41,376 nucleotides of DNA from Chitinophagales bacterium (GTDB lineage: Bacteria; Bacteroidota; Bacteroidia; Chitinophagales; JADJOU01): the NCBI GenBank assembly GCA_025455685.1, contig JALOMB010000004.1:1-41376 (forward strand), given 5' to 3'. Position numbers and translations under genes: made by a program. Below, in pieces: positions 1-41,376 of the stretch (its first letter is position 1; every line of letters begins with the position of its first letter). The notes below the pieces were generated by a model. It searched no databases. It saw only the letters and a program-made list of their open reading frames with translations, and was not told the DNA's origin.

Positions 1-1
1 A

Positions 2-1084
2 ACTACTAATCCTACACAAGTTTTCTTCGGGATCAAACTAGATGCAGGCGCTACCCTCACGGGAGAAACTGTAACGATAGGCGTAGGGGCTAACAACACT
101 ACCGCCTCTAGCAACGGAGCCAACCAAGAGCACCAAATGTTCCTAATTCCTAGATACTGGAATGTAGAAGGAACGCTCACTGGTACCGCTAGCGTTAGAT
201 TTTTCTACAATCCAAGTGAACTATCGGGAGCAGAGACCGCTAGAAATAACGCATTAGCTGCTTTACAGGCTAGTAATCCTAATACATTTGCTGTAGCTAA
301 TCCAAATGCGGAGTGGTTCAAATCTGTAGGAACTCCTTTTGATGGAGCCTACATTGCCCAAATTCAAGGAAATAAATTCCCTAGCACGGTACAGAAATTT
401 ACGCCTACCTATGGTACACAAAATGGGGTAAGCTATGTAGAACTCTCTGGAATTACATCTTTCTCTGGCGGTACAGGAGGATTTAGCTTCGGGCCTGATA
501 ATGGAAGTGGAGGAAACTCCCTTGATTTAGTTTGGGGTGAAGTCAAAGCCACTGCTACAGAGCATGGTAATAAAATCGAATGGACTACTTATGATGAACG
601 AAACACAGATTATTTCAATATCGAGTATTCTACAGACAATTTAAATTTTACAGAAGTTCAAACTAGAATCCCTGCCAAAGGTTTTTACAGTGGAGAGTCT
701 AAATATGCTACCTATCACAGCTTTAGTGCCAAAGAAGTTATTTATCGTGTAAAACAATACGACAAAGACGGTACTTTTACTCATTCCAAAAAAGTCTCAT
801 TGGCTTCATCCGGTATCATAGCGAAAAATGAATTCAAACTTCAAATCCTTGCTAATCCTATTCAAGGAGATAGACTAAAGATAAGAGTTGAAGGATATCA
901 GATTGGTTCTAATGCTAAAATTACGCTCTATAATCTCATGGGTCAGGAAATTAAATCAGTACAAACAGATTTAACTGAAAATACCGGAGATATAGCCGTG
1001 GATTGCAGTGGTTTAAGCGCTGGCACCTACCTCATGAAGTATTCAGATGGTATCAATCAGTTTACAGACAAGGTGATAAAATAG
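2..1084 (+). CDS. T9SS-sorted secreted protein, 5' truncated by window edge
   Basis: Frame is open from base 2 (TTNPTQVFFGIKLDAG...) into the listed ORF at 137. Ends in a T9SS-type C-terminal domain (LANPIQGDRLKIRV...ITLYNLMGQEI...LSAGTYLMKYSDG...). Confidence 0.85.
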   Translation, partial: TTNPTQVFFGIKLDAGATLTGETVTIGVGANNTTASSNGANQEHQMFLIPRYWNVEGTLTGTASVRFFYNPSELSGAETARNNALAALQASNPNTFAVANPNAEWFKSVGTPFDGAYIAQIQGNKFPSTVQKFTPTYGTQNGVSYVELSGITSFSGGTGGFSFGPDNGSGGNSLDLVWGEVKATATEHGNKIEWTTYDERNTDYFNIEYSTDNLNFTEVQTRIPAKGFYSGESKYATYHSFSAKEVIYRVKQYDKDGTFTHSKKVSLASSGIIAKNEFKLQILANPIQGDRLKIRVEGYQIGSNAKITLYNLMGQEIKSVQTDLTENTGDIAVDCSGLSAGTYLMKYSDGINQFTDKVIK

Positions 1085-1098
1085 AATTTTCTAGTATA

Positions 1099-1130
1099 GC
1101 ATTCGCTTGTGCAAATCAGGCGAATGCCTT
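1099..1130 (+). terminator. possible intrinsic terminator
   Basis: GCATTCGC / GCGAATGC inverted repeat 15 bp downstream of the stop, followed by CTTTT. Confidence 0.5.
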
Positions 1131-1186
1131 TTAAGTATTTTTCTGTCATTTCATCAAATAATTGATGATTATAGATTTTTTATATA

Positions 1187-1194
1187 TAGCTTTG
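1187..1194 (+). promoter_or_regulatory. Bacteroidetes-type -7 element (TAGCTTTG)
   Basis: Matches TAnnTTTG, 25 bp upstream of ATG at 1220. Confidence 0.5.
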
Positions 1195-1219
1195 CTACGT
1201 TTAAAAAACTATAACTATT

Positions 1220-4009
1220 ATGACCTCAAATTTACTAAATGTAAAACAAACCTTCAAAAGTTTTGTTTATTTATTTTTATGCTTCAATGTATTTCTACTT
1301 GCTGCCCAAGTCAACTACACACAAGATTTCGCTGGCGGAATGGCTAGCTGGACTACTACAAATAATGCAAGTAGTGTGCCTGTATTTCAAACAACTTCTA
1401 CGCTTAATTGTGGTGCTACTGCTTCCGTAAGAGGAAATTTAGCCTTTGGTGATGCAGGTACTTTTACCTCTCCTAATTTAGGGACATCCAATGGATTAGC
1501 GATGACACTTAGCTTTCAGTATAAGATTATTGATGCTGGGACCAATGCTGCTACGCTTGCAGCTGATGTAGGTACTATCAATATTCAATATCAAATTGCT
1601 AGTGGCTCTTGGATAACCATAAGATCGATTGACGAATTTAACCATAATCCATCTACTGCATGTGCTACTATTTCTAGAACTTTTACACCACCTGCAGGAG
1701 CTATGGCGATTAGATTTGATGTTACGTCTGGATCTGGGGGCAATAATTTTTATTATTTCGATGAAATTTCTACTTCCCAGCTTCCTACGCCTACATGTTT
1801 CGTTCCACAGAGTGTGGCTGTAGGCTCTATTACCGCAAATACTGCAGCAGTTACTTTTGCAGCACCTGTATCAGGCTCTCCTTCAGCTTATCAGTATGAA
1901 GTTAGAACCTCTGGAGCAGCAGGAAGTGGTGCTACTGGATTAGTTACCTCTAATTCTGTGGCTTCGGTTAGTACTATTTCGCTTACTGGACTCTCTGCTA
2001 ATACTTCTTATCAAGTCTATATGCGATCAGATTGTGGAGGTGGAGATTATTCTAGCTGGACTACTGCAAAATTTTTCTTGACTGCTCAAGATTGTATTCA
2101 GCCTACTGGACTTACTGTAAGTAATATAACCAAAAATGGTGCTCAATTTGATTGGACTTCTTATGGATTACCTACAGGATTTGAATATTCTGTCTCTACT
2201 TCAGCTACTTCACCAACGTCTGGTACATCTACAGGAAGTGCTACTAATTCCTATACGCTAGCAAGTGGACTAACTGCCAATACTAAATATTATGTGTTTG
2301 TAAGAGCAAATTGTTCAGGTGGCTCTAATAGCCCTTGGTCTGAGTCTAATAGCTTCACGACTTTATGTGATGCTACTGCGCTACCTTATAATGAAGACAT
2401 GAGTTCTGCTATTTTGCCTTATATGCCTTCTTGTGTAGTGAATGAAAATGCAAGTGGAAATGCTTGGATTTCCAATAATCCAAATGCTAATGGTTTTACT
2501 ACTACAGCGATGCGTTATAACGCAAATGCGAGTATTGCAAATGCTTGGTTCTTTACACAAGGGTTAAATTTGACTGGTGGTACTAAATACAGAGTTAATT
2601 TCGCTTATGGCTCTAGTGGCTCTAATGAGACACTTCAAGTAGCTTATGGAAGCGATCAAAGCTCAGCAGGAATGGCAAATATAGGGAATTTAACGGTTAA
2701 TCATGACAAAAAAGATACGTTCTTTTATTTTACGCCTGCTTCTTCGGGTACTTTTTATATAGGTTTTCAAGCAACATCTGCTGCTAATGCAGGTTCGCTT
2801 TTCGTAGATGATGTCAAAGTGGATGTGGCTGTTTGTAAAGCTAATACACAAGCAACTGTAGCGGCTAGTTCTCAGACTGAATTAGTCAATCAATGTGAAG
2901 CGGATACAGATGGTTGGATTTATTATTCTCCAAAAAACAATCCAAATCAGTTGATGTTTGGTATCAAAGGTGCTGGTACTGCTGTTATTAAGCCTTCGAT
3001 TACCGTTGGTAGCTTAGTGTCAAAAGAAGCGTCTAATGGATATAGTCAAGAGCACGGAATGTTTTTGATGAAGCGATATTGGAATGCTGAGTTAGTTTCT
3101 GGAAGTATTTCTAATGTAGATATTAGATTTTTTTATGATCCTACTGAGCTTACAGATGCAGAAACGGCTAGAGACAATGCTTTTACCGCTATGAAGAACG
3201 CTAATGCAAACTCTTACTCGGTGAAAAGTGCAGGTGTAGAATGGTTTAAAACCGTAGGAACTCCTTATGATGCAACATTTATGGCTGGAATCTCAGGGAA
3301 TAAATTTCCAAGTGAGGTCCTTAAATTAACAGGTACTACAGGTGTTTTGAATAGTGCTAATTATGTAGATTTCACTGGTATTACCTCATTTAGTGGTGGT
3401 ACAGGAGGATTTAGCTTCGGGCCTACCAATGGCTCTGGAAACTCTTTGGATTTAGTTTGGGGTGAAGTAAAAGCATCTATTTCTGAAAGAGGTAATAAAA
3501 TATCTTGGACTACTTATGATGAGCGAAATACAGATTATTTTAATTTAGAATTTTCTTTGGATAATGTGACTTTCATGGAAGTAGAAACTAAAATCCCTGC
3601 AAAAGGTTACTATAGTGGAGAATCTAAATACGAAGCTTATCATGCTTTGAACGAAAAAGAAATTATTTATCGCGTCAAGCAATATGACAAAGACGGTAAA
3701 TTTTCTTACTCGAAAAAAGTATCTTTGGCTTCTTCTTCGACTGTAGCTTCCAAAGAATTCTCTTTAGATATTCTTGCTAATCCAATTCAAGGAGATCGTT
3801 TGAAAATGAGAATCCACAATCAGCCGATCGGTCATATAGCCAAAGTAAAGCTATATAACCTAATGGGTCAAGAAGTTATCGCTTCTCAGATTGCTTTGAC
3901 TGCACAGACTAGTGATATCGCTTTAGATTGTACTTCGCTTAGTGCAGGTACTTATATGATGAAGTATTCAGATGGTGTCAATCAAATTACTCAGAAAGTT
4001 GTCAGATAA
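1220..4009 (+). CDS. secreted fibronectin type III-like multidomain protein with T9SS C-terminal domain
   Basis: N-terminal signal-like segment; repeated FN3-like units (LTGLSANTSYQVYMRSDCGGGDYSSWT; LTANTKYYVFVRANCSGGSNSPWSE); C-terminal LANPIQGDRL...LYNLMGQE...LSAGTYMMKYSDG. Confidence 0.9.
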   Translation: MTSNLLNVKQTFKSFVYLFLCFNVFLLAAQVNYTQDFAGGMASWTTTNNASSVPVFQTTSTLNCGATASVRGNLAFGDAGTFTSPNLGTSNGLAMTLSFQYKIIDAGTNAATLAADVGTINIQYQIASGSWITIRSIDEFNHNPSTACATISRTFTPPAGAMAIRFDVTSGSGGNNFYYFDEISTSQLPTPTCFVPQSVAVGSITANTAAVTFAAPVSGSPSAYQYEVRTSGAAGSGATGLVTSNSVASVSTISLTGLSANTSYQVYMRSDCGGGDYSSWTTAKFFLTAQDCIQPTGLTVSNITKNGAQFDWTSYGLPTGFEYSVSTSATSPTSGTSTGSATNSYTLASGLTANTKYYVFVRANCSGGSNSPWSESNSFTTLCDATALPYNEDMSSAILPYMPSCVVNENASGNAWISNNPNANGFTTTAMRYNANASIANAWFFTQGLNLTGGTKYRVNFAYGSSGSNETLQVAYGSDQSSAGMANIGNLTVNHDKKDTFFYFTPASSGTFYIGFQATSAANAGSLFVDDVKVDVAVCKANTQATVAASSQTELVNQCEADTDGWIYYSPKNNPNQLMFGIKGAGTAVIKPSITVGSLVSKEASNGYSQEHGMFLMKRYWNAELVSGSISNVDIRFFYDPTELTDAETARDNAFTAMKNANANSYSVKSAGVEWFKTVGTPYDATFMAGISGNKFPSEVLKLTGTTGVLNSANYVDFTGITSFSGGTGGFSFGPTNGSGNSLDLVWGEVKASISERGNKISWTTYDERNTDYFNLEFSLDNVTFMEVETKIPAKGYYSGESKYEAYHALNEKEIIYRVKQYDKDGKFSYSKKVSLASSSTVASKEFSLDILANPIQGDRLKMRIHNQPIGHIAKVKLYNLMGQEVIASQIALTAQTSDIALDCTSLSAGTYMMKYSDGVNQITQKVVR

Positions 4010-4030
4010 TATAGTTTTTTCATAATTTTT

Positions 4031-4064
4031 AAATCCATTTGTTTCGGCAAATGGATTTTTTTTT
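4031..4064 (+). terminator. intrinsic terminator
   Basis: AAATCCATTTG-tttcgg-CAAATGGATTT hairpin followed by a T run. Confidence 0.85.
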
Positions 4065-4081
4065 GATTAATTTTTTTGTAT

Positions 4082-4100
4082 TATTTTTGTTTTATTTTTG
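4082..4100 (+). promoter_or_regulatory. two TATTTTTG -7-like elements in tandem (4082-4089 and 4093-4100)
   Basis: Two exact TAnnTTTG matches 11 bp apart, upstream of ATG 4128. Confidence 0.5.
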
Positions 4101-4127
4101 CGTTCCTATAATTATAAATTTAATCCG

Positions 4128-4958
4128 ATGAAATTAATATATATATGTTTTTGTGTTTTATTTCAGAGTTTACTTGTAGCGCAAGTTGGAATTGGTACTA
4201 CATCACCCGATAATTCAAGCGAATTAGAGATTAAAAGCTCTAATAGAGGTCTTCTAATCCCAAGAATGACTGCTGCTCAGCGAAATGCTATAGGCTCACC
4301 TGCGGATGGATTGCTCGTGTATCAAACGGATGGTAGCAAAGGATTGTATATGTTTGTAACCAATGTTTGGGTCGAGCTAAAGCCCGCTTCAACACAAGTC
4401 GGAGATATCAAACAAGGCGCACAAAATTCAGACCACAATGGCTGGGTAAAAATGGATGGTAGAGCTTTAACTAGTTTAACCCCAACACAAATTGCTGCGG
4501 CTATGTCACTAGGCATGACGACTAATTTACCAGATGCTACTGATAGAGTTGTCAAACAAAATGGGACTACACTACAATTAGGTGGAAACAATTCAGTAAC
4601 CCTATCTCAGTCCAATTTACCCAATATAAACCTCAGCGCAACTACGTCAACATCAGGAAATCATACGCACGGAGCTAGCTCAAGCTGGACAGGTGGACAC
4701 AATCATGGCTTTAATGATAGAGGTCGTGGAGGTACAGTTTGGATTACTCCTTTAAATTGGTGGGGTACAGGATTGGCTAGAGATTTGGATGGATGGGATA
4801 ATACATCATGGAATGGAGATCATAGTCATACGATTACAGTCGATCAAGCAGGGTCTCATAACCATACAGTTATTACGCCTTTGGGAGGGAGTGCTTCACC
4901 ACTTTCTGTAAGAGATGCGTGGATTTCAGCCAATACATTTATTTATTTAGGTCAATAA
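4128..4958 (+). CDS. secreted protein with 'GIGTTSP...[13 protein letters not shown]' N-terminal module and phage tail-collar/tail-fibre-tip-like C-terminal region
   Basis: ORF track starts at 4098 (TTG); ATG 4128 begins a signal peptide ([19 protein letters not shown]). C-terminal region has [19 protein letters not shown], four HxH motifs and the ending [10 protein letters not shown]. Confidence 0.8.
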
Positions 4959-4959
4959 A

Positions 4960-6354
4960 ATGAAACAATTTTTTGTTTTTTTGTTATTTCTGCCTTTTTG
5001 GGCTATAAGTCAGCTTTGGATACCTAATTCTTCCACGGTCGCTATAGCTGGCAATTCTGTATTAGCGAGTAAATATGAAACACAAATTATAGATAGCATT
5101 CATCCTTTAATGAACTCTGGCTATTTGCATTTAAATGCAACCCAAAGGCAGTTTTTAGCCCTCAAATTCGCTCCAAAATTATCTATAAATAATGTGAGCC
5201 ATGTAGAGCTTATTCAAAATTCGATGCAGCTCAGAGATAGCTTGCATTTACAAGCTGGGATTTTGAAGACAAATGGGTTTTCGGTCGATATGCTTCAAGG
5301 CAGTGTTATAAGAGGAAATTTCGGCAATTCAACTCATGTGGAAGGCTTTTTAGGCAAATATGGACAAACAGCCTTTAATTTTCCAATGGGGCATCAAGGC
5401 TATTATGCCCCAATTGAGATTTCAGCGCCTAGCAATCCTTTAGATTTTTTTCGAGCGCATTATCGACATGAATCACCTGACGTAGCAGGCTTTTTTAGAA
5501 ATCAAATTTTAGCTACCTTAAGACATGTAAGCAATGTGGAATATTGGGAGTTAGAAAGAATTCATGGTACAAGCTCCGTAATGGTCTCCTTGAGCTATGA
5601 TAGTATTCGAAGTGGCGGCATTTCAGATGTTGCTAACCTTTTGATAGCAAAGTGGGATGGCTCACTATGGATAGACTTAGGTGGCGTACCTAGTAGTTTG
5701 AATGCTGCAAGTGGTTGGATTGCATCACCTGTACTCAGCAGTTTTGGACCATTAACGCTAGGAAGTTTGAACGCTTTTAATCCTTTGCCGCTTATATTCA
5801 AGCATGTAGCTGCTTCTAGAACTGAGCTTGGCAATAAAATTGAATGGACTACTTATGATGAGCAAAACACAGAATATTTCAATATAGAATTTTCTTTGGA
5901 TAATGCGACTTTCCTAGAAGTAGAGACTAAGATTCCAGCCAAAGGCTTTTATAGTGGTGAGGCGAAATATGAGGCATATCATGCTTTGAACGAAAAAGAA
6001 ATTATTTATCGTGTAAAGCAATACGACAAAGACGGTAATTTTTCTTACTCAAAAAAAGTACTTTTATCTGATGAAATAGTATTGAATCCTGAGTCTTTTT
6101 CTATTGAAATACTAGAAAATCCAATTAAATCTTCTTTCTTGACTTTTCAAGTTTTAGGAATTGCGCAGCCCACAGAAGCCAAAATTCAAATCTATAATTT
6201 GCTTGGGAAGTTAGTTTTTGAATCGTCTTTTGACATTAACCCAAATGAAAAACACGCTATAGATGTAGCAAATTTATCTAGTGGAATGTATATGATGAAC
6301 TATCACGATGCGCATCATAAGAAATCTATAAAGTTTATTAAAAGTAATTTTTAA
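4960..6354 (+). CDS. secreted protein with T9SS C-terminal domain
   Basis: Signal peptide MKQFFVFLLFLPFWAIS; C-terminal module GNKIEWTTYDEQNTEYFNIEF...KIQIYNLLGKLVFES...LSSGMYMMNYHD shared with the two upstream T9SS proteins. Confidence 0.85.
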   Translation: MKQFFVFLLFLPFWAISQLWIPNSSTVAIAGNSVLASKYETQIIDSIHPLMNSGYLHLNATQRQFLALKFAPKLSINNVSHVELIQNSMQLRDSLHLQAGILKTNGFSVDMLQGSVIRGNFGNSTHVEGFLGKYGQTAFNFPMGHQGYYAPIEISAPSNPLDFFRAHYRHESPDVAGFFRNQILATLRHVSNVEYWELERIHGTSSVMVSLSYDSIRSGGISDVANLLIAKWDGSLWIDLGGVPSSLNAASGWIASPVLSSFGPLTLGSLNAFNPLPLIFKHVAASRTELGNKIEWTTYDEQNTEYFNIEFSLDNATFLEVETKIPAKGFYSGEAKYEAYHALNEKEIIYRVKQYDKDGNFSYSKKVLLSDEIVLNPESFSIEILENPIKSSFLTFQVLGIAQPTEAKIQIYNLLGKLVFESSFDINPNEKHAIDVANLSSGMYMMNYHDAHHKKSIKFIKSNF

Positions 6355-6384
6355 GCTTAATAATTCTGTATAATTTTTTTTTAG

Positions 6385-6392
6385 TATCTTTG
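6385..6392 (+). promoter_or_regulatory. Bacteroidetes-type -7 element (TATCTTTG)
   Basis: TAnnTTTG match 20 bp upstream of udk ATG. Confidence 0.6.
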
Positions 6393-6412
6393 TACACAAA
6401 TCTCAGAAAGTC

Positions 6413-7033
6413 ATGATTATAGGTATTGCAGGAGGCACGGGTTCAGGAAAAACAACCGTAGTCAAGAAAATCATGGCACATTTCAAAGATGAAGGAGTAT
6501 CATTGATATCTCAAGATAATTATTATAGAGATAATGGACATTTAAGCATTGAAGAAAAAAAAGCTATAAATTTTGATCACCCTGAATCCTTAGAATTTGA
6601 GTTGCTTACACAGCATATTCAAATGCTCAAATCAGGTCGGACTATTGCACAGCCACTATATGATTATACGACATGTAGTAGATTAAATAAAGTTAAATCA
6701 ATAAATTCAAACAAAGTTATTTTAGTAGAAGGAATTTTGATTTTCACCTGCAAAGAACTTAGGGATTTGTTAGATATCAAAATTTTCGTGGAAGCTCCTG
6801 ATGATGAGCGACTGATTAGAGTGATAGAGCGAGATATACGAGAGCGCAATCGCGATGTTACAGAGGTTTTAAGTCGATATCTTCATACGGTTAAGCCCAT
6901 GCATGACTTATTTATAGAGCCTTCTAAGAAGTTTGCCGATATTATTTTACCAATTGGTGGAAACAATAAAGTAGCTATCAAAATGATCATTGATTTAATA
7001 GATACCAAAATTCAAAAAAGCCTTCAATCATGA
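6413..7033 (+). CDS. udk: uridine kinase
   Basis: GIAGGTGSGKTTV Walker A, SQDNYYRD, NFDHPESLEFELL, RYLHTVKPMHDLFIEPSKKFADIILP. Confidence 0.93.
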   Translation: MIIGIAGGTGSGKTTVVKKIMAHFKDEGVSLISQDNYYRDNGHLSIEEKKAINFDHPESLEFELLTQHIQMLKSGRTIAQPLYDYTTCSRLNKVKSINSNKVILVEGILIFTCKELRDLLDIKIFVEAPDDERLIRVIERDIRERNRDVTEVLSRYLHTVKPMHDLFIEPSKKFADIILPIGGNNKVAIKMIIDLIDTKIQKSLQS

Positions 7034-8025
7034 GTCAAGTAGTCGCTATTACAGGAGCAAATGGATTTGTAGGCTCACATCTAGCAACACAACTCCTCGA
7101 AGAAGGTTACGAAGTACATTGTATTGTTAGAAAAGGCAGTAATATTAATGCTTTAAAAGATTTAAATTGTACGATACACCCAATAGGCTTGTTAGACACA
7201 GATGCTTTGGTTTCTTTGTTTAAGCAATATAATATTACTTGGATTTTTCATCTTGCAGGTACGGTCAAGGCCCTCAAGCTCGATGATTATATCTCTGGCA
7301 ATGTCACGCCTACAGAAAATATTCTGAAAGCTGCCTCGCAAGTATCGAATATTCAGAAAATAGTCATGACATCTTCCCTCGCAGCTACCGCTCCTACGAC
7401 TGTAGGCAAACCAAATGATGAAAATGTGGAAAACAAACCGTTGACTGATTATGGTCGTTCGAAAGTAATGCAAGAAGAATTAGCAAAACAATATTTTGAC
7501 ACATTAAATATCACAATAGTTAGGCCTCCTGTGGTATATGGCGAGCGAGATACAGAAGTTCTTTTGTTTTTTCAAACCGTAAAAAAGGGAATTTTACCAC
7601 TTATAGGAAAAGAAAATCAAAGCTTATCTTTGGTCTATGTTGGAGATTTGGTCAGAGGTCTTATTGATGCAGCGGTTAATTCACAAATTACCAAAAGTCA
7701 AACCTATTTTCTCGGAGGACATCAAGATGAGTATTTGTGGAAAGATATCGCGGATATTGTATCTCAGACTTTTGGTAAGTCTTATTTCACGATACGTGTC
7801 CCTAAGTTTTTAGTTCATTATATCGCAGGAATATCCGAATTCATAGCTAAAATAATGGGAAAGGTCGCTATACTCAACCGACAAAAAGCGGATGAAATGG
7901 TATGTCCTTCTTGGTCTTGCACTTCAGCCAAAGCCAATAGAGACTTTGGCTATACCCCAAAAATGTCTTTGCAAGAAGGCTTGACTAAAACCTTAGCTTG
8001 GTATCGAAATCATCAATGGATGTAA
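7030..8025 (+). CDS. NAD-dependent epimerase/dehydratase (extended SDR)
   Basis: ITGANGFVGSHLATQLLEEGYEV; YGRSKVMQEE (YxxxK). Confidence 0.88.
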   Translation: MSQVVAITGANGFVGSHLATQLLEEGYEVHCIVRKGSNINALKDLNCTIHPIGLLDTDALVSLFKQYNITWIFHLAGTVKALKLDDYISGNVTPTENILKAASQVSNIQKIVMTSSLAATAPTTVGKPNDENVENKPLTDYGRSKVMQEELAKQYFDTLNITIVRPPVVYGERDTEVLLFFQTVKKGILPLIGKENQSLSLVYVGDLVRGLIDAAVNSQITKSQTYFLGGHQDEYLWKDIADIVSQTFGKSYFTIRVPKFLVHYIAGISEFIAKIMGKVAILNRQKADEMVCPSWSCTSAKANRDFGYTPKMSLQEGLTKTLAWYRNHQWM

Positions 8026-8084
8026 TTTTTTTGACTTGTTCAATTTGTATTTAAAATTAAATCAGTAAAATAAGAAAAAAAGTA

Positions 8085-8092
8085 TATTTTTG
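8085..8092 (+). promoter_or_regulatory. -7-like element (TATTTTTG)
   Basis: TAnnTTTG match 17 bp upstream of ATG 8110. Confidence 0.5.
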
Positions 8093-8109
8093 GCGGTATT
8101 TAAGCCTTC

Positions 8110-9927
8110 ATGTCTGAATTTTCTGACTCTTACTCCGCTTCCCATATTAATCAAGGCCTTGTCTTGAGATTTTTACCGTATTTCAAAGGATATTGGAGTC
8201 GCTTAGCCTTGGCTATGTTTTTTTTGGCCTTAGTAATTTATTTAAGAAGTGTGGAACCGCTTGTTTTTCAGTATTTTGTCGATTACTTAGCGCATTTTAA
8301 CAAAACTACGGAACATTATATAGGGAATTTGATGAGAAAATTCATCGATTTGACTTCAACTGACGTAATGAAGATAGCCTTTCATTTTGGCATTTTTTAT
8401 GTAGTAGCGACTTTGGTGCGTGTATCGAGTGCGGCTATATATAGATATCTGATTTATGAAGTGATAGAAATGGTCTTATATCGTTTTAGAGTACATGTAT
8501 TTAGTCATTTTCAGTGGGCTGATATGTCGAGTTATATTCAGATTACCAAAGGAGAGATGATTCAGCGGTTATCAGGTGATTTTGAAACGCTAAGACAGGC
8601 CTTGTCAAATCATATCATGGAATCCCTTTCGAATTCATTACTTTTATTTATCGTCATTTTTTCTATTTATGGCAACTATCCTTTTTTGGCTTGGATTAGT
8701 TTGGCTTGGGTTGTTTTACTGTTTGCTATTAGTTTTGTATTCTTCATTTATGAAGCCAAAGTATGGGAATATCACGAAATCCAATCAGATAAACTCGTGC
8801 AAATAGTTCAAGAGTATATTCAAAATATCAAAACGGTATTCATCTTTAATTATATTTCGCAAGCTTTTGAGAAATTTAATCATCAAAACCAAGCAAAATA
8901 TAGCGCTGGATTAAGTCAAAACAAACTTCATTCGATTTATTGGCCTTTGACCGATTTTCTTATACTCACAATGCAGCTATCAGCCGTAATAATATCGGTA
9001 TATGGCTATTTTCATGGAGCGATTTCTTTAGGACAGCTTTTGGCGAATTATTCTTTGGTAGCTATGGTGAGTTGGCCTATTAGAAGTCTAGGCAGGAGTC
9101 TATCTCAGCTAGGTATGGCCAAAATCGCGCTAAAAAGATTATTTGAAATACTCGATCTACCTAAAGAAGATATGAATAGTGAGGGTTTTGCTTTCGAAAA
9201 CGGAGCAATAGAAGTTCGTGATTTGAGCTTTCAATATAATAAGACCAAAGTACTAGAAAAACTCAATTTTCATTTGCCACAAGGCAAGCGTATGGCTATA
9301 ATTGGCCGATTTTCTTCAGGAAAGACCACATTGACTAAGCTAATGCTAGGTTTGTATCCAATATCAGAAGGGGAGATTCGAATAGGAAATCACGCTATTT
9401 CTCAAATCAACAAAATATCACTTCGCGCTCATATCGCTTTAATGATGCAGCAATCCGTGCTTTTTCATATGAGTATTCGAGATAATTTAAGTTACGCTTC
9501 AAAAGAGACTCAAATAGAAAGCATGCAACAGGCCTTGGAAATGGCACGTTTGGATTTAAGTCCCTTTGAGCAGCAATGGGATACGATAGTAGGTGAACGC
9601 GGCGTAACGCTTTCGGGTGGTCAACGTCAAAGAATGAATATCGCTCGAGGATTGCTTCAAAATTCATCTATTTTAATTTTAGATGATGTTAGCTCAGCCT
9701 TAGATAGTCATACGGAGCAGGAGGTTATGGAAAATTTATTGACTCAATTTCCTAACAAAACTATGTTAGTGATTAGCAACAGATTAACGACTTTGGATTA
9801 TGTAGATTATGTTTTGGTATTGACTCAAAACGGTACACAAGAGTTTTTTGGCTCTGTGTCAGATGCCAAAGAACATAGTACTTATCTACAAAACTTAATT
9901 CAGGTATATGATAATTCAATTCAATGA
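8110..9927 (+). CDS. ABC exporter half-transporter (TMD-NBD), degenerate catalytic residues
   Basis: Walker A GRFSSGKT, signature LSGGQRQR, Walker B LILDD, H-loop position ISNRLTT. Confidence 0.9.
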   Translation: MSEFSDSYSASHINQGLVLRFLPYFKGYWSRLALAMFFLALVIYLRSVEPLVFQYFVDYLAHFNKTTEHYIGNLMRKFIDLTSTDVMKIAFHFGIFYVVATLVRVSSAAIYRYLIYEVIEMVLYRFRVHVFSHFQWADMSSYIQITKGEMIQRLSGDFETLRQALSNHIMESLSNSLLLFIVIFSIYGNYPFLAWISLAWVVLLFAISFVFFIYEAKVWEYHEIQSDKLVQIVQEYIQNIKTVFIFNYISQAFEKFNHQNQAKYSAGLSQNKLHSIYWPLTDFLILTMQLSAVIISVYGYFHGAISLGQLLANYSLVAMVSWPIRSLGRSLSQLGMAKIALKRLFEILDLPKEDMNSEGFAFENGAIEVRDLSFQYNKTKVLEKLNFHLPQGKRMAIIGRFSSGKTTLTKLMLGLYPISEGEIRIGNHAISQINKISLRAHIALMMQQSVLFHMSIRDNLSYASKETQIESMQQALEMARLDLSPFEQQWDTIVGERGVTLSGGQRQRMNIARGLLQNSSILILDDVSSALDSHTEQEVMENLLTQFPNKTMLVISNRLTTLDYVDYVLVLTQNGTQEFFGSVSDAKEHSTYLQNLIQVYDNSIQ

Positions 9928-11717
9928 TAAGGATGGAAGAAGAGAAACAACAGTTTGCTCAATATAGTAAGCTTATCCCGAGGATCTATGGTGTAGCTTG
10001 GAGAAATTGTCGTAAGTGGATGATTGTCATGATTTTATCTATTTTAGTAGTAGGCATAATAGAAGCTAGTTTTCCTATTCTCGTCTCCAAAACAATGGAT
10101 TTGCTCAAATCAACTAATATTGAGCCTCAGGAGAGCTTACTGACTTATCTCTATCGCGCTCAAGTCATGCGATATCTACTTTTGTTTATAGGATTGAGTA
10201 TAGCAATGTCTATTTTGGTTTATTTTATGATTATCGGAGCAGGCAGAGTAGTGGAAAAAGTCCTCTTGGTGCTTCGGCGGGATTTATTCCAAAAGCTACT
10301 GCATAGTGATGTGGCCTATCACGACCAAAATTCCTCAGGTTGGCTTATCGCTAGGATTACTTCTGACACGGATAGATTGATAGAATTAGTGAGTTGGGGT
10401 ATGATTCAGTTTTCTTGGAGTGCTATAGTCTTAGTATTTTGTTTGAGCAATATGTTGGTGATATCTTGGAAAATGAGTTTGCTTTTTATACTATTTATAC
10501 CACTATTATTTTTATCGACACAGTTTATTAGACTCAAAGTTTTGAGCTATTCTCGTATCACTAGAAGGCTCAATAGTCAAATGATAGGCACCTTAAACGA
10601 ACACATACACGGCGTAGAGCTCAATAAAGTGCTCTCGACTCAAGATAAAGCCATCGGATTTTATGAAGCAGCAGCCTTGGAATATGCGCAAGTATCTAAG
10701 AAAAATTTGTGGATGAATTCCCTTTATTATCCAACTATTGTAGCGCTTGGCTCAATTAATATCTCTTTTTTAATTTATTTTAGTGCTCAAGGCTATATAG
10801 CGCCTGGCTCTCTCTTTACAGTCGGTTTGCTCAGTAGTTTTTATCTTTATGCGAAATTTATCTATGAACCTATTGTAGAGATCAGTAATTATTTTTCTAG
10901 TATTTATAATAGCATATCGGCATTAGAACGTATTTTTGGGTTGCTTGATCATCCGATACAAGTCAAAAGTGTCTCAGAATATAGTGGACCAATTCAATTT
11001 CAAGGTAAAATAGATTTTCATCAAGTAAATTTTGGATATAGTACGACGAATTTACTCTATCGCGATTTAAGTCAAACTATTTTACCAAATCGAAAAATCG
11101 CTTTAGTTGGACCTACAGGTGGCGGTAAATCAACTATTGCGCAGATGTTAAATCGTAATTATGAGCCTCAATCTGGCAAGATAACTCTAGACGATATTGA
11201 TATTCAAGCAATTCCATTGGATATTCTCAGAAGAAATATCGGCAACGTGTTACAATTTTCACAGCTTTTTGAAGGGACATTGGCAGAAAATTTAGTCATG
11301 TTTAGCTCCCGAGAATATTCGAGAAGTGAACTAGTAGCTTCCTTAGAATATTTAGGTGCTCAAGATTTGATTTCGAGACTAGATGAGCAGATTTCTAGTG
11401 ATATGAAAGGTCTCTCTCAAGGGGAAATACAGTATTTCGCTATTGTCAGGTTATATTTTTATCAAGCTTCTATTCTAATCTTAGACGAAGCTACTTCTTC
11501 TATTGACCCCATTTCTGAAATAAAAATTCAAGAAATACTTCAAAAAATCTTACAAGATAAGACTGCTATCATTATCGCGCATAGACTCTCAACGATTAGA
11601 CAATGTGATGAGATATGGTATATCGAAAACGGAGCTATTCAAGAAAAAGGAGACCATCAAAGTTTGCTAAAAAAACAAGGCAAGTACTTCGATTTGATTC
11701 AAGCATCTAAGCGTTAA
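9924..11717 (+). CDS. ABC exporter half-transporter (TMD-NBD), degenerate signature
   Basis: Walker A GPTGGGKST, signature LSQGEIQ, Walker B LILDEATSSID, H-loop IAHRLST. Overlaps the upstream gene by ATGA. Confidence 0.9.
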   Translation: MIRMEEEKQQFAQYSKLIPRIYGVAWRNCRKWMIVMILSILVVGIIEASFPILVSKTMDLLKSTNIEPQESLLTYLYRAQVMRYLLLFIGLSIAMSILVYFMIIGAGRVVEKVLLVLRRDLFQKLLHSDVAYHDQNSSGWLIARITSDTDRLIELVSWGMIQFSWSAIVLVFCLSNMLVISWKMSLLFILFIPLLFLSTQFIRLKVLSYSRITRRLNSQMIGTLNEHIHGVELNKVLSTQDKAIGFYEAAALEYAQVSKKNLWMNSLYYPTIVALGSINISFLIYFSAQGYIAPGSLFTVGLLSSFYLYAKFIYEPIVEISNYFSSIYNSISALERIFGLLDHPIQVKSVSEYSGPIQFQGKIDFHQVNFGYSTTNLLYRDLSQTILPNRKIALVGPTGGGKSTIAQMLNRNYEPQSGKITLDDIDIQAIPLDILRRNIGNVLQFSQLFEGTLAENLVMFSSREYSRSELVASLEYLGAQDLISRLDEQISSDMKGLSQGEIQYFAIVRLYFYQASILILDEATSSIDPISEIKIQEILQKILQDKTAIIIAHRLSTIRQCDEIWYIENGAIQEKGDHQSLLKKQGKYFDLIQASKR

Positions 11718-11769
11718 ACATAAAAACTGGATAGAAAACGAAAAAATATCAGAAATAAAAAAAAAAGGC

Positions 11770-11777
11770 TATTTTTG
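11770..11777 (+). promoter_or_regulatory. -7-like element (TATTTTTG)
   Basis: TAnnTTTG match 9 bp upstream of lepA ATG. Confidence 0.5.
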
Positions 11778-11786
11778 TGCTAATTT

Positions 11787-13583
11787 ATGAAAAACATTAG
11801 AAACTTCTGTATCATTGCTCATATTGACCACGGTAAAAGTACTTTGGCTGATAGATTACTAGAGCATACGAATACGATAACTGATAGAGAACGTCAAGAC
11901 CAGTTGCTCGATGACATGGATTTAGAGCGAGAGCGAGGCATTACGATTAAATCTCATGCGATTCAAATGGATTATTTTTTTGAAGGGCAGCCTTATATCC
12001 TCAATCTCATCGATACACCAGGACACGTGGATTTTTCTTATGAAGTTTCCCGTTCAATTGCTTCCTGTGAAGGCGCTTTGCTTTTGGTTGATGCGACGCA
12101 AGGTATTCAAGCACAAACTATATCAAATCTATATTTGGCAATGGATAATGATTTAGAAATTATTCCCGTAGTCAATAAAGTAGATATGGAAGGTGCCATG
12201 ATAGAAGAGGTAAAAGACCAAATCATCGATTTACTCGGCTGTGCTCACGAAGATATTTTAGAGGCAAGCGGTAAGACAGGCATAGGGATAGAGAATTTAT
12301 TGCATCATATTATTCGCAGAATTCCTGCTCCTAAATCACATGATGACCAGCCTTTTCGTGCAATGATTTTTGACTCTGTTTTCAATCCTTTTCGTGGAGT
12401 CATTGCTTATTTTCGAATCTTCGATGGACAAATCAAAAAAGGTCAAAAAATCAAACTTTTTAGCACTCAAAAAGAATATAATGCCGATGAAATAGGCATT
12501 CTTAAACTAAAACCACTTGAAAAACAAGAACTCAAAAGTGGCGATGTCGGTTACATAATTACAGGCGTAAAGCAAGCAAAAGAAATCAAAGTTGGCGATA
12601 CTATTATCGCTTCAGAAAATCCTTCTTTAGAGCCTCTTAAAGGGTTTGAAGATGTCAAACCAATGGTTTTTGCAGGTATTTATCCTATTGATTCTGATGA
12701 CTACGAAGATTTACGTGATAGTTTAGAAAAACTTCACTTAAATGATGCAAGTTTGGTTTTCGAGCCAGAAACTTCTATTGCATTAGGTTTTGGATTTAGA
12801 TGTGGCTTTTTGGGCTTATTGCATTTGGAGATTATCTCTGAGCGATTAGAAAGAGAATTCGATCAAAGTATCATCGTTACGGTACCTCAAGTGAGTTATC
12901 ATTGTTATCTCAATAAAGATCCAAATAAAAAACTAGAATTACACAATCCATCTGATTTGCCTGATATTACTACGATTAACCGTTTAGAAGAACCTTGGAT
13001 CAAAGCGCAAATCATCACGAAGCCAGATTATATAGGCACGCTAATCGGTTTATGTATGGAAAAGCGCGGCATTTTGCTCAATCAAGTTTATCTTACGACA
13101 AGTAGAGTAGAGCTTACTTTTGAGTTACCATTGGCGGAAATTGTGTTTGATTTTTATGATAAATTAAAATCAATTTCTAAGGGATATGCTTCTTTTGATT
13201 ATCATATTATAGGTTATAGGCAAGGCGATTTAGTCAAAATGGACATCAAGCTCAATGCTGAAAATGTCGATGCTTTATCCGCTATGATTCATCGAGATAA
13301 GGCTTATGAATTTGGGCGTAAACTATGTGAAAAGCTCAAAGAACTCATTCCTAAACAACAGTTTGTGATCGCTATTCAAGCCGCTATTGGTATGAAAATC
13401 ATAGCTCGAGAGACAATTTCAGCCATGCGAAAAGACGTTACAGCGAAGTGCTATGGTGGTGATATTTCTCGAAAAAGAAAATTATTAGAAAAACAGAAAA
13501 AAGGCAAGAAAAAAATGCGACAGTTTGGCAAGGTTGAAGTACCTCAAGAAGCATTTTTAGCCGTTTTAAAATTAAATGATTAA
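11787..13583 (+). CDS. lepA: elongation factor 4 (LepA)
   Basis: [81 protein letters not shown]. Confidence 0.97.
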
Positions 13584-13603
13584 TTTTTTTAAAACTCAAA
13601 AAC

Positions 13604-14167
13604 ATGAATGATTTGAAAGCTATAGTGGAGGCGACCAAAGAAAAATTTAGCAAATCTATTGATTTTCTAGAATCTGAACTCCTGAAAATTAGAGCAGGCA
13701 AAGCAAACCCTGCAATGCTCAATGGAATTCAAGTAGATAGCTATGGGGCTATGAGTCCTTTGTCAGCTGTTTGTAGTATTACGACCCCTGACCCTAGGAC
13801 CCTCGTACTTCAGCCTTGGGATAAATCGCAAATCTCAGCAATTAACAGAGCGATCATAAATGCAAATATTGGATTAAATCCTCAAGATGATGGACAAGTG
13901 ATTAGAATAAATATACCACCTTTGACTGAAGAAAGACGAAAAGATCTCGTCAAACAAAGTAAACAAGAAGGTGAAAAAATCAAAGTGGCTATTAGAAATC
14001 ATCGCAGAGATGGTATCGAAAGCCTCAAAAAACACAAGTCCGACGAAGGGGTATCTGAAGATTTGCTCAAATCAATGGAAGATAAAATCCAAAAGCTCAC
14101 CGATGAGTTTATCGCCAAAGTCGATCAAGTCCTATCAGGAAAAGAAAAAGAAATCTTATCTATTTAA
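13604..14167 (+). CDS. frr: ribosome recycling factor
   Basis: LLKIRAGKANPAMLNGIQVDSYG; IRINIPPLTEERRKDLVKQSKQEGEKIKVAIRNHRRDG. Confidence 0.96.
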   Translation: MNDLKAIVEATKEKFSKSIDFLESELLKIRAGKANPAMLNGIQVDSYGAMSPLSAVCSITTPDPRTLVLQPWDKSQISAINRAIINANIGLNPQDDGQVIRINIPPLTEERRKDLVKQSKQEGEKIKVAIRNHRRDGIESLKKHKSDEGVSEDLLKSMEDKIQKLTDEFIAKVDQVLSGKEKEILSI

Positions 14168-14176
14168 ATAATTACT

Positions 14177-14761
14177 ATGAAACTAACCCTTAATCATTAC
14201 TTGAATTTTTTAGCTTTATTTCTTATCGCTATTCTTTTTCTACTCTATCTTAAGTCATCTAAATCTTCTTCAGTAGCTGTAACTAGTGATGCTTCTCAAG
14301 CTAAGCTTGGTACTCGTGTAGCTTATGTAAACTCAGATTCACTCTATGCAAACTATAGTAAGTTTAAAAATCTAGAAAAAGATTTAGAATCATCTGGTCA
14401 GTCTGCTCAGCAAAATTTGCAAAAAAAAATGCAAGGTCTTCAAGCTCAATATGAAAGTTTAGTTAAAAAAGCACAATCAGGTCAAATTACACCGCAGCAA
14501 GCTCAAGCTGAAGAGCAAGCCTTAATGAAGAAAAAACAACAGCTAGATGCAGAAAGTCAGCAGATGATTGGCACAGTGCAAGAAAAAAGCCAAAAAGCCG
14601 CTCAAGAAATCAAAGCAGAGTTGTTTGACTATTTCCAAAAAAACAAATCAAAATACAATTGTGATTTAGTGATATCTTATCAATCTAATGGTAATTTATT
14701 GTATTTTGATACGACTCAGGATATCACTAAAAAAGTTTTGGAAGATTTAAACCAAAAATAA
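14177..14761 (+). CDS. OmpH/Skp family periplasmic chaperone-like protein
   Basis: N-terminal hydrophobic segment, VAYVNSDSLYANYSKFK, coiled-coil core, C-terminal CDLVISYQSNGNLLYFDTTQDITKKVLEDLN. Confidence 0.85.
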   Translation: MKLTLNHYLNFLALFLIAILFLLYLKSSKSSSVAVTSDASQAKLGTRVAYVNSDSLYANYSKFKNLEKDLESSGQSAQQNLQKKMQGLQAQYESLVKKAQSGQITPQQAQAEEQALMKKKQQLDAESQQMIGTVQEKSQKAAQEIKAELFDYFQKNKSKYNCDLVISYQSNGNLLYFDTTQDITKKVLEDLNQK

Positions 14762-15718
14762 GTGTATAAATTTATTCGCAATAATGAGTTGATAAGTTTT
14801 TTGCTCAGCTTGGCATTGCTTATTTATTTGAGTTTTAGTTTTTTTAGAGATCAAATTCCAACTCAGATTGATAGGGATTATTTTTTTAATTTTCTGGAGT
14901 ATAGATATATACTTGGAGTAGTTTTTGCTCTAGGAATTATCTATGTATGTTATTTTTTGATAAGTTTTGCGGTACAGATTAAAATTGCTAAATCGTTTGA
15001 TTTCTTTACACTTTTTCTCTTTCTTTGTTTTGTATCTATTTTGTCTCATTATCTCAATTTGAGTATGAGTTTCTTCATTTTGTTTTTTGTTGTTTATCTA
15101 ATGCGCACTAATATATTGATACTTTATAGTGCTACGCCTAATGAAGTAAGTCTTTTTAGCTTGGGGTTTATGGTAGGACTTTATTTGCTTTTTGACTTAT
15201 CGGTAATCTATTATATTCCTGTATTTTTTATTGTTTTATCTAAGTTTGTCATTCATAAAGTAAAAGTATTTTTTTCTTTATTCTTTGGGGTTTTGACACC
15301 TATTTATTTACTATTTTCGCTAGTTTATTTATTTGACATTCCCTTTGATTTTGAAGAAATTCAAGAAAGCGTATTTTTTCATCTTAACACACATGTTTGG
15401 CAATTGAAAATTGTTTTTTCATTGATTTCTTTAATTTTTTTAGTTGTCCTACAGAATCGTATGCAATATTTTAATATTAAAGAAAGAAATATTTTTTCGT
15501 TAATTGCTTCGATTTTATTGGTCAATGTGTTCATCAATTTTTTAGGCTTTTATCCACAGAGAACTTATATTATTATTTTAGCCATGATTTTGTCAATTTA
15601 TCTCAAACTGTATTTTGAATTCTTAAAAAAAGAAACATTAATATCTAAATTTATATTAATATCTATATTTTTAATCACTTTTTATCATTTATTGTTACCC
15701 AAAAATATTAACTTATGA
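14762..15718 (+). CDS. polytopic membrane protein (possibly DUF6427-type)
   Basis: 318 aa, multiple hydrophobic helices, GTG start directly after the ompH-like stop. Confidence 0.75.
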   Translation: MYKFIRNNELISFLLSLALLIYLSFSFFRDQIPTQIDRDYFFNFLEYRYILGVVFALGIIYVCYFLISFAVQIKIAKSFDFFTLFLFLCFVSILSHYLNLSMSFFILFFVVYLMRTNILILYSATPNEVSLFSLGFMVGLYLLFDLSVIYYIPVFFIVLSKFVIHKVKVFFSLFFGVLTPIYLLFSLVYLFDIPFDFEEIQESVFFHLNTHVWQLKIVFSLISLIFLVVLQNRMQYFNIKERNIFSLIASILLVNVFINFLGFYPQRTYIIILAMILSIYLKLYFEFLKKETLISKFILISIFLITFYHLLLPKNINL

Positions 15719-16368
15719 TGACTAAGGAACAAATCGCTCAGCGAATAGCACGAGAAATCAAAGACGGCTCGTATGTTAATTTAGGTATTGGAATTCCTAC
15801 TTTAGTAGCTAACTATATTCCCAAAGGGATAGAAGTCGTGTTGCAAAGTGAAAATGGATTACTTGGAATGGGACCTTTCCCTTTTGATGGTCAAGAAGAT
15901 GCAGATTTGATTAATGCAGGCAAACAAACTATTACGACCTTACCGGGCTCTTCCATATTCGACAGTGCTATGAGTTTTGGTATGATTCGTTCGCAGCGTG
16001 TAGATTTGACAATTTTGGGTGCAATGGAAGTTTCAGAGTCAGGTGATATTGCTAATTGGAAGATTCCTGGCAAAATGGTCAAAGGTATGGGTGGAGCAAT
16101 GGATTTGGTCGCTAGTGCACAGAATATCATCGTAGCCATGCAACATACTTCAAAAGATGGAAAAAGCAAATTGCTTCATAAATGCTCATTACCACTCACA
16201 GGTATCGCTTGTGTCAAAAAAGTAGTTTCAGATTTGGGTGTCTTTGCTATAGATACTAGAGGTTTCGTCCTTTTAGAGCGCGCTCCAGGGATATCTGTGG
16301 AGCATATCCAATCAAGTACAGAAGGCAAATTAATCATAGAAGGGGAAATTCCTGAAGTTATTTTTTAA
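15715..16368 (+). CDS. scoB: 3-oxoacid CoA-transferase subunit B
   Basis: YVNLGIGIPTLVANYIPKGIEVVLQSENGLLGMGPFP (catalytic SENG), GAMEVSESGDIANWKIPGKMVKGMGGAMDLV. Confidence 0.94.
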   Translation: MMTKEQIAQRIAREIKDGSYVNLGIGIPTLVANYIPKGIEVVLQSENGLLGMGPFPFDGQEDADLINAGKQTITTLPGSSIFDSAMSFGMIRSQRVDLTILGAMEVSESGDIANWKIPGKMVKGMGGAMDLVASAQNIIVAMQHTSKDGKSKLLHKCSLPLTGIACVKKVVSDLGVFAIDTRGFVLLERAPGISVEHIQSSTEGKLIIEGEIPEVIF

Positions 16369-16428
16369 TTTTTTAGGATTTCGTCTATTTTTTTTTTATC
16401 AAATTTGCTTTTTAAAATAACAATCAAT

Positions 16429-17016
16429 ATGAAAAAATTTATTATATCATTTATTTGCTTTGTGGGATTTTTGTTTGTTACCAATGCTCAGACTGCTACC
16501 TCAGTTGCCTTAACTTCACAGAACACCTCAGTGCAATGGATAGCCAAGAAAATTACCTCAGAGGGTCATGTCGGTAATATTTCTGTTCAAAGTGGTTCCT
16601 TACTCATTGAAAAAAATTCAATTCTATCTGGAGAGGTAGTAATCGATATGAACTCAATCACTTGTACGGATATAAGTGATGCAGAAAAAAATCAATATCT
16701 AATTGAACATTTAAAAAATGAAGATTTCTTTAATGTAGCCCAACATCCTACTGCAATCTTAAAAATAAATTCAGTTAAACCCTCTAAGAAAAAGGGATTT
16801 ATTGTATCAGGAATTCTTACTATCAAAGGTATATCTCAGCAAATTAGCTTTCCTGCAGGTATCGTGATTAAAAATGGAATTGTAATAGCATCAGGAGTAT
16901 TGACCTTCGATAGAACTAAATTTGATGTGACATATGGCTCTACGCTTATTGGTGCTGCCAAAGACAAGGCTATTAAAAATGACGTAGTACTCAAAATTAC
17001 GCTAAACACGAAGTGA
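16429..17016 (+). CDS. YceI family protein
   Basis: ATG at 16429 gives a signal peptide (MKKFIISFICFVGFLFVTNAQ); WIAKKITSEGHVGNISVQSGSL..., YLIEHLKNEDFFNVAQHPTA; listed ORF starts upstream at 16405. Confidence 0.88.
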   Translation: MKKFIISFICFVGFLFVTNAQTATSVALTSQNTSVQWIAKKITSEGHVGNISVQSGSLLIEKNSILSGEVVIDMNSITCTDISDAEKNQYLIEHLKNEDFFNVAQHPTAILKINSVKPSKKKGFIVSGILTIKGISQQISFPAGIVIKNGIVIASGVLTFDRTKFDVTYGSTLIGAAKDKAIKNDVVLKITLNTK

Positions 17017-18029
17017 AGTCGACACTTTTCATAGGGAGTTTATTTTTAATTCTAACATCCCTACTTTTTGGATTATTAGTGCCTTTGGATGTACAAATCG
17101 AAAAGTTTGATATAGTATCCAAGGATTCACATCAAATCCAATTGAAACTCTATGTTCCTAGATTAAAGCAAGCAGTAGTTCAGGCTTATAGCTATCATCC
17201 CAAATTCGCTGAATCATCTTTGATTCAAGCAAGTAAAATTGAATTTGCTCAAGATACATTGTATGTTTACATGCCAAATCCAAACCAATTTCTCGGCATG
17301 CGTTCCAAAGAATTTCTTCAGTTTGAAATTGTTTTAGAGGACAAATCTTCTTTGATATATCCAGAATGGCTTTATGTAGATTCAGTATCGGGCTCTAAAG
17401 TTAAGCCGCTGATTCCTTTGCCTGAAGTAAAAAACAAGAAGAAAAATTTTGTTTTCCCTAATCGTGAGCAATTGCGGCAGTCTATTAGAAATTTGTTTTT
17501 TCATGTACCTATGTGGTTTGCCATGATTGCGTTATTAGGATTTAGTTTTTATCATGCTATTCGTTTTTTGGTCACGGGCGATTCAAATCATGATGAACAG
17601 TCTTCAATTGCAGTTTATATAGGCATATTTTTTGGGTTTGTCGGGTTATTCACGGGTATGGTATGGGCAAAATACACTTGGGGAGATTTCTGGCCTAAGG
17701 AAGACGAAAAGCTCAATGGTGCTGCTGTAGGCATGTTTATTTATATGGCGTATATAGTTTTGCGATATTCTATACCGGGAAAAATTAGTTATAAAATATC
17801 TGCTGTTTATAATGTGGTCGCATTTGTATTGTATCTCTTGTTTATTTTCATTTTACCTCGGTTAAATGACTCGCTTCATCCAGGGAATGGAGGAAATCCA
17901 GGCTTTAGTATATATGATAAGACGTTACTAATGAGAATGGTCTTTTATCCAGCTGTTTTAGGTTGGATTGGGTTGGGATTTGCTTATTTGAAGATTTGGC
18001 GTACCTTGTGCTTTAAACCAAAAGAATAA
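17013..18029 (+). CDS. CcmC/CcsA-like haem handling (cytochrome c biogenesis) membrane protein with N-terminal extracytoplasmic region
   Basis: Trp-rich segment GMVWAKYTWGDFWPKEDEKLNGAAVGMFIYMAY, flanking His in LFFHVPMWFAM and NDSLHPGNGGNPGF; GTG start overlapping the yceI stop. Confidence 0.82.
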   Translation: MKSTLFIGSLFLILTSLLFGLLVPLDVQIEKFDIVSKDSHQIQLKLYVPRLKQAVVQAYSYHPKFAESSLIQASKIEFAQDTLYVYMPNPNQFLGMRSKEFLQFEIVLEDKSSLIYPEWLYVDSVSGSKVKPLIPLPEVKNKKKNFVFPNREQLRQSIRNLFFHVPMWFAMIALLGFSFYHAIRFLVTGDSNHDEQSSIAVYIGIFFGFVGLFTGMVWAKYTWGDFWPKEDEKLNGAAVGMFIYMAYIVLRYSIPGKISYKISAVYNVVAFVLYLLFIFILPRLNDSLHPGNGGNPGFSIYDKTLLMRMVFYPAVLGWIGLGFAYLKIWRTLCFKPKE

Positions 18030-18074
18030 AGAGATTTCCTTTCCATTAAATGACTTAAATTTAAAACAAATAGC

Positions 18075-18947
18075 TTAAACCCCTCTTTTTTCGCCCCATC
18101 TCAGTTTACCTTTTAGGGCATTAATAAAATAATTTTCATCAAACACCACGAGTTTAAACATAGTGGACGATTTACGAATCGTGATTTTATGTTTGCTCGT
18201 AATATACCCGAGTCGGGAATCCAAAGTCGAGATGAACTCAGGACTTCTACCTTGAATTTGTAGTGTGACCGTTTCCTGATCGGAAATTACAATTGGCCTG
18301 ACATTTAAATTATGTGGCGCAATAGGTGTTAGGATGAAGCAAGAATTCTTAGGATGAATAATTGGGCCGCCACAGCTAAGATTGTAGCCTGTAGAACCCG
18401 TAGGCGTTGATACGATTAAACCATCTGCGAAGTAATTATTGAGTAATTCGCCATTGATATATACATTGACCTCAATCATTGATGAAGAGTTTGATCTGAA
18501 AACCGTGAAATCATTCAAAGCGTAATTTTCACCTACGAAAATAGGAATATTAGCATTGATTTCTAAAAGCATTCTATTTTCTATTTCAAATTGTTTCTTT
18601 TTTAGATGCTCAAAGGCAAGTTTAAAATGTTCATTCTCGATACTAGAGAGAAACCCCAATCGACCCGTTTTGATCCCTAAGACTGGTATTCCATTGTCAT
18701 GTGTTAGCAAAACCGCATCCAGGATTGTACCGTCTCCACCTAAACAAACCAAAAAGTCAACTTGATGCAATTTTAAATCTTGAGCATTGCTAAAAACCTG
18801 TGTTAAATCAAACTCAATGCCTATATCAGCTAGAGTTTCGCTAATCACAACAGGAATTTCATTTTCTACAACGTAGCGAAAAAGACTTTTGACATAGCTC
18901 AGTTTTTCACTTGAATTAATTACTCTAGAAAATATAGCTAATTTCAA
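18075..18947 (-). CDS. nadK: NAD kinase
   Basis: LVCLGGDGTILDAVLL (GGDGT), TPTGSTGYNLSCGGPIIHP, LTPIAPHNLNVRPIVISD. Confidence 0.95.
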   Translation of the reverse strand: MKLAIFSRVINSSEKLSYVKSLFRYVVENEIPVVISETLADIGIEFDLTQVFSNAQDLKLHQVDFLVCLGGDGTILDAVLLTHDNGIPVLGIKTGRLGFLSSIENEHFKLAFEHLKKKQFEIENRMLLEINANIPIFVGENYALNDFTVFRSNSSSMIEVNVYINGELLNNYFADGLIVSTPTGSTGYNLSCGGPIIHPKNSCFILTPIAPHNLNVRPIVISDQETVTLQIQGRSPEFISTLDSRLGYITSKHKITIRKSSTMFKLVVFDENYFINALKGKLRWGEKRGV

Positions 18948-18950
18948 GAC

Positions 18951-19547
18951 TTAAAGATTTAAAAAATGAACTAACTCTTGAAATCTTGTTTCTATGATCT
19001 CTTGAGTTTGACTTTTAACGGAGCTGTACATCACTTCAAAACCATGTTTTTCAAGGCTTTGGTCGAAGTTTTTTTCGGATAAATGATGCACTCTGAGATA
19101 AATCAAAGTTTTATCTTCCTGATTGACGACCTCGATATGAAGAATATGAATGTGTTCTGCTTCAAGGATTTGGCATAAATTTGCGAGTTTCGGGGTGATA
19201 TCTCGAGAGGCTAAAATTAGTATGTCACTTTTTTGGTTGAGCTGTTGCGAAATCCAAGCCGAGCTAAGCTCTTCGCGATATACTATACCGAGATACAAGC
19301 CTTCTTCATCAACGATAGGATACCAAGGCAAGTCGTGCTGCGTCATACGCTCGAGGGCTTCGAAATGAGTCGCATCCATGCGAAGAGCTGCCGCACTCAT
19401 CGGAATTTCTAGTAAAAAATCATAAATATATCGAAAATAGCCATTTTCAATTGCGATTAATGGCGCTTTATTAGCTGAATAGTCACTATCAATAGGAGTT
19501 TCAGCAATTAGCTTAGGATTTGTTCGTATAAATTCTTTTAGAAACAT
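18951..19547 (-). CDS. CBS-domain protein
   Basis: CBS-like pair (DATHFEALERMTQHDLPWYPIVDEEGLYLGIVYREEL); position next to nadK. Confidence 0.72.
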   Translation of the reverse strand: MFLKEFIRTNPKLIAETPIDSDYSANKAPLIAIENGYFRYIYDFLLEIPMSAAALRMDATHFEALERMTQHDLPWYPIVDEEGLYLGIVYREELSSAWISQQLNQKSDILILASRDITPKLANLCQILEAEHIHILHIEVVNQEDKTLIYLRVHHLSEKNFDQSLEKHGFEVMYSSVKSQTQEIIETRFQELVHFLNL

Positions 19548-19549
19548 AG

Positions 19550-20326
19550 TTACAAGGATAATAAAAATTCATTTAAATGATGGTAAAATTCTTTTGGTTT
19601 TTCGATCATGGGAGCGTGACCTGCTTTATCTATCAATTTTAAGACGGAATTAGGTAAGTTTTTATGAAAATTCTGTCCAATCGAAACAGGTGTAATTTTA
19701 TCTTGACATCCCCAAATCAATAAAACAGGAATGTTAATTTTAGGCAAATCTAATTGCAGATTTGTTTTAGTAGCGCTTCGAGCCAAAGAAAGCAAGCGCT
19801 TTAGGGTTTTATTGTTAGAAATAATTTGTTTCACTTGAGAAAACACTTCTGAAGTAGCAAATTTAGGGTCAAAAAAAGTATCTTCAATTCTTTTTTGTAT
19901 GAAATCATCTTTTCTACTAGGCCTGTTTGAGCCAAAGAAATTTTCAAAAAGCCCACTAGAACCAGTTAAAACTAAAGCTTTTATATATGGAGATGTTGAT
20001 TTTAGCTGATAATTTAAGGCGATATGACCACCAAAGGAGTTTCCTAAAAGAATAATGTTTTTATTAGTGAAAAGAGGCAATTGTAAGAATTTTTCTAAAA
20101 AAGTCGTTATCCCCTCAATATTTGCTTGAGCAACATCAATATCGTATAGAGGAAGATTGGGCATGGCAATTTCATAATCCTCAGAAATCAATGTTATTAA
20201 AGGCTCAAAATTGCTCAAAGCGCCAAACAGACCATGGAGCATGACAATGACACTATTGTTTTTTCCAGGTCGATAGTAGTATGTAATTTTATGTAGATGT
20301 ATTTCTTCTTCTCGATATTGCATCAT
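19550..20326 (-). CDS. alpha/beta hydrolase
   Basis: VMLHGLFGALSNFEPL, LLGNSFGGHIAL nucleophile elbow (GNSFGG), LLIWGCQDKITPVSIG, GHAPMIEKP. Confidence 0.92.
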   Translation of the reverse strand: MMQYREEEIHLHKITYYYRPGKNNSVIVMLHGLFGALSNFEPLITLISEDYEIAMPNLPLYDIDVAQANIEGITTFLEKFLQLPLFTNKNIILLGNSFGGHIALNYQLKSTSPYIKALVLTGSSGLFENFFGSNRPSRKDDFIQKRIEDTFFDPKFATSEVFSQVKQIISNNKTLKRLLSLARSATKTNLQLDLPKINIPVLLIWGCQDKITPVSIGQNFHKNLPNSVLKLIDKAGHAPMIEKPKEFYHHLNEFLLSL

Positions 20327-21588
20327 GCTTTTGTAAGTACAAATTGAATGGTGTCAGATGTTTTTTGGGTTATTAAAACGTTGTTTTTCGGATATAAGCG
20401 TTCTAAAATTTCTTGATTTGCATGTCGAATTGTTAAGAGTTTTATGTTTTTGGTAAGTGTGATCGTGAAGATATCTTGAAGTTTATCGAGAATACTATCT
20501 GTTTTATTGACTTTTTCATCAGCGACGATGACTAAATCAATAGCTGTAGCTTGAATGAGTTTGATCCGATAGCTTAAATCTGAAAAAGTTGCGATAATTT
20601 TTCCTAAATTTGCTTCATCTAAAAAAGAAAAATCTTTTACTTGAAATCTATACATGACTTGATTTTCTCTATATACTACGATTGGTGGATAGTCAATTTG
20701 ATCGAAGTCTGCTACTATTGTTCCTTCTGATTTAGGTTCTAAAAAAGATCGAACATGAAGTGAGATTTTTTTATTCTTTAAGGGTTTTATAGTTTTAGGG
20801 TGAATAACTTGAGCGCCATAGTAGGTCATTTCTATTGCCTCTTGATATGATATTTTAGGCATTAGTCTAGCGAAATCGAATAGTTTAGGATCTGCGTTAT
20901 AAACACCTAAGACGTCTTTCCAAATTGTGACACGATCGCAAACTAAACTCGATGCGATAATGGCAGCCGAAAAGTCGGATCCTTCTCGACCCAATGTGGT
21001 ATAAAAGCCCTCTGGAGTGCCTCCTAAAAAACCTTGAGTAAATACAATGCGCGTATTTATGGTATTTATGTTTGTTTGTATGGCTTCTTGAGTTGATTTC
21101 CAATCAATATTTGCGTCTGTGTAGTTGCTATCTGTTTTGATCCAAGTCCTTGCATCTACCCAAGAGGAAGGTTCATAATTTTGATGAAAATAGGTAGCAA
21201 TAATCTTAGTTGAAAGCACTTCACCTTGACTTACTATTTGGTCATAGAGAAAATTGCCATGAGTGTTTATAGGCTCAATAATTCTTGATTTGATGTATTG
21301 GTCTATATGCTCAATTGATTTATTTAGATCATTGTCATTTATTGCCAATTGGTCAAGAAACGCCAAATGGTATGCTAGAATAGCATGCCACTCGGATAGC
21401 GCCTCTTCATATTGCTGACTTAGGGTTAATCTTACGACTTGTTCTAAGGCATTCGTCGTTTTCCCAATGGCAGAAATCACATTGACAATTCTTGTTTGAG
21501 CATAGGCTTGATCGGCAATGAGCTTTGCAATGTTCTTCATGCTATCCGCTGAAGAAATTGAAGCACCACCAAATTTAAAAACGTTCAT
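20323..21588 (-). CDS. lysC: aspartate kinase (monofunctional)
   Basis: MNVFKFGGASISSADSMKNIA, TTLGREGSDFSAAIIAS, WKDVLGVYNADPKLF, YYGAQVIHPKTIKPL. Confidence 0.93.
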   Translation of the reverse strand: MNVFKFGGASISSADSMKNIAKLIADQAYAQTRIVNVISAIGKTTNALEQVVRLTLSQQYEEALSEWHAILAYHLAFLDQLAINDNDLNKSIEHIDQYIKSRIIEPINTHGNFLYDQIVSQGEVLSTKIIATYFHQNYEPSSWVDARTWIKTDSNYTDANIDWKSTQEAIQTNINTINTRIVFTQGFLGGTPEGFYTTLGREGSDFSAAIIASSLVCDRVTIWKDVLGVYNADPKLFDFARLMPKISYQEAIEMTYYGAQVIHPKTIKPLKNKKISLHVRSFLEPKSEGTIVADFDQIDYPPIVVYRENQVMYRFQVKDFSFLDEANLGKIIATFSDLSYRIKLIQATAIDLVIVADEKVNKTDSILDKLQDIFTITLTKNIKLLTIRHANQEILERLYPKNNVLITQKTSDTIQFVLTKA

Positions 21589-21621
21589 GAGTTTAATTAA
21601 TAATTTTTAATTTATTCAAGG

Positions 21622-21629
21622 CAAAAATA
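21622..21629 (-). promoter_or_regulatory. possible -7 element (TATTTTTG on minus strand)
   Basis: CAAAAATA on plus strand, 33 bp upstream of the aspartokinase start. Confidence 0.45.
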
Positions 21630-21699
21630 GTTTATTTTTTTTATCCGTTACTTTACATGTGTTACTTTTTTTTAAAAATCTTTTTAAACCTTTTTAAAA

Positions 21700-21720
21700 T
21701 ATACAAGTCAAACTTGTATA
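21700..21720. promoter_or_regulatory. perfect inverted repeat, putative operator
   Basis: TATACAAGT-CAA-ACTTGTATA (9-bp arms, 3-bp spacer) in the divergent intergenic region, 31 bp before ATG 21752. Confidence 0.55.
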
Positions 21721-21751
21721 AAATTTAAAATAAAAAATAAGTCATATAACT

Positions 21752-22033
21752 ATGAAGAATTTACTTGTTTTTATCTTTTCACTTTCTTTCTGGTTTTCTC
21801 TAGAAGCTCAAGCACAGTCTGAAGACAAGGTTGAAGTGCTCAAAAAAGCACTGAATATGACCGAAGATCAAGAAAAGAAACTTATGGAAGTATATCAAAA
21901 CCACAATCAAAAAAGATCTCAGCTCAAATCAGAAATGAGCAAAATAAAATCTGAATTCAAAACCCAAATGGAATCTATTTTGACCAAAGAACAAATGGAA
22001 AAGTTTCGTGAATTACGTAAAAATGAGAAATAA
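21752..22033 (+). CDS. small secreted Spy/LTXXQ-like helical protein
   Basis: Signal peptide MKNLLVFIFSLSFWFSLEAQAQ followed by charged helical segment MTEDQEKKLMEVYQNHNQKRSQLKSEM...LTKEQMEKFRELRKNEK. Confidence 0.65.
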   Translation: MKNLLVFIFSLSFWFSLEAQAQSEDKVEVLKKALNMTEDQEKKLMEVYQNHNQKRSQLKSEMSKIKSEFKTQMESILTKEQMEKFRELRKNEK

Positions 22034-22059
22034 TTGGTTTTAATTGTTTATATTATTTT

Positions 22060-22088
22060 AAGTGCCTTAATACTCAATTAAGGCACTT
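22060..22088 (+). terminator. hairpin / intrinsic terminator 1
   Basis: AAGTGCCTTAA-tactcaa-TTAAGGCACTT followed by TT. Confidence 0.75.
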
Positions 22089-22090
22089 TT

Positions 22091-22125
22091 AAAAAGTGAA
22101 GTACAATCACTACTTCACTTTTTTT
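22091..22125 (+). terminator. hairpin / intrinsic terminator 2
   Basis: AAAAAGTGAAGT-acaatcact-ACTTCACTTTTT then further T residues; immediately follows hairpin 1. Confidence 0.75.
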
Positions 22126-22147
22126 AATTCATTTGAAAAAAAAAGCC

Positions 22148-22155
22148 TATCTTTG
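22148..22155 (+). promoter_or_regulatory. -7 element (TATCTTTG) for rpsU
   Basis: TAnnTTTG match 25 bp upstream of ATG 22181. Confidence 0.65.
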
Positions 22156-22180
22156 CACACTAAAAATAAATTTAAGTTAT

Positions 22181-22375
22181 ATGTTAATCATCGACACTAG
22201 AGATTCTGATTCAATTGACAAAGCATTAAAAAAATACAAGAAAAAGTTTGACCAAACGGGCGTTATTAAAAAACTTCGTTCCAAGCAAGCGTTTATCAAA
22301 AAAAGCATTGTCGAGCGCAATCGAATTTTAAAGGCTAAACATAGAGAAGCTTACTTGAGAAATTTAGAGAACTAA
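22181..22375 (+). CDS. rpsU: 30S ribosomal protein S21
   Basis: MLIIDTRDSDSIDKALKKYKKKFDQTGVIKKLRSKQAFIKKSIVERNRILKAKHREAYLRNLEN; listed ORF start (22133, TTG) lies upstream of the promoter and is too early. Confidence 0.92.
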   Translation: MLIIDTRDSDSIDKALKKYKKKFDQTGVIKKLRSKQAFIKKSIVERNRILKAKHREAYLRNLEN

Positions 22376-22405
22376 ATTATTCAAGATATAGCCTAGATTT
22401 AACCT

Positions 22406-23749
22406 ATGGCCAATCCCAAACATATCATTTTTTTGGTAGCAGATAGTTTAAGAAAAGATTCTGTCTATCAAGATATGGGGCTAGATTACATAGCTGCAAA
22501 TTCTTCCCAATTTACTCAGGCACGCTCTTCAGCGTGTTGGACGCTTCCAGCTACTTCTTGTCTTTTTACTGGCTTAAACGTTCATGAACACGGAACTGAT
22601 ACGCATACAAGAAGATTAAAACCGGAAATTCCTGTACTATCGGAAATTCTAAAATCCAAAGGTTATACGACAATTCAGGTTACTGCAAATCCTGTGACAA
22701 CACATGTGTTTGGTTTAGATAGAGGTTTTGATGAAATGCATAAAGTTTGGAGTATGGTCACACCAAAGCTCCAAAAAACAATGAGATTGGTACTTGCGAT
22801 GGGCAAGCCAAGGGTCAGAAATATGCTTTTTTCTAAGGATATTGTGTCTCAGCAGCTTCTCGAAGACTTAGAGGTTGCCAATTGTTGGGGACAAGTCACT
22901 CAAAATGAAGCTTTAGCCTTTGTGAATAAAAGAATAGAAGAAGCTGACAAAAAAGGGGAAAAATGCTTTTTTTTCATTAATATCATGGAAACGCATTTCC
23001 CATATCATATTGCAGACACTTTTTCTCTTTTGTCCAAAGGATTAGCCAATAAACTTATCGAAGCTAGAACACTTTTTCAGTTAATTAATCAAAATTTTTT
23101 ATATTCTGATAATCATAGTTTGAAGCCAAACTATATAGACGTGATTTTCCAAAGACAAAAACTCAGTTTTCAACTCATTAAAAAAGACATAGATAATTTC
23201 GTCAAAAAGCATCATGAAAATCAAAATAATCTCGTGGTTTTTTGTTCAGATCATGGAGATAACTTCGGAGAAATGGATTGGTTTTATCATTTTTCTAATG
23301 TCACAGATGCAGGTAATCGGGTACCATTTTTTTGGTTAGATAATGAATCAAATGACGCTAAAACTATTGATACTCCTGTATCAACGCGATTTGTTTTTGA
23401 TTCTATTTTAGAAAAAGTCGGAATTTCAAGGCAAGTAACCCTATTTAAAAATCAAACCTTAAATATGCCCTTGATTCAATCATATTGGTATCATCATCAA
23501 AAAGGAACACTAGATAAATACAAATACAATCAATTTCTTTTTGTAAATGAATCAATGCGCTACTTAAAAAGAAATGATCAATGGTTTCAAAGCCCTATAA
23601 CTCATGATGAATATCATGATGAACCTCATTTTCAGCCTATAGATAATCTCGATCCAATTGAGGAATTTGTATTTGATGAGGAAAGAAAAAACTATTTACG
23701 TCAGCAGTTATCTAATTTTTCTAATTTTTCCAAGATTCCTAGAACATAA
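22406..23749 (+). CDS. alkaline-phosphatase-superfamily (sulfatase-like) enzyme
   Basis: HIIFLVADSLRKDSV N-terminal metal site, CWTLPATSCLFTGLNVHEHGT, VVFCSDHGDNFGE. Thr in place of the sulfatase Cys. Confidence 0.85.
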   Translation: MANPKHIIFLVADSLRKDSVYQDMGLDYIAANSSQFTQARSSACWTLPATSCLFTGLNVHEHGTDTHTRRLKPEIPVLSEILKSKGYTTIQVTANPVTTHVFGLDRGFDEMHKVWSMVTPKLQKTMRLVLAMGKPRVRNMLFSKDIVSQQLLEDLEVANCWGQVTQNEALAFVNKRIEEADKKGEKCFFFINIMETHFPYHIADTFSLLSKGLANKLIEARTLFQLINQNFLYSDNHSLKPNYIDVIFQRQKLSFQLIKKDIDNFVKKHHENQNNLVVFCSDHGDNFGEMDWFYHFSNVTDAGNRVPFFWLDNESNDAKTIDTPVSTRFVFDSILEKVGISRQVTLFKNQTLNMPLIQSYWYHHQKGTLDKYKYNQFLFVNESMRYLKRNDQWFQSPITHDEYHDEPHFQPIDNLDPIEEFVFDEERKNYLRQQLSNFSNFSKIPRT

Positions 23750-23752
23750 TCA

Positions 23753-24706
23753 ATGTTTGAAAAAGATCAAATCTCCTTTCAGATTTCACAGAAAAATCCG
23801 CTTTATCTCTCTAAAACAATCTCAATGATCGAAAGTACGAGAGCGGAAGATCAAGAATTCATAGAACAATGGTTTAGTCAGCAAAGTGACATGTCTGTGT
23901 CTCGTGTACTCGGCATCACAGGACCACCTGGTGTAGGCAAAAGTTCATTTATCAATGAATTTGTCGCAGAACTTTTACCCTCAAATAAAACTTTTGCTAT
24001 TTTGTCTATTGACCCTTCGTCATCACTAAGTCAGGGCAGTATACTAGGAGATAAGACTAGAATGAATAAAATTTCAGCTCATCCCAATGTTTTTATCCGT
24101 CCATCTCCATCTTCTAACGAACTTGGAGGGTTAGGTCGAAAGTCACATTTGATAATTGAGCTTTTTAGAATGGCTCAGTTTGATTATATCTTAGTAGAAA
24201 CTGTCGGTGTAGGACAGTCCGAGTTTTCTGTAAAATATTTAGTAGATTTTTTGATTTTGCTCATGCAACCCATGAGTGGTGATGAACTGCAAGGAATTAA
24301 AAAAGGAATTATTGAGTTAGCCGATATGTATCTTATTAGCAAATCAGATTTACAAGACCAAACATATTCTAATCAAGCCTTTCTCGATATTTCAAATGCC
24401 TTGCATTATCAAGCTCAAGAAAACAAACCCGTAATTCAGATCTCTAATATCAATAGACTTGGCATGAATGAGGTAATCCAACATTTAGAAATGTCTTTTA
24501 ACGAGCCTAATTTCATAACTCAAAAATCCAAAAAGAGAAAAGAAAATCTAACCTATTGGACGGCAGAAATGATACAAAGAGAAATTATTCAAAAATTAAA
24601 TATTTTTTTGAAGGCTCATGAGTTAGCATTTCAAGACTTGGATTCTTTAGCGCATGCCTTATCTATTAAAAATAAATTAACCCAAGATTTTTTTACTTAT
24701 GAATAA
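23753..24706 (+). CDS. meaB: MeaB/ArgK-like P-loop GTPase
   Basis: GITGPPGVGKSSFINEF, SIDPSSSLSQGSILGDKTRM, IRPSPSSNELGGLGRKS, VETVGVGQSE, ISKSD. Confidence 0.88.
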   Translation: MFEKDQISFQISQKNPLYLSKTISMIESTRAEDQEFIEQWFSQQSDMSVSRVLGITGPPGVGKSSFINEFVAELLPSNKTFAILSIDPSSSLSQGSILGDKTRMNKISAHPNVFIRPSPSSNELGGLGRKSHLIIELFRMAQFDYILVETVGVGQSEFSVKYLVDFLILLMQPMSGDELQGIKKGIIELADMYLISKSDLQDQTYSNQAFLDISNALHYQAQENKPVIQISNINRLGMNEVIQHLEMSFNEPNFITQKSKKRKENLTYWTAEMIQREIIQKLNIFLKAHELAFQDLDSLAHALSIKNKLTQDFFTYE

Positions 24707-25514
24707 TGTTTTATTTGATTTAACAGGAAAAATTGCCATTGTGACAGGAGCATCAGGTTTAATTGGTTCGCATCATTGTCGAGCTTTGGCCTCACATGGG
24801 GCGCATGTTGTAGTCGCAGATATAGATATCGAAGGATGCAAACGAGTCGTCGATTCCTTGCCTAATCCTTCAAATCACTTTGCCATTAGCTTTGATGTGA
24901 CAAATAAGAAATCTATAGAAGCTGCAAAAGTAGAAATTTTACTTCAATATAATAAAATAGATATTTTGGTTAATAATGCCGCTATCAATGATATGTTTGA
25001 AAACCCTGCTTTAGCTGCAAATCAATCGATGTTTGAGCATTATCCAGAGGACATGCTCGATAAGTCTATGCAGGTTAATATAAAAGGCGTTTTTCTTTGC
25101 AGTCAGGTCTTTGGACAAGCTATGAAGGCTCAGAAAAAAGGTTCCATTATCAATATAGCCTCTACTTATGGCATCGTTGGTCCTGATCAGTCTATTTATA
25201 AGGATCAGTTTGGTAACCAAAGTTTTTACAAGTCTGCTGCGTATCCAATTACCAAAGGAGCGGTGATTAATTTTACTCGTTTTCTAGCGGCTTATTGGGG
25301 AAAAGACGGCATACGGGTCAATACGCTTTCTCCAGGAGGTGTAGCAAATGGCCAAGATACTTTTTTTGTTCAGAATTATACCGCCAAAACACCTATTGGT
25401 CGAATGGCACAGCCCAATGATTATGAAGGCGCAATTGTATTTCTCGCTAGTGATGCATCTAGTTATATGACCGGAGCAAATCTAATAGTCGATGGTGGTT
25501 GGACAGCAATTTAA
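24699..25514 (+). CDS. short-chain dehydrogenase/reductase
   Basis: AIVTGASGLIGSHHCRAL, LVNNAAIND, SIINIAS...YPITKGAVINFTR, GANLIVDGGWTAI. Confidence 0.93.
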   Translation: MNNVLFDLTGKIAIVTGASGLIGSHHCRALASHGAHVVVADIDIEGCKRVVDSLPNPSNHFAISFDVTNKKSIEAAKVEILLQYNKIDILVNNAAINDMFENPALAANQSMFEHYPEDMLDKSMQVNIKGVFLCSQVFGQAMKAQKKGSIINIASTYGIVGPDQSIYKDQFGNQSFYKSAAYPITKGAVINFTRFLAAYWGKDGIRVNTLSPGGVANGQDTFFVQNYTAKTPIGRMAQPNDYEGAIVFLASDASSYMTGANLIVDGGWTAI

Positions 25515-25523
25515 TATTAAACT

Positions 25524-26033
25524 ATGAAAAAAAACTTAATTAAAGCAGTATCGAATCTCAAATGGATTTTTACTGATATAGACGGGGTCATGACGGATAC
25601 TGGGGTTTATTATTCCGATCAAGGTGAAATGCTAAAAAAGTTTAACCTAAAAGATGGCATGGCATGTGAACGTCTTAGATTATTTACAGATATTAAGATT
25701 GGATTTATCACAGGTGAAAATTCTCAAATTGTAGCAAGAAGAGCCGAAAAACTCAAGATTGATAAGGTCTTCTTAGGCATCAAAGATAAAAAACAAGTTT
25801 TAGGGGATTTTTTGTTGGAAAATAATATCCAATGGGATGAAATCGCTTATATTGGAGACGATATGAACGATATAGAAGTTTTAGAATTAGCGGGAATTTC
25901 AGCATGTCCAGCAGATGCATTTTCTTGGATTTTGCCAAAAGTTGATTATATTTGCCAAAATATTGGAGGTCAGGGTTGCTTTCGCGAATATGTCGAATGG
26001 TTACTCAGTTTTACAAATTATCAAAAAAAATAA
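25524..26033 (+). CDS. KdsC-like HAD phosphatase (C0 type), putative nonulosonate/ulosonate phosphate phosphatase
   Basis: WIFTDIDGVMTDTGVYYSDQGEMLKKFNLKDGMACERL, GFITGENSQIVARRAEKL, AYIGDDMNDIEVL. Confidence 0.92.
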   Translation: MKKNLIKAVSNLKWIFTDIDGVMTDTGVYYSDQGEMLKKFNLKDGMACERLRLFTDIKIGFITGENSQIVARRAEKLKIDKVFLGIKDKKQVLGDFLLENNIQWDEIAYIGDDMNDIEVLELAGISACPADAFSWILPKVDYICQNIGGQGCFREYVEWLLSFTNYQKK

Positions 26034-26038
26034 AAAAT

Positions 26039-26911
26039 ATGAAAGAAATTATTTTATCAAATGGGAAAAAAATTGGCGGTAACCATCCTGCTTTTGTTAT
26101 TGCAGAGATTGGCTTAAATCATAATGGTGATATGCAGATTTGCAAACAACTCATCCATAAGGCAAAAGAAGCAGGAGCAGATGCTGTAAAGTTCCAAAAA
26201 AGAACTCCAGAAGTATGTACGCCTAGAGATCAATGGGATATTGTAAGGGAAACACCTTGGGGTACAATGACCTATATTGAATATAGACATAGAATTGAGT
26301 TTGGAGAAGAAGAGTATGCGGCTATTGATAAACTCTGCAAAGAACTCGATATTACTTGGTTTGCCTCATGTTGGGATGAAGAGTCTGTAGATTTTCTAGA
26401 ACAGTTTAAACCTATGCTTTATAAAGCAGCATCTGCTTCCTTGACGGATATTGAATTGCTAAAAAAGAAAAAAAATACAGGAAAACCGCTGATTATTTCT
26501 ACGGGTATGAGCTCAGAAGCAGAGATTAAATCAGCTGTGTCTGCTATTGGTATAGATAACCTCATGATCGCTCATGCGACCTCTACATATCCATGTAAGC
26601 CAGAAGAACTCAATCTAAATATGATTCATACCCTAGAATCTTGGTTTCCTGAAGCTATTATCGGCTATAGTGGACATGAAACTGGACTTGCCACTACTTT
26701 AGCCACTATTGCTTTAGGAGCTAAATTTATAGAGCGTCATTTTACTTTAGACCGTGCTATGTGGGGAAGTGATCAATCCGCTTCTGTAGAACCGGGTGGT
26801 TTTGAGAAAATGGTACGCGATATTCGAGATATAGAAGTTGCTCTTGGCGATGGCGTCAAAAGAGTTTATGAAAGTGAACTAGGACCTAAGAAAAAATTAA
26901 GAAGAATCTAA
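26039..26911 (+). CDS. neuB: NeuB-family sialic/nonulosonic acid synthase
   Basis: FVIAEIGLNHNGDMQICKQLIHKAKEAGADAVKFQKR, KAASASLTDIELL, IISTGMSSEAEI, IGYSGHETGLATTLATIALGAKFIERHFTLDRAMWGSDQSASVEP. ATG 26039 preferred over listed start 25952. Confidence 0.93.
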   Translation: MKEIILSNGKKIGGNHPAFVIAEIGLNHNGDMQICKQLIHKAKEAGADAVKFQKRTPEVCTPRDQWDIVRETPWGTMTYIEYRHRIEFGEEEYAAIDKLCKELDITWFASCWDEESVDFLEQFKPMLYKAASASLTDIELLKKKKNTGKPLIISTGMSSEAEIKSAVSAIGIDNLMIAHATSTYPCKPEELNLNMIHTLESWFPEAIIGYSGHETGLATTLATIALGAKFIERHFTLDRAMWGSDQSASVEPGGFEKMVRDIRDIEVALGDGVKRVYESELGPKKKLRRI

Positions 26912-26913
26912 CC

Positions 26914-28002
26914 ATGTTCTTGCTAATCCCCGATTGGATTTCAGCATATTCCATTTCTGAATTTTCCTTGATCGGTACGATAATTATAGTTTCTTGGGCG
27001 ATCTTAATGATCGTATTGGAGCAATTATACCCATATCAAAAAGACCTTAAAATTTTTAGAAGAGGTTTTTGGCTTGATTTAGTTTGGTACACACTGATTC
27101 AGAGTTATTTTCTTCAAATAGTTATTTTTGAGTGGATTATCAAACCAATTCGTCTATATGCATTTCCAGATGATCATGGATTAATATCACATTGGCCTTT
27201 TTGGGCAATCGTTTTATTTTTTTTGGTTACTCATGACTTCTATATATATTGGTTTCATAGACTTCAACATCAAATTGCTTTTTTTTGGCGTACTCATGAA
27301 GCGCATCATTCAGTAAGAGATGTGGATTGGTTGGCGGGAAGTCGATCACATTTTACTGAAATTCTAATCAATCAAACCATTGAGTTTTTGCCCATTTTTC
27401 TGCTTCTCGATGCTCATTCTGCCTCCTATATGGTAATCATCAAAGGCGTCATCGACGCGACATGGGGTATGTGGATACATGCCAATGTTGACGTTAGAAG
27501 TGGCAAACTACAATATTTCTTTAATGGTCCTGAGATGCATCAATGGCATCATGCGAATCATCACGAAGTTTTTTACAAGAATTTTTCAACTAAATTAGCT
27601 ATTTGGGATTGGCTTTTTGGTACTGGATTTCTTCCGGGTCTTAAACCCTTGAGTTTTGATTTCATAAAGCCTAAGATTTATGGTTTGCCCTATGCTTATC
27701 CCAATGGATTTTTTTCTCAATTGATCTATGCCTTAGTTAGATACGACTTTTCCACTTTTGAAAACAAAACTCTTTATCGATACTTGTTACTTTTTCGTCA
27801 AAATTTTGTCAAAGGATTAGATAGCTTATTTTCTACTAAAATATATGACTTCTTATTTGACACAGAAAACAAAAAGTATGAACACGAAGATATATATTGC
27901 CATAATTGTGGCCAAAAAATGAAATATTATTATTTAAAAAATCAATTCACACAAAATTGTCAAAACTGTAATCCTTATGAAACTTTGGAAAAATTTAGCT
28001 AG
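26914..28002 (+). CDS. fatty-acid hydroxylase / sterol desaturase family membrane protein with C-terminal Cys-pair tail
   Basis: His boxes HDFYIYWFHR, HEAHHS, HQWHHANHHE; C-terminal CHNCG...CQNCN. Confidence 0.9.
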   Translation: MFLLIPDWISAYSISEFSLIGTIIIVSWAILMIVLEQLYPYQKDLKIFRRGFWLDLVWYTLIQSYFLQIVIFEWIIKPIRLYAFPDDHGLISHWPFWAIVLFFLVTHDFYIYWFHRLQHQIAFFWRTHEAHHSVRDVDWLAGSRSHFTEILINQTIEFLPIFLLLDAHSASYMVIIKGVIDATWGMWIHANVDVRSGKLQYFFNGPEMHQWHHANHHEVFYKNFSTKLAIWDWLFGTGFLPGLKPLSFDFIKPKIYGLPYAYPNGFFSQLIYALVRYDFSTFENKTLYRYLLLFRQNFVKGLDSLFSTKIYDFLFDTENKKYEHEDIYCHNCGQKMKYYYLKNQFTQNCQNCNPYETLEKFS

Positions 28003-29104
28003 TTTAATTATAATGCTCATCAGTTTCGGAGCATTTGCTCAGGAATTTTCATCAGAATTTACTGAAAAGTCCTTTTATAAACTCGGCAAACAAACTTCAA
28101 TTAGAGTTAAGTTACCTAATCAAAACGAATCAAGATTCAAAAAAGTGGTCGCAAAATATCTTGAAGATAAAAAAGCGAGAAGAAACAAAGATTTTACGGA
28201 AAAAAATATGCTTTATTATCAAAGTTATCTCGATGTCAAATCTTCTAAGATTTATGATATCGCATGTCTTTTCCAGGATGAACGAGGGTTTATGGATTTT
28301 TATATAGCCTTGTTTGTAGATTCTCAAACCGTTACCGATCAAAGTCAATTGCTCACTGTAGGCAATAACTTTTATAACTTGTCTTATTATAATTTATACC
28401 AGGATTCTATTGAGGTATCAGAAGATAAACTTAAAAAAATGACAAAAGAACTCGAATCTACCAATAACAAAATTGAAAAACACAATAAAGCCATAGAAAA
28501 TGCAAGTCAGGATACCAAAGATAGAATTAATGAAAATCAAAAATTAAGTAATAGATTATCTTCTGAAGAAGCTAAATTGCCTGGTGCAGAAGCCAAGTTT
28601 AACGATGCCAAAACTGTTTTTGACGCGATCAAAGCCGAAAGGCTTCCATTAGAAGCTTTGGCAAATGAAGTCAAGGATTTAGACAAACAAATCGATAGAC
28701 TTGATAAAAACCTCAAAAACCTCAAAAAAGAGCCGGAACTCAATGCCAATATTATTCCACTTCAAGAAGAAGAGATCAAGAAACTAAGAAATGTTTTTGA
28801 TCAAAAAAATAGAAGTTTCAAGACTACCGAAAAGTCTTTTAATGATCGGTTCAAATCAGCCGAGAAGAACTTCGATAAAGCAGAAAAAGAACTCAATGTC
28901 CTGAATAAAGAAATTAAAAATATCAAGAAAGATATTCAGAAAAATGATAAAAATGTATCTAAAAATTCCGATAAATCAGAAGATTTTAGCGATAATATAA
29001 AAGATTTAAGCGAGCGTTCGGTTTCTTTAACCAAAGAAATTCAAACCGAAAAAGTAGAAAACATGCGACTCAAAGCAGACCAAGCCAAATACATGCTATT
29101 CTAA
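27977..29104 (+). CDS. secreted coiled-coil protein of unknown function
   Basis: Signal peptide MKLWKNLASLIIMLISFGAFAQ; long heptad-like K/E/L/N-rich region; overlaps the upstream CDS by 26 bp. Confidence 0.75.
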   Translation: MKLWKNLASLIIMLISFGAFAQEFSSEFTEKSFYKLGKQTSIRVKLPNQNESRFKKVVAKYLEDKKARRNKDFTEKNMLYYQSYLDVKSSKIYDIACLFQDERGFMDFYIALFVDSQTVTDQSQLLTVGNNFYNLSYYNLYQDSIEVSEDKLKKMTKELESTNNKIEKHNKAIENASQDTKDRINENQKLSNRLSSEEAKLPGAEAKFNDAKTVFDAIKAERLPLEALANEVKDLDKQIDRLDKNLKNLKKEPELNANIIPLQEEEIKKLRNVFDQKNRSFKTTEKSFNDRFKSAEKNFDKAEKELNVLNKEIKNIKKDIQKNDKNVSKNSDKSEDFSDNIKDLSERSVSLTKEIQTEKVENMRLKADQAKYMLF

Positions 29105-29832
29105 TCGAAGTCAAGACCAATTTTTTCGAGTGTTTTATCGTATATCCAAAAATATTTTTTGGTATCAAAAATGAATTGGTCAATGCTATGAATACCCTGA
29201 ATTATTCTAACGGCATTTGTCATAAAAGCATAAGAAAAATTTGAAATTTCAGTGATATTAATGTCTTTTTCTGCTATAGTTAGTCCTAAATCATTTTGAT
29301 TTTCTAAAAAGAAATCCCGCATTATTCCTTTTTTGCATCCAGAATGCAAACTTGGAGTCACAAAATCTCGTGCATTTTTACTGAAAAAAATATTGCCAAA
29401 AGTAGTCTCTACGACTTGTCCCAGAGAGTTTAAAATCAATGCTTGTGCTTTTCCTATTCGCTCTGCTTCTTGCTGCGCTCTGATGTAAAAATTTCTATTG
29501 ATACCTTTGATTTGAGACAAATCCTGTGAAGGCAAGACTTCTTGATAGCTGATTAAGTCTAATTTGAAATTTTTGTTTAATATAGTATTTTTATTGATGC
29601 CTATTAGCTCATGATTGATGATTAGGGATTGCTCGGAACTCATTTCAAAGCTAAGATAAAGCCTATAGGTTTTCTGATCGTTTTTGATTAAATCATGTAC
29701 GCTTAAAAATTCATAAATATCAAAATTTAAGCTAGAATTCCATAATAATCGAGCGTTTTTTTCAATTCTTAACTGATGATAAACGTGAAAAGGTATGGTG
29801 CCCTTCCATATCAAGATGCTTTCGTAAAACAT
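29101..29832 (-). CDS. aminotransferase class IV (PabC/IlvE-like fold)
   Basis: IKGINRNFYIRAQQEAERIGKAQALILNSLGQVVETTFGNIFF and SGCKKGIMRDFF. Confidence 0.85.
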   Translation of the reverse strand: MFYESILIWKGTIPFHVYHQLRIEKNARLLWNSSLNFDIYEFLSVHDLIKNDQKTYRLYLSFEMSSEQSLIINHELIGINKNTILNKNFKLDLISYQEVLPSQDLSQIKGINRNFYIRAQQEAERIGKAQALILNSLGQVVETTFGNIFFSKNARDFVTPSLHSGCKKGIMRDFFLENQNDLGLTIAEKDINITEISNFSYAFMTNAVRIIQGIHSIDQFIFDTKKYFWIYDKTLEKIGLDFD

Positions 29833-31286
29833 TATTTTTTTTGATTATTTAGTTTATGGATTTCTACTTCTGTCCAAGCTAAGACGACGAAGAAGATAAA
29901 ACCAATTTTTAAAGCTTCGATTAAATCATTAAACATCAGCAAAATTACTATAGCAGTTAGAATTCCAGAAAGCATAATAGCTATATTTTTTATATTTCTT
30001 TGATGAACTGCACGATGATATAAGGTCTCTATGCGCATAAATCCTCTATAAATCAATGCAATAAAGAGGATTAGACCTATAAGGCCGTGTTCTGCAAGTT
30101 GAAGTAAGAAATAATTGTGACACGTGATCCGCAGAGGATTATCACTGACCCAAGTTTGAAATTCATACGCTGAATAGGGCTTATAGCGGTGTACAAATTG
30201 ATTGGAGCCAACGCCAAAAAAGAGATTGTCTTGACTCATCCGAATCACAGCTATCCACATGTTAAGCCGCTCCATAGAAGATACATCTTTTCCTTCAAAG
30301 GTTGCAGATACATGGTCTTTGAAATTATCATGCATCACTTTTTTATGATATTCTGTAGCAAACCTAAGATATCGAGCCTGCGTAAATAAAAAAATCACAG
30401 CAATGCCTAGAACCATAATTATAGTCAAAAAAAACTTGCTCATCAATTTATATCGTATTAAGAAAATACTCGCTAAACTTCCAAACAAAGCCAGATAACT
30501 CGCCCTAGTATAAGAAAAATAAATGCCTAAAATAGAAATTACAGTCAGTATCCAAAGGACATATCGACCTAGATGCCCTTTTTTACTTAATTGAATCTGA
30601 TAAAGGAGCATACAAACAGAAATATTAAGCACACTTGAATAGATAACGTGGTTTTCATAAAATGGCTTAGCAAATTTATTAGCCATTTCAAATGAAAATT
30701 GCCCTAGAATAGTTTTTGAAAAGCTGACTAAGAGCGTAATGGCGTAAAAAAACAAAAATCCTTGCATAATTCTGTTTTGGTCTGAGTGTCGATATGCAAA
30801 AGCCCAAAACCCTATAAATCCAGGGATAATATACCAAGATTTTGCCAAGAGAAATTTAAAACTAGTTAGCGGTATCCCTTGATATATATCACAAACGACA
30901 TACCAAACAAAACTCAGAGATAGTAAAATAAAGGTTTGGTTTTGCCACGCATCCTTGACATAAGGGGCTTTGGTGAATAAAGAGATATAGATTAAGCTAA
31001 CACTTAGCAAGATTAAAATAGGTTCTGCCGGAAAATCTATTGCAAAACTATTACTGAAGTCAACTTGAATAGTCAAAGGCAAACACCACCATAGCAATAC
31101 CCAAAAAAAACGCATATCTAAAATCCAGAGCACACTTATTAAGCCTAAAAAACTTAATCCAACCATAGATATTGTTTCAGTCCATAAGCCTAGCCAATAA
31201 ATCAATACACTTATGCTGAGCAACCCCAAAAATAGTATATTGATTGAGTTAGCTTTAAGTAACCATTTAGAAATTTTTCTTAACAT
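29832..31286 (-). CDS. O-antigen ligase/polymerase-like polytopic membrane protein
   Basis: About 12 hydrophobic segments; large loop with WIAVIRMSQDNLFFGVGSNQFVHRY...DNPLRITCHNYFLLQLAEHGLIGLILFIAL, typical of the Wzy/WaaL-like ligase family. Confidence 0.85.
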   Translation of the reverse strand: MLRKISKWLLKANSINILFLGLLSISVLIYWLGLWTETISMVGLSFLGLISVLWILDMRFFWVLLWWCLPLTIQVDFSNSFAIDFPAEPILILLSVSLIYISLFTKAPYVKDAWQNQTFILLSLSFVWYVVCDIYQGIPLTSFKFLLAKSWYIIPGFIGFWAFAYRHSDQNRIMQGFLFFYAITLLVSFSKTILGQFSFEMANKFAKPFYENHVIYSSVLNISVCMLLYQIQLSKKGHLGRYVLWILTVISILGIYFSYTRASYLALFGSLASIFLIRYKLMSKFFLTIIMVLGIAVIFLFTQARYLRFATEYHKKVMHDNFKDHVSATFEGKDVSSMERLNMWIAVIRMSQDNLFFGVGSNQFVHRYKPYSAYEFQTWVSDNPLRITCHNYFLLQLAEHGLIGLILFIALIYRGFMRIETLYHRAVHQRNIKNIAIMLSGILTAIVILLMFNDLIEALKIGFIFFVVLAWTEVEIHKLNNQKK

Positions 31287-32157
31287 CTGATTTAGTCTCC
31301 AAATAACGATATTGATGTATTATCAAAAGCCCTATTAACAGTATAGCCCATACACCTAAGATAGATAAGGTCACTATCAACCATCGAATAGGTTTTGATT
31401 TCTTCTCTGCAGGCATGGCTTTTTGTAAAATAGTCAAAGATGAAATATTGGAAATATTTGAGGTTCTATATTGTGCTACAATTTGCGTCAATTCTTGGAT
31501 ATTTTGCTCGAGCGCTTGAATTTGAATTCCAGATTTTTTAGTTATCTTTAAGCTATCTAGGCTCATTTCTTGAAGATTTAGCTCTCTTTCAAGTTGATTA
31601 ATAGTAGTGATTTTAGATTGAATTACAGGCTCTATAGACATTTTGTCTATTCGATCTACAATGTCGTTTAGCATTGTAGCAGCGAGCTCTCTATCCGTAT
31701 CATAAATAGCCAATTCTATAGCATCACGTTCATTTTTGAAGGCACTATAATTTTCTTTGAGTTCTTTTTTTACTTTAGTTCTCAAATACCTAGTGTTTGG
31801 GCTGTAGTTATAGTGATTGGCTAAATCATATTTATTGATTAAATAATCCAGCGTTTCTTCGGAAGTTGCAAAAGAAAGCAATCGATTTGCATCGTATTTA
31901 TTGCCGAAATAAGAAAAATCTTGCTGATTATTTTCTTTTCCAAAAATAGTAGATTTATCCCAAAGCGTTAGATTGTTGGGATATACGACTGCTTGGGATA
32001 AGTAATACTCTGGCAAAATCAAAGAGACAATACTCGATATCACTATGGTGATAATAGTCACTATCAACCATGTTTTTTTAAATTGAACCACCAAATAGTA
32101 TAGGTCAATAAATTGATAGTCGTATAATGGTTTAACAGGGATTTTAGAAAAACTCAT
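31267..32157 (-). CDS. Wzz/chain-length-determinant-like protein
   Basis: Two TM segments flanking a periplasmic coiled region (TWLIVTIITIVISSIVSLILPEYYLSQAVVYP ... KPIRWLIVTLSILGVWAILLIGLLI). Internal ATG 32157 (MSFSKIPVKPLYDYQFIDLYYLV) favoured over listed 32229. Confidence 0.78.
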   Translation of the reverse strand: MSFSKIPVKPLYDYQFIDLYYLVVQFKKTWLIVTIITIVISSIVSLILPEYYLSQAVVYPNNLTLWDKSTIFGKENNQQDFSYFGNKYDANRLLSFATSEETLDYLINKYDLANHYNYSPNTRYLRTKVKKELKENYSAFKNERDAIELAIYDTDRELAATMLNDIVDRIDKMSIEPVIQSKITTINQLERELNLQEMSLDSLKITKKSGIQIQALEQNIQELTQIVAQYRTSNISNISSLTILQKAMPAEKKSKPIRWLIVTLSILGVWAILLIGLLIIHQYRYLETKSDVKKNF

Positions 32158-32229
32158 ATTAGATTTTGGTTCAAATATAATTATTTTTTTTGAATTCACT
32201 TGATTTACTGCAACATAGATTTTTTTCAT

Positions 32230-32257
32230 TTGGTTTAAAAATAAATTCTTATCTTTG
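32230..32257 (+). promoter_or_regulatory. rpsP promoter (TTG -33-like ... TATCTTTG)
   Basis: TTG at 32230-32232, 17-bp spacing, TATCTTTG at 32250-32257. Confidence 0.65.
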
Positions 32258-32314
32258 CAAACTTATTTTTTAAACAATTCAAAATTTAACTAACTTTTAA
32301 TTCATTTTTAAGTT

Positions 32315-32872
32315 ATGGCTACAAAAATCAGATTACAAAGACACGGTCGAAGCAAAAGACCATTTTACTACATTGTAGTAGCTTCCTCTAGAACCAAAAG
32401 AGACGGACAATTCATTGACAAAATAGGTACCTATAATCCTTTGACGGTGCCTGCTACTATCGAACTCAATTTTGAGAAAGCATGTCAGTGGATTCTTACC
32501 GGTGCAGAGCCTACAGACACTTGCAAAAGAATACTTTCTTACAAAGGTGTTTTGTATTATAAACATTTAATGAGAGGACTTAGAAAAGGTGCTTTGACTC
32601 AAGAGCAAGTGGACGCCAAAGTCAAAGAATGGATTGAACAAAAAGAAAATTCAATCAAAAATAGAGAAGACAATCTATCTAAAGATAAAGCTGCAAAAGC
32701 AAAAGAAAAAGCAGAATTTGAAGCACAAAAACGTAAAAAGTACGAAGAAATGTTATCTGCTAAACTAGCCGGAGATTCAGGAGAGTCTTCTGAAGCTGAT
32801 GTAGTATCCGAGGCGCCTTCTGAAGAAGCTCAAACCGAAACAACAGAAGCATCGGAGGCTCCTGTAGAATAA
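32315..32872 (+). CDS. rpsP: 30S ribosomal protein S16 with long acidic/Lys-rich C-terminal tail
   Basis: MATKIRLQRHGRSKRPFYYIVVASSRTKRDGQFIDKIGTYNPL...; about 100-aa C-terminal extension. Confidence 0.96.
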   Translation: MATKIRLQRHGRSKRPFYYIVVASSRTKRDGQFIDKIGTYNPLTVPATIELNFEKACQWILTGAEPTDTCKRILSYKGVLYYKHLMRGLRKGALTQEQVDAKVKEWIEQKENSIKNREDNLSKDKAAKAKEKAEFEAQKRKKYEEMLSAKLAGDSGESSEADVVSEAPSEEAQTETTEASEAPVE

Positions 32873-32894
32873 AAACAACCAAAAAGACTTTTCA

Positions 32895-33431
32895 TTGGAT
32901 ATTAAATTTATAGCCGTTGGAAAAAGTCTCAAAACTAAAGGTGTCAAAGGCGAAGTTTTAGTGGATTTTTATTATCCCATATTACAAATGCCTAAATCCT
33001 TGTTTTATCGTTTTGATAATCAATTTAAGCCATTTCTCGTTAAATCAGTGATTCCTTATGAACAGATATGGCTTTTTCAATTTGAATCTATAAATTCTAA
33101 AGAAAGCGCCGTTAAACTAAGCGATAGAGAAGTGTATATTCCTGAGCGCAATATGGAGCAAAATTTCAAAACCCCAATACCTTGGGATACCCTTGGTTTT
33201 CAAGTTTATCGAAAAGGAGAATTATCCGGTATTATTTCAGAATTTCAAACAATTGCTACCCAAAACTTATGGATCATACATCATCATGATGAGTCGTATA
33301 TGATACCAATTCATGAAGATTTTATTGTGGAAATTAATCGAGAAACCAAACAAATCTATTTAGATTTCCCTGAAGAATTGATTTCCCTAAATCAATTGAA
33401 TTTTCAAGATATACCTGATGATGAGGATTGA
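32895..33431 (+). CDS. rimM: ribosome maturation factor RimM
   Basis: IAVGKSLKTKGVKGEVLVDFYYP; between rpsP and trmD; TTG start as given in the ORF track. Confidence 0.88.
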   Translation: MDIKFIAVGKSLKTKGVKGEVLVDFYYPILQMPKSLFYRFDNQFKPFLVKSVIPYEQIWLFQFESINSKESAVKLSDREVYIPERNMEQNFKTPIPWDTLGFQVYRKGELSGIISEFQTIATQNLWIIHHHDESYMIPIHEDFIVEINRETKQIYLDFPEELISLNQLNFQDIPDDED

Positions 33432-34095
33432 TATAATCTCCGCTGTGCCTGAATTAATGAGCTCATTTCTCAGTCACTCTATCGTTAAACGCGCCATTAA
33501 TAATGCTTTAGTAGAAATTCATTTTCATGACCTAAGAGCTTTTGGCATTGGCAAATTCAACAAAATCGATGATTATCCTTACGGTGGAGAATCAGGAATG
33601 ATACTTAGTTGTGAACCTTTGGCGAAATGTATTTCGTCGCTCAGAGATCAATTTGACTATGATGAAATTATTTATCTGACACCTGACGCCCAAGTGCTCA
33701 AACAAGCTGAAGTAAATAGACTAAGTCTTAAAACCAATCTTATGATGATTTGTGGTCATTACAAAGGAATAGACCAAAGAATTCGGGATGAATTCGTTAC
33801 TCTTGAAATTTCCATTGGAGACTATGTCCTCAGTGGTGGCGAAATAGCGGCCTGCGTTTTGACCGATTCTATTATTCGCTTGATTCCTGGAGCTTTAGGT
33901 GATGAAATGTCTGCGCTATCTGATAGTTTCCAAGACAGTCTTCTGTCGTATCCAGTTTATACTAGGCCTAAGGTCTGGAGAGATAGAGAAGTCCCAGAAG
34001 TGCTGCTCAGCGGTGATCATAAGAAAATTGATGCTTGGCGTCATGAAAAAGCTTTAGAAAAGACGAAGCAAATTCGACCAGATTTATTAGGTTGA
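33418..34095 (+). CDS. trmD: tRNA (guanine-N1)-methyltransferase
   Basis: MRIDIISAVPELM, DDYPYGGESGMILSCEPL, ICGHYKGIDQRIRDEF, ISIGDYVLSGGEIAA, YPVYTRPKVWRDREVPEVLLSGDH. Confidence 0.96.
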   Translation: MMRIDIISAVPELMSSFLSHSIVKRAINNALVEIHFHDLRAFGIGKFNKIDDYPYGGESGMILSCEPLAKCISSLRDQFDYDEIIYLTPDAQVLKQAEVNRLSLKTNLMMICGHYKGIDQRIRDEFVTLEISIGDYVLSGGEIAACVLTDSIIRLIPGALGDEMSALSDSFQDSLLSYPVYTRPKVWRDREVPEVLLSGDHKKIDAWRHEKALEKTKQIRPDLLG

Positions 34096-34155
34096 ATTAA
34101 TAATTTTTAATTTTATTTTATTCTAAAGGTATTATACTTGCTGTAAATTTTAATA

Positions 34156-35346
34156 GTGAAAAAATTTTTATTGTTTATCGTTTTGAATATTCAAGTTGTC
34201 CTACATGCGCAGCATGAAGGATATTATTACAATCCATTTGGTAAACAAAGTCTAATTTTATCGCTGAAATATTTAATGTTTGATACCCTTGTCGAAGACA
34301 ATAGTTCTGAAAAAGTTATTTTTGTAGCACCAATTACTCAAGTTAACGATTCATTTGTGAGTTTTGAAGTCAAAGATATACCTAGGCTTCATGCATACAC
34401 TGCTTATTTACCTCAAATCCCCAAAGACCATTTTCTTTTATTAATGAATTTAGATTTAGTGAATGAATTGCGTTTTTCTTTCCCGGAGCCTTTTAAACAG
34501 CAAGCTATGTTTTATTTCAGAGACTTTTTCTCTGGAAATGCTACTACTTCATTTATTCTTCCCAAAAAAGATAAAGATTTTATCTTGCTTCAGCTCCATA
34601 AGGCCCTACTTGACCAAGATAAGATTGAATATGTGACCCATTCTATTCATTTAGAGCCTCAAGAGAATATTTTGTTTTTATATAGAAATCCTATGATTCC
34701 TAAAAAATTTGATAAATTTTTACCGGGACAGCCTCTAACGCTTGATTCTTCCATATTTAAGCTCAATCTGACTTTTTTTCAAAACAAAGTAACCCTTAGT
34801 GCTGAGAACTTAATAGATTTAGAAGAAAATATGAAAACTATTTTAGAAACGCAAAGTCATAAACCTTTGTTTTATAAGCTACATAAACGAATTAATCAAT
34901 ATCGATATACCTTGGATGGTAGACTTCATTTAAAATCTGTAGTCGATTCCTTTTATAATTTTCCAGAATTTGAGCTCGACCAACCAGAAGACACCAGTGG
35001 GTTTAACTCCTTGTCCTTCAAGCTTAAGCCTCTAATTGAAAAGGGTTTGATTCAAAGTTTTTATCCGATTTTTAAATTAAAAGTTGATGAAAACATTAAT
35101 TTTACTAAATTTGATTCTTTAGTAAGAGCCAAAATTATAGAATCTGACTTTCGTGTCTTAGAATCTAATGAAAAAAATCAAACAATAGCACTTAATTTTG
35201 GGAAAACCGGTCGAATTTTAATGCTGAAGCTTTTTCCAAAAGGAGAAATCAAAACCTATGTACAGTTTCCTTATCATGATAGACAAATCAATACGAGTGA
35301 ACTCATAATCTCTATTTTCAAAGAATTTCTAGAATTTAACCCATGA
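34156..35346 (+). CDS. secreted hypothetical protein
   Basis: Signal peptide MKKFLLFIVLNIQVVLHA (GTG start), 396 aa, no family recognised. Confidence 0.7.
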   Translation: MKKFLLFIVLNIQVVLHAQHEGYYYNPFGKQSLILSLKYLMFDTLVEDNSSEKVIFVAPITQVNDSFVSFEVKDIPRLHAYTAYLPQIPKDHFLLLMNLDLVNELRFSFPEPFKQQAMFYFRDFFSGNATTSFILPKKDKDFILLQLHKALLDQDKIEYVTHSIHLEPQENILFLYRNPMIPKKFDKFLPGQPLTLDSSIFKLNLTFFQNKVTLSAENLIDLEENMKTILETQSHKPLFYKLHKRINQYRYTLDGRLHLKSVVDSFYNFPEFELDQPEDTSGFNSLSFKLKPLIEKGLIQSFYPIFKLKVDENINFTKFDSLVRAKIIESDFRVLESNEKNQTIALNFGKTGRILMLKLFPKGEIKTYVQFPYHDRQINTSELIISIFKEFLEFNP

Positions 35347-35864
35347 CTCAATTCATCGCAATTACAGGCCCTGAATCTACAGGGAAGTCAACTTTAGCTC
35401 AATTTCTGAGTCAATACTATCAAACCTATTTCTTACCTGAATATGCGAGGGAATACTTGCAGGATATAAAGCTAGATTACACCAAAGAAGATGTTTTGAA
35501 GATAGCCGAAATACAGAACGAAAGGGAAGATAAGTTTAGAAATTTTTGTCGAGAAAAAGAATTGAAATATGCTTTTTTCGATACGACTTTGGTAAATCTA
35601 TATGTTTGGATGAAATTCGCGAATATAGCAATTCCATCTTGGGTGATAAGTGCTATCGAAGCCTATGATTTTCGTCAGTTTCTACTCCTATCGCCTGATA
35701 TTCCATGGCAAGATGATGGATTTAGAAATTTACCAAATCATAGAGAGATAATCTTTGACCTTTTTCAAGAAACTTTGACTCAATTTAATTTCGGCTTTCG
35801 TATAATCAAAGGAGAAAACGAACAAAGAAATATTGAGGCATTAAACGCTATAGAAAAATATTGA
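35343..35864 (+). CDS. NadR-like ATPase (ribosylnicotinamide kinase-type AAA domain)
   Basis: IAITGPESTGKSTLAQFLSQYY...LPEYAREYL; DTTLVNLYVWMKF. Confidence 0.8.
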   Translation: MTQFIAITGPESTGKSTLAQFLSQYYQTYFLPEYAREYLQDIKLDYTKEDVLKIAEIQNEREDKFRNFCREKELKYAFFDTTLVNLYVWMKFANIAIPSWVISAIEAYDFRQFLLLSPDIPWQDDGFRNLPNHREIIFDLFQETLTQFNFGFRIIKGENEQRNIEALNAIEKY

Positions 35865-35881
35865 TTTTTTATTTTTTTCGT

Positions 35882-35889
35882 TATATTTG
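35882..35889 (+). promoter_or_regulatory. -7 element (TATATTTG)
   Basis: TAnnTTTG match 17 bp upstream of ATG 35907. Confidence 0.55.
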
Positions 35890-35906
35890 TAAAAAAATAT
35901 ATTATC

Positions 35907-38900
35907 ATGAAAAATTGGATTATACTATTAATTTTTCTATTTCATAGTACACTCTTTGCTCAAGGCCTTTCTTGTGGTACTGATGAATTATGGCATAATA
36001 GAGCACTGACCGATCCGAATTTTCTCAATATCAAACGGGATTATGATTTGAATTATAAAAAATTTATGACTTCAAACATCAATCAATCTAATGCCCTTAG
36101 AATAATCAATAATAACGATACTACCTATGAAATACCTGTTGTGTTTCATGTGATTCATACCGGTCAGGGATTAGGTACGTCGGAGAATCCTTCAGATGCC
36201 ATGATTCAAGATTATTTATTGAAACTTAATCAAGTATTTTTAGCTAATTATCCTGGAAGACCCACAACATCATCTGGTGGCGTTAAATTTCCTATTCAGT
36301 TTGTATTAGCCAAAAGAACTCCTAGTTGTCAATCTACCAATGGAATAGTTCGATTTAATGCATCTACTGTACCCAATTATCCTGCTGATGGGGTTAATAT
36401 TGGACCGACATCATTAGGGATCCAGGATTCTACCTTAAAAAATCTTAGTAGATGGGATCCGACAAGATATATGAATGTATGGATTGTAACAAAGATTACA
36501 GGTACAACTTCTGGTGGTGGGGGAGTAGCAGGCTATGCTTATTTCCCAGGTGCTTCCAATAATGTAGATGGAATTGTATTGGCACATAACCAAGTTAATT
36601 GGGCTTTTGCTCATGAAGTTGGTCATTATTTTGGTTTGTATCATACATTTGAAGATTCAGATGGTTCTACTTGCCCTCCAAATAATGATTGTTTACTCGA
36701 TGGAGATAGAGTTTGTGATACAGACCCTCATATTTTACCTACTGGATGTCCTACCAATACTAATTCATGTACTAATTCTAGTTTAATCCCTGTTACGTAT
36801 AATTATATGAATTATTCGAGTTGTCCAGATAGATTTACTGTGGGACAGCGTGAAAGAACGATGTATGGTTTATTACTCAATAGAGCGTCTTTGGTTAACT
36901 CTTTAGGCGTTTTACCGCCCACGGCTTCTAATTTAACCAATCTTGCTTCGCCGACGCTTGCTTCTTGCAATCCTTCTTCAGCACCAATTCCATCAAACGC
37001 CTATTCTTCTATGGGTGTAGGCAATGTTATTCTAAACAATTTAAATTATGGGAGTTCCAATGTATGGCTCGATGGAGCAGTCTATATAGACAATACTCAA
37101 AATAGATGCGATCAATATCAGCAATATGCGCAACTATATTTTTCTACGCCTTACAGTTTAAAAGTAAGCAGTACCGGAAATAATGCAAAGATAAGTGCTT
37201 GGATTGATTTTGATAATAATGGTATTTTCAACAATACAGAGCGAGTTTTAAATGTTACCGGTATAAACAAAGATGAATATGCTAGTTCCAATAACTTCTT
37301 TGTCCCTGCTACTACTCAAAAAAACATTCCTTTAAGGATGCGTGTAGTAGCGGTTTCTTCTACTTCTTCGATTAATCCTTGTGAAATGCATAATAATTAT
37401 CAAGGTCAGACCGAAGATTTTATCGTAGTGGTTTCAGACACTACCGTACCTAAATTGGTTATTAAAAATAACGATACCGCTATATGCCTTGGAGATAGTA
37501 TAGTGCTAAACTTAGGAGGCATGAAAAATTACACTTTTTCACCTTTTAATTCAGTTCGCATTATAAATGATTCTACTTTTTCACTTAAACCCACTTCCAA
37601 TACAGTTTATACTATTATTGGTACTACTGGGGTTTATGCAGATACAGGTCAATACACAGTATCGTTCTTAACTGCTCCTAGCTTTAATATTAGTGGATCT
37701 AATAAATTTTGTAAAGGCGATTCTACAGTTTTGACATTTGTCGGTATTGATTCTGTTTATCTGCAGCAGACTTATCAAGGAATTTCTATTTTAAATGCTA
37801 ATCGAGTTGTCTTTAAGCCCAATACGGTTCAAAATCCTTATTTAATGACCTTGAAAAAAGCAAATTTTTGTCCAATTAGAAATTATGAAGTTAACATAAA
37901 TGCCTTAGATACTATAAGACCTTCTTTGTCCGTTAGTAGGATGTCAACTATTTGTTTGGGTGATACGTTAAAAGTTACTGAATCAAAACTTTCTTCAAAA
38001 AATTGGTCACCTACTACTAATTTCCAAGCAGTTAATGATTCAACTTTTTATTTTTTTCCAGTTCAGAATACGCAATATATTTTAAGTTCTTTAGATACAA
38101 ATATTTGTCCTAGAGTTCGTGATACTTTGAGTATTCAAGTTTCACAAAAGCCAAGGGTAAGGGTCAATGGAATTAATACAATTTGTATTGGTGACTCTAC
38201 GGTATTAACGGCTCAAGGTGCTTCATCCTATACTTGGTCACCGACTAATAGGATTTTTAGTGTTGTAAATAATAGAGTCGTAGCTATTCCCGATACATCT
38301 ACTACATTTAAAGTTATAGGTAATATTGGAAATTGTGTTGATAGTACTTTTTTTAATATCACAGTAGGGCAGAATAATAACAAAGTAAAAATACTTGGTA
38401 AAGCTTTTGGATGCCAAAACGAACGAATTGTACTTAGAGTAGATAAATCAGGAACTAATCTATGGTCTCCTTCAAATCTTTTATTTCCACTAGTAGGCGA
38501 TAGTTCACGAGTTACCTTGTTTTCATCGAGTAAGGTTTTCGTAGAAAATAATGAATTAGGATGTATTAGTAGAGACACATTTTCTATTCAAATGATTCCT
38601 GGGCCTGATATTGAAATCAATCAAGATAAAAATGCTATATGTGAAGGCGATACCGTTAATCTATCTGCTAATACTTCTGCAATATCTTTTACTTGGTCTC
38701 CTAGTTATAACATAGTATCATCAGGTATCAATTCAGTTAGAGTATTTCCTCAGATAAGTACTACTTATCAGTTAATTGCAAGGTCTGCTCAAGGATGTGT
38801 TTCATCAAAAACAGCTTTTGTAGAAGTCTATCCAAAACCAAAAATTCTCACCACTCCTTCATCCATTACATTAAATACTAGACAAACCATTAGTATTTCT

Positions 38901-39332
38901 GCTTCAGGCGCAAATACTTACGAATGGTCCCCGAGTTTGTATGTTCAGAATTCCATTACTTCCAACCCTTTATTGATTAATCCTGACTCCTCAATAAGAT
39001 ATAGAGTTATTGGAAGGTCATCGCAAGGATGTATCGATACGAGCTATGTCTCTATCACAGTCAAAAGAAATTCTTTGGGTATTGATGAAAATAGTAATCA
39101 AATAAGTTTCTATCCTAATCCAATGTCGGATAAACTCACCTGTAAATTTGATCATATAGCTGTACAAAGAAACCTTGATTTTTTCGATATTTCAGGGAAA
39201 TTAATCTTAGCGATAAATGCAACGGAAATGGAAAATTATATAGATGTAAGTCTTCTTAGCAAAGGCGTTTATTTTGTCAAAGTATATGAAGATCAAGCCC
39301 TTATTCATGAAATTGAATTGTTAAAAAAATAG
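35907..39332 (+). CDS. M43 (pappalysin/cytophagalysin-type) zinc metalloprotease with GEVED-like domain, Ig-like repeats and T9SS C-terminal domain
   Basis: HEVGHYFGLYHTFE (HExxHxxGxxH), Met-turn YNYMNYSS, DFDNNGIFNNTERV, repeated (I/K)CxGD...WSP units, C-terminal ISFYPNPMSDKL...LLSKGVYFVKVYED. Confidence 0.92.
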   Translation: MKNWIILLIFLFHSTLFAQGLSCGTDELWHNRALTDPNFLNIKRDYDLNYKKFMTSNINQSNALRIINNNDTTYEIPVVFHVIHTGQGLGTSENPSDAMIQDYLLKLNQVFLANYPGRPTTSSGGVKFPIQFVLAKRTPSCQSTNGIVRFNASTVPNYPADGVNIGPTSLGIQDSTLKNLSRWDPTRYMNVWIVTKITGTTSGGGGVAGYAYFPGASNNVDGIVLAHNQVNWAFAHEVGHYFGLYHTFEDSDGSTCPPNNDCLLDGDRVCDTDPHILPTGCPTNTNSCTNSSLIPVTYNYMNYSSCPDRFTVGQRERTMYGLLLNRASLVNSLGVLPPTASNLTNLASPTLASCNPSSAPIPSNAYSSMGVGNVILNNLNYGSSNVWLDGAVYIDNTQNRCDQYQQYAQLYFSTPYSLKVSSTGNNAKISAWIDFDNNGIFNNTERVLNVTGINKDEYASSNNFFVPATTQKNIPLRMRVVAVSSTSSINPCEMHNNYQGQTEDFIVVVSDTTVPKLVIKNNDTAICLGDSIVLNLGGMKNYTFSPFNSVRIINDSTFSLKPTSNTVYTIIGTTGVYADTGQYTVSFLTAPSFNISGSNKFCKGDSTVLTFVGIDSVYLQQTYQGISILNANRVVFKPNTVQNPYLMTLKKANFCPIRNYEVNINALDTIRPSLSVSRMSTICLGDTLKVTESKLSSKNWSPTTNFQAVNDSTFYFFPVQNTQYILSSLDTNICPRVRDTLSIQVSQKPRVRVNGINTICIGDSTVLTAQGASSYTWSPTNRIFSVVNNRVVAIPDTSTTFKVIGNIGNCVDSTFFNITVGQNNNKVKILGKAFGCQNERIVLRVDKSGTNLWSPSNLLFPLVGDSSRVTLFSSSKVFVENNELGCISRDTFSIQMIPGPDIEINQDKNAICEGDTVNLSANTSAISFTWSPSYNIVSSGINSVRVFPQISTTYQLIARSAQGCVSSKTAFVEVYPKPKILTTPSSITLNTRQTISISASGANTYEWSPSLYVQNSITSNPLLINPDSSIRYRVIGRSSQGCIDTSYVSITVKRNSLGIDENSNQISFYPNPMSDKLTCKFDHIAVQRNLDFFDISGKLILAINATEMENYIDVSLLSKGVYFVKVYEDQALIHEIELLKK

Positions 39333-39369
39333 CATAAAAAATTTCCTTATCAATTAAAAAAAAATATAT

Positions 39370-39377
39370 TAGCTTTG
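39370..39377 (+). promoter_or_regulatory. -7 element (TAGCTTTG) for SRP RNA
   Basis: TAnnTTTG match just upstream of the SRP RNA 5' end. Confidence 0.6.
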
Positions 39378-39381
39378 CAGC

Positions 39382-39478
39382 GGGCAAGTCTTGTACGACC
39401 AGCTCCTGTTGAATCCCCCAGAATAGGAATATAGCAAGGGTAGATGGTTGTAGCGGTGTGATATAAGTAACTTGCCTT
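39382..39478 (+). ncRNA. ffs: small bacterial signal recognition particle RNA (4.5S)
   Basis: GGGCAAGT...ACTTGCC closing stem, CAGCTCCTGTTGAATCCCCCAG-AATAGGAATAT-AGCAAGGGTAGATGGTTGTAGCGGTGTGAT with GGAA tetraloop and AGCA internal-loop strand; ends in a T run. Confidence 0.85.
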
Positions 39479-39492
39479 TTTTTTGTTTGCTT

Positions 39493-40242
39493 ATGAAGCT
39501 TATTAATATATTAGATGGTTTGGGTGCGTATTTGGAAATGATTTTCCGAATGTTTGTTAAACCTCAAAAATATTCCATGTTTTTTAGGGAGGTCTTTCGT
39601 CAGATGTATGATATTGGCATTGGTTCTTTTGGAATTATATCTATAGTAAGTCTTTTTATTGGAGCTGTTACTTCAGTTCAGTTTGGAAACAAACTTATGA
39701 ACTTAGGTATTATTCCTATGTGGTGGATGGGAGGAATGGTAAGAGATACGGTGATTTTAGAAATGGCACCTACTATTACAGGTTTGCTTTTGGCAGGAAA
39801 AGTGGGTTCTAACATTGCTTCAGAAATCGGTACTATGAGAATTTCAGAGCAAATTGATGCCATGGAAATCATGGGGGTCAATACTTATTCTTTTTTAATC
39901 GCGCCAAAAGTATTAGGTGCCGTGCTTATTGTACCTGCACTTACGACCCTTGGAATGTTTATTGGAATTATAGGAGGTATGATATCGGGAGTTTTAGGAG
40001 GATACTTTGGGCAAGACGAATATATTTATGGATTACAAGATGATTTTAATGGTCGTTATATGCTTATTATGTTTATTAAGTCTTTCGTTTTTCCTTTTTT
40101 AATTTCTTCGATTGCTTCATTCAAAGGATATTATGTCAAAGGAGGCGCACTAGAGCTTGGCAAATCTAGTACTGACGCAGTAGTCTTGAGTTCTATAGCA
40201 ATAGTGTTTTTTAATTTTTTTATCGCCTATTTCCTTTTGTAA
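39493..40242 (+). CDS. MlaE-family ABC transporter permease
   Basis: AVTSVQFGNKL, LEMAPTITGLLLAGKVGSNIASEIGTMRISEQIDAMEIMGVN. ATG 39493 preferred; listed start 39472 lies inside the SRP RNA. Confidence 0.92.
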   Translation: MKLINILDGLGAYLEMIFRMFVKPQKYSMFFREVFRQMYDIGIGSFGIISIVSLFIGAVTSVQFGNKLMNLGIIPMWWMGGMVRDTVILEMAPTITGLLLAGKVGSNIASEIGTMRISEQIDAMEIMGVNTYSFLIAPKVLGAVLIVPALTTLGMFIGIIGGMISGVLGGYFGQDEYIYGLQDDFNGRYMLIMFIKSFVFPFLISSIASFKGYYVKGGALELGKSSTDAVVLSSIAIVFFNFFIAYFLL

Positions 40243-40245
40243 ATT

Positions 40246-41013
40246 ATGATTGAAGTTATCGGCATTGAGAAATCATTTCAAGCACAGCGCGTTTTAAAAG
40301 GTATAGATGTGACTTTCGAAAAAGGTCAGTGCAACTTGATTATAGGGAAAAGTGGAGCAGGGAAGACCGTGTTTATGAGTTGCTTAGTTGGGTTGATTCA
40401 GCCAGATAATGGTCAAATACTTTTTGATAATCGAGATATAGTCAAGATGAATCACACCGAAAAATCTGATTTGAGAAGAGAAGTCGGCATGCTGTTCCAA
40501 AAGAATGCACTTTTTGATTCGATGACGATAGAAGAAAATGTTAGGTTTCCTTTAGATATGTTTACCAATATGTCTGCTTTTGAAAAAAAAGAACGTGTTG
40601 ACTTTTGTCTTCAACGTGTAAGTTTGATGGGTGCTAATGATAAATATCCTTCAGAGATTTCAGGTGGTATGATGAAACGGGTCGCCTTAGCTAGAGCCAT
40701 AGTTTTAAATCCAAAATATCTCTTTTGTGATGAGCCAAACTCTGGATTGGATCCGCAAACAGCGATTGTCATCGATAATCTGATTAAAGAAATTACTTAT
40801 GAGTTCAATATCACCACAGTCGTGGTATCTCACGATATGAATTCGGTGATTGAAATCGGTGATTACATCAATTTTATATACCAAGGCGAGTTGTGGTGGA
40901 AAGGCGATAAGAAGGAAATTTTAAAAACTCAAAATGATGAGTTGAACAATTTCGTTTTTCCATCAGAATTCATGAAGGAAATCAAAGAAGTGCTCCGTGA
41001 GGGACGCGGCTAA
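40246..41013 (+). CDS. MlaF-like ABC transporter ATPase
   Basis: GKSGAGKTVFMSCLVGL, LFQKNALFDSMTIEENVRFPL, EISGGMMKRVALARAIVLNPKYLFCDEPNSGLDP, VVSHDMNSV. Confidence 0.93.
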   Translation: MIEVIGIEKSFQAQRVLKGIDVTFEKGQCNLIIGKSGAGKTVFMSCLVGLIQPDNGQILFDNRDIVKMNHTEKSDLRREVGMLFQKNALFDSMTIEENVRFPLDMFTNMSAFEKKERVDFCLQRVSLMGANDKYPSEISGGMMKRVALARAIVLNPKYLFCDEPNSGLDPQTAIVIDNLIKEITYEFNITTVVVSHDMNSVIEIGDYINFIYQGELWWKGDKKEILKTQNDELNNFVFPSEFMKEIKEVLREGRG

Positions 41014-41029
41014 TGCCTGATTTGATTGA

Positions 41030-41376
41030 TCAGTCTTTTACAAAAACTTTTGCCAGTGGATCGAAGAGGTAGACATATTTGGTCGCCAGTTCTGTGCATT
41101 GATAGCGTTTTCGCAGTTGTTCTCCTTTTTTGAAAACCTTTTTATCTCTTCCATAGATAAATATGGTTCCGATGGGCAAGTCATCTAAAATTCTTGTATA
41201 CGGCCCCATTCGATCGTATTTAGTAAGTGCTTTGAATAGATGAAAGTCGCTGTGCGTTGTAGCTCCAGGGTCCATCATGTATCGCTTCAGGGGCACTTCA
41301 ATATCTTCGGGGAATATGCCCTTATTGAAAAAAGGTCGCATCACGAATTTGAAAGAGTCTTTCCACTCTTGCCCGT
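41030..41376 (-). CDS. SprT-like domain protein, C-terminal part (5' end outside window)
   Basis: Minus frame stays open to the window edge: GQEWKDSFKFVMRPFFNKGIFPEDIEVPLKRYMMDPGATTHSDFHLFKAL..., matching the region after the HExxH-containing part of SprT-like proteins. Confidence 0.7.
   Translation of the reverse strand, partial: GQEWKDSFKFVMRPFFNKGIFPEDIEVPLKRYMMDPGATTHSDFHLFKALTKYDRMGPYTRILDDLPIGTIFIYGRDKKVFKKGEQLRKRYQCTELATKYVYLFDPLAKVFVKD

Follow-up and report, generated by a model that had tools for sequence, protein, structure and literature searches.

Genes at the locus

The window, meaning the whole stretch of DNA that was analysed, comprises 41,376 nucleotides from a Chitinophagales bacterium. 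At 22406–28002 it carries a run of six genes, all on one strand and with intergenic gaps of 3, −8, 9, 5 and 2 bp, and the last of these is overlapped by 26 bp by a seventh gene. Both the layout described in an earlier, sequence-only reading and its family call for each of the six genes were confirmed, the former by coordinates and spacings and the latter by profile searches (PF00884, PF03308, SDR, KdsC type, PF03102 and PF04116). The genes are as follows.

22406..23749, + strand: sulfatase-superfamily protein (PF00884) with Thr at the nucleophile position (SACWTLPATS); family-specific neighbour, non-core
23753..24706, + strand: MeaB GTPase (PF03308); family-specific neighbour, non-core
24699..25514, + strand: SDR oxidoreductase; core; orthologues adjoin KdsC–NeuB in f1, f8 and many named loci
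25524..26033, + strand: KdsC-type HAD phosphatase of the KDN-9-P-phosphatase type, motif TDIDGVMTD; core
26039..26911, + strand: NeuB-family synthase of a SAF-less clade (PF03102), ATG at 26039, 290 aa; core
26914..28002, + strand: fatty-acid-hydroxylase-family membrane protein (FA_hydroxylase, PF04116); core
27977..29104, + strand: coiled-coil protein, the seventh gene

The coiled-coil gene is retained behind the hydroxylase gene in three relatives (G001, G004 and G005); elsewhere it lies outside the module described below.

A conserved module, scattered in the window genome

Comparison with other genomes revealed that SDR–KdsC–NeuB–hydroxylase is the tail end of a conserved nine-to-ten-gene operon, with the order GT-B transferase – SpsF cytidylyltransferase – transketolase-like N – transketolase-like C – class-III aminotransferase – SDR – KdsC – NeuB – fatty-acid-hydroxylase-family protein – (SMR transporter). 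Of the 80 named genomes that match best, about 45 carry the module, complete or in part; these span Bacteroidota, Ignavibacteriota, Chloroflexota and Myxococcota, and a Methylomagnum plasmid carries it as well. The order of the four window genes is kept both in relatives and across phyla; because of this conservation their grouping exceeds chance, and we are highly confident that a single multi-gene module has been conserved. Hymenobacter and Mucilaginibacter are cultivable genera that have it.

Among 395 Bacteroidia genomes, NeuB was found in 26, the GT in 24 and the aminotransferase in 26, with all three common to 24, counts that ignore kinship; the co-occurring genomes include some in which the three genes lie far apart. 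Five or six Ignavibacteria are missing the transketolase-like pair, and some of the 80 named loci have no adjacent KdsC, so some steps of the module are not universal. The named loci surveyed show no recurrent N-acetyltransferase or NeuC-type gene within the module.

In the window genome, the remaining five module genes are spread over four other contigs.

Contig C139: GT and SpsF
Contig C120: transketolase-like N
Contig C30: transketolase-like C
Contig C106: class-III aminotransferase, its gene interrupted as assembled

None of these five is visible from the window alone. The sequence-only reading had noted that NeuC and a CMP-transferase were missing, which holds for the cassette itself; for the pathway, the lack of a CMP-transferase is not supported, since a search of the genome found a member of the CMP-transferase family, the SpsF-type CTP_transf_3 protein on C139.

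The six genes had also been taken as a single cassette, in which the sulfatase and MeaB would act in the pathway too. The close packing of the genes in the window agrees with this, as does the position of the sulfatase–MeaB pair near one or other half of the pathway in relatives (near GT–SpsF in G001–G003 and near SDR–KdsC–NeuB in G005). However, the pair is a neighbour specific to the family of the window genome: the 80 other loci showed neither gene in the flanks examined, and the relatives have the two genes oriented divergently to those of the pathway. Moreover, the window MeaB is the best and apparently the only stand-alone MeaB of the genome, so the ordinary methylmalonyl-CoA mutase role suits it, and we judged it unlikely to be a pathway enzyme. 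A six-gene cassette is thus highly improbable. Four of the six genes are a fragment of a scattered conserved pathway, and the sulfatase and MeaB are neighbours that fall outside it.

NeuB synthase and KdsC phosphatase

The window NeuB matches PF03102 with 259.8 bits (cut-off, 22.1) and scores below the cut-offs of the equivalog models TIGR03569 (247.8 of 399.65 bits) and TIGR03586 (211.5 of 340.25 bits), whose alignment stops short of the C-terminal SAF part. In the tree it falls in a clade of SAF-less proteins with support of 99/99. It shares with the canonical NeuB, PseI and LegI synthases the PF03102 barrel and the conserved EIG-NH-G and VK-Q active-site stretches, but is about 35% identical to them, has no C-terminal SAF domain and carries Ser in place of Glu134 of Neisseria NeuB. 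Because this conserved active-site residue is replaced by Ser in the clade, its chemistry may differ. The nearest solved sequences are PDB 6ncs, a SAF-less synthase likewise of about 290 aa, and SpsE (1vli), both of which lie on long branches outside the clade. No further true NeuB was found in the window genome: a second PF03102 match was weak (24 bits), lay in a protein read as a DAHP synthase and was rejected as another NeuB.

The phosphatase scores 136.8 bits against TIGR01670 (cut-off, 107), and its best-scoring model is NF058599, KDN-9-P phosphatase, at 164.9 bits, below the cut-off of 180. That the pathway is of the nonulosonate type and takes a phosphorylated route is supported by this nearest curated model, by the adjacency of KdsC and NeuB and by the fusion of the two genes in Mucilaginibacter. 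NeuB would join PEP to an aldose phosphate to give a 3-deoxy-ulosonate phosphate that KdsC would then dephosphorylate, a step suggested by the families, the fusion and the KDN-9-P precedent. The route from Man-6-P to KDN via KDN-9-P is established (PMC6200933). Like the module, the KDN pathway of Bacteroides thetaiotaomicron (KDN-9-P synthase BT1714, KDN-9-P phosphatase and CMP-KDN synthetase) follows a phosphorylated route in which a NeuB-family synthase is accompanied by a distinct phosphatase of KdsC type and by a CMP-sugar synthetase; the module differs in having SpsF instead of a NeuA-type synthetase and in adding the aminotransferase, SDR, altered transketolase-like pair, GT and hydroxylase.

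These likenesses raise the alternative that the product is plain KDN, formed by NeuB from Man-6-P, dephosphorylated by KdsC and activated by SpsF to CMP-KDN, with the aminotransferase, SDR and transketolase-like genes serving to make or modify another part of the glycan or glycolipid that contains it. The lack of a recurrent N-acetyltransferase or NeuC-type gene would suit it, but KdsC stays under the cut-off of the KDN model, and the SDR and aminotransferase remain beside KdsC–NeuB even where the transketolase-like genes are missing, which suggests that all serve the same molecule. We regard plain KDN as rather improbable. A CMP-activated ulosonate made by a phosphorylated route is likely.

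Proposed activation, transfer and amination

The SpsF protein, with its CTP_transf_3 domain, is the predicted CMP-sugar synthetase of the pathway, judging by its family. The same genome has a distinct KdsB-like gene on C137, so SpsF is not merely its KdsB; KdsB was rejected as the activating enzyme. The structure model of the GT has a GT-B fold, and its profile matches, Epimerase_2 and Glyphos_transf, are both weak. TagF and TarL stand lower among its fold matches, and a CMP-bound capsule enzyme also matched; because the top matches are UDP-GlcNAc 2-epimerases, the protein could instead be an epimerase.

The transketolase-like pair resembles the split transketolase of Carboxydothermus (6yak/6yaj), a two-subunit ThDP enzyme, and retains the GDG motif, LSKGH and THQ. 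In contrast to that enzyme, the operon family has lost three canonical His, those of GHPG, WHG and THAG being replaced in its consensus; we take these to be substrate-site residues of canonical transketolase. Aminotransferase relatives of haloarchaeal and rhizobial plasmid origin (37–41%) had other gene contexts where looked at. In the Kdo8N route of Shewanella (KdnA/KdnB), an ulosonic acid is oxidised and then transaminated before CMP activation; this can serve as a model for the SDR and aminotransferase by analogy only, the enzyme families and substrate being different.

Hydroxylase and possible lipid attachment

The hydroxylase matches PF04116 with 91.9 bits and conserves the di-iron His motifs in the alignment. 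Its nearest NCBIfam model is OlsE (98.6 bits, far below the cut-off of 475), and genes of ornithine-lipid synthesis adjoin the module in two lineages: in two loci of Ignavibacterium the gene immediately 3′ of the hydroxylase encodes OlsF (722.5 and 723 bits, above the cut-off of 620), and OlsB-like and OlsA-like genes, with scores far below cut-offs, follow the module on the Methylomagnum plasmid. The product might accordingly be an ornithine-lipid-like or glycosylated aminolipid: Ols-type acyltransferases would acylate an amine-bearing compound, the OlsE-like protein would hydroxylate it and the GT would decorate it. Against this, OlsF (NF052615) had no match at E<=1e-60 in the window genome and its family (G000–G005), in f8 or in most operon genomes, a survey that rules out a general ornithine-lipid link, and the OlsB/OlsA-like and OlsE-like scores are low. 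We consider the aminolipid quite improbable. Attachment of the product to a lipid is plausible, but what speaks for it most strongly, the adjacent ornithine-lipid synthases, is confined to certain lineages.

Proposed pathway

Taken as a whole, the gene content suggests that the probable task of the pathway is to make a sugar resembling sialic acid and to link it to the cell envelope. After the NeuB and KdsC steps, the SDR and aminotransferase would turn a hydroxyl of either the acceptor sugar or the free ulosonate into an amine, and the transketolase-like pair may supply or extend the precursor; this amination and transketolase step is the weakest part of the scheme. SpsF would then give the CMP-activated sugar and the GT-B enzyme would transfer it to an envelope acceptor, while the hydroxylase may modify a lipid portion and, in loci that encode it, the SMR transporter might flip the finished molecule. 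On balance we favour the scheme without the lipid step, in which the scattered module makes, by the phosphorylated route, a CMP-activated and probably amino-bearing nonulosonate for an envelope acceptor. That the product is both amine-bearing and lipid-attached is possible but somewhat doubtful. It is unlikely that the module makes an envelope molecule of a new class, in which an amino-nonulosonate, formed with the help of an altered ThDP enzyme and of a PLP aminotransferase, is carried on a hydroxylated membrane lipid in at least four phyla.

No description of the module was found in the open-access literature, to which the search was mostly confined. Known nonulosonate routes do not account for the chemistry suggested by the altered transketolase-like pair, and identifying the product would widen the set of bacterial nonulosonates and carriers already known. 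In the family of the window genome the module is dispersed across the genome yet co-retained by presence, and therefore no single window can reveal the whole pathway.

The conserved neighbourhood of the synthase

The six genes occupy 22406–28002 as the sequence-only reading had placed them, its gaps of 3, −8, 9, 5 and 2 bp were reproduced, and its family assignments match the domain calls. The last of the six shares 26 bp with a seventh gene, which encodes a coiled-coil protein. The window corresponds to contig C146 of the genome, a 2.17-Mb draft of Bacteroidota lineage that is 86% complete. NeuB starts at 26039; the query used here (26042–26908) was one residue short at the N terminus, which left the results unaffected.

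A search for NeuB orthologues among 120 relatives returned close matches in family f1, that of the window genome (75–77% identity), in family f8 (65–70%) and once in family f9 (58%), the remaining full-length NeuB proteins being approximately 27–39% identical. Conservation of gene order was found for SDR-KdsC-NeuB-hydroxylase, which is retained in f1 and f8, some f1 genomes having additional membrane-protein genes ahead of the hydroxylase. In three f1 loci, NeuB and the hydroxylase are separated by long proteins that are probably membrane proteins (L035 10396–12030, L038 10406–13712 and L040 315–1949); the two of this set that were tested gave no Pfam matches.

In f8, the four genes are preceded by a GT-like gene, SpsF, two transketolase-like halves (TKN and TKC) and a class-III aminotransferase. 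The whole run, or part of it, was present in approximately 45 of the 80 best loci among the matches listed in named genomes, a count that is not a frequency. These approximately 45 loci place the module in Chitinophagaceae, Hymenobacter, Mucilaginibacter, Saprospiraceae, Flammeovirgaceae, Ignavibacteria, Kapaibacteria, Anaerolineae and Myxococcales, and it also occurs on a Methylomagnum plasmid (NZ_AP019784). A small SMR transporter follows it in 20 of the 45 module loci, among which no further gene was as recurrent.

In the 80 named loci, no sulfatase or MeaB gene turned up close to the module, which argues against the earlier proposal that the six genes form one unit. Within f1, this pair lies close to GT-SpsF in three genomes (G001–G003) and close to SDR-KdsC-NeuB in G005 and the window. 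The window MeaB is the strongest match in its genome; a second match above the cut-off, on contig C5, is weaker and has a longer frame.

Scattered genes that co-occur

The remaining module genes were located elsewhere in the window genome: GT and SpsF side by side on contig C139, TKN on C120 (70%), TKC on C30 (61%) and the aminotransferase on C106 (60%). The absence of a CMP-transferase gene thus holds for the cassette but not for the genome, which carries SpsF. In G001–G003, the remaining genes are also spread over separate contigs. Ahead of GT-SpsF, both the window genome and its f1 relatives have a triosephosphate-isomerase-like gene (L048 10400–12974, L166 7680–10311 and L169 8151–10799). 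The aminotransferase of the window genome is interrupted:

L163 (contig C106), 5350–6480, minus strand: aminotransferase; the frame ends early, with a C-terminal remnant in a different frame

This frame is open in the f1 relatives, and the early stop may reflect real decay or an assembly fault.

Among 395 Bacteroidia genomes, NeuB (E ≤ 1e-75) was carried by 26, GT (E ≤ 1e-30) by 24 and the aminotransferase (E ≤ 1e-100) by 26, with all three in 24 genomes spanning nine families. The exceptions were G172 (NeuB alone, 56%), G411 (aminotransferase alone, 42%) and G327, which is without GT, is 70% complete and has the genes close to a contig start. G393 has all three on a single contig, separated by more than 100 kb. 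Fisher's tests gave p values of ~2e-36; these are descriptive, as they take no account of kinship, which inflates the co-occurrence statistics. Two f8 genomes without this NeuB (G012 and G031) had only distant homologues of TKN and the aminotransferase, and GT was not found in them.

Synthase and phosphatase

Phylogenetic analysis placed the window NeuB within a monophyletic clade (support 99/99; several outgroups are on long branches). Its members are without a SAF domain: in those with an identifiable G-D/S-G motif, the sequence continues for only 18–39 residues beyond its final copy. Among solved sequences, SpsE (1vli) and the 290-residue 6ncs are closest. Glu134 of Neisseria NeuB aligns with Ser in the clade motif YKxxSASLTD, which almost all members share. 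The clade is wider than the module: it is also found apart from the other module genes, in a KdsC-NeuB arrangement of Chlorobiota, in Chloroflexota beside SDR and a fused CMP-synthetase-KdsC, and in a polysaccharide-type locus of G013. In three Chloroflexota loci (L122 8655–9884, L123 8661–9908 and L129 8670–9998), SDR is followed by a long CMP-sugar-synthetase-type gene and by NeuB of this clade; the long gene of L122 encodes a PseF-like synthetase and a KdsC domain as a fusion. Homologues of the window NeuB (45–47% identity) also occur in two large viral records, phage MH319754.1 and LR756508.1.

The nearest curated model for KdsC is KDN-9-P phosphatase, with a score under the cut-off. A single reading frame encodes both KdsC and NeuB in Mucilaginibacter-type loci (confirmed by profile in L098 and L104; judged from length and motif position in L095, L099, L100 and L128), a fusion that supports the prediction that KdsC dephosphorylates the NeuB product. 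Enzymes of Bacteroides thetaiotaomicron and Prymnesium have been shown to make KDN from Man-6-P by a phosphorylated route (PMC6200933).

Transketolase-like pair and GT-like protein

The module-family consensus shares LSKGH, THQ and GDG with the split transketolase 6yak/6yaj but is without the His of GHPG, WHG and THAG. As these His residues contact the substrate in transketolase, the pair likely has an altered substrate. The pair is missing from the retrieved locus of seven Ignavibacteria-type genomes. In six of them (including that of L058, whose contig is short), a TKC orthologue was not found genome-wide; in the seventh, that of L109, TKC lies elsewhere. This step is thus not universal.

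Pfam matches of the GT-like protein were weak: of 27 members, 24 matched Epimerase_2 (best 5.5e-7), 16 Glyphos_transf and one polysialyltransferase. Its AlphaFold model has a GT-B fold (pLDDT 91), and the best PDB matches are UDP-GlcNAc 2-epimerases (TM up to 0.59, ~12% identity), so that it could be an epimerase. TagF, TarL and a CMP-bound capsule multienzyme rank lower. QEG and HPNE are invariant and QYST is conserved, stretches reminiscent of TagF-like and bacterial sialyltransferase motifs; we prefer a CMP-sugar transferase.

Hydroxylase and the fate of the product

The hydroxylase (26914–28002) retains the His motifs that are conserved in its family, and its nearest model is OlsE, with a score far under the OlsE cut-off. 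In the window and G005, its C-terminal tail bears two CxxC pairs; in G001, G002 and G004, the tail is without these cysteines. An OlsF-type bifunctional ornithine-lipid synthase, above cut-off, lies directly 3′ of the hydroxylase in two related Ignavibacterium loci (L058 4867–6642 and L061 11298–13046), and genes for LplT, an OlsB-like and an OlsA-like protein follow the module on the Methylomagnum plasmid. OlsF was not found in the window family, in f8 or in most operon genomes tested. We hypothesize that the product may be attached to lipid. The earlier interpretation was partly right: SDR, KdsC, NeuB and the hydroxylase probably belong to a nonulosonate-type pathway, with additional unexplained enzymes.
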